This document shows, piece by piece, positions 1-64,000 of a stretch of DNA of 64,000 nucleotides; the stretch's first letter is position 1; every line of letters starts with the position of its first letter. The DNA is taken from positions 1 through 64,000 of the forward strand of contig DATMZR010000013.1 in NCBI GenBank assembly GCA_035573435.1, in the 5' to 3' direction. The notes under the pieces were generated by a model that had not been told where the DNA came from, did no database searches, and was given only the letters and a program-made list of their open reading frames with translations. The stretch comes from Solirubrobacterales bacterium. Its GTDB lineage: Bacteria; Actinomycetota; Thermoleophilia; Solirubrobacterales; 70-9. Both the position numbers and the translations under genes were made by a program.

Positions 1-256
1 ACTGGTAGATCTCCTTCAGCACGGGGTGGGGGGAGGGGTTCTCGCGCCGGTAGACGGGCAGGCCGGCTCGGACGCGCCCGAAGCCGCTTCGAACGCCGAC
101 GCGCAACACGTACAGCGGCAGGTCGGGCGGGTTATGGGCGCCCAACTCGACGACGGCGCCGGGATTGCGCTCGATGTCGATCGCTACCGGCTCGACGCCG
201 CCGGTCTGATCCGTGACCACGCGCTTTGTCCAGCCCCAGAGACTCAGTACCCCCAC
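1..256 (-). CDS. Unrecognised protein, N-terminal part (runs off window)
   Basis: An open frame runs from a GTG at 256 off the left edge, giving about 85 residues. The GTG lies inside the last codons of the P-II gene (stop at 244-246), so the two are probably translationally coupled and this is the third gene of an amtB-glnB operon. The visible protein begins with a short hydrophobic stretch (VLSLWGW) and continues as a mixed sequence with the motifs NPGAVVELGAH, RSGFGRVRAGL and ENPSPHPVLKEIYQ. I do not recognise the family. The antisense frame is also open, but the composition and operon position favour this strand. Start and function are uncertain. Confidence 0.5.
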   Translation of the reverse strand, partial: MGVLSLWGWTKRVVTDQTGGVEPVAIDIERNPGAVVELGAHNPPDLPLYVLRVGVRSGFGRVRAGLPVYRRENPSPHPVLKEIYQ

Positions 257-627
257 CCCGCAGGCATTTGATGGCGGATCGTGTCGACGCCGCGCTCACC
301 GGTGCGGATGCGCACGACGTCGGAGACCGGAATCACGAAGAGCAACCCGTCGCCCGTCTCGCCCGTGTAGGCGGCGGCCACGATCGCCTCGACGGCGCGA
401 TCGGTCAGGTCCGCCGCGACGACGCTCTCGACCTTGAGCTTCGGCAGCAGGCTGATGTTGGCCTGGGAGCCCCGGTAGTGCTCGGTGTAGCCCTTCTGGC
501 GACCGCAGCCCTTCACCTCGGTGACGTTCAGGCCGCTGACTCCGATCTCGTCGAGCGCGTCCTGAACCTCCTGAAGGCGCTCGTAGCGGATGATCGCCTC
601 GATCTTGTTTACCTGTGTCTCAGACAT
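244..627 (-). CDS. glnB: P-II family nitrogen regulatory protein
   Basis: P-II proteins are trimeric sensors of 2-oxoglutarate and ATP/ADP that control AmtB and nitrogen metabolism through a flexible T-loop. The 127-residue protein fits the family in length and shows GCGRQKG, the T-loop, LPKLKVE and the C-terminal TGETGDG / RIRTGE nucleotide-binding segments. ATG 627 is chosen because GGAGG lies 8 nt upstream. The T-loop reads TEHYRGSQANISLLPK: the residue at the place of the usual modifiable Tyr51 is alanine (Ala56 here), while a serine is kept at the cyanobacterial Ser49 place (Ser54 here). Classical uridylylation or adenylylation of Tyr51 is therefore impossible. It lies just downstream of amtB. 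Confidence 0.95.
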   Translation of the reverse strand: MSETQVNKIEAIIRYERLQEVQDALDEIGVSGLNVTEVKGCGRQKGYTEHYRGSQANISLLPKLKVESVVAADLTDRAVEAIVAAAYTGETGDGLLFVIPVSDVVRIRTGERGVDTIRHQMPAGWGY

Positions 628-699
628 GCGCGCCACCTCCTCGGCTTCGCCTCCGGGGGTGCGCGGTCACCGCCGGGACGGGCTTTGTGTCTACTCCAA

Positions 700-2163
700 T
701 CACGGCATGCCCTCCGAGGCGCCGAGCCCAATCGGGGCGGGCCGCGGTGCCGGCCGCCCCGCCGGCGGCGCCGGCTGGTGGTACTCGTAGCCCGGCACGG
801 GCATGAACTGCTCCGGGTAGCCCCACATGCCGTGCTCGGCCATGTCGAGGCCGTAGTTCTCCTCCTCCGGCTTCACCCGGAGGCCGATGGTGGCCTTGAT
901 CGCGAAGAAGGTCGCGAAGCTGAGTGCGAACACCGTGGCGAACGCGGCGCCCACCGCCGCCGCCTGGGCGAAGAACTGGTCCATGCTCCCCGTGTAGACG
1001 AGTCCGCCCTCGCCGACGCCGTTGAGCGTCGCCAAAGTCGGGTCTGTGAACAGGCCACAGGCCAGGGTTCCCCAGACGCCGGCCAGGCCGTGCGCCGAGA
1101 GCGCGCCCACCGGGTCGTCGAGCACCTTCTCGATTGCCAACACGCCGACCACGACGATGATCCCGGCGACGAAGCCGATGATCGTTGCCGCCCACGGGTT
1201 GACGTACCCCGAGGGCGCTGTGATCGCGACCAGGGCGGCGATCGCCCCGTTGCAGGCCATGCCGATGTCCGGCTTGCGGGTCTTCAGCCAGATCGTTGCC
1301 AGCGCCCCGAGCACCCCGCAGGCAGCGGCGATGTTGGTCACGAGGGCGATGTCGGCGAAGCGGATATCACCGTTCTGGCCGGTTGAGCTGAGAGCGCTCA
1401 AAGTCGAGCCGGGGTTGAAGCCGAACCAGCCGAACCAGAGGATGAGCGTGGCGAGGCCGACGAATGGCATCGAGTGACCCGGGATCACGTTCGGCTTGCC
1501 ATCCGGGCCGTACTTGCCGCGTCGCGGGCCGAGCAGCAGCAGCACCGCCAGGGCCCCGGTGGCGCCGGTCAGGTGGACCACGGTCGAGCCGGCGAAGTCC
1601 TGCGAGCCCAGATCGGCCGCGAGCCACCCGTACGAAAACAGCCAGTGGGCGATCAGCGGGTAGATGATCGCCGAGAAGACGATCGCATAGATGAAGTAGA
1701 CGCCGAACTTGATCCGCTCCAGCGTCGTGCCCCAGACGATTGCCAGCGACACCGCACAGAAGACGAACTCGAAAAACCACTTACCTGAGAGCCCCACCTG
1801 GGAGAAGGCGAGACCGGGGAAGTCCTTGACGACGTTGTCGCTGTTGAGGGCGAAGCCGGTATTGCCGATGATCGAGCCGGCGTCGCCGGAGAAGCCGAGG
1901 GCGAAGCCGACCGCCCAGAAGACGACGGCGCAGATCGAGAAGTTCATGAGGATCTTGGCGATCACCGTGCCAACGTTCTTTTGGCGCGAGAAGCCGATCT
2001 CCAGGAAGGCGAAGCCCGCCTGCATGAACATCACCAGGATCGCGGCGACGACCACCCACATCGTGTCGGTGGCGAGGTCGTTGGCCTGGATCTTGTCGCG
2101 GAGATGGGCGACCTGGTCGGTGACTACGCCAAGTACTCCGAGATCCATGACCGCGAGATCCAT
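700..2163 (-). CDS. amtB: Ammonium transporter AmtB
   Basis: Membrane channel of the Amt/MEP/Rh family that moves ammonium into the cell. The 487-residue product has about eleven hydrophobic segments starting at residue 36. The twin pore histidines are visible as His197 (STVVHLTGATG) and His358 (GALSAHGLAG). The C-terminal tail carries the conserved motif with EHGMWGYPEQF and ends Pro-rich. ATG 2163 has AAGGA 11 nt upstream; longer in-frame starts would add an Arg-rich tail without support. There is no obvious cleavable signal peptide. The glnB gene follows 72 bases after its stop, the classic amtB-glnK pairing in which P-II plugs the channel when nitrogen is plentiful. Confidence 0.97.
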   Translation of the reverse strand: MDLAVMDLGVLGVVTDQVAHLRDKIQANDLATDTMWVVVAAILVMFMQAGFAFLEIGFSRQKNVGTVIAKILMNFSICAVVFWAVGFALGFSGDAGSIIGNTGFALNSDNVVKDFPGLAFSQVGLSGKWFFEFVFCAVSLAIVWGTTLERIKFGVYFIYAIVFSAIIYPLIAHWLFSYGWLAADLGSQDFAGSTVVHLTGATGALAVLLLLGPRRGKYGPDGKPNVIPGHSMPFVGLATLILWFGWFGFNPGSTLSALSSTGQNGDIRFADIALVTNIAAACGVLGALATIWLKTRKPDIGMACNGAIAALVAITAPSGYVNPWAATIIGFVAGIIVVVGVLAIEKVLDDPVGALSAHGLAGVWGTLACGLFTDPTLATLNGVGEGGLVYTGSMDQFFAQAAAVGAAFATVFALSFATFFAIKATIGLRVKPEEENYGLDMAEHGMWGYPEQFMPVPGYEYHQPAPPAGRPAPRPAPIGLGASEGMP

Positions 2164-2361
2164 GCCAGCGCTCGTCCTTTCCGGTTGGGTGTTCGATCGA
2201 GCGGCGGCGCTGTGCAAAGGCATGCGCCGCGCCAGCCGTATCCTGCGCGGCGAAGGCACGCCTGGCATTGGCCCGGAGTACAGGATTTGCGCGGGGCCCT
2301 TATCCGAGTGGAGAAACGATCCTCGGAAGCTGCGGGAATCCGGGTGGGCCCCGGGGAAGAG

Positions 2362-3819
2362 CTAGATTTGGTGCTCGGCCGGAGCCTGGAACCGGCGCCT
2401 GCGCCGGCGGGGCTTTCCGGCTTCGCCGGGTGCGGCCGACGGCGCCGCCTCCGCCAGTTCGGCGATTGAGGCCTCGAGATCGCCGGCCAGGTGGTCCAGG
2501 TCCGGCATCGCGTCGTAGTCGGCGGTGAGGCCGAAGTTGACGCGCCCGTTGTAGCTCATGAGTGCGAAGCAGACTCCCTGGTTCTTTGCCAGGGGCACCA
2601 TCGGGAAGACGTCCTGGAGCTCCCGCCCGAGCAGGTAGAGCGGGAACTGCGGCCCCGGAACGTTCGTGACCACCAGGTTGAAGAACCGCTGGCGGGATTG
2701 AAGCCGGGCCGCCTGGGCGGCGATCGTGGGGGGTGCAAAATCGGTCACCTCGCTGAGCAGGCTGGCGCCAACGGCCTGCTTCGAGGACTTTAGGTCTCCC
2801 ATGGTCGTCGTGACCACGCGCAGGCGCTCGATCGGGTCCTCGCACCAGACGGGCAGCGGCGCCATCATCGCCGAGACACGATTGCCGAGCGCCCCGTGCT
2901 CGTCCTCAGCGCGGACGCTGATCGGCACCATGGCCCGCAGCGCCAGGTCCTTGGTCGAGTGACCGCGGGCCCGTAGGTATCTGCCCAGGGCGCCCGAGAC
3001 CGCCGCCAGGACCACGTCGTTCACAGTGCCGCCCGCGAGATTCTTGACCTGCTTCAGCTCCGAGAGGTCGGTGCGCACCCAGGCGAAGCGCCGGTAGGGT
3101 CCGATCTGGACGTTGAACACGGAAGGGGGGGCGGAGAGGCCGGTCCGAGCGATTGAGCCAGCCGCCCCAAGGCCCTCGAGCGCCGCGCCGGCGGCATGGC
3201 GCGGCGCCCGCAGCAGCGCTCGGACGCCTCGCACGATCTCGGCCGGGCTGGTGGCGCGCTCGATCAGCGCCTCGGCCAGTAGCTGCGGGTCGCTGGGCTC
3301 CGGATCCGGAAGCCACGGGTCGGGCTCGGGCGCCGGTTCGGGGTCCCGGTCGAGATCGAAGAGGACGGTTGTTATGTCAACTCCGGAGACTCCGTCAACG
3401 AGGCAGTGGTGGGTCTTGGCGACGAGCGCGAAGCGGTCCCTCTCCACGCCATCGACCAGCCAGATCTCCCAGACCGGCTTTGAGCGGTCAAGGCGCTGCG
3501 AGAAGATCCGCGCGGCGAGCGTTCGCAGCTGATCCTCGCTGCCCGGGGGAGGGAGAGCGGTATGGCGGATGTGGTAGTCGAGGTTGAGGTTGGGATCGTC
3601 GATCCAGACGGGGCGCCCCTGTCCGAAGGGGACGAAACGCAGCTTCTGCCGGAAGCGAGGCACCAGGTGAAGACGCGAGGCGATGTGGTCGCGGAGCTCC
3701 TCGTAGGCAGGCGGCGGCCCTTCGAACACGGTCGTCGAGGCGACGTGCATGTGGGCGGGGCCGTCCTCCAGGTGGAGGAAGGAGGCGTCCAGCCCGCTGA
3801 GCCTGTCCCCGTGGGCCAC
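2362..3819 (-). CDS. Wax ester synthase / diacylglycerol acyltransferase (WS/DGAT)
   Basis: Transfers an acyl group from acyl-CoA to a long-chain alcohol or diacylglycerol, making storage wax esters or triacylglycerol; such enzymes are membrane-associated. The 485-residue length fits the family. The catalytic HHxxxDG motif is intact at residues 137-143 (HHCLVDG). The C-terminal half has the family's VTNVPGP and MSYNGRVNFGL segments. The product ends Arg-rich after an Ala/Pro linker. Start is GTG 3819; the dinB stop lies 13 bases upstream, so both are probably co-transcribed. Storage lipid synthesis is common in soil Actinobacteria. Confidence 0.93.
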   Translation of the reverse strand: MAHGDRLSGLDASFLHLEDGPAHMHVASTTVFEGPPPAYEELRDHIASRLHLVPRFRQKLRFVPFGQGRPVWIDDPNLNLDYHIRHTALPPPGSEDQLRTLAARIFSQRLDRSKPVWEIWLVDGVERDRFALVAKTHHCLVDGVSGVDITTVLFDLDRDPEPAPEPDPWLPDPEPSDPQLLAEALIERATSPAEIVRGVRALLRAPRHAAGAALEGLGAAGSIARTGLSAPPSVFNVQIGPYRRFAWVRTDLSELKQVKNLAGGTVNDVVLAAVSGALGRYLRARGHSTKDLALRAMVPISVRAEDEHGALGNRVSAMMAPLPVWCEDPIERLRVVTTTMGDLKSSKQAVGASLLSEVTDFAPPTIAAQAARLQSRQRFFNLVVTNVPGPQFPLYLLGRELQDVFPMVPLAKNQGVCFALMSYNGRVNFGLTADYDAMPDLDHLAGDLEASIAELAEAAPSAAPGEAGKPRRRRRRFQAPAEHQI

Positions 3820-3832
3820 GAACCGAATCTTC

Positions 3833-4912
3833 TCAGAACAGATGCGGGGTGCGCGGCTGGTCCTCGGCCACGGCCATGAGGCCGCCCACGCCTACGCCCA
3901 GCAACCTCACGGGAGCGTCGAGGTGGAACTCGGCCAGCAGCTCGCGCGCCACGGAGCGCACCCGGTCCGCCTGGCGCGTGGGAGTCTCGATGGTTCGCGA
4001 GCGAGTGTGGGTGCGGAACGGGCGCAGGCGGATCTTGAGCGTCACCGTGCGTCCCGCGTAGCCGCTCTCGGCGAGCCCGCGGCATAGTGAGTCGGCAAGG
4101 CGATCCAGGGTGTCGCCCAGGAGCTTCCGGTCCGAGACGTCGGAAGGAAAGGTCGTCTCGCGACTCTCCGACTTTGGCTCGCGCTCGGTGACCAGGGGAC
4201 GATCGTCGTGGCCGCGAGCGCGGTCGCGCAGCTCGAGGCCCTGTCGAGGGCCGAAGGCCTGGTCCAGCACCGCGCCCTCGGCGCCGGCGAGCTCGGCCAC
4301 CGTGCGAATTCCCAGCGCGGCGAGCCGCTCCGTCGTGCGCGGCCCAACGCCCGGGATCAGGGTCGCCGGGCGCTCGCCGACCGCAGCCGGCATCTGCTCC
4401 GGCTCCAGCACGGCGAGGCCATCCGGCTTTTCGAGATCGGAGGCGATCTTGGCGAGCAGCTTGTTGGGCGCCAGGCCCACCGAGCAGACCAGCCGGGTTT
4501 CGGCGCGAACCTCGCGTTTGAGCTGCCGGGCGCGGGCCTTCGGCGCCGGGCAATCCGAGAGGTCCAGATACGCCTCGTCCAAGCCGGCGACCTCAACCCG
4601 GTCGCTGAACCGCCGCAGAACCTCCATCACCTTGCGCGAGGCACGCCGGTACAGCTCAATGTCGCGGGGGACCAGAATCGCCTGGGGGCAGCGGCGGCGG
4701 GCGACCGCCAGCGGCAGAGCCGAGTGAACGCCGAACCGGCGCGCCTCGTAGGAGGCGGCCATCACCACGCCCCGCGCGGTGGCGTCCGTCCCCGTCGCGA
4801 CCACGACCGGCTTTCCGCGGAGCTGCGGCCGGCGCAGGAGCTCCACGGAGACGAAGAACGCGTCCATGTCGATGTGCGCGTAGACGTGGGGCCAATCCCG
4901 CCAGGAAGGCAT
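3833..4912 (-). CDS. dinB: DNA polymerase IV (Y family, translesion)
   Basis: Error-prone polymerase for damaged or stalled templates. The 359-residue protein shows the first catalytic site HIDMDAFF (Asp15, with Phe19/20 as steric gate) and the second, LDEAYLD (Asp112, Glu113). A helix-hairpin-helix region follows (LIPGVGPRTTERL), and the little-finger domain ends LLGVGVGGL. The last residues, QPRTPHLF, resemble a beta-clamp binding tail. ATG 4912 is preceded by TAGGCT with a 7-base spacer, so the mRNA may be leaderless. No LexA-type palindrome is visible upstream. Confidence 0.96.
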   Translation of the reverse strand: MPSWRDWPHVYAHIDMDAFFVSVELLRRPQLRGKPVVVATGTDATARGVVMAASYEARRFGVHSALPLAVARRRCPQAILVPRDIELYRRASRKVMEVLRRFSDRVEVAGLDEAYLDLSDCPAPKARARQLKREVRAETRLVCSVGLAPNKLLAKIASDLEKPDGLAVLEPEQMPAAVGERPATLIPGVGPRTTERLAALGIRTVAELAGAEGAVLDQAFGPRQGLELRDRARGHDDRPLVTEREPKSESRETTFPSDVSDRKLLGDTLDRLADSLCRGLAESGYAGRTVTLKIRLRPFRTHTRSRTIETPTRQADRVRSVARELLAEFHLDAPVRLLGVGVGGLMAVAEDQPRTPHLF

Positions 4913-4919
4913 GCGGGTC

Positions 4920-4925
4920 AGCCTA
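4920..4925 (-). promoter_or_regulatory. Probable -10 hexamer (TAGGCT) for dinB, leaderless
   Basis: TAGGCT read on the minus strand lies 7 bases before ATG 4912. Transcription would start at or next to the start codon. No Shine-Dalgarno sequence is present between them. Confidence 0.45.
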
Positions 4926-4968
4926 TGCGGCGGCTCCGCTGGAATGTGGGCGCGAGCCTAGGAGCGCG

Positions 4969-5859
4969 CTAGGTGCAGGTCTTCGAGGTGTTGACCGTCT
5001 GCGTCTTCGTGCCGCTGGTGGTCGTCCACGTGAACAGCGTCTGCAGGTTCCACTGGCGGTTGCCCGCGGGTGGATCGACGCACTTGGCACGGACGTAGGT
5101 GCCCCGGCTGATCGAGGCGTTGAGGTGGACCAGTCGGGTCGCCCCGTTGGAGACGCCGTTGAGATCGATCTGACAGCCCCGTCGGGGATCCGGCGCCGAG
5201 CAGTTATCGGGATCGGTGAAGTCGGCGCCGATGGCCGGGTTCGCGGACAGGTCGCCCTGGATCACGAAGCTCTGGTCGCCGTCGACGTTGGTCGTCGGGC
5301 CGCCGCAGTCCATCGGGCCGGCCATCTGGTCCACCTTCATCCGGATGAACAGCAGGACCTCGGAGGTGGAACCCGTGCCGTTGAAGACCAAGACGCATGC
5401 GGTGGGGGTCTGGCCGGCAAGGCTGAACGTCGCCTGTCCGTTGGAGAAGTTCGCGTTCGCGGGCCATAGCCAGGCGTTGTTGGCGGCCCCCGCCGCGGGC
5501 CCGCACGCCTGGAGCGCGGCCTGCATGGTGATGTTGCCCGACAGGTCCGCCGGATCGCACTTCGGGAGCGAGTCCGGGTTGAAGTTGAAGTCGTCGTCCC
5601 ACCGGAGCTGGATCCGGTTCATCGTGTGGCTCACGCCCGTGTAGTTCGTGTGGGTGCCGAACGACAGCCGGCCGGACTTGAGCACGCTGCCTGGATTGCT
5701 CGGGGCGAACGAGAAGTTGACGCTCGAACCCGTCGCCAGGGCGAGACCCGTTACCGCGAGCACCCCGGCCGTCGCCAGTGCGATAACGGCGGCGGCCCGC
5801 CTCCGAATCCGCGTAAAGCGCTTCCTGTGGTCCCGGTGAGGGCTCCCTCCTCCAAACAC
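4969..5859 (-). CDS. Secreted protein of unknown function
   Basis: 296 residues. GTG 5859 is well supported by AGGAGG 8 nt upstream. An Arg-rich N-region (RKRFTRIRRR) is followed by a hydrophobic Ala/Leu/Val core ending LALATG, which reads as a Sec signal peptide or uncleaved anchor. The mature part is Asn-, Thr- and Ser-rich and probably beta-structured, with scattered cysteines (KCDP, QACGP, DCGGP, NCSAPD, RGCQ, KCVDPP, KTCT) that could form disulfides after export. No catalytic motif is visible and I do not recognise the family. It stands alone between dinB and a divergent small gene. Confidence 0.8.
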   Translation of the reverse strand: MFGGGSPHRDHRKRFTRIRRRAAAVIALATAGVLAVTGLALATGSSVNFSFAPSNPGSVLKSGRLSFGTHTNYTGVSHTMNRIQLRWDDDFNFNPDSLPKCDPADLSGNITMQAALQACGPAAGAANNAWLWPANANFSNGQATFSLAGQTPTACVLVFNGTGSTSEVLLFIRMKVDQMAGPMDCGGPTTNVDGDQSFVIQGDLSANPAIGADFTDPDNCSAPDPRRGCQIDLNGVSNGATRLVHLNASISRGTYVRAKCVDPPAGNRQWNLQTLFTWTTTSGTKTQTVNTSKTCT

Positions 5860-5965
5860 TAGGAATCCCTCCTACCCGGTTTCGGCGGTGGCCAAACTCG
5901 TCGGCGGGTCCGCTGCCCGAAATCAGGTAACCGCCGGGGTGGGGGAGAGCACGGTCGCGCCACGC

Positions 5966-5971
5966 TAGATT
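5966..5971 (+). promoter_or_regulatory. Probable -10 hexamer (TAGATT) for the small gene at 5978
   Basis: TAGATT with a 6-base spacer to GTG 5978 and no Shine-Dalgarno sequence, suggesting a leaderless transcript. The same TAGATT-N6-start arrangement recurs at 14383. Confidence 0.5.
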
Positions 5972-5977
5972 GGGATC

Positions 5978-6262
5978 GTGAGCGGCGCCGACGCGAAGAA
6001 CCTCGAAGCGATCTCGCGGGCAATCGACCAGCACAACGCCGGCTGCCCGTTCCCGGCCTCGGAGGTGCGGATGAACCCGTTCGAGATCGAGCGCCTTGGC
6101 TGGGAGGAGATTCGCGGCCTGCCGATTGTCGGTGACTCCTCGCTGGGGACGGGGCGCTTCCGGATCGTCTGCTCGCGCGACTCCGAGGGCGGGGAGCTGG
6201 AGGAGGTCGAAGCGGTCGGCGCGCCTGTGGAGGTGGCAAGCCCCAAGCCCGAGTCGGGCTGA
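5978..6262 (+). CDS. Small hypothetical protein
   Basis: 94 residues, GTG start. The sequence has a compact N-terminal half (ISRAIDQHNAG) and a central part with NPFEIERLGWEEIRGLPI and GTGRFRIVCSRDSE, then an acidic, Pro-rich tail. No signal peptide, membrane segment or known motif is visible. It faces ccdA tail to tail, with 20 bases between stops. Codon use matches its neighbours, and the promoter-like hexamer just before the start supports expression. I do not recognise the family. Confidence 0.7.
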   Translation: MSGADAKNLEAISRAIDQHNAGCPFPASEVRMNPFEIERLGWEEIRGLPIVGDSSLGTGRFRIVCSRDSEGGELEEVEAVGAPVEVASPKPESG

Positions 6263-6282
6263 GAGCCGCTGCCAGAGGGCCG

Positions 6283-7017
6283 TTAGGGATTCAGGCCAAG
6301 GTCGCTGGTCAACCGCTGGGCCTCGACGTTGAGCTGGAAGAAATCGCCGGTCAGGATCAGGATCCCCATGACGATCAGGGTTCCGCCGGCGATCCCCATG
6401 ATCGCTGCGTAGTGGCGCTTGACTGCGCCGAAGGCGCCGGTCAGGTGGGAAAAGGCGAGCGCGGTGACGAGGAAGGGGACGCCCAGTCCCGCGGAGTAGA
6501 CGGCGAGCAGGAAGGCGCCGTGGGCCACAGAGCTCGATAGGGAGGCCGCGCTCAGGATCGCACCGAGGGTCGGCCCGATACAGGGCGTCCAGGCGATCGC
6601 AAACGCCATCCCGGCGACCACCGGCCCTCCCTTGCCGGCCCGTGACATCAGGGCGTCGACATGCCACTCGCGGTTCAAACGCGCGACGAACAGACTGGCG
6701 ACGAACAGCACCCCCATCGCGATGATCAAAACCCCGGCGACCTTCTCCAAGGCGTCCCGGTGCTCCTGGAGGGTCCGCCCGATCCCGGTGGCGGTCAGGC
6801 CCAGCAGGATGAATATGGTGGAGAAGCTGGCAACGAAAACGAGGCTGGGGACGAGGACCCGACGCCAGTCGGCGCGATCGAGCTCGCTGACGGAGACGCC
6901 GCTCACGGCCGAGAGGTAGCCGGGGACCAGGGGCAGAACGCAAGGCGAGAGGAACGAGACCAGGCCGGCTCCGAGCGCCGCCAGGATGCCGATGCCCGAT
7001 GCGGGGTCGCTCTCCAC
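6283..7017 (-). CDS. ccdA: Cytochrome c biogenesis / thiol-transfer membrane protein CcdA
   Basis: CcdA passes electrons from cytoplasmic thioredoxin across the membrane to extracytoplasmic thiol proteins. The 244-residue protein has six hydrophobic segments. The family's two membrane cysteines are visible in LSPCVLPLVPGYLS (first segment) and AWTPCIGPTLG (fourth). It starts 10 bases after the stop of a thioredoxin-domain gene, so the probable electron donor and the carrier form one operon. No cytochrome c maturation genes are nearby; a general extracytoplasmic reductase role is as likely as cytochrome assembly. Confidence 0.93.
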   Translation of the reverse strand: MESDPASGIGILAALGAGLVSFLSPCVLPLVPGYLSAVSGVSVSELDRADWRRVLVPSLVFVASFSTIFILLGLTATGIGRTLQEHRDALEKVAGVLIIAMGVLFVASLFVARLNREWHVDALMSRAGKGGPVVAGMAFAIAWTPCIGPTLGAILSAASLSSSVAHGAFLLAVYSAGLGVPFLVTALAFSHLTGAFGAVKRHYAAIMGIAGGTLIVMGILILTGDFFQLNVEAQRLTSDLGLNP

Positions 7018-7027
7018 GCTTCGAGCC

Positions 7028-7795
7028 TCAGTTGAGCGCCGCGGCCAGGCGGCGCCGATGCTCCCGAGCCAGCGGATGGTCGGCGCCGAGCTCGGTGAAG
7101 ATCGCGACCATCACGCGGCGCACGAGGTCTCGCCGCTCGGGATCGTCGACTTCGGAGATCGCCTCCTGCAGGCTGTCGAGCGCCCGCTCGGGGTCGCCCG
7201 CATCCCAGGCCGAGAAGCCGCGCTCGAGTGCGGAGGGCTCCGCTGCGCCGTCGCTGCCGACCTCCGACGCAAGGCGGGCCCGCGCCGCGAGCCCCTCCGC
7301 CTCGAAGTCGCCCTGAGCCCCGTCGAGCAGCTCGAGCGCCTCGGAGGCGTCCCCTCGCTGAAGGAGCAGGCGCCCCAGCTTGCGCGCGGCAACCACGTTG
7401 CGCGGATCCAGCTCGAGGGCCTTGCGCAGCGACTCCTCGTTGTCTGCGGCGGCGAGCCTATCGGCCGGGGAGGGGACGACCCGTGACACGAACTGCTCGA
7501 CCTGCGCCGGAGGAATCGCGCCGGTGAACTCGTCCACGATTTGCCCGTCGCGAAACGCCTTCACCGCCGGGATGCCGCGAATCCCGAAGCTCGCCGCCAG
7601 CGAGGTGTTCTGATCGACGTCCAGCTTCGCCAGGTCCAGCTCGCCGTCCCGCTTCGCGACCGCGGCCTCGAGCGCCGGGCCAAGCGTGCGGCACGGCCCG
7701 CACCACTCGGCCCAGAAGTCCACGACCACCGGAACCTCGCGCGAGCGCTCGACGACGCGTGCCTCGAAATCGCTCTCGTTCACGTTGAAGATCAC
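7028..7795 (-). CDS. Thioredoxin with C-terminal TPR region (CnoX/YbbN-like)
   Basis: 255 residues. The N-terminal thioredoxin fold has an intact WCGPC active site (Cys32, Cys35) and the cis-proline segment GIRGIPAVKAF. Residues from about 115 on are helical, Ala/Glu/Arg-rich repeats typical of tetratricopeptide units. The architecture matches CnoX chaperedoxins, which hold unfolded proteins and reduce them; E. coli CnoX has lost one cysteine but this one has a full redox motif. Start is GTG 7795, 6 bases after TAAGCT. It heads a unit with ccdA, so it may also be that protein's electron donor. Confidence 0.92.
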   Translation of the reverse strand: MIFNVNESDFEARVVERSREVPVVVDFWAEWCGPCRTLGPALEAAVAKRDGELDLAKLDVDQNTSLAASFGIRGIPAVKAFRDGQIVDEFTGAIPPAQVEQFVSRVVPSPADRLAAADNEESLRKALELDPRNVVAARKLGRLLLQRGDASEALELLDGAQGDFEAEGLAARARLASEVGSDGAAEPSALERGFSAWDAGDPERALDSLQEAISEVDDPERRDLVRRVMVAIFTELGADHPLAREHRRRLAAALN

Positions 7796-7801
7796 GTATC
7801 G

Positions 7802-7807
7802 AGCTTA
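7802..7807 (-). promoter_or_regulatory. Probable -10 hexamer (TAAGCT) for the thioredoxin-ccdA unit
   Basis: TAAGCT on the minus strand, 6 bases before GTG 7795, with no Shine-Dalgarno sequence in between; consistent with a leaderless mRNA. Confidence 0.45.
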
Positions 7808-7872
7808 GCTACTGGACCCGCCCAGTCCGGCATGCTGACGCCGGGAGCCCTGGGGCGGCAGAATGAACGGGT

Positions 7873-8433
7873 ATGGAGGGGGGTGTCACGGAAGGCTCGA
7901 CGCGGGGCAAGCTGTTGATCGCATCTCCAGCTCTGGTCGACCCCAATTTCGCCCGCACGGTCGTTTTCATCACCGAGCACAACGAGGAAGGGGCGATGGG
8001 GATCGTCCTCAACAGGCCGTCGGAGACGTCGGTGGATTCGGTGGTGCCGGAGCTCGCTGAGATCGCCGGCGGCGAGCCCGTCTACGTCGGCGGCCCGGTG
8101 CAGCCCGAGGCGCTCGTGCTGCTGGCGGACTTCTCGGACCCGGAGGCGGCGGCGTGGATCGTGGTGGCGGACGTCGGCCTCGCCTCGGCCGACGTGGACC
8201 TCGACGAGCTCGCCGAGACCGTTCGCCGCGGGCGGGTTTACGCCGGTTATTCCGGCTGGGGCCCGGGCCAGCTCGAGGAGGAGATGGAGATCGACTCGTG
8301 GATAGTGGAGGCGCCGCTTCCCGCCGAGCTGTTCCCGGAGGACCCGGCAACGCTCTGGAGCGACGTGCTGGCCCGAAAGGGGGGCCAGTACGCGCTGATC
8401 GCCCGAATGCCGGCAGATCCGTCGCAGAACTGA
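7873..8433 (+). CDS. YqgE/AlgH family protein (UPF0301)
   Basis: 186 residues, the usual family length. Family hallmarks are visible: GKLLIASPAL near the N-terminus, FARTVVFITEHNEEGAMGIVLNRP, the VYVGGPVQP segment and the AGYSGWGPGQLEEE motif near residue 130. The biochemical role of this family is not settled, although AlgH affects gene expression in Pseudomonas. ATG 7873 is the first start in a region divergent from the thioredoxin gene. Confidence 0.93.
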   Translation: MEGGVTEGSTRGKLLIASPALVDPNFARTVVFITEHNEEGAMGIVLNRPSETSVDSVVPELAEIAGGEPVYVGGPVQPEALVLLADFSDPEAAAWIVVADVGLASADVDLDELAETVRRGRVYAGYSGWGPGQLEEEMEIDSWIVEAPLPAELFPEDPATLWSDVLARKGGQYALIARMPADPSQN

Positions 8434-8509
8434 GGGCCATGCCCTCAGGCGCGGATCCTGCGCATGCTAATCGTCGTTATGTGAACCCGGTCGCGCTCCG
8501 AGGCCGAGC

Positions 8510-9331
8510 CTAGGTGGCGGTGGACCGTGCGTCGCCCTGAACGGCGACCAGGAGCTTCCTGAGGGCGCGGCGCATGATCCGCGAGACCTGCATCTGGGAG
8601 ACGCCGAGTTGTCGCCCGATCTCGTACTGGTTCAGGTCCTCCTCGAAGCGAAGCCTGAGGACGCGGCGCTCGCGGTCGTCCAGCGGAGCCTCCTCGGCCG
8701 CGAGCTGGGCCTCGACGGCGTCGTAGCCCAGATCAGTTTGGCCGACGATCTCGACCATCGGCAGGGAGCTGCGATCCGTCCGGCTCAGGGGCACGTCTAG
8801 CGACAGGGTGCGACGCGTCTCGTCAGCGTGCAGGGCCTCCGAAACCTCTTCTTCCGCCAGGTCCAGGCGCGCGGCGATCTGCGACACGGTCGGCGTCCCT
8901 CCCAGCTCGTCGCCGAGTTCGGCTGCCACCTCGCTGACGGCCATGGTCCGCTCCTGCAGCCCTCTCGGCAGGCGCATCTCCCAAACCCGGTCGCGGAAGT
9001 GGCGGCGAAGCTCCCCCAATATGGTCGGCGCGGCATAGGCCACGAACGACCTCCCGCGGCTGAGGTCGAACCCGTCCAGGGCCTTGACAAGCCCCAGGCT
9101 GGCGACCTGAATCAGGTCCTCCACCTGCTCGCTGCCGCCCCGATAGCGCATTGCCAGGGCACGCGCAAGGGGCAGGAAGCGGCGTACCAGCTCCTCCTTC
9201 TGCGCCGGGTCACCCGTCTCTGCGTAGCCGCGAAGCAGTTCTGTATCCACCCGAGCCGCCAGGCCGCTCTGGCCGACCGTCGTTGTGGAAGCCGCGTCGG
9301 CTGGCGCTGCCCCCTCTTGGGTGCCAGACAT
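8510..9331 (-). CDS. SigB/SigF-type RNA polymerase sigma factor
   Basis: 273 residues with the domain order of stress and sporulation sigma factors. Region 2 is seen in VEDLIQVASLGLVKALDGFD and RSFVAYAAPTILGELRRHFRD, region 3 around residues 120-165, and region 4 in the helix-turn-helix LNQYEIGRQLGVSQMQVSRIM. It directs RNA polymerase to GTTT-N14-17-GGGTA type promoters in related actinobacteria. No anti-sigma or anti-anti-sigma gene is adjacent, which is unusual for the class. ATG 9331 has purine-rich AAAGGG about 10 bases upstream. It faces a Crp-family gene whose upstream region carries a matching promoter. Confidence 0.93.
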   Translation of the reverse strand: MSGTQEGAAPADAASTTTVGQSGLAARVDTELLRGYAETGDPAQKEELVRRFLPLARALAMRYRGGSEQVEDLIQVASLGLVKALDGFDLSRGRSFVAYAAPTILGELRRHFRDRVWEMRLPRGLQERTMAVSEVAAELGDELGGTPTVSQIAARLDLAEEEVSEALHADETRRTLSLDVPLSRTDRSSLPMVEIVGQTDLGYDAVEAQLAAEEAPLDDRERRVLRLRFEEDLNQYEIGRQLGVSQMQVSRIMRRALRKLLVAVQGDARSTAT

Positions 9332-9471
9332 GCCCTTACGACCCTTTCTCCTTGCTGCTCGAGAGTGCGAAAGAGCTTCCGCCGCCTCTGGCGATGGCCC
9401 TGAGCACCCCTGCGTCGCATATTAGCCGAGCCTCGGGGAGCCAGCGCAGCATCGGATTGGCCAGCTGGCCG

Positions 9472-9495
9472 GTTTTCTGGCGAACGCTTCGGGTA
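9472..9495 (+). promoter_or_regulatory. SigB/SigF-type promoter (GTTT-N15-GGGTA)
   Basis: GTTT at 9472-9475 and GGGTA at 9491-9495, separated by 15 bases, match the known SigB/SigF consensus of Gram-positive bacteria. The -10 element ends 4 bases before ATG 9500, so the message for the Crp-family gene would be leaderless or start at the second ATG (9506). The sigma gene of the same class is the divergent neighbour. The consensus is established knowledge; its use here is inference. Confidence 0.5.
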
Positions 9496-9499
9496 GTGG

Positions 9500-10225
9500 A
9501 TGGCCATGGGGACGGTGACGACTGCTATCGACGATCAAGCGGCGAAAAACGGGGATCGAGTCGACCTCCTCGCGCCGGATGGGGAGCTCGCTCGCGCCGT
9601 GTCGCCGGCGGCGCGCCGTGGGCCGGAATCACGGCTCTCCGCCGACGTCCTGAAGCTCAAGCGTGGTCCGTGGGAGCCGGACGCGCGCGAACCCTCCGCG
9701 CGTCACCTCGGCTTTCTGATGCTCGACGGTCTCGTCGGTCGCCGCGTCCTGGTCCCCGAGCGAGGCCGGAGCCTCGAGCTGCTGGGTCAGGGCGATCTCT
9801 TTCGCCCCTGGCAGGATGAGGCCGCATCGTTCGAGCAGTTGTCCTGGACGGTGATCGAGCCGGCGGCGATCGCCGTGCTGGACGAGCCGCTCGCTTCCCG
9901 CGCCCGGGAGATCCCGCAGGTGCTCGAGGCGCTCACCGACCGCGCTCTGAGGCGGTCGCGCCGCCTCGCTGTCAGCGCCGCGATCGCCAACACCGTCGGG
10001 GTCGAGGAGCGCCTGCTTCTCAGCCTGTGGCAGTTGGCCGAGCTCTGGGGGCGAAAGGCCCCTGAAGGGGCGGTTCTGCCCTTCCGGCTCTCGCATCAGA
10101 CGCTTGCGGACCTCGTCGGCGCCCGGCGCCCAACGGTCACGCTCGCGCTGCGAAACATCACCGAGCGGGAGCTCTTGCGGCGCGGCGATTCGGGCCACTG
10201 GATCCTGATCGGCGACCCCCCCTAG
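9500..10225 (+). CDS. Crp/Fnr family transcriptional regulator
   Basis: 241 residues. The middle shows a degenerate cyclic-nucleotide-binding-like fold (GLVGRRVLVPERGRSLELLG, then GDLFRPW), without the phosphate-binding cassette expected for cAMP binding. The C-terminal winged helix is clear in LSHQTLADLVGARRPTVTLAL with a following wing. No cysteine cluster for an Fe-S centre is present. The ligand is unknown. The gene is divergent from a SigB-type sigma gene and probably transcribed by it. Confidence 0.9.
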   Translation: MAMGTVTTAIDDQAAKNGDRVDLLAPDGELARAVSPAARRGPESRLSADVLKLKRGPWEPDAREPSARHLGFLMLDGLVGRRVLVPERGRSLELLGQGDLFRPWQDEAASFEQLSWTVIEPAAIAVLDEPLASRAREIPQVLEALTDRALRRSRRLAVSAAIANTVGVEERLLLSLWQLAELWGRKAPEGAVLPFRLSHQTLADLVGARRPTVTLALRNITERELLRRGDSGHWILIGDPP

Positions 10226-10264
10226 ACCGCCGCGCGGGGGAGCGGGCCGCCTTCCCGACCCGTC

Positions 10265-10603
10265 TTACTGGCGCTTCCAGCCGCGCCCGAACAGGCGTCC
10301 GAAGCGCCCGGTGCGCGGGTTCGGCCGGAAAATTGCCGCAGCGCGCTCCGGCGGCGGCAATGAGGCCGCCTCGTCCGCGGTGATCGCGAGCGTGACGCCA
10401 CGCTCGGCGGTCCGAGCCACCTCTGGGCCGTCGACGAAGCGAAGCTCGCGACCCGGGGTCTCGATCACGATCCCGTCGAGGATGTGCTCGCGGTAGTTGT
10501 CGACCACCTCATCGACCTTGCCGACCTCCATGCCGTCGGAGCCGTAGACCGGCGTTCCCCGCTCCACCGCCGCGTAGTGAATCGCGTTGCCGTCGTCGAT
10601 CAT
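10265..10603 (-). CDS. PRC-barrel domain protein
   Basis: 112 residues from ATG 10603, which is preceded by TATGCT and a 9-base spacer. The core GTPVYGSDGMEVGKVDEVVDN followed by LDGIVIET reads as a PRC-barrel beta domain, a fold found in the RimM C-terminus and photosynthetic reaction-centre H subunits and in many small stress proteins. The C-terminal tail is basic (GRFGRLFGRGWKR). No membrane segment. The specific role is unknown. Confidence 0.82.
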   Translation of the reverse strand: MIDDGNAIHYAAVERGTPVYGSDGMEVGKVDEVVDNYREHILDGIVIETPGRELRFVDGPEVARTAERGVTLAITADEAASLPPPERAAAIFRPNPRTGRFGRLFGRGWKRQ

Positions 10604-10649
10604 GCTCGGCAAAGCATAGGGGGCGGCCCCCGCAGCTCGAGTGAGGCGC

Positions 10650-11162
10650 TCACTCGATCCGCTGAACCTCGATCGTCCAATCGGTTCCGGTGACGTCGAG
10701 GTAGTAGGTGCCCGTGGGCTGGTCGATGCGGGTCGAACCGGTCAGCGAACCCCTCTCGTTGACGAGGTTGTACCCGCTGAACTCGCCTCCTTGCGGGGGG
10801 TTCAAGTTGATGATGTCGTTGGTGTCGCCGCCGAAGGCATAGGCGATCCTGACCTCGCCGGCGGGCAGCTCGAATGTGTCCGTCTTGGCAGACCCAGCGC
10901 CGGTGAACCTCGTGATCGTCGTCCACCGCCCTGAGGGTGCGATCGCCGACTCACCGCCGCCGACCCGAGACTCTGCGTCGGCAAGCTCGTGTCGTGCATG
11001 GGACAAACGCGCCCGCGTATTGTCCAGGTCGTCGTCCTTGCTCGAGAGCGAGGACGCAAGCGGAATCGCGACCGCAACCGCCGCAACCGCCGCGCCGATC
11101 AGTGCGGCGATGAGGAGGGCGAGCAGCTCGTGCCGTATGGCCCAGATTCGAAGACGGCCCAT
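10650..11162 (-). CDS. Membrane-anchored protein of unknown function
   Basis: 170 residues. A single strong membrane helix spans about residues 13-38 (LLALLIAALIGAAVAAVAV...). A short charged coiled-coil-like stretch follows (DDDLDNTRARLSHARHELAD), then an extracytoplasmic Gly/Thr-rich domain (residues 75-170) ending TYYLDVTGTDWTIEVQRIE, which looks beta-structured. The topology, anchor plus spacer plus outside domain, is clear; the family is not recognised. The start has TAGGCT six bases upstream. Confidence 0.8.
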   Translation of the reverse strand: MGRLRIWAIRHELLALLIAALIGAAVAAVAVAIPLASSLSSKDDDLDNTRARLSHARHELADAESRVGGGESAIAPSGRWTTITRFTGAGSAKTDTFELPAGEVRIAYAFGGDTNDIINLNPPQGGEFSGYNLVNERGSLTGSTRIDQPTGTYYLDVTGTDWTIEVQRIE

Positions 11163-11168
11163 TCCGGC

Positions 11169-11174
11169 AGCCTA
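11169..11174 (-). promoter_or_regulatory. Probable -10 hexamer (TAGGCT) for the gene at 11162
   Basis: TAGGCT on the minus strand with a 6-base spacer to ATG 11162 and no Shine-Dalgarno sequence; leaderless arrangement. Confidence 0.45.
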
Positions 11175-11224
11175 GAGTCGGGGAGCGTGACGGGTCGCAC
11201 TCTCACTATCTCCGGGTTCGCATA

Positions 11225-11638
11225 ATGGCCGGGTATTCGGGAACGCCGCTGCCCCGTAAGCTCGGGATCGCCGAGGGCGATCGGGTGGCGTTTTCCAGGG
11301 CTCCGGGCGGATTTCGTTCGACCCTCGGTCCGCTGCCTGATGGAGTGGCGGTTCGGACCCGGGTCCGTGGACCGTTGGACGTCATAGTCGCCTTCTTTGA
11401 TCGCCGCCCTGAGCTCGAGCGGCGCTTCTCAGCGCTCGCCACGGCCGTCGAACCGGACGGCGGGCTCTGGATCGCGTGGCCGAAGGGGTCCTCCGGAGTC
11501 ATCACCGACCTGAACGAGGACGTCGTTCGCCACGTCGCGATCACCAACGGCATGGTGGACAACAAGGTTTGCGCGATCGACGACACCTGGTCCGGGTTGC
11601 GACTCGTCTACCGGCTGCGCGATCGCCGGTCACGCTAG
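11225..11638 (+). CDS. DUF3052 family protein
   Basis: 137 residues. The order PLPRKLGIAEGDRVAF, then VIVAFF...ELERRF, then LWIAWPKGSSGVITDLNEDVVR and VDNKVCAIDDTWSGLRLVYR is the DUF3052 pattern, common in Actinobacteria. It is a small soluble protein with no membrane segment. The function of the family is not established. It is divergent from the membrane-anchored protein and convergent with the alpha/beta hydrolase gene, whose stop lies 18 bases away. Confidence 0.88.
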   Translation: MAGYSGTPLPRKLGIAEGDRVAFSRAPGGFRSTLGPLPDGVAVRTRVRGPLDVIVAFFDRRPELERRFSALATAVEPDGGLWIAWPKGSSGVITDLNEDVVRHVAITNGMVDNKVCAIDDTWSGLRLVYRLRDRRSR

Positions 11639-11656
11639 GGCGCGATCGCCCCTCTG

Positions 11657-12505
11657 TCAGAGCCTCTCCGCTACCTCCGGCTCGGCGCAAAACGAAGCGA
11701 TCAGCCGCGACAACCTGCCGCCCTGCCACGCCAGGGGCGACTCGCCTTCAGCCTCGCTGGTCAGGCGCGCACGGGGAAGGCGCTCCGCGTAGGCCGCAGC
11801 CACGGCGTATGGGTGGCCGGGATCGGCTTCGTCCCGGCTGGCAACCACGAGCGCTGGGACCTCGCAGAACTCGAGCTCCGAGATCGCCTCGAACGGCGCC
11901 GAGCGTGGCACCTCGCGAATGGCCCGCGCAACCGCCAGCGGATGGCGGTGCTCGAGCAGTCGCCGGCGGGTGAAGCGCAGGATCGTCTCCCGCCAGGCCG
12001 GGGGAAGCCCATGATCGTAGGCGTCCATGAACCCTTCCACCCCACCTTGCTCGAGCCCGTCAGCGAGCCGGTCCCAGCCTGCTAGCACCTGCTCGTCCAC
12101 GAACCCCATGTAGGTGGGACCGATGAGCACCACCCCGGCAAGCCGGTCGCCGTGCGCGAGCGCGCTTGAGACGGCCGTGTGGGCCCCCATCGAATGGCCT
12201 GCCAGCACCACGGCACGGTCGCCGACCTCGGAAGCGAGCACGGCTTCCAGGTCGGATGTCAGCTCGGCGTACGAGTAGCCGCCGTGCGACGGGGCGGGGT
12301 CGGATTCGCCGTGGCCCCGGGCGTCGTAGGAGAGCTGGCGGTATCCGCGCCGGGCAAGAGCGTTCGAGCCATGGACCACGTAACGACGCGTCGCCGTGAT
12401 GCCGTGGAGCAGCACGATTGGTGGGCCGTCCCCGATCGACTCACCGGCCAGCCGCTGCTCATCCCTTTCGACGGCGAGCTCGGCCGGCTCGATGCTGCCT
12501 TTCAC
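11657..12505 (-). CDS. Alpha/beta hydrolase
   Basis: 282 residues from GTG 12505; an in-frame TTG at 12550 would overlap the upstream peroxiredoxin gene. The fold's landmarks are present: oxyanion segment IVLLHGITATRRYV, DARGHGESD, nucleophile elbow AGHSMGAHT (Ser), an acid in ASRDEADPGHPYA and a late histidine in that same segment. The nucleophile serine suggests an esterase, lipase or acylase rather than an epoxide hydrolase. The substrate cannot be read from the sequence. It follows the peroxiredoxin gene by 13 bases. Confidence 0.85.
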   Translation of the reverse strand: MKGSIEPAELAVERDEQRLAGESIGDGPPIVLLHGITATRRYVVHGSNALARRGYRQLSYDARGHGESDPAPSHGGYSYAELTSDLEAVLASEVGDRAVVLAGHSMGAHTAVSSALAHGDRLAGVVLIGPTYMGFVDEQVLAGWDRLADGLEQGGVEGFMDAYDHGLPPAWRETILRFTRRRLLEHRHPLAVARAIREVPRSAPFEAISELEFCEVPALVVASRDEADPGHPYAVAAAYAERLPRARLTSEAEGESPLAWQGGRLSRLIASFCAEPEVAERL

Positions 12506-12518
12506 GAGGCCGGCCGGC

Positions 12519-12989
12519 TCAGCTGACCGCTTCGGCACGCGCGCGCTCAAGCGATCGCTTCAGGTCCTCGACGTCCTGGTAGCCGAGACCCAGCAGCGCG
12601 ACCTGGCGGTATCGCACGATTCCCTCGGGATCCACGATGAAGATCGAGCGCCGCACGATCCCCCCGGGGCCGAGAACGCCGTATGCCCGAATCGTCTTTC
12701 GTTCGGGATCGGCGAGCAGCGGCACCGTGAGTTCATACTTGGCCCGGAACCGCTCGTGGGAGTCGAGCGACTGCGGTGACACACCGACCACCTCGGCGTC
12801 GAGCTCGTCCAGCCGGTCGGCGGCATCGCGGTAGGAGCAGAACTGCCGGGTGCACACGGGAGTGAAGTCGCCGGGGTAGAAGGCGAGCACGAGCCAGCGT
12901 CCCCGGAAGTCGGCCAGCCTCGCAGTGTGGCCTCCGGTCCCGGGAAGCTCGAAGTCCGGGGCGCTGTCGCCTACAGCGATCCGCGCCAT
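12519..12989 (-). CDS. bcp: Peroxiredoxin, BCP/PrxQ type
   Basis: 156 residues. Reduces hydrogen peroxide and organic hydroperoxides. The active site [15 protein letters not shown] contains the peroxidatic cysteine (Cys46) and a second cysteine five residues on (Cys51), the arrangement of atypical two-cysteine BCP/PrxQ enzymes. Thr43 and Pro44 of the catalytic pocket are conserved. ATG 12989 is 4 bases after the stop of the cyclophilin gene, and AAGGAGG lies within that gene's last codons, so translation is likely coupled. Confidence 0.94.
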
Positions 12990-12993
12990 CCCC

Positions 12994-13671
12994 CTAGCCC
13001 TCCTTGACAGTGATCGTCCGGATCACGACCGGAGCGAGTGGCGTGCCTTCGTCGCCGCTGGATGGATCGCCGAGCTTCGAGATCCGATCGACGACGTCTT
13101 CGCCCGAGCTCAGCTTTCCGAGCAGCGCGTAGTTGGGTGGGAGGCCGGCATCAGCCGCGGTCACCACGAAGAACTGGCTACCGGAGGCGCCCGGCGGCTC
13201 GAAGCCCGTCTTCACCATCGCCACCGTCCCTCTCGTGTACTGGAGGTTGGTCGGGGGCGGCTCGTCCACGGAGTAGCCGGGCCCTCCCCTGCCGGTCCCC
13301 AGCGGGTCGCCGCCCTGGATCACGAAACCGGGCACGATCCGGTGAAAGATAGTGTCGTCGTAGACACCCTCACGCGATAGGTGGATGAAGGAGCTCACGG
13401 TCTTCGGCGCGCGCTTGGCGTCGAGCGCGATCTCGAAGGTGCCGCAGCTCGTCTTTACCGAGGCCACCGGGCTCTGCCCCTCCCCCACCGCCCTGCCGGG
13501 CGGCTTGAGGTCGACCCGCTTGCGGGCCGGCGCCTGGGCGTCCTGGCAGCCTGCGGGAAGCTCCGCGGAGGTGGATTCTGTGCCGTCGTCTCCTCCGCAG
13601 GCCGCCAGCGTGAGCGCCGTGAGCGCCGCGATGAGCACCGCGGCCAAGCGTGGTGCGGGCCGGCTCGGCAT
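12994..13671 (-). CDS. Cyclophilin-type peptidyl-prolyl isomerase, lipoprotein
   Basis: 225 residues from ATG 13671. An N-terminal signal with lipobox LTLAAC marks a lipoprotein anchored outside the cytoplasmic membrane. The cyclophilin domain follows a 50-residue linker: [35 protein letters not shown] (catalytic Arg and Gln), GASGSQFFV and [11 protein letters not shown]. It helps folding of exported proteins by proline isomerisation. Longer in-frame starts upstream would add a meaningless Arg/Pro-rich segment and cut off the signal peptide. Confidence 0.94.
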
Positions 13672-13716
13672 GGGCGGCGGAGCGTAGCTGGCCGGCGGAG
13701 CGCGCGGCACGACAAG

Positions 13717-14385
13717 ATGTCTCCCCTTATGGCGACCCCCGAGCGACGACCGACCCCGCGGCGAATCCGCGTCGTCGGCCGCATGCTGAACCGGCTCATC
13801 GTGCGGGCGCCCTGGGCCTGGCCGGCGTTTCGCGGCCCCATGCGGCGCTTTTTCGATCGCTCGGCGCCCGGCTGGGACGGGCGCACCGCAGCAGGCTCCG
13901 TGGAGCACCTCGCCCCACTGGCCGCCGCGCTCCTCCACGTGAAGCCGGCGCCGGAGCGCGTGCTCGAGGTCGGCACCGGAACCGGTGCGGGGGCACTGTT
14001 GCTCGCGCGGGAGTTCCCGCAGGCGAGCGTTCGCGGCGTCGACTTCTCCGAGGAGATGATTCGGGCGGCCGCCGACAAGGTCGGCTTGGACCCAGAGGGT
14101 CGAGTGGCCTTTCGCGTCGCCGACGCCGCCGACTTGCCGTACGACGACGACTCATTCGACCTGGTTGGCCACCTCAACATGCCTCCGTTCATTGACGAGG
14201 TGGCCCGCGTCCTGCGTCCCGGGGGCCATGTCGTGGTTGCCTCGAGCTGGGGTGAGGCGACCCCCTTCTACACGCCCAGCGCCGTGCTCGACTGGGGTTT
14301 CGCCAAGCGGGGGATCGAGCCCATGGAGGCCGGGGGAGCCGTCTCTGGCACTTATTGGATTGGGCGCAAGCCGCTCCCCGACTAG
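13717..14385 (+). CDS. SAM-dependent methyltransferase (class I)
   Basis: About 222 residues; ATG 13729 is an alternative start. The Rossmann-type motif I is VLEVGTGTGAGALLLA, motif II is VRGVDFSEEMI, and the post-II segment ADAADLPYDDDSFDLVGHLN matches methyltransferases of the UbiE/MenG-like group. The N-terminus is basic. The substrate is unknown. The gene is divergent from the cyclophilin gene, and its stop TAG is part of the promoter-like hexamer of the next gene. Confidence 0.88.
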   Translation: MSPLMATPERRPTPRRIRVVGRMLNRLIVRAPWAWPAFRGPMRRFFDRSAPGWDGRTAAGSVEHLAPLAAALLHVKPAPERVLEVGTGTGAGALLLAREFPQASVRGVDFSEEMIRAAADKVGLDPEGRVAFRVADAADLPYDDDSFDLVGHLNMPPFIDEVARVLRPGGHVVVASSWGEATPFYTPSAVLDWGFAKRGIEPMEAGGAVSGTYWIGRKPLPD

Positions 14386-14388
14386 ATT
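14383..14388 (+). promoter_or_regulatory. Probable -10 hexamer (TAGATT) for the lipid kinase-murT-gatD run
   Basis: TAGATT with a 6-base spacer to ATG 14395. Its first three bases are the stop codon of the methyltransferase gene, so terminator of one frame and promoter of the next share bases. A leaderless start for the cell-wall operon is inferred. Confidence 0.5.
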
Positions 14389-14394
14389 CCCGGC

Positions 14395-15279
14395 ATGGCC
14401 GGCGGCGCGCGCCATCAGCTCATAGTCAACCCCTCAGCCGGCGGCGGGCGGGCGCGCAAGGTCCTTCCCGAGCTCGAGGCCGCCCTCCGTGCCCAGGGAC
14501 TTGACTACGGGATCGTGCTCACGACCAGCCTCGACCATGGCCGCGAGGAGGCTCTCGCCGCGGCCGCGGCCGGGCAGATTCCGGTGGTGATGAGCGGCGA
14601 CGGGCTGATCGGCCAGGTCGGCGGCGCCCTGGCCGGTGCCGGGGTCCCGATGGGCCTGATCCCCGGTGGCCGCGGCAACGACCTGGCGCGTGTCCTGGGG
14701 ATCCCGACCGAGATCCCCGGCGCCGTCGGCGTGCTCGCCGCTGGGAGGACGCGGACGATCGACGTCGGCGAGGTGAACGACCGCCGTTTCGTGGGCATCG
14801 CCAGTTGCGGCTTCGACTCCGAGGCCAACAGGATTGCCAACCAGGTTCGTCTGGTGAAGGGGAACCTCGTCTATCTGTATGCGGCGCTGCGCGCCCTGGC
14901 CGCCTGGAAACCGGCCCGCTTCGAGGTCGTGCTGGACGGCCATCTCCGCTCGTTCACGGGATACTCGGTCGCCGCCGCGAACAACAAGGCATTCGGAGGT
15001 GGCATGTTCGTGGCGCCGGGGGCGGAGCTCGACGATGGCAAGCTCGATGTCGTCTGGGTCGGTCAGGTGGCCAAGCTCCGCTTCCTGATTAACCTGCCGA
15101 AGGTGTTCAAGGGCCGTCACGTCGACAACCAGGAAGTGACGGTCGTGCGTGCCGCAGAGGTCACGATCAGCGCCGACCGTCCGTTTGCGGTCTATGCGGA
15201 TGGGGATCACCTGGCGGATCTGCCGGCGACCGTCCGTGTCCTCCCCCGAGCGCTGACGGTGATCGCGCCCGCTCCATGA
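14395..15279 (+). CDS. Diacylglycerol/sphingosine kinase-like lipid kinase
   Basis: 294 residues with the DAGK catalytic fold: IVNPSAGGGRARK near the N-terminus, then VMSGDGLIGQVGGAL and GLIPGGRGNDLARVLGIP. Family members phosphorylate diacylglycerol or related lipids with ATP. The glycine-rich loop reads SGDGL, as in sphingosine kinases, instead of GGDGT. The usual glutamate three residues on is a glutamine and the following asparagine a glycine, so activity or specificity may differ. The stop overlaps the murT start by 4 bases, placing this enzyme at the head of the lipid II amidation operon. Confidence 0.88.
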   Translation: MAGGARHQLIVNPSAGGGRARKVLPELEAALRAQGLDYGIVLTTSLDHGREEALAAAAAGQIPVVMSGDGLIGQVGGALAGAGVPMGLIPGGRGNDLARVLGIPTEIPGAVGVLAAGRTRTIDVGEVNDRRFVGIASCGFDSEANRIANQVRLVKGNLVYLYAALRALAAWKPARFEVVLDGHLRSFTGYSVAAANNKAFGGGMFVAPGAELDDGKLDVVWVGQVAKLRFLINLPKVFKGRHVDNQEVTVVRAAEVTISADRPFAVYADGDHLADLPATVRVLPRALTVIAPAP

Positions 15280-16664
15280 GCGGCATGTTCGGTCCCAAGC
15301 TCGCGCTGGCGCGGGCGGCGGGGGCACTAAGTCGCCGCAGCGGTCGTGGCGGGGGAACAACGCTGCCAGGCCGCCTGCTGTTGCGCCTGGAGCCGGATGC
15401 GATCTCGCGGCTCGGGACGCGCCTTGTGGATGGCTCCGTGATCGTCAGCGCGACCAACGGAAAGACCACCACCGCCGGGATGCTGGCCGCGGCGATGCGG
15501 GCCGTGGGTCGCGTGCCCGTTCACAACCGGGCCGGCTCGAACATGAGCTGGGGCGTCGCGACCGCGCTCTTGGAGCAGCCGGGCACCGAAGGCCTGTTCG
15601 AGGTCGACGAGGCCTGGCTGCCGGGGATGGCGAAGGAGCTGGAACCCCGCCTGGTCGTGCTCGGCAACCTGTTCCGCGACCAGCTCGATCGTTACGGGGA
15701 GTTGGAGCGTCTGGCCGACGAGTGGGCGGACCTCGTGGAGGCCCTCGCCGGCCAGACCGAGTTCGTGCTGAACGCCGACGATCCGCTGATCGCCGATCTC
15801 GGCCGCGACCGCGATCTGGCCCGCCGCCCCGGCGTGACCTACTTCGGCATCGAGGATCCGAGCCAGGCCCTGCCCGAGCTTCAGCACGCTTTCGACGCCA
15901 AGCACTGCCGCCGCTGCGGCGCGCCATACGTCTATGAGCGAGCCTTCGTCGGGCACCTGGGCCACTACAGCTGCCCCCGCTGCCACGCCGACCGGCCACG
16001 ACCGGACGTCGCAGCAACCCGCGTCGACCTGGAGGGAATGCGCGGCTCGCGCGCCACCGTGCGGGCACCCGGAGGCGAGATCGAGTTGCGCCTTCCCCTC
16101 CCCGGCCTCTACAACGTCTACAACGCCCTCGCCGCGCTGACCGCGGCCGTGCGGCTCAGTATTCCGCTCGAGCAGGCGGGGCGCGCGCTGGGTGAGATGG
16201 AGGCCGTGTTCGGGCGTGTCGAGACCATTGCAGTGGCCGACAAGGCTGTCTCCATCCTGCTGATCAAGAACCCGGCCGGCGCCAACGAGGTCCTGCGCAC
16301 GCTCCTGCTCGAGGCGGATGCAACGGGCAACGGCCATGGCCTGGACCTGTGGATCGCCCTCAACGACCGGATCGCCGACGGCCGCGACGTCTCCTGGGTT
16401 TGGGACGCCGACTTCGAGCTGCTGGCCGGTCGCGTCCGTCACGTCGCCTGCGCAGGCACCCGGGCCGCCGAGATGGCGGTGCGCCTCAAGTACGCCGGGC
16501 TGCCGCCGGAAGCGATCACGGTCACTGAGGCGATCGACGACTCCCTCGATCGCGCTCTCGCCGAGGCAGAGGGCCAACTCTTCGCCCTGCCAACCTATAC
16601 CGCCCTGCTCGAGCTCCGCACCATGCTCGCGAAGCGAGGGCTCGCCAGGAGGTACTGGGCGTGA
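15276..16664 (+). CDS. murT: Lipid II isoglutaminyl synthase, MurT subunit
   Basis: With GatD, MurT amidates the alpha-carboxyl of D-Glu in the lipid II stem peptide. The 462-residue protein has the Mur ligase P-loop ATNGKTTTAGML, central domain motifs RDQLDRYGELE and NADDPLIA, and the MurT-specific Cys4 zinc ribbon CRRCGAPY...CPRCHAD around residues 210-235. The C-terminal DUF1727 region contains LLIKNPAGANEVLR. It overlaps the lipid kinase and the next methyltransferase by 4 bases each, so the four genes from 14395 to 18117 form one tightly coupled run. Confidence 0.95.
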   Translation: MSGMFGPKLALARAAGALSRRSGRGGGTTLPGRLLLRLEPDAISRLGTRLVDGSVIVSATNGKTTTAGMLAAAMRAVGRVPVHNRAGSNMSWGVATALLEQPGTEGLFEVDEAWLPGMAKELEPRLVVLGNLFRDQLDRYGELERLADEWADLVEALAGQTEFVLNADDPLIADLGRDRDLARRPGVTYFGIEDPSQALPELQHAFDAKHCRRCGAPYVYERAFVGHLGHYSCPRCHADRPRPDVAATRVDLEGMRGSRATVRAPGGEIELRLPLPGLYNVYNALAALTAAVRLSIPLEQAGRALGEMEAVFGRVETIAVADKAVSILLIKNPAGANEVLRTLLLEADATGNGHGLDLWIALNDRIADGRDVSWVWDADFELLAGRVRHVACAGTRAAEMAVRLKYAGLPPEAITVTEAIDDSLDRALAEAEGQLFALPTYTALLELRTMLAKRGLARRYWA

Positions 16665-17380
16665 GCTCGGCGGCCGTCTGGCACGAGGTCGAGTGCGGGG
16701 GCTATGCCGCGGATCTCCCGGTCTGGGAGCGCCTCGCCGCCAGCGGCGGCGCTGTCCTGGAGCTCGGCTGCGGGACGGGACGGGTCGCCCTCCACCTGGC
16801 GAACCTCGGCAATGAGGTCTGGGCGGTTGAGGTCGACCCCTCTCTGATCTCGGCGCTCCGCGCGCGAGCGGCGGCCCGCGGGGTTGCGGCGCGGACGGTA
16901 TGCGCTGACGTTTGCTCCCTGGACCTGGGCCGGGAGTTCGAGCTGATCCTGGCCCCCATGCAGCTTCTCCAGATGCTCGGGTCCACGGCCGCCCGGCGTA
17001 CGGCTCTGGAGCGAGTCGCAGGGCATCTCCCGCCTGGGGGCCACCTGGCCGCTTCGATCGTCGAGGCGGTTTCCGCCTCGCCGGCGGGCCCTCGCGCCGC
17101 GCTTCCCGACGTGCGCGAGCTCGAGGGCTGGGTCTACTCGAGTCTTCCGGTGGCCAGCCTCGTCGGCGGCGGAACCCTGGAGATCCACCGGCTGCGCCAG
17201 GCGGTGTCGCCCGACGGGGTGCTCAGCGAGGAGGAGCACACGGACCGTCTCGACGCCCTGAGCGCAAGCACCCTCGAGTCCGAGGCCACGACGGTCGGTA
17301 TGCGGCCCGCGGGCCGACTCGAGATCCCGCCTGCTGACGGCTACCTGGGCTCGACGGTCGTCGTCTTGGAGCGCCCCTGA
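16661..17380 (+). CDS. Class I SAM-dependent methyltransferase between murT and gatD
   Basis: 239 residues. Motif I VLELGCGTGRVALHLA and the acidic residue of motif II (VWAVEVDPSLI) are intact; a later LERVAGHLPPGGHLAASIVE segment matches the post-core strand of small-molecule methyltransferases. It overlaps murT by 4 bases at the start (GTGA) and gatD by one base at the end (TGATG). Methyltransferases are not part of the known MurT/GatD reaction. Position suggests a cell-wall or lipid II substrate, but nothing in the protein proves it. Confidence 0.88.
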   Translation: MSSAAVWHEVECGGYAADLPVWERLAASGGAVLELGCGTGRVALHLANLGNEVWAVEVDPSLISALRARAAARGVAARTVCADVCSLDLGREFELILAPMQLLQMLGSTAARRTALERVAGHLPPGGHLAASIVEAVSASPAGPRAALPDVRELEGWVYSSLPVASLVGGGTLEIHRLRQAVSPDGVLSEEEHTDRLDALSASTLESEATTVGMRPAGRLEIPPADGYLGSTVVVLERP

Positions 17381-18117
17381 TGGAGCTTCGCGCCGTCGCG
17401 CTTTACCCCGACCAGATGAACATCTATGCCGACCGGGGCAACATCCTCTTCCTGCGGCGGCGCTGCGAATGGCGCGGGATCCGGTTCTCGTATGCCCCGG
17501 TGGGGGCGGGCGAGCCGCTCGACCCACGGGCCTACGACCTGATCTACATCGGCGGGGGCCAGGACCGCGATCAGCGCATCGTCGCGGAGGACATGGTGGC
17601 CACAAAACGCGACGGCCTCGCCGAAGCCGTGGAGGACGGCGCGGTCATCCTCGCGGTCTGCGGGGGTTACCAGCTGCTCGGGCACAGCTACCAGCTGAGC
17701 GACGAGAGGATTCCGGGCCTCGGGCTTGCCGACTGCGAGACGGTTCGCGACCCGGGACCGAGGCTGATCGGCAACATCGAGATCGACGTCGATCTCGGCG
17801 GCGGGCGGAGCGAGTTGGCCGGGTTCGAGAACCACGGGGGGCGCACTTACCTCGGCGACGGGGCCGAGCCCCTGGGACGAGTGGTTCGAGGCCACGGCAA
17901 CAACGGCAAGGACGGCTTCGAGGGGGTACGGCGCCTCAACATGATCGGCACCTATCTGCACGGTCCCCTGCTACCGAAGAACGCCTGGCTCGCCGATCGC
18001 CTGATCCAGCTCGCCCTTTCTCGCCGGTACGGTGGCGAGCCCGAACTCGAGCCGCTCGACGATGAGCTCGAGTCCGCCGCCCACGAGGCCGCCCGGCAGG
18101 CCGCGCTTCACGGCTGA
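17380..18117 (+). CDS. gatD: Lipid II isoglutaminyl synthase, glutaminase subunit GatD
   Basis: 245 residues, a CobB/CobQ-type class I glutamine amidotransferase that feeds ammonia to MurT. The nucleophile elbow is LAVCGGYQLLGHSY with Cys94, the same number as in S. aureus GatD. The catalytic histidine lies in GTYLHGPLLPKN (His194). FENHGGRTYLG is the family's substrate-facing segment. The C-terminal 30 residues are Glu/Ala-rich. The ATG overlaps the stop of the preceding methyltransferase by one base. Confidence 0.95.
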   Translation: MELRAVALYPDQMNIYADRGNILFLRRRCEWRGIRFSYAPVGAGEPLDPRAYDLIYIGGGQDRDQRIVAEDMVATKRDGLAEAVEDGAVILAVCGGYQLLGHSYQLSDERIPGLGLADCETVRDPGPRLIGNIEIDVDLGGGRSELAGFENHGGRTYLGDGAEPLGRVVRGHGNNGKDGFEGVRRLNMIGTYLHGPLLPKNAWLADRLIQLALSRRYGGEPELEPLDDELESAAHEAARQAALHG

Positions 18118-18187
18118 TCTCACCGGCCTTCCGGCCCGCTTATAGCCTCCGGTGCCGCTCGAAATCCTCCGAGGGAAGGAGCCACAG

Positions 18188-18802
18188 ATGCCCGACGCCG
18201 AATACCCGGTCCAGTTCTCGGTTGAGTACCCGGATCGCCCGCTCAACCGGCTGACGACCGTCTTCCGCATCTTCACCGCTATCCCGATCGTGATCCTGCT
18301 TGCCACGATTGGGGGTGGCGGGGGCTGGGACCGCGAATCGATCGCTGTGGCGGGTTCCGGCCTCCTCTTCCTGCCCCCCCTGTTGATGATCCTCTTCCGG
18401 CGCAAGTACCCGCGCTGGTGGTTCGACTGGAACCTCGAGCTGCTGCGGTTCAGCAACAGGATCTATGTCTACCTGGCGCTGATGAACGATCGCTACCCCT
18501 CCACGGACGAGGCGCAGTCGGTTCGCCTCGACTTCCCCTACCCGGACGCGGAGCGGGACCTGAACCGTTGGTTGCCCCTTGTGAAGTGGTTCCTGGCCAT
18601 CCCGCACTACATCGTGCTCGCGGCGCTCTGGCTACTGGCACTCGTCTGCGTAGTCATCGCCTGGTTCGCGATCCTCTTCACGGGCCGCTATCCCCCGGGG
18701 CTTTTCGGGATCGTCGAGAGCGTGATCCGCTGGGGAAACCGGGTCGCCGCCTACGCGTTACTGCTGGTGACTGACCGCTATCCGCCGTTCAGCTTCACCT
18801 AG
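18188..18802 (+). CDS. DUF4389 membrane protein
   Basis: 204 residues from ATG 18188, which has GGGAAGGAG 9 bases upstream; an in-frame ATG at 18152 lacks this. Three to four hydrophobic segments are visible (VFRIFTAIPIVILLATI, GSGLLFLPPLLMIL, WFLAIPHYIVLAALWLLALV...). The paired features YPRWWFDWNLELLRF and FTGRYPPGLFGIVESVIRW...RVAAYALLLVTDRYPPF are the DUF4389 repeat pattern. The function of the family is unknown. TATAGC at 18140 could be its -10 element. Confidence 0.88.
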   Translation: MPDAEYPVQFSVEYPDRPLNRLTTVFRIFTAIPIVILLATIGGGGGWDRESIAVAGSGLLFLPPLLMILFRRKYPRWWFDWNLELLRFSNRIYVYLALMNDRYPSTDEAQSVRLDFPYPDAERDLNRWLPLVKWFLAIPHYIVLAALWLLALVCVVIAWFAILFTGRYPPGLFGIVESVIRWGNRVAAYALLLVTDRYPPFSFT

Positions 18803-18817
18803 CGAACCCTGAATCCG

Positions 18818-19315
18818 TCAGCGGCCGCTCGAGCCAAAGCCGCCCGCCCCCCGTGCCGGGCCGGGTCCGGACGGCCCCTGGGCTACGCGGATGCCTGCGG
18901 GCTCCTCCCTAAGTTCGGCCGCCTCGACCGGGTCGGTGTCGGCGAATGGGGTCACCACAAGCTGTGCGACGCGGTCTCCGGGATGGACCTCGAATGGTCG
19001 AGCGCGATCGGTGTTCAAGAGCAGCACCCGGACTTCTCCGCGATACCCGGAATCGATCAGGCCAGGCGAGTTCACGAGCGCGATCCCGTGCTTCGCGGCA
19101 AGGCCGGAGCGCGGTAGCACCAAGCCCGCGTGGCCCGGCGGTACCTCCACCGCGATTCCCGTACCGATGCTGGCCCTCTCCCCCGCCGGGATCGTCGCCG
19201 GTTCAACGGCGTGCAGATCGAGGCCGGCATCACCCTCGTGGGCGCGGGTTGGCAGCCTGGCGCCCTCCCGAAGCAAGGTGACGGGGAGCTCCAATCTGCC
19301 GGGGCGCTGCGACAT
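18818..19315 (-). CDS. dut: dUTP diphosphatase
   Basis: Hydrolyses dUTP to dUMP and pyrophosphate, keeping uracil out of DNA and supplying dTMP synthesis. The 165-residue trimeric-type enzyme shows all five motifs: DAGLDLHA, PRSGLAAKHGI, GLIDSGYRGEVRV, PGDRVAQLV and the C-terminal RGAGGFGSSGR (Phe that caps the active site). It begins 11 bases after the stop of a 54-residue membrane protein gene, so they are probably co-transcribed. Confidence 0.97.
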   Translation of the reverse strand: MSQRPGRLELPVTLLREGARLPTRAHEGDAGLDLHAVEPATIPAGERASIGTGIAVEVPPGHAGLVLPRSGLAAKHGIALVNSPGLIDSGYRGEVRVLLLNTDRARPFEVHPGDRVAQLVVTPFADTDPVEAAELREEPAGIRVAQGPSGPGPARGAGGFGSSGR

Positions 19316-19326
19316 CGACTGCTCCG

Positions 19327-19491
19327 TCAGCCGGGCGGCTTGGATGGCCGATTCTTGGCCGGGATGAACCAGATCAGCCCGACGATCGTGATGACGGCGC
19401 CGATCCAGAAGCTCCAGAAGGTCATCGTGATGAATCCGGCGATGACGACGATCCCAGCAAGCGATATTCCAAGCGATATACGGCGACTCAT
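19327..19491 (-). CDS. Small two-helix membrane protein upstream of dut
   Basis: A 54-residue protein from ATG 19491, with GAGG 7 bases upstream inside a run of purines. After a short basic start (MSRRIS) there are two hydrophobic helices, about residues 7-22 and 25-43, joined by a turn, and a basic Pro-rich end (AKNRPSKPPG). It is too small for most gene finders. No family recognised. Tight spacing to dut and a strong ribosome-binding site support translation. Confidence 0.7.
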   Translation of the reverse strand: MSRRISLGISLAGIVVIAGFITMTFWSFWIGAVITIVGLIWFIPAKNRPSKPPG

Positions 19492-19602
19492 TGCTCCCCC
19501 TCGACTGTAGTGGCCGGGCTGGCGACCCTATAAGACCCTATTCCCGCAGTCCGGCGGCTTCGGGGGCTTCCTTCTCCACGTTCTCGTGCGACATCGCGTT
19601 GC

Positions 19603-20967
19603 TCAGTCCGGGCCGAGCCCGTTTCGCGCAAAGTCCGCGAAACGGTGGGCCAGCGAGGCGGGGATGCGGGCTCTGACCAGCACCCCCTCCGCGCGGTCCT
19701 CACGCTCGAGGTCTCCGGCGAGCTCGTGCAGCTCCGCCAGCGCCCCGCCCTCGGAGTAGGGAAGCAGCAGCTCCACGAGCCGGAGCGTCTCGGAGAAGGC
19801 CTCCCCGATCCGGCCCCCCAGCTCGTCGAGCCCCTCTCCGGTCATCGCGGAGATCGCCACAGCCTGGGGCTCGCCGATCGTCAGCTCGCGTGCCTCGGCG
19901 CCGTCCAGGAGGTCGACCTTGTTGAAGGCGACCAGCCGTGGCGCGTCCTGAGCCCCAATCTCCTGAAGCACCGAGTCGACAGCCGCGATCGACTCGCGGC
20001 GCCGCTCCTCCGGCTCCGACGCGTCGACCACGTGAACGATGAGATCCGCAAGCACCGTTTCCTCGAGCGTTGCCTTGAAGGCCTCGACCAGCTCGTGTGG
20101 GAGCTTGCGGATGAAGCCGACCGTGTCGGTCACCAGGTATCGGCGACCCTCGTGGCGATAGGCGCGGGTGGTCGGATCGAGGGTGTGGAACAGCCGCTCC
20201 CCCACCCCCACTCCGGCACCTGTGAGCGCGTTCAGAAGCGTCGACTTGCCGGCGTTCGTGTAGCCGGCCAGGGCGACGGTGGGGAGCGCTGACTCGTGGC
20301 GCCGGGCCCGCATCACCTCGCGGTTTCCTCTCAGGCGCTCGAGGCGGCGTCGCAGCGTCGCAATCCGGTCGCGGGCCAGGCGGCGGTCCGTCTCGATCTG
20401 GGTCTCCCCCGGTCCGCGGGTCCCGATCCCGCCACCGAGCCGCTCGAGGTGGGTCCACAGGCCCCGCATGCGCGCCAGGTTGTACTCCAGCTGGGCAAGC
20501 TCGACCTGGAGCTTCCCTTCCGCGCTGTGGGCGTGGTCGGCGAATATGTCGAGGATGACGGCGGTCCGATCGATGACGGGCACGCCGAGCGCCGCTTCGA
20601 GGTTCCGCTCCTGGCGAGGCACCAGCTCGTCATCGCAGGCGACGAGGTTCGCATCGCTGCGGGCGATCTGGGCCTTCACCTCGGCCAGCTTGCCCCGTCC
20701 GAGGTAGCGGTCCGGATCCGGCCGCGCGCGGACCTGGACCTGCTCCCCAGCGGTCGCGACCCCGGCAGTCCGCAGGAGCTCCTTCAACTCGGCCAGCGGA
20801 TCGTCGCCGTCGCGGGGCGTGGCGCCCAAGACCCCAATCGCCATCGCGCGCTGGCGTGCCCGAGGATTCTCCACCCCGGCCCCACCGGCCCCGTACTGGG
20901 TCCGTGCGGTGCGGCCTTGCCGGGTTCTCTGCACTTGCTCAAGTGTAGGCCCGTCGGCAGGCTGCAC
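19603..20967 (-). CDS. hflX: GTPase HflX
   Basis: Ribosome-associated GTPase that splits stalled 70S ribosomes, especially after stress. 454 residues, GTG start. The N-terminal HflX domain contains RPDPDRYLGRGKLAEVKAQI and the family signature GGGIGTRGPGETQIETDRR around residue 180. The G domain has GYTNAGKST (G1), DTVGFIRKLPHELVEAFK (G3 with the HflX-specific continuation) and NKVDLL (G4). The first 40 residues are poorly conserved, so the true start may be slightly later. Confidence 0.96.
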   Translation of the reverse strand: MQPADGPTLEQVQRTRQGRTARTQYGAGGAGVENPRARQRAMAIGVLGATPRDGDDPLAELKELLRTAGVATAGEQVQVRARPDPDRYLGRGKLAEVKAQIARSDANLVACDDELVPRQERNLEAALGVPVIDRTAVILDIFADHAHSAEGKLQVELAQLEYNLARMRGLWTHLERLGGGIGTRGPGETQIETDRRLARDRIATLRRRLERLRGNREVMRARRHESALPTVALAGYTNAGKSTLLNALTGAGVGVGERLFHTLDPTTRAYRHEGRRYLVTDTVGFIRKLPHELVEAFKATLEETVLADLIVHVVDASEPEERRRESIAAVDSVLQEIGAQDAPRLVAFNKVDLLDGAEARELTIGEPQAVAISAMTGEGLDELGGRIGEAFSETLRLVELLLPYSEGGALAELHELAGDLEREDRAEGVLVRARIPASLAHRFADFARNGLGPD

Positions 20968-20993
20968 CCCGAATCGTGCCTGGCGCGAGCGGA

Positions 20994-20999
20994 TAGGCT
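20994..20999 (+). promoter_or_regulatory. Possible -10 hexamer (TAGGCT) for the epimerase-archease-rtcB unit
   Basis: TAGGCT, 9 bases before ATG 21009; no Shine-Dalgarno sequence. It would give a leader of only a few bases. Confidence 0.4.
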
Positions 21000-21008
21000 T
21001 CAGCGCGA

Positions 21009-22001
21009 ATGAGGGTCTTCCTCACCGGAGGCACCGGTTTCATCGGCGGTCATGTGGTCCGCAAACTGCGCGCACGGGGCGACGAGGTGCGCGCGCTGGT
21101 CCGCAACCCCGACAAGGGCAGGTCGCTCGCCGAGCTCGGCTGCGAGCTCGTGTCCGGCTCCTTGGAGAGCAGGGACGCGATCGCCTCCGGCATGGAGGGT
21201 TGCGAGGCGGCGATCCACGGTGCGGCCATCTACGAGGTCGGGATCCCCAGGTCGGAGCACCGGGCGATGTACGAGGCGAACGTGCTCGGCACCGAAAACG
21301 TGCTGCGTGCGGCGCTGGACGCGAAGCTCCCGAAGGTCGTCTACGTCTCCACTGTGGCGGCCTTTGGCAACACCCAAGGCGAGGTCGTCGACGAGAGTTA
21401 CCAGCATCCAGGGGCGGGCTTCACCTCCTACTACGAGGAGACGAAGGTGGAGGCGCACCGGCTGGCCCAGCGCCTGATTGCGGAGGAGGGGCTTCCCTGC
21501 GTGATCGTCCAGCCCGGAGGCGTCTACGGCCCCGACGACCACTCTGCGGTCGGCCGCCAGATGAACCAGTTCCTTGCCGGGCGAATGCCACTGCTCGCTT
21601 TCCCGGAGGTCGGCTTCAACATGGTCCACGTCGACGACGTCGCGGACGGCATCCTGCTGGCCCTCGACACCGGCAAGGCGGGTGAGGCCTACGTGCTGGG
21701 CGGCCAGATCACGACGATGCGGGAGCTGATCTCCACGCTTGCCAGGGTGTCCGGAAAGAAGGCGCCCAGCCGCAGCCTGCCCACTCCGTTGATGAAGGCG
21801 ATGACCCCGTTCGGGCCGATCGTCGGCAAGGTCATGGGCCAGGGGCCGAACCTGCGCGAGCTGATCAGTTCGGCCGACAACGTCACCTTCTGGGCCAAGC
21901 ACGACAAGGCCATGGCCGAGCTCGGCTATTCGCCCCGAGGCCTCGAGCAGGGCCTGCGCGACACGCTCGAAGCCGAGGGCAAGCTGCCCGCCGCAGCGTA
22001 G
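21009..22001 (+). CDS. NAD(P)-dependent epimerase/dehydratase (extended SDR)
   Basis: 330 residues. N-terminal dinucleotide motif FLTGGTGFIGGHVVRKL, catalytic Ser region YVSTVAAFG and the Tyr-x3-Lys pair in YYEETKVEAH are all intact. The pattern, with VHVDDVADGILLALD and a variable C-terminal half, resembles dihydroflavonol-reductase/hopanoid-associated epimerase relatives. The substrate is unknown. Eight bases separate it from the archease gene, so it is in the same unit as RNA-repair genes, with no evident functional link. Confidence 0.9.
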   Translation: MRVFLTGGTGFIGGHVVRKLRARGDEVRALVRNPDKGRSLAELGCELVSGSLESRDAIASGMEGCEAAIHGAAIYEVGIPRSEHRAMYEANVLGTENVLRAALDAKLPKVVYVSTVAAFGNTQGEVVDESYQHPGAGFTSYYEETKVEAHRLAQRLIAEEGLPCVIVQPGGVYGPDDHSAVGRQMNQFLAGRMPLLAFPEVGFNMVHVDDVADGILLALDTGKAGEAYVLGGQITTMRELISTLARVSGKKAPSRSLPTPLMKAMTPFGPIVGKVMGQGPNLRELISSADNVTFWAKHDKAMAELGYSPRGLEQGLRDTLEAEGKLPAAA

Positions 22002-22009
22002 CGGCGGGC

Positions 22010-22417
22010 ATGTATCGCTGGGTGGAGCACACCGGCGAGCTGGAGCTGGAGCTCGAGGCAAGGAGCGAGCGGGGCCTCTTCCAGGAGGCGCTGGCGGCGC
22101 TCGGCGGGCTGCTTTCCGAGCGAGCCGGCGACGAGGGCGCGGATGCCAGTTCCGTTCTCCACCAGGTGAGCGCCAGCGCGCCGGACCGCGCCACCCTGCT
22201 CGCCGAGTGGCTGAGCGAGCTCGCCTACCTGGCTGAAAGCGCGGGCTTCGTTCCTGACCGCGTCGAGCGCCTCGAAGTCAGCGGGAACGCTCTGGACGCG
22301 ACTGTGGTCGGTCACCGAGCATCCCTCCCGCACCTGGTGAAGGCCGTGACCTACCATCGGCTGGGAATGTGGGACGAAGACGAGACTTGGCGCGCGCGGG
22401 TCATCCTTGACGTCTAG
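22010..22417 (+). CDS. Archease, RtcB activator
   Basis: 135 residues. Archease speeds guanylylation of the RNA ligase RtcB and allows multiple turnovers. Landmarks: N-terminal YRWVEHTGELELE in place of the usual HTAD-type segment, LAEWLSELAYLAES, and the strongly conserved C-terminus with HLVKAVTYHRLGM and VILDV. The aspartate of HTAD is replaced by a nearby glutamate. It sits 38 bases ahead of rtcB, the expected gene partner. Confidence 0.9.
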   Translation: MYRWVEHTGELELELEARSERGLFQEALAALGGLLSERAGDEGADASSVLHQVSASAPDRATLLAEWLSELAYLAESAGFVPDRVERLEVSGNALDATVVGHRASLPHLVKAVTYHRLGMWDEDETWRARVILDV

Positions 22418-22455
22418 GCCCGCCTCGATCGGGTAAGACGCTCACCCACAGGACG

Positions 22456-23886
22456 ATGACGGAGCTTCGACAGCTGGACGAGACGCTCTGGGAGATCCCG
22501 GCGAGCGACAGGCCGGACATGCGCGTTCCCGCGCGTGTGTTCGCCGACCCGGAGTTGCTCGACGCGATCCGCACGGATCGCTCGCTGGAGCAGCTCCAGA
22601 ATGTGGCCACGCTACCCGGCGTGATCGGGGCGGCCCTCGCGATGCCGGACATCCACCAGGGCTACGGATTCCCGGTCGGAGGGCTGGCGGCGACCGAGCC
22701 ACCCGATGGCGTCGTCTCCCCAGGTGGGGTTGGCTACGACATCAACTGCGGTGTGCGCCTGCTGGCGACCGCGATCACAGCCGACGAGCTGGGCGACCGC
22801 AAGGAGACGCTCGTTCACGAGATCGCCCGCCTGGTGCCGGCAGGCGCGGGGCGCGAGGCCGCCGTGAAGCTGAACGGAACCGAGCTCGACCGGGTCCTGC
22901 GAGGTGGGCCGGCGGCACTGCTGGAGCTGCGCGGTATCGGCACCGACGACGACGTCGAGCACACCGAGTCCGGGGGGCGGCTCGATGGCGCTGACCCGGA
23001 CACGGTCTCTCCGAGGGCGCGGCAGCGCGGCTCCGGCCAGCTCGGCACGGTCGGCTCCGGCAACCATTTCGTCGAGCTGCAGCGCGTGGCGCGCGTGCTG
23101 GACGAGCCGTGCGCACAGTCCTACGGCCTCGAGCCCGATGCCGTGACCGTCCTCATTCACTCGGGGTCGCGCGGCCTCGGGCACCAGGTGTGCACCGATT
23201 ACGTCAAGCGCATGGACGCCAACGTGGCCCGGCACGGGATCGAGCTCCCCGATCGGCAGCTGGCGTGCGCGCCGCTCTCGGCGCCCGAGTCACAGGACTA
23301 TCTCGGGGCGATGGCTGCTGCAGCCAACTTCGCCTGGGCGAACCGGGCTGCGATCGCGCACTCCGTCCGCAAGGCGATTCGCACCGTGCTCGGCACCGAA
23401 GCTGCCGCCTCCACCGGGCAGGTCTACGACGTGGCGCACAACGTCGCCAAGTTGGAGCCCTACGGCGGCAGGGAGCTCTGCGTGCATCGAAAGGGAGCCA
23501 CCCGGGCCTTTCCGCCGGGCCACGACGAGATCCCGCCCGACTATCGAGAGGCCGGGCAGCCCGTCTTCATTCCCGGTTCCATGGGCACGTCGAGCTTCGT
23601 GCTGGCGGGTCGCCAGGGGTCCATGCAGCGTTCGTTCGGCAGCACCTGCCACGGAGCGGGCCGCCGGATGAGTCGCACGGGCGCGCGCAAGAGAGTCCAG
23701 GGCGCCGAGCTTCGCCGGCAGCTCGAGGCGGACGGGATCACGGTTCGCTGCTCCTCGAACCGCGGCCTCGCCGAGGAGGCCCCGTTCGCCTACAAGGACG
23801 TCGAGTCGGTTGTGGAGATCGTCGAGCGTGCCGGGCTCGCGCGCCGGGTGGCCCAGCTCCGCCCCATCGGCGTCGTCAAAGGCTGA
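22456..23886 (+). CDS. rtcB: RNA-splicing ligase RtcB
   Basis: Joins RNA ends carrying 2',3'-cyclic or 3' phosphate to 5'-OH ends using GTP and Mn2+. 476 residues. Visible signatures: MPDIHQGYGFPVGGLAAT, VSPGGVGYDINCGVRLL (metal-binding Asp and Cys), VGSGNHFVE, IHSGSRGLGHQ and the guanylylated histidine in STCHGAGRRMSR. All key positions are intact. In bacteria the enzyme repairs tRNA or rRNA cut by stress ribonucleases; the adjoining archease supports an active ligase. Confidence 0.96.
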   Translation: MTELRQLDETLWEIPASDRPDMRVPARVFADPELLDAIRTDRSLEQLQNVATLPGVIGAALAMPDIHQGYGFPVGGLAATEPPDGVVSPGGVGYDINCGVRLLATAITADELGDRKETLVHEIARLVPAGAGREAAVKLNGTELDRVLRGGPAALLELRGIGTDDDVEHTESGGRLDGADPDTVSPRARQRGSGQLGTVGSGNHFVELQRVARVLDEPCAQSYGLEPDAVTVLIHSGSRGLGHQVCTDYVKRMDANVARHGIELPDRQLACAPLSAPESQDYLGAMAAAANFAWANRAAIAHSVRKAIRTVLGTEAAASTGQVYDVAHNVAKLEPYGGRELCVHRKGATRAFPPGHDEIPPDYREAGQPVFIPGSMGTSSFVLAGRQGSMQRSFGSTCHGAGRRMSRTGARKRVQGAELRRQLEADGITVRCSSNRGLAEEAPFAYKDVESVVEIVERAGLARRVAQLRPIGVVKG

Positions 23887-23998
23887 GGTCTGAGTCGAGG
23901 GACAAGCCACCGTCCATGACGATCGAGCGCGTGATTGGGGACCATATGGGTACCCAAGAGCACGGTGGATTCGCAGGCCTACCTGTGGAGGCGCCGCC

Positions 23999-24862
23999 CT
24001 ATGCCAAGGCCCGGGCCGCCCGTCGCGGCGCCGGCATCAGCGCCACGGCCGCGATCACGGCGGCGAATGCCAGGCAGCGCGCCACGACGGCGAGGGGGTC
24101 GTTCCCGACCGGATCGCCGAAGACCAGGATGCCACCCAGGATCGAGGCGCAGTTCGCGGCCACGGAGGTGAGCGCGATTACCGGGATCGCCTCGCCCGTC
24201 TGGAGGCCGCGGGCCAGGCCGAAGAAGGCGCCAACGCCCGCCGCGATGGCCATGAACGTCCACGGGCTGAGGATGGCCACGAGGTCGCCCGGGACGGTCC
24301 CCGTGAGGGCCTTGACCGACACGTTGGCCACCCCGAGCAGCACTCCGGCGGCGACGCCGAGCAGGACTCCGCTGGAGCGCCCCAGCGCCCTCCTGCTTCC
24401 GGACAGCAGCAGCGCCGCGCCGAGCCCCACGGCGCCCACCTCGAAGGAGACCATCGCCGCGATCGAGTAACTCGCGTGGTCCGTCCCGGAATCAACCGAG
24501 GTCACAGCCAAAAGCCCCAGGCCGACGGCGCACAGACCGAGGCCCAGCCATTCCCGCGGCCCGACGCGAACGCCGAACCAGCGCTGGGCAAACCAGGCGA
24601 GCAGCACCAGCCCGCCGGAGATGGTCGTCTCGACCAGCGAGATCGGGGCCACGGCGAGCGCCGCGACGTGCAGAGCCCAGGCGCCAACCGCGATCCCAAA
24701 GCCGATCGTCCACCATCGCGAGCGAAACAGAGCCGCTCCGCTCCGCAGAGGCTGGCTCAGCCGGACGTCAGGCGCAGCCATCGCCCCGCGGTGTTTGCAG
24801 AGCATCGCCACGTTCGTGGCCAGGGCGCAGGCGAGCGCCAGAAGTGTGCCGAGTTGAAGCAT
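23999..24862 (-). CDS. DMT superfamily (EamA-like) membrane transporter
   Basis: 287 residues with about nine to ten hydrophobic helices and short loops. The two-fold internal repeat expected for EamA proteins can be sensed from VAPISLVETTISGGLVLLAWF in the first half and IPVIALTSVAANCASILGGILVF in the second. The overall look is close to NIPA/Mg-transporter-like DMT proteins. The substrate cannot be told from the sequence. The 112 bases between rtcB and this gene's stop hold nothing I recognise. Confidence 0.85.
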   Translation of the reverse strand: MLQLGTLLALACALATNVAMLCKHRGAMAAPDVRLSQPLRSGAALFRSRWWTIGFGIAVGAWALHVAALAVAPISLVETTISGGLVLLAWFAQRWFGVRVGPREWLGLGLCAVGLGLLAVTSVDSGTDHASYSIAAMVSFEVGAVGLGAALLLSGSRRALGRSSGVLLGVAAGVLLGVANVSVKALTGTVPGDLVAILSPWTFMAIAAGVGAFFGLARGLQTGEAIPVIALTSVAANCASILGGILVFGDPVGNDPLAVVARCLAFAAVIAAVALMPAPRRAARALA

Positions 24863-24937
24863 CGGGAACTGAATCGACCAACTACCCGAACGGGCTTTAG
24901 CGAATCGCGACCGTAATGACGAAAAGTTGAGAAAGGG

Positions 24938-26131
24938 TTAAACGAGGTGCTCGCGGATTCGGGCCATCGCCTCCACGATCCGCTCGTCGGGGGTGGTCAG
25001 CGAGATGCGAAAGAACCCCTCCCCGCTGGGCCCGTACATCGATCCGGGCGAGACGACCACCGCGGCCTCGTCCAGGACATGTTCAGCGAACGAAACGGAG
25101 GTGTGCCCCGCGGGGACCGGCGCCCAGACGTAGATCGTCCCCTTGGGCGGCTCGATCGCAATGCCGACCTCCCGTAGCGCCCCCACGACCAGGTCGCGGC
25201 GACGCGCGTAGACCGCGTTCGTCTCTTCGATCGGCCCACGGGGACCGGTGAGCGCCGCCGCCCCCGCCAGCTGCACCGCGTCGAACAGGCCCGAGTCGAC
25301 GTTCGTCTTCAGGTGCCAGTAGGCGGCGATGGCGTCGGCGTTTCCGAGCACGGCGGCGCAGCGCCAGCCGGTCATGTTGAACCCCTTGGACAAAGAGAAG
25401 ACCTCCAGCCCCACCTCCTTGGCCCCGGGCGTCGCCAGGAAGCTCGGCGCCACGTAGCCGTCATAGGTGGTCTCCGAGTAGGAGTTATCGTGAACCACCA
25501 GGACCTCGTGTTGGTGGGCAAGCTCCACGACGCGTTCGAAGAACCCCTCGGGAACCACCGCCCCGGTGGGATTGTTGGGGTAGTTGAGGAACAAGAGCCG
25601 TGCCCGCGTCAGCGACTCCTCGGGAATGGCGCCGAGGTCGGGCACGAAGCCGAGCTCCGGGCGCAGCGGCATCAGCACCGCCTCCGCGCCGGCCAGGGCA
25701 GGTCCAGCCGTGTAGACGGGATAGCCCGGATCAGCGGCGAGCGCCAGGTCCCCGGGGTCGAGGAAGGCGAAGCAGAGGTTGTAGATGCACTCCTTGGCCC
25801 CAATTGCGGGCATCGCCTCGGACTCCGGATCGATCTCGACCCCGAAGCGCTCGGCATAGAACTCGGCGCAGGCGTTCCGGTACTCCTCGCGGCCGCGATT
25901 GGTTGGGTACCGGTGGTTGGCCGGATCCGCGACAGCCGTCTGCATCGCCTCGACCACATGCGGGAACGTGGGACGATCCGGGTCGCCGATCCCAAGGCTG
26001 ATCACGTCGACGCCCGCCTGGCGTTTCTCCGCGACGCGCCGCTCGAGCTCGGCGAACATGTAGGCGGGCACTGCCTCCAGGCGCCGAGAGGGTGCGACCA
26101 GGGCGGGCTTGGACGTCTCGGGGGTGGCCAT
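24938..26131 (-). CDS. dapL: LL-diaminopimelate aminotransferase (DapL-like)
   Basis: PLP enzyme that converts tetrahydrodipicolinate directly to LL-diaminopimelate, bypassing the acyl-blocked steps. 397 residues, class I/II aminotransferase fold. The N-terminus RLEAVPAYMFAELERRV and SLGIGDPDRPTFPHVVEAM is DapL-like. The PLP lysine lies in SLSKGFNMTGWR; NYPNNPTGAVV and HDNSYSETTYDG supply the PLP-binding Asn, Asp and Tyr. The dapF homologue and miaA lie just upstream on the same strand. Another aminotransferase specificity cannot be excluded, but the dap neighbours agree. Confidence 0.88.
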   Translation of the reverse strand: MATPETSKPALVAPSRRLEAVPAYMFAELERRVAEKRQAGVDVISLGIGDPDRPTFPHVVEAMQTAVADPANHRYPTNRGREEYRNACAEFYAERFGVEIDPESEAMPAIGAKECIYNLCFAFLDPGDLALAADPGYPVYTAGPALAGAEAVLMPLRPELGFVPDLGAIPEESLTRARLLFLNYPNNPTGAVVPEGFFERVVELAHQHEVLVVHDNSYSETTYDGYVAPSFLATPGAKEVGLEVFSLSKGFNMTGWRCAAVLGNADAIAAYWHLKTNVDSGLFDAVQLAGAAALTGPRGPIEETNAVYARRRDLVVGALREVGIAIEPPKGTIYVWAPVPAGHTSVSFAEHVLDEAAVVVSPGSMYGPSGEGFFRISLTTPDERIVEAMARIREHLV

Positions 26132-26179
26132 CCGAAGGGGAAGGGTAAGCGCCCGAGGCGACCGCGTGGTCGTCGAGTC

Positions 26180-27019
26180 CTAGACGGTCTCCAGCGCGCG
26201 CACGAGCTCGGGCGACAGCTCGCCCTGGAACACCGGCTCCGCGGTCCCCGTCAGCCTCACCTCGAGGTTCTCGTCCACATCGACCTGAAGCTCTCCTCCG
26301 TCCAGCGTCACCACTATCGGGCTGCTCGCACCACGCAGCACCGCCGCCACCGCCGCACCGCTGGCGCCGGTCCCCGAGGACAGCGTCTCCCCCACTCCTC
26401 GCTCGAAGATGCGCGCCCTGACGGCGGAATCCGCGAACCTCACGAAGGAGACGTTGGTGCGGTTCGGAAACAGCTCGTTCCGCTCGATCTCGGGGCCGAC
26501 CGCGCTCAGGTCCAGCTCCTCAACCTCCTCGCCCGCCTCGATGACGCACTGCGGATTGCCGATCGACACATGTTGGAAGGCCCACCGGCGCCCGCCTACC
26601 GCAACCACGCCGCGGCCGTCGGCGCCGCCGGAGGGAAAGTCGGCGGAGCTCACCGACGCCCTGCCGATTGCCAGGGTTGCCGTGTCCGACGCGGTGATGG
26701 CAGGGCGAATCTCGCCCGCCTTGGTGAGGATCGAGAACTCGTCGGTGTCCGTCCAGCCGGCACGCCGTAGGTAGAGCGCCGCCTGCCGCGCCCCGTTGCC
26801 GGAGAGCTCGGCCTCCGAGCCGTCCGGGTTGAAGATCCGCAGCTCGGCTACCTGGCGCGGGTCCTGAGCCGGCGAGAGCAACAGGATCCCGTCGGATCCG
26901 ATCCCGAAGTGCGGGGCGCACAGGCGCCGCACCCGCTCGGCAGTGAGCTCCCACGGCAGGCCGCCGGCCTCGACGATCACGTAGTCATTGCCGAGCGCCT
27001 GCCACTTCTCGAACCGCAT
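26180..27019 (-). CDS. dapF: Diaminopimelate epimerase homologue lacking catalytic residues
   Basis: 279 residues, full DapF length. DapF turns LL- into meso-diaminopimelate with two cysteines (73 and 217 in H. influenzae). Substrate-binding residues are kept: Asn11 (LGNDYV), Asn64 (FNPDGSE), the TN of RTNV and ERG (Glu206-Arg207). The catalytic positions are not: SGNGARQ has Gln79 for Cys73, TLSSGTG has Ser215 for Cys217, and GNPQCV has Gln157 for the catalytic His. I checked these codons (CAG, TCG, CAG) on the DNA. The frame is unbroken. It may be a non-epimerase DapF relative or use another mechanism; ATG 27019 follows TAGCTT by 7 bases. Confidence 0.9.
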   Translation of the reverse strand: MRFEKWQALGNDYVIVEAGGLPWELTAERVRRLCAPHFGIGSDGILLLSPAQDPRQVAELRIFNPDGSEAELSGNGARQAALYLRRAGWTDTDEFSILTKAGEIRPAITASDTATLAIGRASVSSADFPSGGADGRGVVAVGGRRWAFQHVSIGNPQCVIEAGEEVEELDLSAVGPEIERNELFPNRTNVSFVRFADSAVRARIFERGVGETLSSGTGASGAAVAAVLRGASSPIVVTLDGGELQVDVDENLEVRLTGTAEPVFQGELSPELVRALETV

Positions 27020-27026
27020 CGCCGAG

Positions 27027-27032
27027 AAGCTA
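27027..27032 (-). promoter_or_regulatory. Possible -10 hexamer (TAGCTT) for dapF
   Basis: TAGCTT on the minus strand, 7 bases before ATG 27019. It lies between miaA and dapF and could give dapF-dapL their own leaderless transcript. Confidence 0.35.
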
Positions 27033-27063
27033 TTCGATCCCCGGGCGCACCCGAGGGGAGCGC

Positions 27064-27951
27064 TCAGCCGTCGAGGGCCGCGACGACCTCCGCCGCGACG
27101 CTGCGGTCGTCGCGGCCGGTGCAGTGAACCAGCTCGACGCCGGGCATCTTGCGCATCCAGGTGAGCTGGCGGCGCGCGTAGGCGCGATGCGCTCGCTTGA
27201 CCCCCTCCGCATCGCCGGCCAAGAGCTCGTCGAAGCCGAGCGCCGCGCGGGCGGTGCGAGAGGCGCCGGCTTCGGCAGCCCGCCGCGCCTCCCCCGCGGC
27301 ACCAGCGGCGATCATCTCCTCCACCCTCGCGTCGATCCGGCGCCCCAGCTCCTCGCGGTCGATGGTGAGGCCGACCAGGAACGTGGGGCGGCGGAGCCTC
27401 GCCGTCCAGAGCTGTTCGCTTCCTTGTGGCGGATCGACCCCGGCGCGCTGGAGCTCGAGGGCCCGGGCGATCCGCTTTCGGTCCCTGGGATGAACCGTCG
27501 CCGCGACGTCCGGGTCGAGCTCGCCATGGAGCGCCTCGGGACCCTGGGCGGCGATTGCGGCCTCGACCTCTACCCGCAGCTCGGGCGGGACCGGCGGTCG
27601 AAGGTCGAGGTCCGCGAGAGCGGCGCGCAGGTAGAGCCCGGTGCCCCCGACCACGATTGGCCGTCGCCCCTCCGCCAGCAGCTGATCGATCTCCGTGTGC
27701 GCCAGGCTCGCGAACTGCCCGGCGCTGAACTCACCCCTGACGTCCACGAAGCTGACGAGGCGGTGCTCCAGATGCGACCGCTCGCCAGGTGTGGCTGTGC
27801 CGGCGAGCGTCTCGAGTCCCCGATACACCTGGATCGCGTCGCAGGAGACGGCGACGGGGTCCTCCTCGCGTCCGCGCAACAGCTCGGCGACGGCAACCGC
27901 AACCGCCGTCTTCCCGATCCCGGTCGGGCCGAATATCGCCAGAACCTTTAG
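27064..27951 (-). CDS. miaA: tRNA dimethylallyltransferase MiaA, no canonical start codon
   Basis: Adds dimethylallyl to A37 of tRNAs reading UNN codons. The P-loop is FGPTGIGKTAVA, followed by SCDAIQVYRGLE, GGTGLYLRA and the C-terminal TWMRKMP. Homologues begin directly before the strand leading to the P-loop. Here that place (before KVLAIFGPTG) holds CTA at 27951, with GAGGG 7 bases upstream; the next candidate is CTG 27942. No ATG, GTG or TTG occurs in frame for at least 180 bases upstream. An ACG at 28020 has a strong GGAAGGAG 8 bases ahead. The start given is therefore provisional (about 295 residues). The stop is 44 bases before dapF. Confidence 0.85.
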   Translation of the reverse strand, partial: LKVLAIFGPTGIGKTAVAVAVAELLRGREEDPVAVSCDAIQVYRGLETLAGTATPGERSHLEHRLVSFVDVRGEFSAGQFASLAHTEIDQLLAEGRRPIVVGGTGLYLRAALADLDLRPPVPPELRVEVEAAIAAQGPEALHGELDPDVAATVHPRDRKRIARALELQRAGVDPPQGSEQLWTARLRRPTFLVGLTIDREELGRRIDARVEEMIAAGAAGEARRAAEAGASRTARAALGFDELLAGDAEGVKRAHRAYARRQLTWMRKMPGVELVHCTGRDDRSVAAEVVAALDG

Positions 27952-28180
27952 TTCGTATCCCTCGATGGCTTGGTCAAGCGGTTGATGCGCCAGTGACCGC
28001 CAACTCTTCCACGACTGCGTCGAGTTTTCTCCTTCCCCCCTAAAGTGTCCTTGGCTGACGCAGACCGTTTCGGGGCCGACAGCGCGGGAAAGTGAGCCTT
28101 TAGCGCACTCGATGAGGGACGAGGCAGCAGGGATGCCAGATGCCGACAGCGATGCAACAACCCAGGCGCGGGAGCCGCAT

Positions 28181-28873
28181 ATGCCCCTGACTGCAGCGCT
28201 TCGCCGGTACAGCTTCCGACTCCGCAGGGGACTGGAGACCCACGGAGTTCTCGCAGTTGCGGCCCTAGCGGTTGGCCGGGTGTTCTCCATCGACGTGGAA
28301 CACGTGTGGTACGCGCTCGATCTCCAAGGCGTTGAGCCGCTGACGCTGGCCGCGGGTTACTACCTGCACCGGGGGACGCAGGCGGATACCGAGTTACTTC
28401 GCGAGCTGCCGGCGGTCCCGGTCGAGGAGGGTCGGCGCCGGGTCGCGGACGGGGACCAGCTCTGGTTCGTACTCAAGGAGCGTGAGCCGGCTTTCGTCTG
28501 TTTCTGCTTTTTGAGGGGGTTTCGGCTCGAGGCGGCTCGTGGTGGCTGGTACGAGCTTCCCGACGGCGTCGCCTGCCTCGAGAACAGCCTCGCCAGCCCC
28601 AAGCACCGGGGACACGGAATCGCCCCGGCCTCATGGGCCGGGATCGCGGCAAACCTTCGCGACGACGGGTTCGAGGTGCTGATCACCAGAGCCGAGGTCG
28701 AGAACGTCGCAGTGCGTCGGGCCCTGGAAAAGATCGGTTTCCGGGCAGCCGGCGTCATGCACCGTAGCCGCCGCGGCGTGCGTAGCCGGGTCGTCTTCCG
28801 CGACGAGAGCACGGAGCTGACGGAGGCTGAACGGACGGCCGTGGCCGACCTGAAGCTCAACGTGTCCCGCTGA
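28181..28873 (+). CDS. GNAT-family acetyltransferase-like protein
   Basis: 230 residues from ATG 28181, which has GGGAG 6 bases upstream; ATG 28133 and 28112 are alternatives. The C-terminal half carries a GNAT core: SPKHRGHGIAPASWAGI (the acetyl-CoA loop R-x2-G-x-G/A) and ENVAVRRALEKIGFRAAGV. The N-terminal half is variable and lacks membrane segments. The acceptor substrate is unknown. It lies divergent from miaA, and its leader overlaps the region where the miaA start should be. Confidence 0.78.
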   Translation: MPLTAALRRYSFRLRRGLETHGVLAVAALAVGRVFSIDVEHVWYALDLQGVEPLTLAAGYYLHRGTQADTELLRELPAVPVEEGRRRVADGDQLWFVLKEREPAFVCFCFLRGFRLEAARGGWYELPDGVACLENSLASPKHRGHGIAPASWAGIAANLRDDGFEVLITRAEVENVAVRRALEKIGFRAAGVMHRSRRGVRSRVVFRDESTELTEAERTAVADLKLNVSR

Positions 28874-29095
28874 CGACCACGGCCACGACCGGGAGCAAAG
28901 GCGTAGGACTGAGAGGCTCGCCTTCAACCCCGCCGCCGCCGGTTCTGTTCGCCGATTCCGGGTAGCCGGTATCACTGAGTCCCGCCTGCCCCGGCGACCG
29001 GGCTCTGGGCGGGCCGTCACGGCAGGGCAGCTTGGCGGCTCGCTTCGGCGGGCTGCTCGGCTAGCGGCGGGCGGCCCGCCCTAAACATATTTGGG

Positions 29096-29117
29096 AGGCC
29101 GACCCGAGCGGTCGGCT
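29096..29117 (-). terminator. Hairpin after miaB (possible terminator)
   Basis: A 7-bp perfect stem (29098-29104 with 29110-29116) with a 5-base loop lies 4 bases past the miaB stop. The following bases on the minus strand are A/T-rich for this genome but not a clean U-tract, so termination efficiency is uncertain. The rest of the 247-base gap to 28873 shows no gene. Confidence 0.45.
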
Positions 29118-29120
29118 CGT

Positions 29121-30443
29121 TCAGCTGAGTCTGGCGCTCAGCAGCTCGTGCCCAGACAGGGTTGTGGACGTCGCGTCAGTGATCTCGACCTCGACGAGTT
29201 CCCCGGGCTCGGCGGTGCCCTCGAAATTGACGATCTTGTTGTGGCCCGTCCGGCCCCGAAGCCGGGACGGATCGGTCCTGCTCGGCCCCTCGACCAGCAC
29301 CACCATGGTTCGCCCGATGAAGCGCTGGGCGCGCTCGCGGGCGCGGCGCTGGACCAGCTGCACCAGGCGCTCCATGCGCTCTCGCTTCACGGGGTGTGGG
29401 ACCTGGTTCGTCATCGTCGCTGCCTCGGTGCCACGACGCGGCGAGAAGATGAACGTGAACGCCCCGTCATATCCCACCGCGTCGGCGACCTCCAGGGTCT
29501 CGGCGAAGTCTTCCGCCGTCTCGCCGGGGAAGCCGACGATGATGTCCGTGGTCAGCGCGCAATCCGGGATCTGCTCGCGAATCTGAGCGACGCGGTCTAG
29601 ATAGCGCTTCCGGTCATAGGTTCGCCGCATCGCCTTCAGGATCCGGCTGGACCCCGACTGGAGGGGCAGGTGGATGTGCTCGCAGAGCGCCGGCAAATCG
29701 GCGTGGGCGCGGATCACATCTGCGCGGATGTCCTTGGGATGCGGACTCGTGTAGCGGATCCGGTCGATGCCGTCAACGGCATCGACGCGCGACAAGAGCT
29801 CGGCGAACGTCATCCGCTCGTGCTTCGGCAGGTCGCGCCCGTAGCTGTTCACGTTCTGGCCCAGCAGGGTCACCTCGCGGACTCCGTCGGCGGCGAGCGT
29901 CTCGATCTCGGCGAGCAGTGCCCCTGGCCGCCGGCTCACCTCCCGCCCGCGCGTCTGCGGGACGATGCAGTAGGCGCAGACGCAGTTGCAACCCACGGAG
30001 ATCTGGACCCACGCCTGGAACTCCCGCGCACGCTTCGCCGGCAGGTGGCCCGAAAAGTCCTCGAACTCGAAGTAGCCCTGCGCGGTGAGCGAGTCCTGGG
30101 TCAGGAACTCGGCCAGCCGGTGGATCTGCCCTGGGCCGAACGCCACGTCCACGAACGGGAAGCGCTCGAAGACCTCCTCCTTGACCGACTGGGCCCAGCA
30201 GCCGCCGACCCCCACCACACGGTCGGGATCTTCGGACTTCAGCCGCTTCGCCTCGCCCAGATGGGCGACGAAGCGGTTGTCCGCCGATTCGCGGATGGAG
30301 CAGGTGTTGAAGAGGATCAGATCGGCCGACGCTCGCTCAGCGGCCTCCTGATAGCCGAGCGATTCGAGCATCCCCTTCATCCGCTCGGAGTCGTGCTCAT
30401 TCATCTGGCAGCCGAACGTGGTGACGTGGTACCGCATTGGCAT
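29121..30443 (-). CDS. miaB: tRNA-2-methylthio-N6-dimethylallyladenosine synthase MiaB
   Basis: Radical-SAM enzyme that thiomethylates the i6A37 made by MiaA. 440 residues. The N-terminal UPF0004 domain has three cysteines for the auxiliary cluster (TFGCQMNEHDSE, FNTCSIRE, VGGCWAQ). The radical-SAM motif is VGCNCVCAYCIVP (Cx3Cx2C). GQNVNSYG, HLPLQSGS and a C-terminal TRAM domain (ELVEVEITDATSTTLSGHEL) complete it. Its partner miaA is the next minus-strand gene but the divergent GNAT gene lies between them. Confidence 0.97.
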   Translation of the reverse strand: MPMRYHVTTFGCQMNEHDSERMKGMLESLGYQEAAERASADLILFNTCSIRESADNRFVAHLGEAKRLKSEDPDRVVGVGGCWAQSVKEEVFERFPFVDVAFGPGQIHRLAEFLTQDSLTAQGYFEFEDFSGHLPAKRAREFQAWVQISVGCNCVCAYCIVPQTRGREVSRRPGALLAEIETLAADGVREVTLLGQNVNSYGRDLPKHERMTFAELLSRVDAVDGIDRIRYTSPHPKDIRADVIRAHADLPALCEHIHLPLQSGSSRILKAMRRTYDRKRYLDRVAQIREQIPDCALTTDIIVGFPGETAEDFAETLEVADAVGYDGAFTFIFSPRRGTEAATMTNQVPHPVKRERMERLVQLVQRRARERAQRFIGRTMVVLVEGPSRTDPSRLRGRTGHNKIVNFEGTAEPGELVEVEITDATSTTLSGHELLSARLS

Positions 30444-30456
30444 CTGGCGAAGCAGC

Positions 30457-30552
30457 CTACTCCGAGAGGTCGGCGGCCTTGATGGCGTCCTCCCGCCCCG
30501 TGCTGTAGGCCTCGTAGGCCCGGCGCACCAGCTCCAGGCTCTCCTGCGACAT
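30457..30552 (-). pseudogene. Truncated SnoaL-like (NTF2-fold) gene fragment
   Basis: A 31-codon frame from ATG 30552 encodes MSQESLELVRRAYEAYSTG and a few more residues before a TAG. This opening is the typical start of SnoaL-like/NTF2-fold proteins, which normally run 120-140 residues. Nothing of the rest of the fold follows. It reads as a decayed remnant between miaB and a second fragment. Confidence 0.5.
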
Positions 30553-30574
30553 CACCCGCGCAGTATCTCGCGAG

Positions 30575-30676
30575 TCAGGGAGCCAGCGGCAAGGCGCGGT
30601 CGAGGCCGCTGAGCTCGATCACCCTTCGAACCCGCTCGGTGACCCGGACGATCTTCAGGCTGGTGCCATTAGGTGA
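30575..30676 (-). pseudogene. C-terminal remnant of a STAS-domain (anti-anti-sigma) protein
   Basis: A frame closed by TAG at 30679-30677 and TGA at 30575 encodes 33 residues including LKIVRVTERVRRVIELSGL and then DRALPLAP. This is the usual last helix and end of SpoIIAA-type STAS anti-sigma factor antagonists. There is no start codon and no N-terminal domain. With the neighbouring SnoaL fragment it marks a small graveyard of gene pieces. Confidence 0.45.
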
Positions 30677-30701
30677 CTACGGGCAACGACCCGGCGTGTG
30701 A

Positions 30702-31295
30702 CTACTTGACCGTGAGGGTGCCCTCCATGCCCGCCTCTCGGTGACCGGGCACGGTGCAGTAGAAGACGTACTTGCCTGGCTTGAGGTCGGCGGAGGCGGT
30801 CAGGGTGGTGTCGGCGGCGATGTCGCTCTCGGCGAGCGTCTTGGAGCCCGCCTCGATCGCAACGCTGTGGTCGACCGGCGACGGGTTGTCGTAGTCGATC
30901 GTCACGGATCCGGCCTTAGCCGTCAGCTTGCTTGGGTCGTACTCGAGGCCGCCGTCGGCCGGGGAGCTTACCTGGACGGTCTGTCCGCCCCCCTTCGGAG
31001 CCTCGGTGGTAGTGCTGGTCGTTGTGCCGCCACTCGTCGGGGGGGCCTGCTCCGCGGCGGCAGGTGGCGCTTCGGCGGCCTCGGCGTGCTCAGCGTCTCT
31101 ATCGCGCTGCTCCTCGCGGGCGTTGAGCACCGCGAACGTGGCCGTTGCGCCCACGAGCCCCGCAAAGTAGGCGACGAGGCCCAAAAGAAGGACCCGGCTG
31201 GCTGGAAAGCGCTCCGAGCGAAGCCCCATCGCCGAAAGGGCAACCGCCGAGAGCACCAGCGCGATTCCGAAGACGTAGAAGAGGGTCTCCTCCAT
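30702..31295 (-). CDS. Membrane-tethered cupredoxin (plastocyanin-like)
   Basis: 197 residues. Two N-terminal membrane helices (about residues 5-24 and 33-58) are followed by a long Glu/Ala/Thr/Pro linker and a C-terminal cupredoxin domain (residues 105-197). Type 1 copper ligands are in place: His in PVDHSVAIE, then FYCTVPGHREAGMEG with Cys, His and Met. It is probably an outward-facing electron carrier. No oxidase genes are adjacent. ATG 31295 follows TAGGAT by 9 bases, suggesting a leaderless message. Confidence 0.88.
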   Translation of the reverse strand: MEETLFYVFGIALVLSAVALSAMGLRSERFPASRVLLLGLVAYFAGLVGATATFAVLNAREEQRDRDAEHAEAAEAPPAAAEQAPPTSGGTTTSTTTEAPKGGGQTVQVSSPADGGLEYDPSKLTAKAGSVTIDYDNPSPVDHSVAIEAGSKTLAESDIAADTTLTASADLKPGKYVFYCTVPGHREAGMEGTLTVK

Positions 31296-31347
31296 GCGGC
31301 TGCGATCCTAGTCGGACGGCGGGGCGTTGGGAGGGCCCGCCGAGCCC

Positions 31348-32769
31348 TCAGCTCGCATAGGAGGTGGCCCGGCTCTCTCGGATCACGGTGATCCTGATCT
31401 GCCCCGGATACTCCATCTCCTTCTCGATTGCTGCTGCGATCTCGTGGGAGATCAACGCGGCCCGCTCGTCGTCGATCTTGCCGGGATCCACGATCACCCG
31501 AACCTCGCGCCCCGCTCGCATTGCGTAGACCCGCTCGACGCCGTCGTAGCGTGACGCGATCCCCTCGAGGTCCCGAAGGCGCTCGACATACTCCTCCAGC
31601 GAGCCGCCGCGAGCCCCGGGACGAGCCCCGGAGAGCGCGTCCGCCGTCTGCACGATCACCGCTTCGACGGTGCGGGGCTCGACCTCGTTGTGATGTGCCT
31701 CCATCGCGTGGGCGACCGCATCGCCCTCGCCGTGGCGACGGGCCAGGTTGGCGCCAACCGCTGCATGCGGGCCTTCGACCTCGTGGGTCACCGCCTTGCC
31801 GATGTCGTGAAGCAGGGCGGCGCGACGCGCGGTCTCCGCCGACGCGCCGAGCTCCGCGGCGATCAGCCCGGCCAGGTGCGAGCACTCCACCAGGTGCTCG
31901 AGCACATTCTGCCCGTAGCTGGTCCGGAACTTGAGCCGGCCGAGCAGCCGAATCAGCTCGGGGTCGACGCCATGCACGCGAGCCTCGAGCGCCGCACGCT
32001 CTCCCTCCTCCACGATTCGCTCGTCGATCTCGCGGGTGGCGTGCTCGTAGGTCTCCTCGATCAAGGCCGGATTGATACGTCCGTCCGCGATCAGGCGTTC
32101 CAGGGTGATGCGCGCGATCTCGCGACGAACCCCGTCGAAACTCGAAAGGACCACAGCCGCCGGGGTCTCGTCGATGATCACGTCGACGCCGGTCAGCTTC
32201 TCCAGCGTCCGGATGTTGCGACCGTCGCGGCCGATGACCCGGCCCTTCATCTCGTCGCTGGGCAGCTCGACGAGGCGGGTCGTGTTGTCCCCGGCGTGTT
32301 TGGCCGCCAGCCGCTGCATCGCCACCGAGAGGATGTTTCGAGCGCGGCGCTCGGCCTCGCGCTTGGTCTCCGCCTCGATCTCCTGAAGCCTCACCCCAGC
32401 CTGGTGCCGAGCCTCCTTCTCCACGTCGGCGAGCAGTAGCTGCTTGGCCTGGGAAGCTCCGAGACCCGAGATGCGCTCGAGCTCGCGCCGCTGCACTCGC
32501 TTGGCGCGCTTCAGTTCCTCGGACTGGTGGTGCAGGTTGCGCTCACGATCCTCGAGCGCGTTCGTGCGCCGCTCGAGGTCGCCGCGTTGCACTTCCAGCG
32601 ACTCCCGTTCGCGGAGAGCCTGCTCCTCCATCCGCGCGATTTCGCCCCGACGCGCGGCGAGCTCCTCCGACACCGGGACCACGGCGCCCTCGCGCACCCC
32701 CCCGGCGGCCTCGCTCCCGCTCGAGCCTCGTCTCCACGGCTGCAACAGCGCGCGTATCTCCATCGCCAT
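31348..32769 (-). CDS. rny: Ribonuclease Y without membrane anchor
   Basis: Endonuclease that starts mRNA decay. 473 residues from ATG 32769 (AAGGA 4 bases upstream; ATG 32763 also possible). A long charged coiled coil spans about residues 30-135, then the KH domain GRVIGRDGRNIRTLEKLTGVDVI..., and the HD domain ALLHDIGKAVTHEVEGPHAAVG. Typical RNase Y starts with a membrane helix; here the N-terminus is MEIRALLQPWRRGSSGSEA and no hydrophobic segment exists in frame upstream. The enzyme should be cytosolic or attached through partners. Confidence 0.94.
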   Translation of the reverse strand: MAMEIRALLQPWRRGSSGSEAAGGVREGAVVPVSEELAARRGEIARMEEQALRERESLEVQRGDLERRTNALEDRERNLHHQSEELKRAKRVQRRELERISGLGASQAKQLLLADVEKEARHQAGVRLQEIEAETKREAERRARNILSVAMQRLAAKHAGDNTTRLVELPSDEMKGRVIGRDGRNIRTLEKLTGVDVIIDETPAAVVLSSFDGVRREIARITLERLIADGRINPALIEETYEHATREIDERIVEEGERAALEARVHGVDPELIRLLGRLKFRTSYGQNVLEHLVECSHLAGLIAAELGASAETARRAALLHDIGKAVTHEVEGPHAAVGANLARRHGEGDAVAHAMEAHHNEVEPRTVEAVIVQTADALSGARPGARGGSLEEYVERLRDLEGIASRYDGVERVYAMRAGREVRVIVDPGKIDDERAALISHEIAAAIEKEMEYPGQIRITVIRESRATSYAS

Positions 32770-32779
32770 CAATTCCTTT

Positions 32780-32832
32780 CGGGCGGTCTGCCCGCTTCTT
32801 TGCCCAGGGCCCCACCCTTGGTCGTGGGGCCC
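32780..32832 (-). promoter_or_regulatory. Two hairpins in the rny leader
   Basis: A perfect 9-bp stem (32807-32815 with 32824-32832, 8-base loop) is followed on the minus strand by a 5-bp stem (32780-32784 with 32790-32794) ending about 10 bases before the start codon. They could tune rny translation or stability, or the larger one could be a terminator without a U-tract for recX. Confidence 0.4.
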
Positions 32833-32859
32833 GCAACCGGCGGCGCCGGAGACACTTAT

Positions 32860-32891
32860 TTCCGCTATCGCGCTGTTCCGCTATCGCGCTG
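32860..32891. repeat. Perfect tandem duplication of a 16-bp unit
   Basis: The unit TTCCGCTATCGCGCTG occurs twice without a gap (32860-32875 and 32876-32891) in the 279-base gap between recX and rny. It may be a duplicated binding site or a slipped-strand duplication. The remainder of the gap (32892-33048) shows nothing I can name. Confidence 0.75.
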
Positions 32892-33048
32892 GGGCGCCTA
32901 GGTCAGGCGCGAATCCTCCCGCTCTCGGGGGCTGCTGGAAGTGGTTTGCGTTCTCGGTTTCAAAGCCTGTAACAGCATCAATTCGTGTCTTCGGGCGGCC
33001 TACGGTCGCCTCCTGGATCGTAGAGATGGGTACCCCGTCTGACAAGCC

Positions 33049-33519
33049 CTAACCCGCTCGTGCGGGCCGGGTTGCCGCCGCGCGGACAGCCTCGTAGGCC
33101 ACCTCGTACTCGTAGCCGCGCCGCGTCAGGTAGCCGAGCGCCCGCCCTCGGTCACCATCGACATCCAGGGGCCGGCCGCGTCGGGCGAGCAGATCGCTAG
33201 CCCTTTGCACCTGGGCATCGTGCGAATCGGCCTCCAACGCCGTCTCGACGTGGGCGGAAGCGACCCCGCGCGAGGCGAGCGACTCGCGGATCCGCTCGGG
33301 GCCCCAACCGCGCAGCTCCCGCTTGTCCTCCGCATAGCGACAGGCGAAACGCTCGTCGTCGAGCTCGCCAATCTCCGTCAGGCGAGCGATCTGGGCTTCG
33401 ATCTCCTCGGAGGCATAGCCGCGCCCTGCCAGCCATGCGACCACCTCAGCGGTCGCTCGCTCCTTGTGCCGCAGCCACGCGAGTGCGGCCTCGAAGGCGT
33501 CTGGTGCCCTCCCGGCCAC
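33049..33519 (-). CDS. recX: Regulatory protein RecX
   Basis: Modulates RecA filaments. 156 residues of three-helix repeats with the RecX signature: ALAWLRHKERATAEVVAWLAGRGY, IGELDDERFACRYAEDK, GWGPERIRESLASRGV and RALGYLTRRGY. It starts 6 bases after the recA stop, the standard recA-recX order, and is surely co-transcribed. Confidence 0.96.
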   Translation of the reverse strand: MAGRAPDAFEAALAWLRHKERATAEVVAWLAGRGYASEEIEAQIARLTEIGELDDERFACRYAEDKRELRGWGPERIRESLASRGVASAHVETALEADSHDAQVQRASDLLARRGRPLDVDGDRGRALGYLTRRGYEYEVAYEAVRAAATRPARAG

Positions 33520-33525
33520 GCCGGG

Positions 33526-34689
33526 CTAGGCTGCCTTGCGCTCAGACTCCTCGGCCTTTGCGGCGCCGTCGGCGATTGGCGTCGCATCGGCGCCCCGCCC
33601 GGATCCCGGCTTGCCACTTGGCCCTTGCAGCTCGATCCCCATGGCGTCTGCCAGCTTCGCCTCGATCTCTCGAGCGGTCTCCGGGTTCTCGGCCAGATAC
33701 TGCTTGGTGTTGTTGCGACCCTGGCCGAGCCGCAACTCGCCATAGGAGAAGAACGAGCCGGACTTCCGCACCAGATCGTGCTCCACCGCCAGGTCGAGCA
33801 GGCAGCCTTCTCTGGAGATCCCGACTCCGTACTCGATGTCGAACTCCGCCAGCCGGAAGGGGGCGGCGACCTTGTTCTTGACCACCTTCACCTTGACCCG
33901 GTTTCCGACCGCCTCGGTGCCCTCCTTGAGGGTTTCGATGCGGCGGATGTCGAGCCGCTGCGAGGAATAGAACTTCAACGCCCGGCCGCCCGGCTGGGTC
34001 TCGGGGCTCCCATAGCTGACGCCGATCTTCTCGCGGATCTGATTGGTGAACACGCACACCGTGTTGGCCCGGCTGAGGTTCCCGGCCAGCTTCCGCAGCG
34101 CCTGCGACATCAGCCGCGCCTGCAGGCCGACCTGGGTCTCCCCCATCTGGCCCTCGAGCTCGACTCGCGGCGTCAGCGCGGCCACCGAGTCGATCGCGAC
34201 CAGGTCCACCGCGCCCGAGCGGACCAGGACATCGACGATCTCGAGCGCCTGCTCGCCGTAGTCGGGTTGAGAGACGAGCAACTCGTCGACGTCGACGCCG
34301 ATCCGCCTTGCGTAGATCGGGTCGATCGCGTGCTCGGTGTCGACGAAGGCGCAGATCCCGCCGAGCGCCTGCGCCTCGGCGATGATGTGGTAGACGAGCG
34401 TCGTCTTGCCGGAGGACTCCGGCCCGAAGATCTCGACGATCCGCCCCCGCGGCACGCCGCCGACGCCGAGCGCGATATCGAGCGAGAGGGCTCCGGTGGA
34501 GATCGCCTCCACCTGGACGGCGCTCTCGTCGCCGAGGCGCATCACCGACCCCTGACCGAACTGGCGCTCGATCTGGGTCACCGCGGCCTGGAGAGCCGCG
34601 TCCTTGGCCTTCGCCTCCTTGTCGCCGGGGCCGTTCCTGGAGCCGCTCGCCGAGCGGGAGGCCGTCTTTTTCTCATCTGCCATCGTCAT
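33526..34689 (-). CDS. recA: Recombinase RecA
   Basis: Strand exchange protein and co-protease of the SOS response. 387 residues from ATG 34689 (ATG 34683 is possible). Walker A is GPESSGKTT, followed by [11 protein letters not shown], the Walker B region [12 protein letters not shown] and the L2 loop region [22 protein letters not shown]. There is no intein. The start overlaps the thpR stop by one base (GTGATGA), with GGAG 8 bases ahead. I found no actinobacterial LexA box near thpR or recA. Confidence 0.98.
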
Positions 34690-35321
34690 CACCTTTTCTC
34701 CGCCTCGCCAGGCGGCAAGTCGAGTTCGGCCAGGGCCGCGTACTCCGCGCCGCTGGGCCGCAGGCGCGAACGGTAGAGCGTCATTCGGACAGCACTAAAG
34801 GGCTCCAGGAGCTCTGCTGGCAGCGGGCCGGGGGGTGCCTCGACGCGCATCGGACGCCCCCTCCGATGCCCACGCCGATCCGAGTCGGAGCGCTTGGACG
34901 GCTTGATCCGGGCTACGGTCACGTGGGGCCAGAACGCCCGTTCTTCGGGGCGGTAGAAACCCCTCGCCTCGAGTCGGTCGGAAAGCTCCGCTTGGAGCAC
35001 CTCTGCCCCCTCGCTCTCGGTATCGACCGCGAACAGGCGGGGGCGGTTTGGAGGCACCGCCACCGGCTCCTCCTTGAATCGCGCCGGCACGGGCCGCGCG
35101 CCGGCGGAGCGCATGGCCTCGGCGATCGGCTCGATGTCGCGCTCGGCCTGGTAGGCCAGAAAGCAGAGGGTCACGTGCAGCGCCTCGGCGGCGACGGGCC
35201 GCAGAGCCGGGTCGGTGAGCGCTTCGTGCTGCCAGGCGACCAGCCCCTCGCGCACCCGCTCCGGCAGGTCGACCGCAACGAACAGGCGCGCCCGCGGGCT
35301 CTTCAGCCGCTCCTTGGCCAT
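34689..35321 (-). CDS. thpR: RNA 2',3'-cyclic phosphodiesterase ThpR
   Basis: 2H phosphoesterase that opens 2',3'-cyclic phosphate on RNA to 2'-phosphate. 210 residues from ATG 35321. The two HxT motifs are intact: LHVTLCFL (about residue 48) and [10 protein letters not shown] (about 130). Between the second motif and the C-terminus is a basic insertion ([13 protein letters not shown]). It heads the thpR-recA-recX operon, coupling a putative RNA-end enzyme with recombination genes. Confidence 0.93.
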
Positions 35322-35373
35322 CACAACCCCAACCTATGCGCTGGACGATCGCTCAAAGCCCGTGATTCGCAAA

Positions 35374-35379
35374 TAGATT
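35374..35379 (+). promoter_or_regulatory. Probable -10 hexamer (TAGATT) for the hydrolase at 35388
   Basis: TAGATT, 8 bases before ATG 35388, no Shine-Dalgarno sequence. Third occurrence of TAGATT directly ahead of a start codon in the window. Confidence 0.45.
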
Positions 35380-35387
35380 GCAGCGCG

Positions 35388-36263
35388 ATGAGCGCCGAAT
35401 TCCCTCGGGTGGAGGGTGTCGAGCACCGGTTCGTTGACCTGAACGGTCTGCGAGTTCACCTTGCCGAGGCGGGGCCCACCGACTCCGCGAAGCCCCCGAT
35501 CCTGCTGCTTCACGGCTGGCCCCAGCACTGGTACATGTGGCGTCGGGTGATCGGCGCCCTGCGAGACGAGCGCCGACTGCTCGCCCCGGACCTGCGTGGC
35601 TTCGGCTGGAGCGAGGCGCCGGAGCACGGCTACGACGGCGAGACCTTCGCTGCCGACCAGGTCGCTCTGCTGGACGCGCTGGGCATCGAGCGTGCATTCG
35701 TCGCCGGCCACGACTGGGGCGGCTGGACGACGATGCTGCTCGGCCTCCTCCACCCGGATCGGGTCGAGCGCCTGGTCGTGTTGAACGCCCCGCATGTGTG
35801 GCCACAGATCACCCCGAAGCTCGTCGCCGAGGGCTGGCGTGGCTGGTACACCTGGCTGTTGGCAGCGCCGGGTCTCGGCCCCCGCCTTTCACACGAGGGC
35901 TGGGTCGCGCGAACGATCCTCAGCCGCGGCAACGTCGGCGACCCGTTCGCGGCGGAGGAGATAGAGGCGTACGTGGACAGCTTCCGCGAGCGCTCCCGCG
36001 CCCTCGCCGTCAGCCGGCTTTATCGCTACTACCAGCGCGTCTTTCGAGAGGTCCTGGCCGGGAAGTGGCGCGATCACCGGCTCACCGTGCCGACCAGGAT
36101 CGTGTTCGGCGAGCGCGACCGATACGTGTCACCGAAGCTGCTCGCCGGCCACGAGGGCCATGCCGACGACCTCGAGGTGGAGGTGGTGCCCGACTCCGGC
36201 CACTTCATCGTCAATGAGCGGCCGCAGCTGGTGGTCGACCGGCTGCGCTCGTTCTTCGGCTAG
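35388..36263 (+). CDS. Alpha/beta hydrolase, epoxide hydrolase/dehalogenase type
   Basis: 291 residues. The oxyanion motif LLHGWPQHWYMWR, DLRGFGWSE and nucleophile elbow AGHDWGGW give an aspartate nucleophile, as in soluble epoxide hydrolases and haloalkane dehalogenases. The C-terminal histidine is in PDSGHFIVNERP, and the acid is probably in FGERDRYVS. The substrate is unknown. The gene is convergent with a second epoxide hydrolase gene of a different subfamily. The 98 bases between their stops hold no clear feature. Confidence 0.88.
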   Translation: MSAEFPRVEGVEHRFVDLNGLRVHLAEAGPTDSAKPPILLLHGWPQHWYMWRRVIGALRDERRLLAPDLRGFGWSEAPEHGYDGETFAADQVALLDALGIERAFVAGHDWGGWTTMLLGLLHPDRVERLVVLNAPHVWPQITPKLVAEGWRGWYTWLLAAPGLGPRLSHEGWVARTILSRGNVGDPFAAEEIEAYVDSFRERSRALAVSRLYRYYQRVFREVLAGKWRDHRLTVPTRIVFGERDRYVSPKLLAGHEGHADDLEVEVVPDSGHFIVNERPQLVVDRLRSFFG

Positions 36264-36361
36264 CCCGCGCTCGGCGCTCAGGCGGGGATCAGATCGTTCG
36301 GGTTGATCACGAACTTCTTGGCGGCCCCGCCCTACGGGGAGCGTGATGGTCGGCGAACCAT

Positions 36362-37480
36362 TCAGCCTTCCACGCCGGCCAGGAACGCGATCAGGTCGTC
36401 GGCCAGGAGCTTGGGCTCTTCGAAGGCGGCGAAGTGGCCGCCGCGCGGCATCTCGGTCCAGCGCCGCAGGTCGGCGAAGATCCGCTCCGCCCACTCTCGC
36501 GGCGGCCTGACGATCTCGGCGGGAAAGTCGGCGGCCGCGGCCGCGACCTCGATCCGCTCACCGGGGTCGAGCCGCCACCGATCGCGGCGCTCCCCGAGGT
36601 AGAGCCGCATCGAGGAGGTGATCGTCCCGGTCGCCCAGTACATGGTCAGGAAACTGCACAACTGGTCCTTCGAGAACCGCCGTTCCACCTCGCCGTCGCA
36701 ATCGCTCCAGCGCCGGTACTTCTCCACCAGCCAGGCGGCCAGACCTGCGGGCGAGTCGTTGAAGGCAACGCCCACGGCATCGGGCGCCGCGGAGTGCAGG
36801 AACAGGTGGAAGCCCTCGCGGTTCCGCCAGCGCGTGCCGATCTCCACGTAGGCCTGCTCGGCTTCGCTGATGGGCAGCTCGGTGAGGTCGCGCGGGACCG
36901 GGAGCACCGAAACGGCGTTGACGTGCACCGCGGCCACGGTCGCCGGCGAGTCGAGAGCCATCCGCGCCGCGATGTTCGCCCCCCAGTCGCCGCCCTGGAC
37001 GGCATAGCGCTCATACCCCAGGCCGTCCTCCATCAGCGCCCGCAACCGCTTCGCGACCGCGGTCGCGCTGAGCGCGCTGTCCGGGTCCTCGGACCACCCA
37101 TACCCCGGCAGGGAAGGGACGACCACGTCGTGGCCCGCCTCCACCAGTAGCCCGATCAGGGCCAGGAACTCGATCGGTCCACCCGGCCAGCCATGGATCA
37201 GCATCACGGGCAGGCCGTCCTGCCCGCTTCGCTCCCTCATCAGGTGCAGGCCGTTCCAGCGCAGATTCTCGAAGCTGTTCAGCCGCGACTCGAACGCGCG
37301 CCAGTCGTACCGGTCGGCCCAGTATTCGCACAGCTCCCGCAGGTAGGCTATGTCAACGCCGAGTTGCCAGCCCTCCTCGGCGGGCTGCTGCGGCCAGCGC
37401 GTCCGCTGCAGTCGTGCGCCCAGGTCATCGAGGACCTGGTCGGCCACGTGAATTTCGAACGGCTCAGGAGAATCGGGCAC
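36362..37480 (-). CDS. Epoxide hydrolase with EHN domain (microsomal type)
   Basis: 372 residues. The N-terminal EHN region (about residues 1-90) contains TRWPQQPAEEGWQLGVDIAYL and DWRAFESRLNSF. The catalytic domain has LIHGWPGGPIEFL, PSLPGYGWSE, nucleophile QGGDWGANIAARM (Asp) and PRGGHFAAFEEP (His). Such enzymes hydrolyse epoxides to diols. GTG 37480 shares one base with the cinA stop (TAGTG), so translation is coupled to a DNA-damage/nucleotide-repair gene, an odd partner. Confidence 0.92.
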   Translation of the reverse strand: MPDSPEPFEIHVADQVLDDLGARLQRTRWPQQPAEEGWQLGVDIAYLRELCEYWADRYDWRAFESRLNSFENLRWNGLHLMRERSGQDGLPVMLIHGWPGGPIEFLALIGLLVEAGHDVVVPSLPGYGWSEDPDSALSATAVAKRLRALMEDGLGYERYAVQGGDWGANIAARMALDSPATVAAVHVNAVSVLPVPRDLTELPISEAEQAYVEIGTRWRNREGFHLFLHSAAPDAVGVAFNDSPAGLAAWLVEKYRRWSDCDGEVERRFSKDQLCSFLTMYWATGTITSSMRLYLGERRDRWRLDPGERIEVAAAAADFPAEIVRPPREWAERIFADLRRWTEMPRGGHFAAFEEPKLLADDLIAFLAGVEG

Positions 37481-38769
37481 TACAGCGGTGGCTCCCCTCC
37501 ACCGAGCAGGATTCGCAGCATGTGAAGCCCGACCAGCGCGGAGCGCTCGCGGATGTCCTGGCGGCCCCCGGGAATCACCGGGTCGCGGGCGAGGGTCCGT
37601 CCGTCATCGAGCTTGGCACAGAAACAGACGTAACCGACCGGCTTCTCCGCCGTGCCGCCGTCGGGGCCCGCGATCCCGGTGACCGAGACGGCGACGTCGG
37701 CATGGAAGCGCTCCAGAGCTCCGTCGGCCATCGCCTCGGCGACCTTCGGCGAGACGGCGCCATGACGCTCGATCAGCGCCGGGTCAACGCCGAGCAGGTC
37801 GGACTTCGCCTGGTTCGAGTAGGCGACGACGCTGCCGGCGACGTAATCGGAGGCCCCCGGGATCGCCGTCAGGCGGGCCGCGAGCAGGCCGCCGCTGCAC
37901 GACTCGGCCAGGCCCACTCGCCGGCCGCGCAAGAGCCCCGCCACCAGCTCGTCGATCGTGGTGCCGTCGTCCGAGAACAGGTAGCGGCCGTGACGCTCTT
38001 CGACCGCCGCGCGCACCGCCGCCGCCGCGGCGTCCGCGCCTTCGCGATGACGGACGTCGATCTCCAGTTCGCCTCCCCGCAGGCAGGTCGTGACCTCGAG
38101 CGCCGACAGGTCGGTGTCGCGCTCGACCTCGCGCAAGGTCTTGGCGATCTCCGATTCGGGGATTCCGATCAGGCGCAGCGTGTAGCCCTGAAATGGGCTC
38201 GCACGCCCGAGCACCGCGCGCGCGAGCTCCGAATCGAGCGCCGCCGGCCACATCGCCTGCAGTTCGCGCGGCGGTCCGGGCAGGACGATCACGGTCGGCC
38301 CGTCTGTGGGCACGACCAGGCCGGGAGCGGTTCCGGCGGGGTCGATGGCGGTCGCGCCTTGCGGCACCATCGCCTGCTTTCTGTTTGCCTCGCGAAGCGC
38401 GTCGGTATCGAAGCGCAGCCGCCGGGCAAACCGGGCCAGTATGCGACCGATCTTGGCCTCCATCCCCTCGTCGAGGACCAGCTCGCGCCCGGCGAATCTG
38501 GCGATCACCTCGGCCGTGAGATCGTCGGCGGTCGGGCCAAGCCCACCGCTGGTGACGATCAGCTCAGCACCCTGAGCGGCGAGGAAACGCAGCGCCGCCT
38601 CGAGGTCGCCGGCACGGTCCCCGACGCACAGGATGTGGGTCACGTCCACGCCCAGCTCGCCGAGTCGCTCCGAGATCCACGGGCCGTTGCGGTCCGTGAC
38701 CCGACCGGTCAGGACCTCGGTGCCCGTGACCACAATTCCGGCTCGAACCGCGTCGCCGCTCACGGCCAT
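37480..38769 (-). CDS. cinA: CinA-like protein (nicotinamide-nucleotide amidase / ADP-ribose pyrophosphatase)
   Basis: 429 residues with both CinA domains. The N-terminal COG1058 domain shows GIVVTGTEVLTGRVTDRNGPWI and VTSGGLGPTADDLTAEVIA. The C-terminal PncC domain has GLAESCSGGLLAARLTAIPGAS with the catalytic serine and SVTGIAGPDGGTAEKPVG. PncC deamidates nicotinamide mononucleotide for NAD salvage. In many Gram-positives cinA precedes recA; here the recA operon lies about 2 kb downstream behind epoxide hydrolase genes. Confidence 0.95.
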   Translation of the reverse strand: MAVSGDAVRAGIVVTGTEVLTGRVTDRNGPWISERLGELGVDVTHILCVGDRAGDLEAALRFLAAQGAELIVTSGGLGPTADDLTAEVIARFAGRELVLDEGMEAKIGRILARFARRLRFDTDALREANRKQAMVPQGATAIDPAGTAPGLVVPTDGPTVIVLPGPPRELQAMWPAALDSELARAVLGRASPFQGYTLRLIGIPESEIAKTLREVERDTDLSALEVTTCLRGGELEIDVRHREGADAAAAAVRAAVEERHGRYLFSDDGTTIDELVAGLLRGRRVGLAESCSGGLLAARLTAIPGASDYVAGSVVAYSNQAKSDLLGVDPALIERHGAVSPKVAEAMADGALERFHADVAVSVTGIAGPDGGTAEKPVGYVCFCAKLDDGRTLARDPVIPGGRQDIRERSALVGLHMLRILLGGGEPPL

Positions 38770-38773
38770 GCGG

Positions 38774-39571
38774 TCAGGGGCACCTCGGGCCCTTGTAGTT
38801 GATCTCTTGCACGTCCTCGTGGCTGATCTCGTAGCTCGCCGGCCCGCGCGAGCGCAGGGAGCGTGGCTGGCCGTCGAGGATCAGGGTGAGCGCTCCCCCG
38901 CTCGTGAGGTCGAGACGGTAGTGGTCGGCCGGCGGCTGGAAGGGCCCCTCCTTGCTGTCCGAGATCAGCGTCTGGCTGTCGATCAGCGCCCGCCCGTCGC
39001 CGGTCACGAGGCAGACCTCCATGGCGTCGCGCGTGATCAGCGCCACTGTCACCGGTTTTGCGGGTGAGCCGCCCTGGTTCGTGTCGCCCTTACTTGCGTG
39101 GCCGGCATGCTCGTGCTTGCCCTTGTGGCGATGCTTCCCTTGATCCTCGGACCCGGTCAATCCCAGGATCAGCAGCAGGGCCACCACAGCCGCGGCCACC
39201 ATGACGAGCGCGAACGCCCACACCGGCCACCCGCGCCGCGGCTCCTCGCCCGGTCGACGGCGTCGCTCCAGCACAGGCTCGCTGAACGAATAGGCGCGGT
39301 CTGCGTTCTGCGCCGCCTCGACGGTCCGCCGGTACTCGTCCACCAGGGCGTCCCCGTCGAGGCCGAGGAACTGGGCGTAGGTCCGCAGGAACCCCTTGGC
39401 ATAGGCGGGCGCGGGGAGCACCTCCCACTCTTCGTTCTCGAGCGCCCGGAGGTACTTGATCCTGATCTTGGTGCGCTCCTCGACCGTGCGAATGTCGAGC
39501 TTGCGGCGAGTGCGGGTCCGTTTCAGGACCTCGCCGATCGGCAGCCCGTCAGCTTCGTCCCTGGTGGCCAT
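38774..39571 (-). CDS. RodZ-like helix-turn-helix membrane protein
   Basis: 265 residues. An N-terminal XRE-type domain (IGEVLKRTRTRRKLDIRTVEERTKIRIKYLRALENEEW) lacks an obvious DNA-recognition role, as in RodZ. One membrane helix (VWAFALVMVAAAVVALLLIL) is followed by a His/Lys-rich linker (GKHRHKGKHEHAGH) and a DUF4115-like outside domain ending SYEISHEDVQEINYKG. RodZ couples the MreB cytoskeleton to wall growth. It lies between cinA and ftsK. Confidence 0.88.
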   Translation of the reverse strand: MATRDEADGLPIGEVLKRTRTRRKLDIRTVEERTKIRIKYLRALENEEWEVLPAPAYAKGFLRTYAQFLGLDGDALVDEYRRTVEAAQNADRAYSFSEPVLERRRRPGEEPRRGWPVWAFALVMVAAAVVALLLILGLTGSEDQGKHRHKGKHEHAGHASKGDTNQGGSPAKPVTVALITRDAMEVCLVTGDGRALIDSQTLISDSKEGPFQPPADHYRLDLTSGGALTLILDGQPRSLRSRGPASYEISHEDVQEINYKGPRCP

Positions 39572-39615
39572 CACGAGGGCTATTCTCGCCGCCCCCGCAG
39601 CGCCGCGCCGTCCGG

Positions 39616-42126
39616 TCAGCCCTTGAGCGCCTCGAGCTCGGCCCCGGTGTCGGGCTCGCGATCCTCCTTGAGGCCATCGGGGGAGCGGTCGCCGCCTTCC
39701 TCCGAAGCATGCTCGAGGATGCGCCCGAGCTCCGCCTCCGACGCCAGGACCTGCCGGGGCTTCGAGCCCTCGTACCCCGAGATGATCCCTCGCCGTTCGA
39801 GCATGTCGATCAGGCGGCCGGCACGCGTGTAGCCGACCCGAAGCCGACGCTGGATCATCGACACGGACGCGGTCTGACTCTGGACGACGATCCGCGCGGC
39901 CTCCTCGAGCAGATCATCGTGATCCGGCGACAGCTCGTCGTCTCGGGAATCGCCGCTGCCCTCGCGGACCTCCAGCAGCGCCTCGTCGAACTCCGGCTCC
40001 CCTTGGCGCGCCCAGTGAGAGACCAGCTTGGCGATCTCGGATTCGGCGACGAATGCGCCCTGGAGGCGTTGGAGCCTCGACGTCCCGACCGGTCGGAAGA
40101 GCATGTCCCCCTGTCCGAGAAGGGTCTCGGCGCCTCCCTGGTCGAGGATCACGCGCGAGTCGACCTGTGAGGCAACGGAGAAGGCGATGCGCGCCGGGAT
40201 GTTCACCTTGATCGTCCCGGTGATCACGTCGGTCGACGGGCGCTGAGTTGCCAGTACCAGGTGGATGCCTACGGCGCGCGACTTCTGGGCCAGACGAATG
40301 ATGGAGTCTTCGACGTCGGCGGGCGCGACCATCATCAGGTCGGCCAACTCGTCGATCACGCAGAGGATGTACGGCAGCGGCGCCTCGCCGGCCCGGCGAC
40401 GGGCCTGGTTGAGCTCGTTCAGGTTACGCGCCTTGGCGTCGCTCATGACGCCGTAGCGACTCTCCATCTCACCGATCAGGTTGGCGAGCACGTTGGCAGC
40501 CAGTCGCGGATTGGTGACGACCGGGGTGAGCAGGTGTGGCAGGCGCTCGTAGTGGTTCAGCTCGACGCGCTTCGGGTCGACGAGCACCAGGCGAACCTCG
40601 TTCGGAGAGGCATGCAGCAGCACCGAGCACAGCATCGCGTTGATGCACCCCGACTTGCCCGACCCGGTGGTGCCGGCCACGAGCGCATGAGGCATCGGGG
40701 CCAGGTCCGCCGAGACGGACTGCCCGGAGACGTCCTTGCCGAGCCAGACGGCCAGCGGCGAGGAGCCCTTCGGACGCCCGTCGTAGATGTCGCCGAGCCG
40801 GACCAGGCGTCGCTTCTGGTTGGGCACCTCCACGCCAACCGCCTTCTTGCCCGGGATGGGCGCCAGGATCCGGATTTCGGTGGAGGCGAGGGCATACGCC
40901 AGGTCGTCGCGGAGCCTGGCCACCTTGGAGACCTTGGTGCCCGGGGCAAGCTGCAGCTCGTAACGGCTCACGTGCGGCCCGCTGACCACCCCCAGCAGCT
41001 TGGCCTCGACGCCGAAGTGCCGGAGCGCGTCCAAGAGCGCCTTCGCAACTGTCTCGCGATCCCGGATATCGGGGCCCGGATCCCCCTTGCCGCGCTGGAG
41101 CACGCCGGCGGCGGGAACCGCGTAGTCGATCTCGTCCGACTCGGTGACCGCGCTTCGCTGGTTTCCCATCGGGGTGCGTTCGTCGCTCGTCGCGGAGGCG
41201 GCGGCTTCACGAGGCGCCTCCACCTGCGGGAGCTCGCCCGTCTCGTCAGGCTCGAGCTCTGCCTCTTCCTCTTCCCACTCGGGCAGTTCGTGACCGGGAG
41301 CTGCCGCGGCTTCGATTCCCTCCGTCTGGTGATCGCCCGCGAGCGTCTCGGCGGCGAGCGGCTCGGTCGGACCGGCTCGGGTGATCGCGACCTCTTCGCC
41401 CGGCGCATCGAAGCCCTCCAAGCCCCGTCGAGGCGAGCGGACGGTCTTTGCCAGGTCGCGCGTTCCGGCGCCTGCGCTCCGCGCGACCCGGCCGGCCCCT
41501 GACAGAAGGCTCGCGACGGTGGTTCCGGTGAGCAGCAGCAGGCCGCTAACGAACATCAGGACGGCCAGGACCTGTGCACCGAGGCGCTGGAAGAGCGTCG
41601 TGGCGGCCCAGTACAGGGCTTCGCCGGCGGCCCCTCCGTGAACGGCGAAGAATCGCTGCTCGAAGTAGCCGTGGCGCGCCGGGTGGCCGGGCCCCAGGCC
41701 GACGGTCTGAGCCGCGAAGGCCAAGAGCAGCGAGGCGAGCACTAGCACCGCCCCTGCGTTCAGGGCCCCGGGGGCGGCTATGAACGGGCGCATCACCAGG
41801 GCCATGCCCCAACCCGCGAGCGCCAGCGGCACCACATAGGCGATGCGGCCGGCGGCGTTCTCCAGCGCCCGCTGGAGCCATTCCCCAACCGGTCCTCCGT
41901 CCCAGCCTGCATAGAGGACACAGCCCAGATAGACACCGGCGGCCACCAGGCACAGCCCGACCACATCGAGGTGGCGCTGCTCCAGCCCGGCGATCAGCGA
42001 GCGGGCATCTCCAAGCGCGGCGCGCGGCCGGCGTCGCGACCGTGACCGGTTTCGGGGCTGCGGACGCTGCCGGCCGGCGCCCCGGCGTGGCTTGCGGCGC
42101 TGTTTACGTGTCCAAGGAAGCGTCAC
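39616..42126 (-). CDS. ftsK: DNA translocase FtsK/SpoIIIE
   Basis: 836 residues from GTG 42126 (GGTGG 7 bases upstream); the frame stays open far beyond but that part is a shadow of the response regulator. After a very basic N-terminus there are four to five membrane helices (residues 60-200), an acidic linker, then the motor: VAKLRDDLAYAL and the P-loop VAGTTGSGKSGCINAML, Walker B CVIDELADLMM, LATQRPSTDVITG. The C-terminal gamma winged helix (SVSMIQRRLRVGYTRAGRLIDMLE) reads chromosome polarity sequences. It moves chromosomes through closing septa. Confidence 0.96.
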   Translation of the reverse strand: MTLPWTRKQRRKPRRGAGRQRPQPRNRSRSRRRPRAALGDARSLIAGLEQRHLDVVGLCLVAAGVYLGCVLYAGWDGGPVGEWLQRALENAAGRIAYVVPLALAGWGMALVMRPFIAAPGALNAGAVLVLASLLLAFAAQTVGLGPGHPARHGYFEQRFFAVHGGAAGEALYWAATTLFQRLGAQVLAVLMFVSGLLLLTGTTVASLLSGAGRVARSAGAGTRDLAKTVRSPRRGLEGFDAPGEEVAITRAGPTEPLAAETLAGDHQTEGIEAAAAPGHELPEWEEEEAELEPDETGELPQVEAPREAAASATSDERTPMGNQRSAVTESDEIDYAVPAAGVLQRGKGDPGPDIRDRETVAKALLDALRHFGVEAKLLGVVSGPHVSRYELQLAPGTKVSKVARLRDDLAYALASTEIRILAPIPGKKAVGVEVPNQKRRLVRLGDIYDGRPKGSSPLAVWLGKDVSGQSVSADLAPMPHALVAGTTGSGKSGCINAMLCSVLLHASPNEVRLVLVDPKRVELNHYERLPHLLTPVVTNPRLAANVLANLIGEMESRYGVMSDAKARNLNELNQARRRAGEAPLPYILCVIDELADLMMVAPADVEDSIIRLAQKSRAVGIHLVLATQRPSTDVITGTIKVNIPARIAFSVASQVDSRVILDQGGAETLLGQGDMLFRPVGTSRLQRLQGAFVAESEIAKLVSHWARQGEPEFDEALLEVREGSGDSRDDELSPDHDDLLEEAARIVVQSQTASVSMIQRRLRVGYTRAGRLIDMLERRGIISGYEGSKPRQVLASEAELGRILEHASEEGGDRSPDGLKEDREPDTGAELEALKG

Positions 42127-42218
42127 GGTAAATCCACCAGTGCGGTTCGACGTGGCTGCATCGACCCCTGCGGAATAAACAGCCGCTAAAGATCCACTTA
42201 ATTTGGCGCTTCCAGGGC

Positions 42219-42224
42219 TAACCT
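42219..42224 (+). promoter_or_regulatory. Possible -10 hexamer (TAACCT) for the two-component system
   Basis: TAACCT, 7 bases before ATG 42232. It lies in the A/T-richer gap divergent from ftsK. A leaderless start is possible. Confidence 0.35.
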
Positions 42225-42231
42225 GTTCGTG

Positions 42232-42939
42232 ATGCTTGCCACGGATACCGTGACCGGTCGCGTCCTGGTCGTCGAAGACGACGCCGCGATTGCTGACGTC
42301 CTCCGGCGTGCCCTGCGTCAGGAGGGCCACGAGGTGCGCTCGGCGCAGGACGGCGTCGAAGCGCTCGAGATGGCAGAGGCCTTCGTGCCGGACCTCGTGA
42401 TCCTGGACCTGGGGTTGCCGAAGCTGGATGGCGTCGAGGTCTGCCGCCGCTTGCGCGCCGAAAGCGACGCGCCCATCCTCATCCTCACCGCCCGCACCGA
42501 CACGGAGGATCGGGTCGAGGGGCTCGACTCGGGAGCAGACGACTATCTGATGAAGCCGTTCGAGCGCAAGGAGCTGCTGGCGCGAATGCGGGCGCTGATG
42601 CGACGGCGGCCTCCGCAGGGGACGGCCTCCCTGACGGTGGGCGACCTTCGACTCAATCCCGACACTCGCGACGTCTACCGGGGCGATCGCCCGATCGACC
42701 TCACGAACCGCGAGTTCGAGCTGCTCGAGTACCTGATGCGCAACGAGCGGCTGGTCGTCTCCCGGGAGCGCCTCCTGGAGGAGGTCTGGGGCTACGACCC
42801 GATGGCGATGACCAACACGATCGACGTCTTCATCTCGAACGTGCGGCGGAAGCTCGAAGCGGGCGGCGAACCGCGCCTCCTCCACACCAAGCGTGGCGCC
42901 GGGTACGTCGTCAAGGCGGCTCGGGATGAAGCGGCTTGA
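42232..42939 (+). CDS. OmpR/PhoB-type response regulator
   Basis: 235 residues. Receiver domain with the acidic pocket VVEDDAAI, phosphoacceptor Asp59 in LVILDLGLPKLDG, switch Thr in LILTART and Lys in YLMKPFERKEL. The winged-helix output domain has TNREFELLEYLMRNERLVVSRERLLEEVWGY and RRKLE...LLHTKRGAGYVVK. It resembles MprA/PrrA-like actinobacterial regulators. GTG 42229 is an alternative start. The kinase gene overlaps its last 14 bases. Confidence 0.95.
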   Translation: MLATDTVTGRVLVVEDDAAIADVLRRALRQEGHEVRSAQDGVEALEMAEAFVPDLVILDLGLPKLDGVEVCRRLRAESDAPILILTARTDTEDRVEGLDSGADDYLMKPFERKELLARMRALMRRRPPQGTASLTVGDLRLNPDTRDVYRGDRPIDLTNREFELLEYLMRNERLVVSRERLLEEVWGYDPMAMTNTIDVFISNVRRKLEAGGEPRLLHTKRGAGYVVKAARDEAA

Positions 42940-44353
42940 GCGCATCGTCGCAGCGCTGACGCCCAAGCGGTGGCCGGTCCGCTGGCGGCTGGCGGCGGTC
43001 TCGACCATCTTGACACTGGTCATCCTGGTCATCTTCGCCGTCGTGGTTGGACGGCTGACCTCGAACCGCTTGCAGACCGACTTCGACGACGAGCTTCGCG
43101 ACGACGCGGCACGCCTTGCCCTGGACCCTCAGCTCGCCAGCGACCCCCATCTGGCGGCCCAACTGCGAGACCTGACGCTCACGGGGAAGGCCGCCGTCCG
43201 CGCGATCACGCCGGTGGGCTCGGTGAAGATTCCTAGAGCAGCGCCGCCGCTGGGGCCGACGACCGACGGTGTCCGCGATATCGGCTCAATGCGAGTGGCG
43301 ACGATCAGCACGTCCACCTTTACGCTCCAGTACGGCCGCAACACGGACAACCTCGACGCGACGATCAGCAAGCTGTGGCTTTTTCTCGGGGGCGGCGTGC
43401 TCGGCGGCACGCTGCTCGCGGGTCTGGCGGGGATCGCTATAGGCCGGCGGGCGATGCGCCCGGTGTCCACGCTCACCACAAAGGCGCGGGAGATCGCCTC
43501 CACGCGCGACCCGTCGCTGCGGATCCCCGAGCCGGAGACGGACGACGAAGTCGGCGAACTGGCGCGCACCCTGGATCAGATGCTCCGCGAGCTCGACGCG
43601 GCGCGCTCGGAGACCGAGCAGATGATGCAGGCGCAGCGCGAGTTCGTGGCCGACGCCTCCCACGAGCTACGCACCCCGCTGACCAGCATCCTGGCCAACC
43701 TGGAGCTGCTCCAGGAGCGACTGGAGGCGGTCGAGCGGCGCGGCGAGGAGGGCGAGATGATCGACTCGGCCCTCAACTCTGCGAGGCGGATGAGCCGGCT
43801 GGTCTCCGACCTGCTGCTGCTCGCCCGCGCCGACGCCGGACGCACCGGTGCCCGGCGTGAGTGCGACCTCGGGGCCGTCGCCGCCGCCGCCCTCTCCGAG
43901 GTGCGTCCCGTGGCCGACGGCCACCGCCTGACCCTGGCCGACCACGGCCAGGTGACCGTGGAGGGCAACCCGGACGAGCTGCACCGGCTGGCCGTGAACC
44001 TGCTCGACAACGGCCTGCGCCATACCCCCCCGGGCACGGAGATCCGGGTCGCCGTCGAGCGCCGCAACGGGGATGCCGTGCTCGAGGTCTCCGACGACGG
44101 CCCCGGGCTTCCGCCGGGCATGGAGGAGCAGGTGTTCTCCAGGTTCGTTCGGGGCGCAGGCCCCGCCGACATCGGCGAAGGCGGCGGGGCCGGGCTGGGC
44201 CTCGCCATCGTGAAGGCGGTCGCGATCTCCCACGACGGCGAAGTCGACGCCGGTGCCTCCGCGACCGGTGGGGCGCGCTTCACGGTGCGGCTCCCGCTGC
44301 CGACACCCGAATCGACGGCCCGCCAGTTGGCGGAACCGCCGCTCGTCCGCTAG
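42926..44353 (+). CDS. Sensor histidine kinase
   Basis: 475 residues. Two membrane helices (about residues 22-45 and 155-175) bracket an outside sensor domain of about 110 residues; a HAMP domain (RRAMRPVSTLTTKAREIA...) follows. The phosphorylated His is in FVADASHELRTPLTSI. ATPase boxes are NLLDNGLRHTP, DDGPGLPP and GGAGLGLAIVKA. The start lies inside the response regulator gene, so the pair is co-translated. The signal is unknown. Confidence 0.95.
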   Translation: MKRLERIVAALTPKRWPVRWRLAAVSTILTLVILVIFAVVVGRLTSNRLQTDFDDELRDDAARLALDPQLASDPHLAAQLRDLTLTGKAAVRAITPVGSVKIPRAAPPLGPTTDGVRDIGSMRVATISTSTFTLQYGRNTDNLDATISKLWLFLGGGVLGGTLLAGLAGIAIGRRAMRPVSTLTTKAREIASTRDPSLRIPEPETDDEVGELARTLDQMLRELDAARSETEQMMQAQREFVADASHELRTPLTSILANLELLQERLEAVERRGEEGEMIDSALNSARRMSRLVSDLLLLARADAGRTGARRECDLGAVAAAALSEVRPVADGHRLTLADHGQVTVEGNPDELHRLAVNLLDNGLRHTPPGTEIRVAVERRNGDAVLEVSDDGPGLPPGMEEQVFSRFVRGAGPADIGEGGGAGLGLAIVKAVAISHDGEVDAGASATGGARFTVRLPLPTPESTARQLAEPPLVR

Positions 44354-44424
44354 GTCCTGGAAATACCGCGGATTCGGAGGCGTCGCGCCGCCGCCAGATC
44401 TTAGGATCCGTTTACACAATCCCT

Positions 44425-44560
44425 ATACTTTGCCCCTGGACGAGACAACACACCCGCCGGGGAACCCCCCGACACCGCCTCGACGGGTGAACGTTGGCCA
44501 GTCTGAGCCAAAGCGACCCGCCGGTGTTCCCCCTCCCTGACGCCGGCGGGTCAGTCTTTT
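44425..44560 (+). ncRNA. Candidate small RNA between kinase and metalloprotease genes
   Basis: After the kinase stop, an A/T-rich patch with TATACT at about 44424-44429 is followed by some 130 bases that can fold (ACCCG...CGGGT; TTGGC...GCCAA) and end in a strong hairpin with T-run at 44515-44560. No reading frame of note is present, and the next gene is on the other strand, so this is not a simple leader. It could equally be the 3' end of the kinase mRNA. Confidence 0.3.
44515..44560 (+). terminator. Intrinsic terminator after the two-component system
   Basis: A perfect 10-bp GC stem (44515-44524 with 44543-44552) with an 18-base loop is followed by AGTCTTTT. This is the best factor-independent terminator in the window. 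It lies between convergent genes, 160 bases past the kinase stop, and may also slow transcripts from the metalloprotease side. Confidence 0.75.
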
Positions 44561-44573
44561 CCGGGCCGGTCGG

Positions 44574-46073
44574 TCAGGGGCAGTCCGCCACGTCGATCTC
44601 GCGCTGGGTTTCCATCTCGGCGCAGATCGCTGGCTTATTCGCCCCGCCGGAGGCCTGATCGGCGGCGATCAGCGCCTCGACCGCATCGTCGAAATGCTCG
44701 TGGGTCGTGTACATGAACTGCGACGAGAGCACCATCCGATCCAGGGTGCGACCGCCGACCTGGCCGCGCAGGTCCCACAGGGCGCTCGACCAGACCTCGC
44801 CCACACAATGGATCTCGAACCCGCACCTGTCCTGGCCCTCCGCCAGCGTGTCGTCCCTGTCCGCACGCCGGCCGCATCGGCGGTTGAACGCGGGCACGAA
44901 CCTTCCCCAGGTGGTGCCGTCCCAGTCGAAGATGCAGACGTCGTCCCTGTTGCTGGTCCCCCGGGCGCGGGACGACATCACCGCGGCCCAAAAGTCGGAG
45001 AACCCCTCGCCGATCGCCCCAGCCTGTTCGCCCTGGCCGAACCGCCGAACCTGGTCGTCCTGAAGAGTGTGGCCGTACTCGTGCACGATCACGTCGGCGT
45101 CCTCGGCGTCGTCCACGCCACCGCTGCCGTATTTGATCTTGCGGGTTGCGGGCGAGAAGAACGAGTTGTCGTCTCTGAACGCGTCAGCGACGACGACCTG
45201 GGTCCGCTTGTTGATCCCCTCAGCGCCGCCTGCGCCAAATCCGAGGCTTTGGATGTAGCGCTGGGCGCGATCGATGTGGAAGTAGGCCATCAAGGCCTCG
45301 AAGCGGTCCTTCGACCGCTTGACCCCCCGCCAATTGAGCCCCCGCTTGCACACCTCCCGCGCGTCGGTGCCGACCATCGCGTGTACCCATTTGCCGTGCA
45401 GACACCGCTGGCCCCTCCGGATGTCGTGAAGCGTGACCGGATGACGCAGCGAGGTCAACCGGCCGTAGTTCTTGTCGTGGCGGTCCCGAAGCGTGGACGA
45501 GCTCCGCGCCTGTGCGACCGGATTGGGGTTGAAGAGCTGCGCGTGGCCCTGTCTCGAGTCCTGCAGCAGGTTCCTGATCCGCACGACGGCGCCGGAGACC
45601 GCGTCGACCAGGACCTCGAAGTCACCCAGCGGCTGCGCGGACGGGATGACGACCCGCCAAACGAGGGTGCCGCCGGCGCCGGGGTCGATCGCCAGCCTGG
45701 CCGACGAATGTGCGCGCAGCCGCCGGACCTGCGCCGCACGAATGGCTGTCTCGACCGCCACCGCCCTCTCGATCTGCGGCGACGGAGCGCGCTCGATGTT
45801 TGGCTTGCTCGAATCGGCCACGAGGGCGGGCGGCGCCCCCTTCGGGTCGCTCACCACCGCCTGGGCATCCAGAACGTTCACTCCCGAGACACGCTGCTGG
45901 AACCGGTACACGGTCGTGCCCCCGGGCAGAGGGATCGCCGCCGCCGGCTCGAGCTCGCTCACAGGTGCGCTCGCTGCCTTGAGCCTCGCCGCCGCCTTCG
46001 GAGGGGCGCCGGAGGCGGACGCGGGAGCGGCAAGCGCGGCGACCAGGGCGACCGCGAGGACCGTGCGGCGCAT
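44574..46073 (-). CDS. Secreted metalloprotease (M4/M36 fungalysin-thermolysin type)
   Basis: 499 residues from ATG 46073, which gives a clear signal peptide (MRRTVLAVALVAALAAPASA). A FTP/PepSY-like propeptide spans about residues 30-190 (VYRFQQRVSGVNVLDAQAVV). The zinc site is VIVHEYGHTLQDDQ (HExxH) with the third ligand glutamate in AIGEGFSDFWAA. Ligand spacing and GEGFSDF agree with family M36. Several cysteines in the C-terminal part may form disulfides. The enzyme is exported and self-processing is expected. Confidence 0.92.
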   Translation of the reverse strand: MRRTVLAVALVAALAAPASASGAPPKAAARLKAASAPVSELEPAAAIPLPGGTTVYRFQQRVSGVNVLDAQAVVSDPKGAPPALVADSSKPNIERAPSPQIERAVAVETAIRAAQVRRLRAHSSARLAIDPGAGGTLVWRVVIPSAQPLGDFEVLVDAVSGAVVRIRNLLQDSRQGHAQLFNPNPVAQARSSSTLRDRHDKNYGRLTSLRHPVTLHDIRRGQRCLHGKWVHAMVGTDAREVCKRGLNWRGVKRSKDRFEALMAYFHIDRAQRYIQSLGFGAGGAEGINKRTQVVVADAFRDDNSFFSPATRKIKYGSGGVDDAEDADVIVHEYGHTLQDDQVRRFGQGEQAGAIGEGFSDFWAAVMSSRARGTSNRDDVCIFDWDGTTWGRFVPAFNRRCGRRADRDDTLAEGQDRCGFEIHCVGEVWSSALWDLRGQVGGRTLDRMVLSSQFMYTTHEHFDDAVEALIAADQASGGANKPAICAEMETQREIDVADCP

Positions 46074-46163
46074 CGTGGCGCGGTTCCCCGTCGCGAGCAC
46101 GCCGGCGTCAGCTTCCCGGCTTGGCCCCCCGAGCATCACGGCCAGGGTAACAACCACCCCGGC

Positions 46164-47825
46164 TCACACTTCGACGACCACCGGCAGCACCATCGGCCGG
46201 CGGCGAAGCCGTTCGTAGACGAAGGCGGCGATGTCGTCGTGCAGATCCTGCTGGAGGAGCGTGGTCTCGCGCTCTGCGTGCCGCGCCGCCTCAGCGAGCG
46301 AATTGCCGACCACCTCGCGCAGCTCCTCAACCAGCCCGTCGGCCTCTTCCACGAACGGCACCCCCCGGAAGATGATCTCCGGCGGCGCTACCTGCGAGCC
46401 GTCGTCGGAGGCGATCGTCGCGACGACGATGAACACGCCATCCGCCGACAGGGCGCGGCGATCGCGAAGCGCGACATCGTCGGGATCGCCGATGTCGACA
46501 CCGTCGACGAAGATCATTCCGGCGCCGAGCTCGGGGCCGAGGCGAGCCCCGGACTCGTCGAATTCGAGGGCCAGGCCATTGCGTCCCTTGAAGATCCGTT
46601 CCGGCTCGATTCCCACCGATTCGGCCAGGGCGCCGTGGAGGCGCAGGCGCTTGTGGTCGCCATGAACGGGCATCACGTAGCGCGGACGGGTCAGGTTGAG
46701 CATCAGCTTGAGCTCCTCCTGCCATCCGTGGCCCGACGCGTGGATGGGCGCATCGGCCGCGGTCACCACCTCAGCGCCGATCTCGAAGATTCGATCGATC
46801 GTCTCGTTCACCGAGCGCTCGTTTCCGGGGATCGGGGTGGCCGAGAAGATCACCGTGTCGCCCGAGTGAAGCTCGACGTCGGCGTGGTCTGCGTGGGCCA
46901 TGCGCCGCAGCGCGGACAGAGGCTCCCCCTGGCTTCCGGTCGAGATCGCGACCACCTCGTGGTCAGGGAAGGACTCGATCTCGCGTGCCGGGATCAGCAT
47001 GCCCTCCGGAACCTGAGCGATGCCGAGGTTGGCTGCGATGTTGAAGTTCTTGCGCATGGAGCGGCCGACGAGCGCCACGCGCCGGTCGAGCTCGGCGGCC
47101 GCGTCGATCACCTGCTGGACCCGATGCACGTTGGAGGCGAACGAGGTGACGATGATCCGGCCGGGGCAGCGGGAGAACAGATCGCGCAGCGCGGGGCCCA
47201 CGCTCGACTCCGACGGCGCCACCCCGGGCCGGTCGGCATTCGTCGAGTCGCCGAAGAGGCAGAGGACCCCTTCGCGCCCCAGCTCAGCGAGCCGTGAGAC
47301 GTCGGCTGGCCGCCCGTCGACAGGGGTCTGGTCGAACTTGTAGTCGCCGGTGATCAGCAGGGTGCCGAGGTCCGTGCGCAGGACGGCCGCCCGCGAGTCG
47401 GGGATCGAGTGCGCCATGTGGACCAGCTCCAGCTCGAACGGGCCGACGGGCACCCGCTCGCCGGCCTCGAGCACCTCCAGGGGGGCCTCCCGGAGCCGGT
47501 GCTCCTCGAGTTTGGAGCGCACGAGGCCAACGGTCAGAGCGCCGCCGTAGATGGCGGGCGGCATGCCGAGCTCTCGGAGCACGTAGGGAAGCGCGCCGAC
47601 GTGATCCTCGTGGCCGTGAGTGAGGACGATCGCCTCGATCGAGTCGGCACGGTCTCGCAGGTAGGAGAAGTCGGGAAGCACCAGGTCGATGCCCAGCATC
47701 TCGGTCGTCGGGAACATGAGCCCCGTGTCGACCACGACGATCCGGCCCTCGTGCTCGACGACGGTCATGTTCTTGCCGATCTCGCCGAGCCCGCCGAGCG
47801 GCAGGACACGAAGCGCCGCCGTCAC
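46164..47825 (-). CDS. rnj: Ribonuclease J
   Basis: Metallo-beta-lactamase/beta-CASP ribonuclease with 5'-exo and endonuclease activity. 553 residues. Zinc site LTHGHEDHVGALPY, SIPDSRAAVLRTD, ITGDYKFDQTPVDG; beta-CASP motifs SFASNVHRVQQVIDAA, STGSQGEPLSALRRMA and VHASGHG-type IHASGHGWQEELK; C-terminal PVHGDHKRL. With rny and pnp it gives the window three major RNA-decay enzymes. dapA is 49 bases upstream. Confidence 0.96.
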   Translation of the reverse strand: MTAALRVLPLGGLGEIGKNMTVVEHEGRIVVVDTGLMFPTTEMLGIDLVLPDFSYLRDRADSIEAIVLTHGHEDHVGALPYVLRELGMPPAIYGGALTVGLVRSKLEEHRLREAPLEVLEAGERVPVGPFELELVHMAHSIPDSRAAVLRTDLGTLLITGDYKFDQTPVDGRPADVSRLAELGREGVLCLFGDSTNADRPGVAPSESSVGPALRDLFSRCPGRIIVTSFASNVHRVQQVIDAAAELDRRVALVGRSMRKNFNIAANLGIAQVPEGMLIPAREIESFPDHEVVAISTGSQGEPLSALRRMAHADHADVELHSGDTVIFSATPIPGNERSVNETIDRIFEIGAEVVTAADAPIHASGHGWQEELKLMLNLTRPRYVMPVHGDHKRLRLHGALAESVGIEPERIFKGRNGLALEFDESGARLGPELGAGMIFVDGVDIGDPDDVALRDRRALSADGVFIVVATIASDDGSQVAPPEIIFRGVPFVEEADGLVEELREVVGNSLAEAARHAERETTLLQQDLHDDIAAFVYERLRRRPMVLPVVVEV

Positions 47826-47874
47826 CCCGCGATACCCTCGCCCGGCGCCGGACGCTGCTGCATCTAGTGGACCA

Positions 47875-48762
47875 CTAGCCGGTCGTGCCGCCGGCGACCA
47901 GCAGCCCCTGTCGCTCCAGTGCCGCCCTGATCGCGGCCCGTTCCTCTTGGCTCGCGGGGACCATCGGCAGCCGCACGTGGCCCTCGATGATGTCCAGCAT
48001 CTCGAGCGCCGCCTTGACCGGAATCGGATTGCTGGTCACCGTGGTGGCCTCGTAGATCGGCTGGAGCTGGGCGTCAAGCTCGTGGGCACGGGCGCCGTTT
48101 CCCGCGGTCACGGCGTCGTAGATCGCCCGCATCTCGGGCCCGACGAGGTGCGAGGAGACCAGGATTCCACCGGTCCCTCCCAGCTCCAGGCAACGGAGGA
48201 AGACCGTGTCGTTCCCGGCCAGCAGGTCGAGCCCCTCGATGGGCCCGAGATCGTCGTCATTGGCCTGCTTGACCGCGGTCACATTGGGGATCTCCCCCGC
48301 GAGCTCCGCGAGAAAAGCGAGGTCGAGGTTGATGACGCAGCGCGACGGGATGTTGTAGAGGATCACCGGAGTGTCGCCCGCGGCTTCCGCTACTGCGTGG
48401 AAGTGAGCGCGCAGGCCCGCGCGATTGGGCTTGTTGTAGTAGGGAGTGACCACCAGTGCGGCATCGGCGCCGGCGCGGCAGGCCGCCCCGGTCAGCTCGA
48501 CAGAGTGGCGCGTGTCGTTGGATCCGGTGCCGCAGATGATCGTGGCCTGGTCGCCCACCTCCTCCTTCACCGCCTCCAGCAGGCTCAACTTTTCGGCGTC
48601 TGAGAGGGTCGGCGACTCGCCCGTGGTGCCGGCGACCACGAGTCCGTGCGATCCGTTCTCCACGAGGTGTCGCGAGAGCTTTCGGGCCGCCTCGAGGTCG
48701 AGCGCTTGATCCTCCGAGAACGGCGTCGCCATCGCCGTGAGCACGCCGGAGATCGTCGCCAT
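47875..48762 (-). CDS. dapA: 4-hydroxy-tetrahydrodipicolinate synthase
   Basis: Condenses pyruvate and aspartate semialdehyde, first committed step to diaminopimelate and lysine. 295 residues from ATG 48762. Motifs: GVLTAMATPF, VAGTTGESPTLSDAEK, VVTPYYNKPNRAGL (catalytic Tyr), ILYNIPSRCVINL and the Schiff-base lysine in TAVKQANDDD. An upstream TTG at 48783 is possible. The VOC-SDR fusion gene ends 52 bases before it, an insertion between dapA and dapB. Confidence 0.96.
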   Translation of the reverse strand: MATISGVLTAMATPFSEDQALDLEAARKLSRHLVENGSHGLVVAGTTGESPTLSDAEKLSLLEAVKEEVGDQATIICGTGSNDTRHSVELTGAACRAGADAALVVTPYYNKPNRAGLRAHFHAVAEAAGDTPVILYNIPSRCVINLDLAFLAELAGEIPNVTAVKQANDDDLGPIEGLDLLAGNDTVFLRCLELGGTGGILVSSHLVGPEMRAIYDAVTAGNGARAHELDAQLQPIYEATTVTSNPIPVKAALEMLDIIEGHVRLPMVPASQEERAAIRAALERQGLLVAGGTTG

Positions 48763-48814
48763 CGCCCCAGCAGTATCGCTCAACTGGCGGCGGGCAGGGG
48801 TGCCAGGTGTTCGC

Positions 48815-50692
48815 TCATGGCCGGCGGGACGGCATGCGGCTCAGGTCCATGGCGCCCCGGGTCAGCGGGTCGCGCAGACGCGCCGGAAGCAACCGCGCCA
48901 GGCGCAGCTTGGCGTGCTCCCGGGCCGGGAAGTGGAGGCTTTCGCGCCGCGCCAGCGTGGCCATATAGATCCGCTCGGCGGCGTCACGGGGGGCGATGGG
49001 GTACGAGATGCTGGCGCGGAGCCGACGGCGACGCGACTGGCTAGTGGGATCTGATTTTTTGAAGGCGTTGGCTCGGAACATCGGCGTGTCCACGAAGCCC
49101 GGAAAGACCGCGGTGAAGGTGATCCCGTCCGGCTGCAGCTCGGCCCGGGCGGATTCCGCCATCGCCGCCAGAGCCGCTTTGCTGCCGCTGTAAGGGGCCT
49201 CGTAAGGCATCCCGACCAGCCCTGCGAGGCTGACGATCGCCGTCACATGGCCACCCCCCTGCCTGGCCATCGCCGGGGCGAGGTGCGAGAGGAGCACCAG
49301 GTTGGCCAGCGCGTTGACGTTGAAGTCCTCACGCGCCTGGCGCCAGTCGAAGGCAAGCAACGACTGAGCCCGGTCGAGGCCCGCGCCGGCGATGGCGAGA
49401 TCGATATCGGGGTGCTCTGCGACCAGGTCCGCCGCGGCCGTGTCCACGGCCTCGAGGTCGGCGAGATCGAGCTCGTGCGTCACCACCTCCACCCCATCCC
49501 CCAGCTCCATCGCCAGCCTCGACAGGCCCTCGGCGTCGCGGTCGAGCAGCACGAGCGAGGTTCCGTCCTCGGCCGCCAGTCGGGAGAACTCCGTCCCAAG
49601 GCCACCGCCCGCACCTGTCACGAGCGCCTTCGCGAAGCGCCGTTGGGCTCGCAGGCGCGCCGGGGTTCGTCCAGCCAGCGGCGCCAGCCGGGGAGTTGGG
49701 CGGGGACGAAACCCCATTTGCCGCTCGTACCAGGGCTCTGCATGGAGCAGCTCGACGCTGAACCCTTGATCGTCGTTTACGTACACGACTGACCAGGCCC
49801 CGAGCCGCAGCGGGGGCCCATTGGGGCTCAGTCCCGCCTCCACGCAACGCTTATGGGCCGCCTCGAACGAGGCGCGCTCCCGAAACCCGAAGGCGATGTT
49901 CAGAAGACCCTGATCCGAGATCCGGTAACCCGGCGGCCAGGGCCGTCCCTTCGGATCGGCGTATTGGGCCAGCTCGACGAGCATGTCGTCGGCCCACAGC
50001 AGGGCCGACTCCCGCCTTGCCCCCTCTAGGCCCCAAAGCGCCTCGTGCTCGGCGGTGTGCAGCTCGAGGCCCTCGGCCTCCTCAAGCCCCAGCGCATGGA
50101 CAAAGACCTGCCGGGAGCGCTCCAGGTCCGGCACCGAGAGCGTCACGGAGCGCGCCACCGCACCCACCCCGGCGCGCGGGCGCTCCCGCGGGTTGGGTGC
50201 GCGCGGATCCTCCTCCATCAACTCGATCAGGACCCCGTCGGGGTCGCGCAAGCACGCGCGCCGCGCCCCGGGCTCGCCAAGCGGAACCCCGAGTGGCGGC
50301 GTGCCGAGCGCCGTCGCGCGCTCCAGCGTGGCATCGAGGTCAGTGACCCAGAACGAAAGCGTCGTGTAGCCGATGTCGCACGGCCGCCAGTCGCGCGGCA
50401 GCGACCGGACCAGGGGGCTGCGGAACTCGAACAGCTCGATCTGGAACAGGTCCTGGCGGTCGACCAGCCACCAACAAGTGGACGCCGCCCGCGGCACTCC
50501 CTGGACCAACGAGGCGAGTGGACCGGCGAACAGGTTGGTCCCGCCTGCGGGCTCCAGTCCGAGCACCTCGCGATACCAGCCCTGAGCCCGGCGCAGGTCG
50601 GCGACGCTGATCGCGATCTGGGAGAGGCGCACACTCGGCAGTCTGGCAAGGCGCCGACCCAGGCAGAGTCGCCGATACCTTACGCTATCCAT
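48815..50692 (-). CDS. VOC-VOC-SDR fusion protein
   Basis: Up to 625 residues; GTG 50632 is an alternative start giving 605. Two glyoxalase-like VOC units come first (about residues 20-160, IAISVADLRRAQGWYREVLGLE; and 178-325, VTLSVPDLERSRQVFVHALGLEE). A short-chain dehydrogenase domain starts near residue 355: KALVTGAGGGLGTEFS, IVSLAGLVGMP and the catalytic YSGSK. Both the SDR nucleotide loop and the Ser/Tyr/Lys set are intact. VOC metal ligands are not obvious. The fused order suggests a reductase acting with a ring-cleavage or epimerase-like partner; the substrate is unknown. It is divergent from the XRE gene. Confidence 0.9.
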   Translation of the reverse strand: MDSVRYRRLCLGRRLARLPSVRLSQIAISVADLRRAQGWYREVLGLEPAGGTNLFAGPLASLVQGVPRAASTCWWLVDRQDLFQIELFEFRSPLVRSLPRDWRPCDIGYTTLSFWVTDLDATLERATALGTPPLGVPLGEPGARRACLRDPDGVLIELMEEDPRAPNPRERPRAGVGAVARSVTLSVPDLERSRQVFVHALGLEEAEGLELHTAEHEALWGLEGARRESALLWADDMLVELAQYADPKGRPWPPGYRISDQGLLNIAFGFRERASFEAAHKRCVEAGLSPNGPPLRLGAWSVVYVNDDQGFSVELLHAEPWYERQMGFRPRPTPRLAPLAGRTPARLRAQRRFAKALVTGAGGGLGTEFSRLAAEDGTSLVLLDRDAEGLSRLAMELGDGVEVVTHELDLADLEAVDTAAADLVAEHPDIDLAIAGAGLDRAQSLLAFDWRQAREDFNVNALANLVLLSHLAPAMARQGGGHVTAIVSLAGLVGMPYEAPYSGSKAALAAMAESARAELQPDGITFTAVFPGFVDTPMFRANAFKKSDPTSQSRRRRLRASISYPIAPRDAAERIYMATLARRESLHFPAREHAKLRLARLLPARLRDPLTRGAMDLSRMPSRRP

Positions 50693-50723
50693 AGCTTATT
50701 AGCGATAAGCGCATAAAAGCTAT
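50691..50723. promoter_or_regulatory. Nested palindromic operator between the XRE and VOC-SDR genes
   Basis: A 17-bp palindrome (GCTTAT at 50694-50699, ATAAGC at 50705-50710, 5-base spacer) sits inside a wider inverted repeat (ATAGCTT 50691-50697, AAGCTAT 50717-50723). The outer arm overlaps the -10 element of the XRE gene, the layout expected for autorepression and for control of the divergent gene. Confidence 0.6.
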
Positions 50724-50726
50724 ACT
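50721..50726 (+). promoter_or_regulatory. -10 hexamer (TATACT) of the XRE-nucleotidyltransferase unit, leaderless
   Basis: TATACT lies 6 bases before ATG 50733 in an A/T-rich island, with no Shine-Dalgarno sequence. It is the best match to a housekeeping -10 among the leaderless candidates and is overlapped by the operator arm. Confidence 0.6.
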
Positions 50727-50732
50727 GGCGGC

Positions 50733-51071
50733 ATGACCCCCGGCCAGCTCCTCAGAGAGGCTCGGCGCAGGCATAGCGTCAGCCAGACGAGCCTCGCCAC
50801 CCGCGCGGGCACCACGCAATCCGCGATCTCGCGGATCGAGCGCGATCGCGTCTCCCCCAGCGTGGAGACGCTGCGTTCGCTGCTTCACCTCCTTGGCGAG
50901 GACCTGGAGCTCGTCAGCCGCGAGCGCGACACCGGCATCGATCGCACCCTGATCGGCCAGAGGCTGGCGCTCTCCCCAGCCGAGCGCGTCCACCGGGGCC
51001 TGGACTTCTCCCAGTTCGTGCGCAGGAATCGCGGCGCAGCCACTGAGCCTGCGAAGCGGGCGGCGCGGTGA
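50733..51071 (+). CDS. XRE-family helix-turn-helix regulator
   Basis: 112 residues. The HTH_3 domain occupies residues 3-60: QLLREARRRHSVSQTSLATRAG then QSAISRIERDRVSPSVETLRSLLHLLG. The C-terminal tail (RGLDFSQFVRRNR) is short and basic. It overlaps the nucleotidyltransferase gene by 4 bases (GTGA). Position and operator layout suit an antitoxin-like autorepressor. Confidence 0.9.
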   Translation: MTPGQLLREARRRHSVSQTSLATRAGTTQSAISRIERDRVSPSVETLRSLLHLLGEDLELVSRERDTGIDRTLIGQRLALSPAERVHRGLDFSQFVRRNRGAATEPAKRAAR

Positions 51072-51610
51072 CCGAGCCGCTCCCGCCCGATCTGAACGCC
51101 GAGCCGATTCTCGACATCCTTCGGCGCCACGCTGTGGACTTCGTGGTCATCGGTGGAATCGCGGGGATCGCTCATGGATCGTCCTACCCCACCTACGACC
51201 TCGATGTGGCGTACTCCCGTGAGTCCTCGAACCTCGAACGGCTGGCGGCCGCCCTCAGGGAGCTGGGGGCTCGTCTTAGGACCCCAGGAGACGAGAAGGA
51301 CCTTCCCCTCCAGCTCGACGCTCGCAGCCTCGAGAACGGTGGGAACTTCACCTTCCTAACCCGATTCGGGTCCTTCGACGTGCTCGCCGATCCCGGCGGC
51401 ATTCGCTCCTATGAGGAGCTACGCGCCACAGCGCAGGACGTCGTTCTCGACGGCATACCCGTGAAGGTCGCCTCGCTCGACCACCTGATCGCGATGAAGC
51501 GGAAGGCAGCACGGTCTAAGGACAAGATCATGCTGGAGGAGTACATAACCCTCGCTGACGAGCAGCGCAGGATCGACGATCCTAGAGGAGATTCTCGAGC
51601 CCCACGGTGA
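51068..51610 (+). CDS. Nucleotidyltransferase-fold protein (AbiEii/DUF6036-like), putative toxin partner
   Basis: 180 residues, GTG start. The N-terminal part VDFVVIGGIAGIAHGSSYPTYDLDVAYS carries a Gly-Gly/Gly-Ser loop and the DxD metal pair of nucleotidyltransferases; VKVASLDHLIAMKRKAARSKD and a following helix match AbiEii/DUF6036-type proteins. Gene order, HTH regulator then nucleotidyltransferase, is like type IV AbiE toxin-antitoxin pairs. Its 3' end overlaps the 3' end of dapB by 29 bases on the opposite strand. Toxicity is inference. Confidence 0.82.
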   Translation: MTEPLPPDLNAEPILDILRRHAVDFVVIGGIAGIAHGSSYPTYDLDVAYSRESSNLERLAAALRELGARLRTPGDEKDLPLQLDARSLENGGNFTFLTRFGSFDVLADPGGIRSYEELRATAQDVVLDGIPVKVASLDHLIAMKRKAARSKDKIMLEEYITLADEQRRIDDPRGDSRAPR

Positions 51611-52262
51611 ACGGGTCCGGCAGGTCGGCGACCCTTCGCACGGCGAGCAGGACACCGGGCATGAACGACCTGCGGTCCGTCGAATCGTGGCGGATCGACA
51701 GGGTCTGGCCCTCGCCGCCGAAGATCACCTCCTGGTGCGCAACCAGGCCGGGAAGGCGCACCGAATGGATCGGTTCATGGACGTTTCCGCCAGCCTCGCG
51801 GACCAGGTCGGCAGTGCGCTTGGCGGTCCCCGAGGGAGCGTCGAGCTTGTCCTCGTGGTGGAGCTCGACGATCTCGCACTCGGTCATGTGCGGGGCCGCC
51901 TGACGCGCCATCTGCATCATGAGCACGGCACCGATCGCGAAGTTGGGTGCAACGAAGACCCGCGCGCGCTTGCCATCCTGGGCCGCCGCCTGCGCATCGC
52001 CTTGAGCGGCCTCGACGTCGAACCCGGTGGTGCCGACGACCGCATGGACGTCGGCCCCGAGGCATTCGCGGACATTCCCGCCGGCCGCTTCGGGCGTCGT
52101 GAAGTCGACCAGCACGTCCGCCCCGCCCAGCACCGCCGAAACCGGTACGTCGAGGGTGGGATCCGCGCGCCCGGCCAGCTCCAGATCGTCGGCCGCCTCC
52201 ACGGCCTCGCAGACGGCGGCGCCCATTCGCCCGGCGGCCCCGGCCACCGCGACTTTGATCAT
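51582..52262 (-). CDS. dapB: 4-hydroxy-tetrahydrodipicolinate reductase
   Basis: NAD(P)H-dependent reductase, second step of the diaminopimelate pathway. 226 residues, slightly short for the family because the loop after the first strands is trimmed. N-terminal VAVAGAAGRMGAAVCEAV, VDFTTPEA, VGTTGF and the catalytic ELHHEDKLDAPSGTAKRTADLV are intact. The stop region overlaps the convergent nucleotidyltransferase gene. The start overlaps the M16 peptidase stop by 4 bases. Confidence 0.96.
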   Translation of the reverse strand: MIKVAVAGAAGRMGAAVCEAVEAADDLELAGRADPTLDVPVSAVLGGADVLVDFTTPEAAGGNVRECLGADVHAVVGTTGFDVEAAQGDAQAAAQDGKRARVFVAPNFAIGAVLMMQMARQAAPHMTECEIVELHHEDKLDAPSGTAKRTADLVREAGGNVHEPIHSVRLPGLVAHQEVIFGGEGQTLSIRHDSTDRRSFMPGVLLAVRRVADLPDPFTVGLENLL

Positions 52263-53578
52263 GCTTTCGAAGAGGTGGCGAGCTCCTCGCTAACCGCGGC
52301 CGCCGCTTCCCGAAAGTGCTCCTCGTCCGGGCCGATGCAGGCGGTGGAGAACCGCTCCGGGTCATACAGCTCGGTGGCCAACCCGGCGACATCCTCGGCG
52401 CTGACCTGCCCAATGCGCGCGAGCATCTCGTCGAGCGAGAGCAATGGGATGCCAAACAGAATCGAACGGGCAAGACGCGACATGCGCGCCCCGGTCGCCT
52501 CGAGCCCGAGCACCAGCCGGCCCTTCACATGCTCCTTGGCTCGCTCCAGCTCCTCGGCACTGACGCCGTGGTCGCGAAGCGTGGAGAGCTCGCGGCCGAT
52601 GATCGAACACGCTTCTCGGACGTTCTCCCCGCGGGTGCCGACGTACATCGCGACCATCCCGCCGTCGACGTACTGCTCGCTGTAGGAGCCGACCGAGTAG
52701 GCAAGTCCACGCTTCTCGCGCACCTCCCGAAACAGGCGCGACGAAGTGGAGCCGCCAAAGATCGCGTCCAGGACCCCCAGCGTGAAGCGTCTCTCGTCTG
52801 CGCGTGAGATCCCCGGTCCACCGAAGCAGATGTGGTACTGCTCGGTCTCTTTGACCTGGAACGCGAAGCGCGGCGCCTCCTCATACTCGGCCTTCTCCGG
52901 AACGCCGTTTCGCTCGCCGGCAGGCGGCCTGAGCCGGCGTTGCGCCAGCTCGACGATCCGCTCGTGCTCGAGATGTCCGGCCGCAGCGACCACCAGGTTC
53001 GGTCCGGTGTAGCGGGAGCCGTGGTAGGACATGATCTCGGCGACCGGGATCGAGCCGATGACCTCGGCGTCGCCAAGCACGCGCCGCCCCAGGGGATGGT
53101 CGCCGTGGACGGCAGCTGCGAGCACGTCGTGCACCCGCTCCTGGGGCTCGTCGTCGTACATCGCGATCTCCTCCAGCACGACCTGGCGCTCAGAATCCAC
53201 CTCGTCCTCGGGCAGCGCGGGACGAAGCAGCATCTCCGCGAGCAGGTCGAACGCCTGCTCTGTGTGCTCGTCCAACAGCCGTGCATGCAGCTGTGTCGAC
53301 TCCTTGCTGGTGGCTGCGTTGGTGGCCGCCCCCATGCCGTCGAACAGCTCGGAGATCTCGATCGCCGAGTGCCGCTCGGTCCCTTTGAACAGCAGGTGCT
53401 CGAGGAAGTGCGAGACGCCCGCCTGTGTGGGAGCTTCGTCGCGGGAGCCCGTCCGGACCCAGAAGCCGAGCGCGACCGAGCGGACGGACGGGACAACCTC
53501 GGTGACCACCTGCAGCCCGCCGGGCAGCTCCGTGTGGGAGACGCCCTCCGGCAGCGGCGGGGTGCCTGCTTCAGACAA
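52259..53578 (-). CDS. M16 family zinc peptidase (processing-peptidase-like)
   Basis: 439 residues, TTG start. The inverted zinc motif HFLEHLLFKGT (HxxEH) is followed by the downstream glutamate in EEIAMYDDEPQERVHD; ATNAATSKESTQLHARLL and the C-terminal RLFREVREKRGLAYSVGS are typical of the mitochondrial-processing-peptidase-like group. In Gram-positives this gene habitually follows pnp, as here (29 bases). The substrate is unknown. Confidence 0.95.
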   Translation of the reverse strand: MSEAGTPPLPEGVSHTELPGGLQVVTEVVPSVRSVALGFWVRTGSRDEAPTQAGVSHFLEHLLFKGTERHSAIEISELFDGMGAATNAATSKESTQLHARLLDEHTEQAFDLLAEMLLRPALPEDEVDSERQVVLEEIAMYDDEPQERVHDVLAAAVHGDHPLGRRVLGDAEVIGSIPVAEIMSYHGSRYTGPNLVVAAAGHLEHERIVELAQRRLRPPAGERNGVPEKAEYEEAPRFAFQVKETEQYHICFGGPGISRADERRFTLGVLDAIFGGSTSSRLFREVREKRGLAYSVGSYSEQYVDGGMVAMYVGTRGENVREACSIIGRELSTLRDHGVSAEELERAKEHVKGRLVLGLEATGARMSRLARSILFGIPLLSLDEMLARIGQVSAEDVAGLATELYDPERFSTACIGPDEEHFREAAAAVSEELATSSKA

Positions 53579-53607
53579 GGGACCCGGTGCGGGGCGGAGT
53601 GCCCAAT

Positions 53608-55857
53608 TTAGGTCCGTCTACGGCGTCCGCCGCCCCCCCCGCGCCCACCATCCAGGCGCTCACGGTTCCGCCGGCCGCCGCCATTGCCGCCCCCGCGTGG
53701 GCCGGAGTCGCCCGTCCCCACGCTGGTCAGCTCGTCGGGCGACTTGCCCTCGACCGCTGGATCGTTGGAGAGCCGCAGGCCGATGCGTCCACGCTCGCGG
53801 TCCACCTCGACGACCGTGACGTCGAGCTCGTCGCCCTGCTTGAGCACGTCCTCGACAGCGCTGACGCGCTCGCCGGGCTTCACGTTGGAGATGTGCAGCA
53901 GGCCGTCGGTCCCCTTGGTGAGCTCGACGAAGGCCCCGAAGGCGGTCGTCTTGACGACCTTGCCGGTGAACCTGTCGCCGATCTCAGCCTCCTTGGTCAT
54001 CGCCTCGATGCGCGCGATGCACGCATCGACCAGGGCGCCGTTCGGCGCATATACCTGCACCGTGCCGTCGTCCTCGACGTTGATGTCGGCCTCGAACTCC
54101 TCCGACAGGGCCCGGATCGTCTCGCCCCCCTTTCCAATCAGAGCGCCGATCTTCTCCGGATCGATCTTGATCTGCTCGATCCGCGGCGCGAACTGCGAGA
54201 GCTCCTCGCGCGGCCCCGGGATCGTCTGCTTCATGGCCTCGAGGATGAACAGGCGGCCCTGGCGAGCCTGCTCCAGGGCATCGCGCAGGATGTCGAAGGT
54301 GACCCCGGAGATCTTGATGTCCATCTGAAGGGCAGTGATCCCCTCGGCGGTGCCGGCGACCTTGAAGTCCATGTCGCCCAAGTGGTCCTCGACCCCCGCG
54401 ATGTCGGTGAGCACCACGTGGTCGTCGCCTTCCTTGATCAGCCCCATCGCCACCCCGGCCACGGGACTCGACACCGGCACGCCGGCGGCCATCAGCGCCA
54501 TCGACGAGGCACACACCGAGCCCATCGATGAGGACCCGTTCGACTCCAGCGTTTCCGAGACGACCCGGACCACATAGGGAAAATCGTCCGTGCTCGGGAC
54601 GGTCGGCACCAGGGCCCGCTCGGCGAGCGCGCCGTGGCCGATGTCCCGGCGCTTGGGGCCTCGCATGAAGCCGACCTCCCCGACCGAGAATGGCGGGAAG
54701 TTGTAGTGGTGCCAGAAGGTCTTGGACTCGACCAGGCTGAGGTTGTCGACCCGCATGTCCATGCGGCTCGTTCCCAGCGCCACGTTGGAGAGGATCTGGG
54801 TCTCGCCGCGAGTGAAGAGCGCCGAGCCGTGCACGCGCGGTGAGACGTCGACCTCGCATTCGATCGGCCGGATCTCGTCCTCGGCCCGTCCGTCGGGCCG
54901 CTTCTTCTCGACCGCGATCCGCCGGCGGATCATCTCCTTTTCGAGTGCGTCGAATGCGCGCGAGACCTCAGCGCGCTGCTCCGGCTCAGCGTCCTCGCCG
55001 TCGCCGGCGCCCGCATATTGCTCGGTTACCTGCTCCTCGACCGCCTTGGCGGCATCCTGTCGGGCCAGCTTCTCGGGGATTTGGGTCGCCTCGTCGAGCT
55101 TCGCCCCGTGCGAGGAGCGGATCCGCTCCACCAGGTCCGCGTCGATCTTCGGCTCCTCCACCTCGAGCTTCTCCTTGCCCGCCTTGGCCCGCAACTCCTC
55201 GATGCTCGCGCAGATCTTCTTGATCTCCTCGTGGGCGATGTCCAGGGCGTCCAGGACCTCGGCCTCCGTGACGCCGTTCGCTCCGCACTCCACCATCAGG
55301 ATCGCCTCGCTCGACCCGGAAACGACCAGGTCCATCTCCAGATCGTCCGCGTTCTCCTCAGCCGGGTTGAGCACGAAATCGCCGTGCAACTTGCCGATCC
55401 GCACCGCACCGACGTGGGTGGGCACCGGGATCTGCGAGACGGCCACCGCCGCCGAGGCGCCGTTCATCGCCAGGATGTCGTAGCTGTGCTCGAATTCCAC
55501 CGACAGGGGCTGGCAGACGATCTGGGTCTCGTAGTGCCAGCCCTTCGGGAACAGCGGTCGGAGCGGCCGATCGATCATCCGGGCCGTCAGGGTCGCCCGC
55601 TCCCCGGCCCTGCCCTCACGCCGAAAGAAGGATCCGGGAATCTTCCCGGCCGCGTAGTGGCGCTCCTCGACGTCGACCGTCAGCGGCAAGAAGTCGACGT
55701 CGCGCAGGTTGCCGGCCGTCGCCGTACAGAGGACCATCGTGTCCCCGGAGCGGACCACAACCGCTCCGCCCGCCTGGCGGGCGAGCTTGCCGGTCTCGAA
55801 GGAGATCTCCTCGCCGCCGACCTCCACCGAGACGCGGCTCACGTCAAACAGGCTCAT
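53608..55857 (-). CDS. pnp: Polyribonucleotide nucleotidyltransferase
   Basis: 3'-5' phosphorolytic exoribonuclease. 749 residues. Two RNase PH domains (GKLARQAGGAVVVRSGD near the N-terminus; HGSALFTRGETQILSNVALGT, GSSSMGSVCASSMALMAAGVP in the second), then KH (KIGALIGKGGETIRAL) and S1 (IGDRFTGKVVKTTAFGAFVELTKGTDGLLHIS) domains. The tail is Gly/Arg-rich, a possible RNA-binding extension. GGAGGG lies 10 bases before ATG 55857 with a hairpin directly upstream. Confidence 0.97.
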   Translation of the reverse strand: MSLFDVSRVSVEVGGEEISFETGKLARQAGGAVVVRSGDTMVLCTATAGNLRDVDFLPLTVDVEERHYAAGKIPGSFFRREGRAGERATLTARMIDRPLRPLFPKGWHYETQIVCQPLSVEFEHSYDILAMNGASAAVAVSQIPVPTHVGAVRIGKLHGDFVLNPAEENADDLEMDLVVSGSSEAILMVECGANGVTEAEVLDALDIAHEEIKKICASIEELRAKAGKEKLEVEEPKIDADLVERIRSSHGAKLDEATQIPEKLARQDAAKAVEEQVTEQYAGAGDGEDAEPEQRAEVSRAFDALEKEMIRRRIAVEKKRPDGRAEDEIRPIECEVDVSPRVHGSALFTRGETQILSNVALGTSRMDMRVDNLSLVESKTFWHHYNFPPFSVGEVGFMRGPKRRDIGHGALAERALVPTVPSTDDFPYVVRVVSETLESNGSSSMGSVCASSMALMAAGVPVSSPVAGVAMGLIKEGDDHVVLTDIAGVEDHLGDMDFKVAGTAEGITALQMDIKISGVTFDILRDALEQARQGRLFILEAMKQTIPGPREELSQFAPRIEQIKIDPEKIGALIGKGGETIRALSEEFEADINVEDDGTVQVYAPNGALVDACIARIEAMTKEAEIGDRFTGKVVKTTAFGAFVELTKGTDGLLHISNVKPGERVSAVEDVLKQGDELDVTVVEVDRERGRIGLRLSNDPAVEGKSPDELTSVGTGDSGPRGGGNGGGRRNRERLDGGRGGGGGRRRRT

Positions 55858-55873
55858 CTTGTCTTTTCCCTCC

Positions 55874-55892
55874 GGCCGTCCGGTTGACGGCC
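55874..55892 (-). promoter_or_regulatory. Hairpin in the pnp leader next to the ribosome-binding site
   Basis: A perfect 7-bp stem (GGCCGTC/GACGGCC, 5-base loop) ends right at the GGAGGG ribosome-binding site of pnp. In E. coli a leader stem is the target of PNPase autoregulation; a similar role here is inference. Confidence 0.45.
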
Positions 55893-55969
55893 AATCTTCG
55901 CTCAGAACTCTCGTTCTCTAACGGCGTCGATCTTACAGAGAGCCGTTTGGAATGCCCCGTGGGCGGGCC

Positions 55970-56479
55970 TCAGCCCAGCCCGCTGAGTGATTCCGCGATG
56001 TCGCCCTCGACGGGGTGGCCGCCGACGAAGGCCGCCGGCGTCCCGGCGATCCCGGCCCGGATCCCGCTCTCGAAGGCGCGACGGACGCGCTCGGCTACCG
56101 GCTCGGAGCGGCGGTCGCGGTCAAAGAGCTCCAGGTCGAGGGCGAGATCCTCGGCGCGCGCCCACAGATGCGGATCGTCCTGGTGAGGCTGATCGGTGAG
56201 CAGCGAGTCCCACATCTCCACGAAGCGCCCCTGGAGACCGGCTGCCTCCACGGCGGCGTGGAGCGCGGGGGCGCGGGGATGCTTGGAGGCGATCGGAAAG
56301 TGGCGAAGCGCCAGCCGGAGTGGCAGCTCGCGTATCCGAATCCAGGCGAGGGCGCACCGGGGACAGGCCAGGTCGAGGTAGACGATCGCCTCCGGCCCCC
56401 GGCCTCGGACATGGTCGTCGGGGCCGACGGGCGGAAGCGGTTGGCTTGTGAGTTCGCGCACCGAAAGCAAGGTAGCCAT
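55970..56479 (-). CDS. DsbA-like thioredoxin-fold protein
   Basis: 169 residues from ATG 56479. The CPRC dithiol motif is in VYLDLACPRCALAW (Cys39, Cys42), and the cis-proline loop is IAGTPAAFVGGHPVEG near the end, with a helical insertion between, as in DsbA/FrnE-type oxidoreductases. The N-terminal LPPVGPDDHVRG resembles the thioredoxin-like domain fused to some NhaA antiporters. No signal peptide is visible, so it is probably cytosolic. It lies between pnp and a peroxiredoxin gene. Confidence 0.86.
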   Translation of the reverse strand: MATLLSVRELTSQPLPPVGPDDHVRGRGPEAIVYLDLACPRCALAWIRIRELPLRLALRHFPIASKHPRAPALHAAVEAAGLQGRFVEMWDSLLTDQPHQDDPHLWARAEDLALDLELFDRDRRSEPVAERVRRAFESGIRAGIAGTPAAFVGGHPVEGDIAESLSGLG

Positions 56480-56556
56480 AAGCGCCAAATCGGTTCGAGA
56501 GTGGAATTGGGGCCCGTATGTGTCCCCAACTCTCCACTCGACCGGGGGAGCCGGGC

Positions 56557-57015
56557 TTAGCCCGCCGACTCCAGGGCGTCAAAGATTAGGTTGGCCCCGG
56601 GGATCTCGAGCGGCGTGGGCGACTCGTGCACCCAGGCGACCAGTCCCTCCTCATCGACGAGCACGAGCGAGCGATTGCCGTGGCCAACCTCGTCCAGGAA
56701 GGCGCCGTAGCTGCGAGTCACAGCGCCCTTGGGCTCAAAGTCGGCTAACAGCGGGATGGTGATGCCGAGCTTCTCCCGGAACGCCCGGTGCGCCCATGCG
56801 GAGTCGACGCTGATCCCGACCAGGCTCGTGCCCCGTTCCTCGATCTGCTCCAGAACCTCCTGATACAGGGAGAGCTGGTCGGTGCACACCGGGCTGAAGT
56901 CCAGGGGATAGAAGACCAGCATGACCTTCCGGCCCCGGAAGTCCGCCAGGCTGACCTCCTTGCCCTCGTGGTTCCGTAGCGAGAACTCGGGCGCCGGCGA
57001 CCCGGGCTTGATCAT
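56557..57015 (-). CDS. Peroxiredoxin, AhpE-like
   Basis: 152 residues from ATG 57015. The peroxidatic cysteine is Cys44 in DFSPVCTDQLSLYQ; the position five residues later is Leu, so it lacks the BCP-type resolving cysteine and resembles one-cysteine AhpE enzymes. VSVD-type GISVDSAWAHRAFREKLGI and LLADFEPKGAVTRSYG are family features. Together with the DsbA-like gene it is inserted between rpsO and pnp, which are neighbours in most bacteria. Confidence 0.92.
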   Translation of the reverse strand: MIKPGSPAPEFSLRNHEGKEVSLADFRGRKVMLVFYPLDFSPVCTDQLSLYQEVLEQIEERGTSLVGISVDSAWAHRAFREKLGITIPLLADFEPKGAVTRSYGAFLDEVGHGNRSLVLVDEEGLVAWVHESPTPLEIPGANLIFDALESAG

Positions 57016-57042
57016 CAAACGCCACCAGCCTGTTGCCTCGCC

Positions 57043-57083
57043 AGGGGGACTCCGCCCCCTCGACGCCGCGTTCCTGCGGCGTC
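57043..57083 (-). terminator. Two tandem hairpins after rpsO
   Basis: On the minus strand an 8-bp stem (57062-57069 with 57076-57083, 6-base loop) is followed by a 6-bp stem (57043-57048 with 57055-57060). No U-tract follows, so they may act as RNA-processing or 3'-end-protecting structures rather than a classical terminator. Confidence 0.45.
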
Positions 57084-57104
57084 TCCCCCGCTCGGCGCCA
57101 ACAC

Positions 57105-57374
57105 CTATCGGCGCAGGCCGAGGTCGGCCACGACCTTGCGGTAACGCTCCAGGTCCGAGCTCTCCAGGTACCTGAGCAGCCGCCGCCGCTTGCCGACCAT
57201 CATCAGCAGCCCGCGGCGCGAGTGGTGATCCTTACGATGCTCGCGCAGATGCTCGGTCAGGTGGTTGATGCGCTCCGTGAGCAGGGCCACCTGAACCTCA
57301 GCCGAGCCGGTATCACCGGACTCGCGTCCGAACTTGCCGATCAGCTCCTGTTTGCGGTCCTTGGTCAGCGGCAT
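57105..57374 (-). CDS. rpsO: Small ribosomal subunit protein uS15
   Basis: 89 residues, standard length. The whole protein is recognisable: [50 protein letters not shown] and [16 protein letters not shown]. It binds the 16S rRNA central domain and is an early assembly protein. Its ATG overlaps the last base of the ribF stop codon. Confidence 0.98.
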
Positions 57375-58261
57375 CAGGGCGGAGTGAAGCTAGCACAGAG
57401 CTCTCGAGCGACCTCGACGTCACGCTCCATTTGGGCGACCAGCTCCTCCACGCCCCCGAACCGCCTTTCGCCGCGCAGCCGGTTGATGAATGCGATGCGC
57501 AGCGTGTGCCCGTACAGGTCCCCATCGAAGTCGATCAGGTGCGCCTCGACCAACAGCCCGCGTCCACTCTCGAAGGTCGGGCGAACCCCCACGTTCACCG
57601 CCGCCGGCCGGCCGTCGGCAAACGCCGCGTAGACCCCGTGGCCCGGGCAGACCAGGTCGTCGGACGGCACGATGTTGGCCGTCGGGAAGCCGAGCTTGCG
57701 GCCCCTTTCATCCCCCTCGACCACGGTCCCCTCGAGCAGGAAGGGGGCGCCCAGGCACCGCATGGCCGCCTCTACCTCCCCCGCGGCGACCAGGGACCTG
57801 ATCCGCGTCGAGGAGACGATCTCCCCATCCACTTCCACCAAGGGCACGATGCGCGTCTGGAACTCCTGACGCGAGGCAAGCATCTGGGGGTCTCCCCTGG
57901 CCTTGGAGCCGAAGCGGAAGTTCTCCCCCACGGAGACGCGCTCAGCGCCAAGCGCCTCGACCAAAACCCGCGAGCAGAAGTCCTCCGGGGCGATGGACGA
58001 GAACTCGTCGTCGAACGCGATCACGATCAGCTCCTCGACCCCCAGCCCCTCGATGACGTCGCGCTTGATCTCGAAGGGCATGATCAGCTTCGGCGCCGCA
58101 TCGGGGTGGAGCACGCGCACGGGGTGCGGCTCGAACGTCAACGCCGTATCCGCCCGGTCGATCACCTGGCGATGGCCGACGTGGACGCCGTCGAAGACGC
58201 CGATCGCCACGTGTCGGGATCGCGGCTCGGCATCGGCAAGCTGGGTGACCCTGATCTTCAT
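57374..58261 (-). CDS. ribF: Bifunctional riboflavin kinase / FAD synthetase
   Basis: 295 residues. The N-terminal FAD synthetase domain shows [15 protein letters not shown] and [13 protein letters not shown] and [14 protein letters not shown]; the C-terminal flavokinase domain has [22 protein letters not shown] (metal/ATP site) and [28 protein letters not shown]. It makes FMN and FAD from riboflavin. The FAD-synthetase part is a bit short between the first motif and EPHP, where roughly ten residues typical of the family are missing. Confidence 0.96.
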
Positions 58262-58296
58262 CGACTCACGCGGCCGCGAAGCCTTTCACGCAAGCG

Positions 58297-59088
58297 CTAT
58301 GCGAGCACGACTTCGGGCCGCAGCGCCGCCCCACGTCGACGGGCGACCGCCAGCAGGCGCCCCTCGCTGGTGAGCCTGAGTGGGCCTTCAGCCTCGCCGG
58401 CGGCGGGCACGGGGGCCCCGTGAGCGACGCGCTTGGCCTCGGTGCCATCGAGGATCCGCTCGGGCAGGAAGGCCAGCGCCGCGCCCGCCCCAAGCGGCTC
58501 GCCGCCCGCGGCCTCCACTCGAAACGGGCCCACGGCGATCCGCCTTAGCTGCTCGCAATACGCATCGCCGAGCGTTTCGATCAGGGTGCGAATGTAGGTG
58601 CCGGTCGAGCACTCGATCTCGAACTCCGCGCTGTCGCCCTCGTGGCGCAACAGCTCGGCGCGGTAGACATCGACCTCGCGCTCCGGGGTTTCCACGCTCT
58701 CACCGCGATGGGCGCGCCGATAGAGCCGCTCGCCCTCCACCTTGACCGCCGAGGTCATCGGCACCCGCTGGCGAATCCGCCCTGTGGGCAGTTCCAGCCG
58801 CTCGGGAATCACGCCCGTCTGGGACAGTTCGCCGTCAGGATCGCCCGTGGTCGACCGCCAGCCGAGCCGCGCCGTCGCCCGGTAGGTCTTACGCAGGGGC
58901 AGGAAATAGCGCTGGAGTCGCGTCGCCCGCCCCAGAAGCACCACCAGGAGCCCCGTGGCGAAGGGGTCCAGCGTTCCGGCGTGTCCCACCCTCTGATCGC
59001 GCTCGCGGCGAACGCGCTCCACCATGTCGTGTGAGGTCGCACCGGCGGGCTTGTCGACGAGCACGATCCCGGCATCCGGCTGCGGCAT
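58297..59088 (-). CDS. truB: tRNA pseudouridine(55) synthase TruB
   Basis: 263 residues from ATG 59088. Makes pseudouridine 55 in the T-loop of tRNAs. VLVDKPAGATSHDMV, the catalytic aspartate in VGHAGTLDPFATGLLVV, PMTSAVKVEGERLYRRAHRG and CSTGTYIRTLIETLG are all present. Four bases separate it from the DHH phosphoesterase stop; a longer in-frame start would overlap that gene and is unlikely. Confidence 0.97.
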   Translation of the reverse strand: MPQPDAGIVLVDKPAGATSHDMVERVRRERDQRVGHAGTLDPFATGLLVVLLGRATRLQRYFLPLRKTYRATARLGWRSTTGDPDGELSQTGVIPERLELPTGRIRQRVPMTSAVKVEGERLYRRAHRGESVETPEREVDVYRAELLRHEGDSAEFEIECSTGTYIRTLIETLGDAYCEQLRRIAVGPFRVEAAGGEPLGAGAALAFLPERILDGTEAKRVAHGAPVPAAGEAEGPLRLTSEGRLLAVARRRGAALRPEVVLA

Positions 59089-59092
59089 CTGG

Positions 59093-60121
59093 CTAGAGCT
59101 GTGCCCTGACCTCGTCACAGAGGAACTTGACCAGCTCGGGGTATTCGAGATCGGTCGAGAAGCCGGCCGCCCGTAGGTGGCCTCCGCCTCCGTGCTTACG
59201 GGCAATCGCCGACACGTCAACCCTGCCCACCGTCGAGCGCAAGCTCACCTTGCGCGCCGCGTGTCCACCGTCAGTCTTGTCCCGGATCATCGCCGCAACC
59301 TCGATCCCCTCGAGCGCGCGCACGTGGTCGATGATCCCCTCGGTGAGTACCTCGCTCGCACCCGTCTCCGCGTAATCGTCAGTCGAGATGTAGGTAGCGG
59401 CCAGGTTGCAGTCCGGAAAGCGCTCGATCCGCTCGATCGCGCGGCCCACCAGGCGCAGCTTCTCGATCGGGACTCGCTCGTACAGGCGCCGGTAGGTGTC
59501 GTGGACGTCCACCCCGGCCTCGATCAGCTCTGCCGCCATCCGGTGGGTGTCCGCGCTCGTGTTCTCGTACATGAAGCGGCCCGTGTCCGTGATCAGCGCC
59601 ACGTAGAGGGCCCCCGCGATCCCCGGGGTGAGCTCGGCGCCCAGCAGCTTCGCCAACTCGAACAGGATCTCCGCCGTGCAGGAGACCTCCGTATCGACCA
59701 GGTTGAGCGTCCCGAAGCGGGTGTTGTCGTGGTGGTGATCGATGTTCAGGATCCTGGCCTCGCCGCGATGCAGGAACCCCACGGGCATGCGGTCGATGTT
59801 TCCGCAGTCGAGGAAGACCAGCGTCCGGTCCACGACGTCCGCCGGCGGCTCGTGAAAGACCTCCTCCAGCGGCAGGAACCGGTATTCGACCGGGAGAGGA
59901 AACTCCTTCGCCGCCAGGAACATCACCGAGTCCTTGCCGAGCTGGGTGAGGATCTGGTGCATGGCGAGCAGCGACCCGAGCGCGTCGCCGTCCGGTCCCT
60001 CGTGGGTCGTCAGTAGGAAGCGATCCGAAGCTCGCAGGTCCTGGGCCACCTCCTCGAGCGATGCGTCCTTGGGCTCCGCCGTCGCGGCGACTGCCTCGGT
60101 CACTTGTCGAGCAGCCTCCAT
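59093..60121 (-). CDS. nrnA: DHH-family phosphoesterase (NrnA-like oligoribonuclease / pAp phosphatase)
   Basis: 342 residues. Metal motifs LLTTHEGPDGDALGSLLAM, FLDCGN, the eponymous NIDHHHDNTRFG and ITDTGRFMYENT, followed by the DHHA1 domain with HGGGGHLRAAGF. NrnA degrades nano-RNAs and dephosphorylates 3'-phosphoadenosine-5'-phosphate. It overlaps the 3' end of rbfA by 22 bases and precedes truB, the order seen in many Gram-positive infB operons. Confidence 0.93.
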   Translation of the reverse strand: MEAARQVTEAVAATAEPKDASLEEVAQDLRASDRFLLTTHEGPDGDALGSLLAMHQILTQLGKDSVMFLAAKEFPLPVEYRFLPLEEVFHEPPADVVDRTLVFLDCGNIDRMPVGFLHRGEARILNIDHHHDNTRFGTLNLVDTEVSCTAEILFELAKLLGAELTPGIAGALYVALITDTGRFMYENTSADTHRMAAELIEAGVDVHDTYRRLYERVPIEKLRLVGRAIERIERFPDCNLAATYISTDDYAETGASEVLTEGIIDHVRALEGIEVAAMIRDKTDGGHAARKVSLRSTVGRVDVSAIARKHGGGGHLRAAGFSTDLEYPELVKFLCDEVRAQL

Positions 60122-60432
60122 AACCGGGCGCCGCGCTCTGGGGCCTCGTCGTAGTGGAAGCTGAGGGTTGGGGTGCGCTTGAGACGCATCTCGCGCGCGA
60201 TCGTAGCCTGCAGCACGCCGTGGGATGACGAAAGCCCTGCAAGCGTCGCCTCGCGCTCGGCCTCGTCGCCGAGCACGCTGACGTGCACGCGCGCCGAGCG
60301 CAGGTCCGGGCTCGTCTCGACCGAGGTCACCGTGACGAATCCGATCCGTGGGTCCTCGAGCTCGGTGGCGATGGCGGACCCGATGACCTCGCGCATGACC
60401 TCATTCACCCTCCTCATGCGCTCGGTGGGCAT
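60100..60432 (-). CDS. rbfA: 30S ribosome-binding factor A
   Basis: 110 residues from ATG 60432. Helps 16S rRNA maturation and 30S assembly. RMRRVNEVMREVIGSAIATELEDPRIGFVTVT and RSARVHVSVLGDEAE are the family's KH-like core; the C-terminus KRTPTLSFHYDEAPERGARL is typical. Longer in-frame starts have no support. TATAGT lies 9 bases upstream, so an internal leaderless promoter is possible. Confidence 0.96.
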   Translation of the reverse strand: MPTERMRRVNEVMREVIGSAIATELEDPRIGFVTVTSVETSPDLRSARVHVSVLGDEAEREATLAGLSSSHGVLQATIAREMRLKRTPTLSFHYDEAPERGARLWRLLDK

Positions 60433-60441
60433 AGCCGGGCG

Positions 60442-60447
60442 ACTATA
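60442..60447 (-). promoter_or_regulatory. Possible -10 hexamer (TATAGT) for rbfA
   Basis: TATAGT on the minus strand with a 9-base spacer to ATG 60432, in the 44-base gap after DUF503; no Shine-Dalgarno sequence between. Confidence 0.35.
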
Positions 60448-60476
60448 GCTCAGGGCATACGACCCGCCGGCCGGGC

Positions 60477-60776
60477 TCAGCCACGGATGTCGGCCAGGCT
60501 CAGGAGGTCGCGCTCGAATGCGCACCCGTCCGGACAACGGGCCTCCACGAAGCGCTCCAGTTCGTCGGCGCGCTGTCCCACCTCCCCGCCGCCCACGAGG
60601 GCGCAGACGAGCGTTGCTCGCTGCCACGTGTCGTGTCCGTCGACCTCGGCCACGGCAGCCCCGAAGCGCTGTCGGAGCTGGGCCTTCAGCGAGTGCAGGA
60701 CCTTTCGCTTGCCCTTCAGATCGTGCGAATCGTTGAGGTGCAACTGAACCTCGATCATGCAGACATACGGCGTCAT
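60477..60776 (-). CDS. DUF503 (YlxP-like) protein
   Basis: 99 residues. VCMIEVQLHLNDSHDLKGKRKVLHSLKAQLRQRFGAAVAEVDGHDTWQ... matches DUF503/YlxP, a small ribosome-associated protein encoded between infB and rbfA in many Gram-positives. The family sequence S-L-K-x-K-R is clear. Cysteines near the C-terminus (ARCPDGCAFE) are an addition. It begins 18 bases after infB. Confidence 0.93.
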   Translation of the reverse strand: MTPYVCMIEVQLHLNDSHDLKGKRKVLHSLKAQLRQRFGAAVAEVDGHDTWQRATLVCALVGGGEVGQRADELERFVEARCPDGCAFERDLLSLADIRG

Positions 60777-60794
60777 TAGACGGTTTGCAGCCGT

Positions 60795-63038
60795 CTATTC
60801 CAAAGTCTGCTCGACCTGCTTGGTCTCGAACAGCTCCAGCACGTCGCCAACCTTGACGTCCTGGTAGCCCTCGAGCACGACGCCGCATTCGAGGCCCTCC
60901 TCGACCTCCTGCACGTTGTCCTTGAAGCGGCGCAGCGAGCCGATCCTGCCCGTCCAGACGACGGTGCCTTCGCGAACCAGCCGCACCTGAGCGATGCGGG
61001 TGATCTTGCCGTCGGTGACCACGCAGCCGGCGATCGTGCCCACACGGGAGGCGCGGAAGAGCTCCTTTACCTCGGCCTGGCCGATCGCCTCCTCGACCTC
61101 CTCCGGCTCCAACAGCCCCTCCATCGCCGCGCGGAGATCCTCGGTCACCTTGTAGATGACCGAGTAGGTGCGGATCTCGACACCCTCACGCTCGGCTGCC
61201 CTGCGGGCCTCGGCCAGCGGCCTGACGTTGAAGCCGATGATGATCGCGTCGGAGGCCGCCGCGAGCATCACGTCGGACTCGGTGATCCCGCCCGGCGCGG
61301 CGTGGATCACGTCCACCACGATCTGCTCCTGTGGGACCTTGGCGATCTCGTCCTGAAGCGCCTCGAGCGAGCCCGAGACGTCCGCCTTGAGCACGATGTT
61401 GAGTTCCTTGAGCTCCTCCTCCGTGCCCTTGGAGAAGACCTCTTGGAGGCTGATCTTGCGGGCCTGCTGACGTGCGAGCGATTCGGCCTTGAGGCGCTGG
61501 CTGCGCTGCTGCGCGAGCTGTCGCGCTCGTCGCTCATTCTCCACCGCCTCGACCCGCTCGCCTGCCTCGCAGACGCCGTCCAGCCCCAGCACCTCCACCG
61601 GATCGCCCGGATGCGCCTCCTTCACGCGCGCCCCGGTGAAGTCGATCATCGCCCTCACCTTGCCCCAGTTTCCCCCCGCGACGATCGCATCGCCCACGTG
61701 GAGCGTGCCCCGCTGGATCAAGACGGTGGCTATCGGGCCGCGGCCGGAATCGAGATGCGACTCGATCACAACGCCCGACGCGGGGGCCTTCGGGTTGGCC
61801 TTCAGCTCCTCGAGCTCCGCGGCGAGGACGATCATCTCGAGCAGGTTGTCGAGGCCCTCCCTGGTCTTGGCGGACACGTCGCAGAAGATCGTGTCGCCGC
61901 CCCAGTCCTCGGGCGTGATCCCCTGCGAGGAGAGCTCGTTGCGGACGCGGTCGGGCTGGGCGTCGGGCTTGTCGATCTTGTTCACGGCGATCAGGATCGG
62001 CACTCCGGCCGCCCGCGCATGGTCGATCGCCTCGACCGTCTGCGGCATGACCCCATCGTCCGCGGCGACCACGATCACCGCGAGATCGGTGACCTTGGCG
62101 CCACGGGCCCGCATTGCCGTGAACGCCTCATGTCCGGGAGTGTCGAGGAAGGTGACCAGCTTGCTGTTCTGGTGCACCTGGTACGCGCCGATGTGCTGGG
62201 TGATCCCCCCGGCCTCGCCCGCGACCACCTCGGACTCGCGGATCGCGTCCAGGAGCGAGGTCTTGCCGTGGTCGACGTGGCCCATGATCGTCACCACGGG
62301 CGGACGTTCCGCGAGGTCCGCCTCCGCGTCCTGGTGCGCGGGCTCCTCCGGCTCCGCTTCCGCGGCGCTGACGATCTCGACCTTTTGGTTGAGCGCCGCT
62401 GCCAGGGCGGTCACAGCCTCATCCGAAAGGGTCTGCGTGAGCGTGGCCATCTCGCCCAACTCCATCAGCTTCTTGATCACCTCGGCGCTGGGGAGGCTGA
62501 GGCTCTCAGCCACCTCGCGCACGGTCGCGCCCGAAGCGATCTTGGTTGCCTCCGGCTCGGGAGCCTCGCTCAAAGGCCTGACCGGCGGCTCTTCGAGGAG
62601 CGGCCGGCGGCGGCGACCCCCGCGGCGGCGGGGAGGCCGGTGCGGGGGCGCCTGCGGCATGTGCTCGCGGCGAGCCGCCTGGGAGTCGATTACGACCCGG
62701 CGGCGCTTGCGCCCGGCCGAGCCGGCCGCAGGAGCGCTGTCGCTCGCTTGCCGGCGAACCGGAGCCCCGGAGCGGGACTCACCGGAGGCGGGTTTTCCAC
62801 CAGCCTTCTTTGGAGCAGACTCACCCCCCTTCGGCTTCGCCTTCGAGCCATCCGTCGACTGAGGGCGTGGCTGGGTGTCGGCATTGCCGCCGGCAGCGGC
62901 CAATGCCTTCAGCGCGTCCTCCTCTTCAACGCTCGAAGCCGCAACCTTCCCGTCGATTCCGGCAGCGCTCAGCGCCGCGAGCACATCCTTGCTGCTCAGG
63001 CCCTGCTGCTTGGCGATCTCGTGGATGCGCTTCTTCAA
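60795..63038 (-). CDS. infB: Translation initiation factor IF-2
   Basis: 747 residues, TTG start whose bases overlap the nusA stop (TTGA). Two IF2_N modules ([42 protein letters not shown]) flank a low-complexity Lys/Pro/Arg-rich linker with [10 protein letters not shown]. The G domain has [22 protein letters not shown] and NKIDKPDA. Domains II to IV follow, with [17 protein letters not shown] and [13 protein letters not shown]. It brings initiator tRNA to the 30S subunit. The linker is shorter than in Streptomyces IF-2. Confidence 0.97.
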
Positions 63039-64000
63039 GATTCCTCGGAACGCACTCCCTCGGAATCCTCGCCTGCGGCTTCGGATTCCTCCGATGACTT
63101 GACCCCGACCGGCGCCGTTTCCTCGGGCGTCTCGTCCTCGGCGGGGGCCGGCTCCTCGGGACCTTCAGCAGCGGCGTCTTGCGCCAGCGCCTGCTCTTTG
63201 TCAGCCTCTCCCCCTTCGGGCTCGTCAGCCGCGGCCTGCTGCTTCTCGGTCGCGGCGAACTCCGCCATGGCACGCTCGACCAGAGGGCGAGTGTCGCTCT
63301 CGGGGGCTTCCGAATCGGCCAGCGTCTGAATCTCCTGCTCCGAGAGCGGGGTGAGCACCGTCACCTGATTGGTGTCGAAACGGGCCAAGGCCTGATGCTG
63401 CGGAAGGCCGCAGTAGCGCGACCCCGCCAGCGCCGCGTTGGGGCATCGTCGTCCGGCGGAGAGCACAGCGGCACAGCGCCCGTCGGCCTCTTCCGCCTCG
63501 TCGTAGGTCAGCTCCTCCTCCACCTGACTGAACTCGGTCTCGGACTTGATGTCCACCTTCCAGCCGGTGAGCTTCGCTGCCAGCCTCGCGTTCTGGCCCT
63601 CGCGCCCGATCGCCAGCGAGAGCTGGTCGTCCGGCACGATGACCGTGGCCTCCTGCTTCTCGTCATCCACCAGCACCTCCCGCACCCGCGCGGGGGACAG
63701 GGCCTTGGCCACGAAGCGGGCGGGCTCCTCGTTGTAGGGGATGATGTCGATCTTCTCGCCGCGCAGCTCGGAGACCACCATCCGAACCCGCGACCCTCTG
63801 GGTCCGACGCAGGCCCCGACGGGATCGACGCCGTCCGCGTGCGAGATGACCGCGATCTTGGAGCGGTAACCGGGCTCTCGCGCGACGCCCACTATCTCCA
63901 CGAGGCTGTCGGCAATCTCGGGCACCTCGAGCTCGAACAGCTGCTTGATCAGCTCGGGATTGCGCCGTGAAACCACGATCCCGGGTCCCTTGCCCTCGGC
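63035..64000 (-). CDS. nusA: Transcription factor NusA, C-terminal part, with zinc-finger-like extension (runs off window)
   Basis: At least 321 residues visible; the N-terminal and S1 domains lie beyond the edge. KH1 and KH2 are clear: [38 protein letters not shown] and [21 protein letters not shown]. After KH2 comes an unusual module, [29 protein letters not shown], whose Cys-x8-Cys-x10-Cys-x4-His pattern could bind zinc, followed by a short helical stretch and an acidic Glu/Ala-rich tail of about 80 residues. The stop overlaps the infB start, and no ylxR gene lies between them. Confidence 0.95.

What the first reader, a model, noticed from the sequence alone, without database searches (positions are those of the whole stretch)
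26180..27019. DapF homologue with all catalytic residues replaced but substrate pocket kept
Read directly: Gln79 stands for Cys73, Ser215 for Cys217 (with Ser220 for the next conserved Cys) and Gln157 for the catalytic His of H. influenzae DapF. Asn11, Asn64, the RTN Asn and Glu206/Arg207 are kept. The two-cysteine deprotonation mechanism is established for DapF; without it this protein cannot work that way. Options: the organism keeps LL-DAP in its wall, another epimerase exists, or the protein evolved a new reaction on a DAP-like ligand. It sits with miaA and dapL, so it is not a stray pseudogene.
Basis: partly seen in the sequence, partly recalled or inferred. Interest (0 to 1): 0.82.

Follow-up and report, generated by a model that had tools for sequence, protein, structure and literature searches.

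The report
Diaminopimelate epimerase with serines, not cysteines
In an entire order of soil bacteria the only copy of the enzyme thought to flip diaminopimelate for cell walls and lysine has both textbook-essential cysteines replaced by serine and its histidine by glutamine, yet those bacteria are reported to have the flipped product in their cells, so the textbook chemistry probably has a cysteine-free alternative.

Summary
Confirmed with a correction. All DAP-contacting residues are kept. It is neither a pseudogene nor private: all 129 Solirubrobacterales DapFs examined, including isolates, are Ser/Gln/Ser. In this genome and in ten named relatives it is the only DapF. These organisms keep full-length LysA and MurE with meso-DAP motifs, and lack DAP dehydrogenase (1 of 61 order genomes has one). 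Published chemotaxonomy reports meso-DAP for the order, including Solirubrobacter deserti CPCC 204708, whose only DapF is Ser/Gln/Ser. Elsewhere in Actinomycetota the two catalytic positions hold only Cys or Ser, in all four combinations, with at least 10 changes on the tree. Best reading: a working thiol-free DAP epimerase with a serine pair at the catalytic helix N-termini, a new variant of the DapF/proline-racemase fold, where natural Ser/Cys epimerases and Ser/Thr dehydratases are known. Main rival: an unidentified second epimerase. No activity has been shown; engineered single Cys-to-Ser changes in related enzymes leave under 0.1% activity, so how a Ser/Ser pair works is the open, directly testable question.

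The parts
26180..27019 (-). dapF homologue, 279 aa, catalytic positions Ser73 / Gln157 / Ser215 (for Cys73 / His159 / Cys217 of H. influenzae and E. coli DapF)
   Evidence: AlphaFold2 pLDDT 97.3; best PDB match 9mro DapF, TM 0.90
26801..26803 (-). codon of Ser73 (aligned with catalytic Cys73), directly before helix 74-86
   Evidence: coordinate computed from the ORF start at 27019
26549..26551 (-). codon of Gln157 (aligned with His159 of GNPH)
   Evidence: coordinate computed from the ORF start at 27019
26375..26377 (-). codon of Ser215 (aligned with catalytic Cys217), directly before helix 216-228
   Evidence: coordinate computed from the ORF start at 27019
24938..26131 (-). dapL-type LL-diaminopimelate aminotransferase, 48 bases downstream of dapF
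   Evidence: NF006756 530.8 bits over cut-off 507; TIGR03540 514 bits, under its cut-off 593; dapL-like neighbour in 100 of 116 order loci
27064..28290 (-). miaA (ORF; the MiaA domain begins near residue 117 of this ORF), upstream neighbour of dapF
   Evidence: TIGR00174 151.9 bits over cut-off 148.65; neighbour in 111 of 113 order loci
29121..30443 (-). miaB, same strand upstream of miaA
   Evidence: TIGR01574 506 bits; also upstream in about 40 relatives

Best explanation
The gene encodes the organism's working DAP epimerase, a thiol-free form of DapF. LL-DAP made by DapL binds in the usual pocket: proximal carboxylate at the N-termini of the two opposed helices, distal amino acid held by Asn64, Asn155, Asn189, Glu206 and Arg207. 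The alpha-proton is exchanged between Ser73 and Ser215, which occupy exactly the places of Cys73 and Cys217, with one serine acting as base (alkoxide stabilised by the helix N-terminus) and the other as acid. The meso-DAP produced feeds MurE and LysA. Shown here: sequence, order-wide conservation, pocket conservation, helix-cap position in a confident model, single copy in this genome and in ten named relatives, downstream meso-DAP users, and near-absence of DAP dehydrogenase. Inferred: that the enzyme epimerises DAP, and the serine-pair chemistry, including the role of Gln157.
For: 1. 129/129 Solirubrobacterales DapFs are Ser73/Gln157/Ser215 at 65% mean pairwise identity. Ser is written with both TCN and AGY codons at both sites, so the amino acid is what is held. 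DapF evolves about as slowly as MurE in the same genomes (62.6% v 63.7%). 2. Every DAP contact listed for Anabaena DapF (PMC12039745) is kept. 3. Only DapF in this genome and in ten named genomes of isolates or strains; one full-length copy in the other order genomes searched (one possible extra in G094). 4. LysA over cut-off in 59/61 order genomes, with EPGR and CESGD motifs in those aligned and in this genome. MurE over cut-off in 60/61, all 20 aligned with DNPR and GKGHE. DAP dehydrogenase in 1/61 and 0/10. 5. Meso-DAP is reported for the order (PMC3035278) and for S. deserti CPCC 204708 (PMC10722151), whose sole DapF is Ser/Gln/Ser. 6. Among 102 other DapFs (101 of Actinomycetota plus E. 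coli) the two positions are only ever Cys or Ser: 54 CC, 29 SS, 14 CS, 5 SC, with at least 10 state changes on the tree. The 30 SS/His genomes tested also lack DAP dehydrogenase, and 29 have LysA. 7. The fold has precedent: natural Ser/Cys 4-hydroxyproline epimerase and Ser/Thr dehydratase with catalytic Ser (PMC4113996). 8. Model pLDDT 97.3 with Ser73 and Ser215 immediately before helices 74-86 and 216-228; best solved match is closed DapF 9mro, TM 0.90.
Against: No activity has been measured. Engineered single Cys-to-Ser mutants of the DapF relative PddB keep under 0.1% of activity, said to match Cys-to-Ser M. tuberculosis DapF (PMC8225329); HisR C67S and C209S are greatly reduced (PMC11602996). 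The histidine replaced here is called essential in PMC5885031. A serine hydroxyl is about 6 pKa units weaker an acid than a thiol, and no compensating base was identified. The meso-DAP data rest on hydrolysates of cultured relatives, not on the window's organism, which is known only from its genome.
Confidence: 0.7

Rival explanations
1. The Ser/Gln/Ser protein is a catalytically weak or dead DapF kept for another role (LL-DAP binding, regulation or complex formation), and a second, unrecognised epimerase, for example a PLP-dependent or broad-specificity amino acid racemase, makes meso-DAP.
For: Engineered Cys-to-Ser changes nearly abolish activity in related enzymes. Meso-DAP users are present, so some epimerase must exist.
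Against: No DapF paralogue and almost no DAP dehydrogenase. The only Asp/Glu-racemase-family protein of this genome looks like MurI, with both Cys motifs ACNS and GCTH kept. The DAP pocket and the dapL neighbourhood are conserved. A dead enzyme would not be expected to hold Ser at both catalytic positions in 129/129 sequences. Alanine-racemase-type PLP enzymes were not searched.
Confidence: 0.17
2. The protein has a new reaction on a DAP-like ligand, for example one-base dehydration, isomerisation or another epimerisation, as happened with Ser/Thr dehydratases of the proline racemase superfamily.
For: In that superfamily, changed catalytic pairs can go with changed chemistry: Ser/Thr in trans-3-hydroxyproline dehydratase (PMC4113996). 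His159 is also replaced, and in this sample only in this order. DapF-like proteins have become histidine, O-ureidoserine and diaminobutyrate racemases.
Against: Both DAP ends are still recognised by the same residues; the gene stays with dapL; it is the sole DapF in organisms that need meso-DAP; Ser/Ser lineages that keep His also live on one DapF with LysA and no DAP dehydrogenase.
Confidence: 0.08
3. The organism does not need meso-DAP: it keeps LL-DAP in the wall and obtains lysine in another way, so the epimerase has been released from constraint.
For: DapL yields LL-DAP directly, and LL-DAP walls exist in other actinobacteria (general knowledge).
Against: Meso-DAP is reported for all Solirubrobacterales (PMC3035278) and for S. 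deserti (PMC10722151). LysA keeps diaminopimelate decarboxylase motifs and MurE keeps DNPR. There is no relaxation: DapF is as conserved as MurE.
Confidence: 0.04
4. Pseudogene, recent decay or sequencing error.
For: None beyond the loss of textbook residues.
Against: Identical state in 129 sequences, including isolates; intact ORF; conserved synteny.
Confidence: 0.01

Closest known systems
Canonical two-cysteine diaminopimelate epimerase DapF (TIGR00652 / PF01678; H. influenzae 1gqz, Anabaena 9mro, C. glutamicum 5h2g)
   Same: Family HMM over cut-off, whole fold (TM 0.90 to 9mro), all DAP-contact residues, pathway neighbourhood with dapL, single copy beside LysA and MurE.
   Different: Both catalytic Cys are Ser and the active-site His is Gln, so no thiolate/thiol pair is possible. 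It also could not form the catalytic disulfide that switches C. glutamicum DapF (PMC5296763).
Ser/Cys 4-hydroxyproline 2-epimerase and Ser/Thr trans-3-hydroxyproline dehydratase of the proline racemase superfamily (B9JQV3, B9K4G4; PMC4113996)
   Same: Same two-domain fold; a natural serine stands at a catalytic cysteine position and acts in proton transfer.
   Different: They have one serine with Cys or Thr opposite, act on hydroxyproline and are far in sequence; here both residues are Ser and the DAP pocket is intact.
Aspartate/glutamate racemase EcL-DER with Cys/Thr pair (reviewed in PMC8142540)
   Same: A cofactor-independent two-base racemase in which one catalytic Cys is naturally replaced by a hydroxyl residue.
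   Different: Different fold; only one replacement; its reaction became one-directional, unlike a reversible epimerase.
DapF-fold histidine racemase (CntK/HisR), O-ureidoserine racemase and Dab racemase PddB
   Same: DapF-like proteins with the same fold.
   Different: Those whose residues were read here (CntK, HisR, PddB) keep the Cys pair and act on other substrates; Cys-to-Ser changes reduce HisR and PddB strongly.

Membership tests
DapF (TIGR00652 / PF01678) by homology | Whole-protein HMM score above the curated cut-off | tested here: met
   192.3 bits v 114.65; both PF01678 halves over cut-off
DapF (TIGR00652 / PF01678) by homology | DapF two-domain fold | tested here: met
   AlphaFold2 pLDDT 97.3; 9mro TM 0.90, top 12 hits all DapF
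DapF (TIGR00652 / PF01678) by homology | DAP-binding residues (Asn11, Asn64, Asn155, Asn189, Glu206, Arg207, Thr217) | tested here: met
   contact list from PMC12039745
Canonical two-thiol DAP epimerase | Two catalytic cysteines (Cys73, Cys217) | tested here: not met
   Ser73, Ser215; Ser in 129/129 order members
Canonical two-thiol DAP epimerase | Active-site histidine (His159, GNPH) | tested here: not met
   Gln157 in 129/129; His in 102/102 others
DAP epimerase (by function) | Interconverts LL- and meso-DAP | not testable with these tools
   Only indirect: sole DapF, meso-DAP users present, meso-DAP reported for the order
Proline racemase superfamily, Ser/Cys or Ser/Thr subgroups | Catalytic serine opposite Cys or Thr, hydroxyproline substrate pocket | tested here: not met
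   Ser opposite Ser; DAP pocket; structural matches to hydroxyproline epimerases and dehydratases rank below DapFs (TM about 0.70-0.75)
PhzF | Catalytic Glu/Asp/His set of PhzF | not tested
   PhzF structures rank well below DapFs (TM about 0.70); residues not mapped

The most novel reading that the evidence does not exclude
A naturally evolved, fully thiol-free and histidine-free cofactor-independent amino acid epimerase: two serines at opposed helix N-termini perform the two-base proton transfer on DAP. This solution spread through an order and, with Ser/Ser, Ser/Cys and Cys/Ser relatives, changed repeatedly within Actinomycetota, so cysteine is not required for the DapF reaction. A possible advantage, untested, is resistance to the oxidative disulfide switch known for Cys/Cys DapF.
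Probability: 0.62. Interest if true: 0.85.

Novelty: new variant of a known kind. Interest (0 to 1): 0.7.

Why it matters
How a weak thiolate (pKa near 8) removes an alpha-proton (pKa near 29) is a standing puzzle of DapF-type enzymes, and textbooks and inhibitor design rest on the two-cysteine pair. An order that reportedly makes meso-DAP with a Ser/Ser/Gln enzyme would show that thiols are dispensable in a natural DapF. It would supply a redox-insensitive comparison enzyme, identify sequences in which other changes have compensated for Cys-to-Ser, and warn that covalent thiol-directed DapF inhibitors cannot work on many Actinomycetota. If the protein instead proves inactive, an unknown DAP epimerase must exist. 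Either answer is new and needs only one purified protein. No paper found in the held library describes natural serine DapFs; subscription papers could not be checked.

Tried and rejected
Pseudogene or decay: rejected (129/129 conserved, isolates included, synteny kept). Second dapF: none in the own genome or in ten named genomes; the divergent second DapF-like ORF of relative G094 (L033, Cys-containing) is a single case, possibly another family or contamination, and was not pursued. DAP dehydrogenase: 1 of 61 order genomes, 0 of 10 named, 0 of 30 Ser/Ser/His genomes. A compensating cysteine: Cys34 is invariant in the order but also common in Cys/Cys DapFs; Cys158 is absent in 3 of 129, so neither is a plausible new base. 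General loss of catalytic Cys in the genome: rejected, MurI keeps both Cys. Co-varying residues with Ser/Ser (Ala8, Leu72, Ala80, loss of Glu191): seen in both large Thermoleophilia Ser/Ser groups, but a tree-based paired test has too few independent events to be significant, so no claim is made. The tree does not establish that the two Thermoleophilia Ser/Ser groups arose independently (SS needs 3 changes, 2 forced by well-supported branches). A survey of other phyla was attempted and not possible; 'only Cys or Ser' holds for the Actinomycetota sample plus E. coli.

Full report
WHAT IS THERE. Window 26180-27019, minus strand, encodes a 279-residue protein that is unmistakably of the DapF family: TIGR00652 192.3 bits against a cut-off of 114.65, and E-values down to 1e-44 to DapFs of known structure. 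Aligned to those and to E. coli DapF, catalytic Cys73 is Ser73, catalytic Cys217 is Ser215 and His159 is Gln157. The residues that touch both ends of DAP in the Anabaena DapF-inhibitor complexes (PMC12039745) are all present: Asn11, Asn64, Asn155, Asn189, Glu206, Arg207 and Thr217.

WHERE IT IS. The window lies in a 2.58 Mb genome, 97% complete. The order is therefore Solirubrobacterales in the GTDB sense, and the window's family is the one that holds 70-9 (inference).

CONSERVATION. 98 of 101 near relatives, and 64 of 64 good-quality ones, have a match. Of 129 order sequences read residue by residue, all 129 are Ser73/Gln157/Ser215, at a mean pairwise identity of 65%. They include isolates of Solirubrobacter, Conexibacter, Patulibacter, Svornostia and Paraconexibacter, so this is no assembly error. 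Both serines are written with TCN and with AGY codons, and the protein is about as conserved as MurE. miaA lies upstream in 111 of 113 loci with room and a dapL-like gene downstream in 100 of 116.

THE PATHWAY STILL NEEDS MESO-DAP. In 61 order genomes, LysA is over its cut-off in 59 and MurE in 60. The LysA sequences aligned and this genome's own LysA carry the diaminopimelate decarboxylase motifs, and the 20 MurE aligned carry DNPR and GKGHE. DAP dehydrogenase, the known bypass, is found in 1 of 61 and in 0 of 10 named genomes. This genome and all ten named genomes have only this DapF. Published chemotaxonomy states that meso-DAP is the diagnostic amino acid of all Solirubrobacterales (PMC3035278) and reports it for Solirubrobacter deserti CPCC 204708 (PMC10722151). 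That genome is among the ten and carries Ser/Gln/Ser. So an epimerase works in these cells, and the only recognisable candidate lacks both thiols and the histidine.

A WIDER PATTERN. In 102 other DapFs (101 from across the phylum plus E. coli) the two catalytic positions are always Cys or Ser: 54 Cys/Cys, 29 Ser/Ser, 14 Cys/Ser and 5 Ser/Cys. A tree built without these columns needs at least 10 changes of the pair. His159 is His in all 102; Gln is, in this sample, a mark of Solirubrobacterales alone. Thirty genomes with Ser/Ser/His also lack DAP dehydrogenase, and 29 have LysA. Repeated Cys/Ser exchange at both catalytic positions, never Ala, Gly or Thr in this sample, is what one expects if Ser can do the job.

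STRUCTURE. The AlphaFold2 model has mean pLDDT 97.3 and places Ser73 and Ser215 directly before helices 74-86 and 216-228, the helix-cap places of the catalytic thiols. The best solved match is closed Anabaena DapF 9mro (TM 0.90); the top 12 matches are all DapF structures, followed by O-ureidoserine racemase among further DapFs, and well ahead of PhzF and hydroxyproline enzymes.

MECHANISM. The best reading is a working DAP epimerase with a serine pair. The steps shown are pocket, position, conservation, copy number and pathway need; the chemistry is inferred. For it: in the same fold a natural Ser/Cys 4-hydroxyproline epimerase and a Ser/Thr dehydratase use a catalytic Ser (PMC4113996). Against it: engineered Cys-to-Ser changes leave under 0.1% activity in PddB, said to match M. 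tuberculosis DapF (PMC8225329), HisR mutants are crippled (PMC11602996), and the replaced histidine is called essential (PMC5885031). Residues that changed together with Ser/Ser (positions 8, 72, 80, 191) may be compensation, but this could not be shown statistically. C. glutamicum DapF is switched by a disulfide between the catalytic cysteines (PMC5296763); a serine pair could not be. This is a possible advantage, untested.

RIVALS. An unknown second epimerase with this protein dead or repurposed is the main rival (about 17%). The one Asp/Glu racemase-family protein of the genome looks like MurI with both its Cys motifs; alanine-racemase-type enzymes were not searched. A new reaction (about 8%), an LL-DAP lifestyle (about 4%) and decay (1%) fit the data less well.

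NOVELTY. By homology this is a DapF; by the defining catalytic residues it is not a canonical one. It is best filed as a new variant of a known kind, pending an assay. No description of natural serine DapFs was found in the open-access library, which does not hold most subscription papers.

Noticed in passing
L066, L067, L211, L222-L229, L231-L233, L235-L244 (families f8 and f59 of the class): A second Thermoleophilia group has Ser/Ser with His kept and, in most members, the helix cap changed from SGTG to SGTS or SGSS, also as the only DapF.
   Followed up: partly
L082, L083, L245, L246, L247 (families f43 and f46 of the phylum): A third, distant Ser/Ser/His DapF group in Actinomycetota, with LysA present and no DAP dehydrogenase.
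   Followed up: partly
L070, L072, L075, L078, L079, L087, L248, L256, L259-L264 (Cys/Ser) and L058, L085, L095, L208, L251 (Ser/Cys): Single Cys-to-Ser DapFs, possible evolutionary intermediates and natural half-mutants.
   Followed up: partly
L033 (G094 C165:5078-5854): A divergent second DapF-like protein with CGNG and GCATG motifs in one order genome; another family or contamination.
   Followed up: no
L106 (G028 C1:346057-346512): The only DAP dehydrogenase found among 61 order genomes; that genome also has the Ser/Gln/Ser DapF (L009).
   Followed up: no
window 22456-23886 (+): RtcB-related protein whose best family match is the intein-containing RtcB model, though aligned mainly to that model's C-terminal part (positions 578-961); no intein was looked for.
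   Followed up: no
window 27064-28290 (-): The miaA ORF has about 115 extra N-terminal codons before the MiaA domain; the true start is probably well inside it.
   Followed up: no
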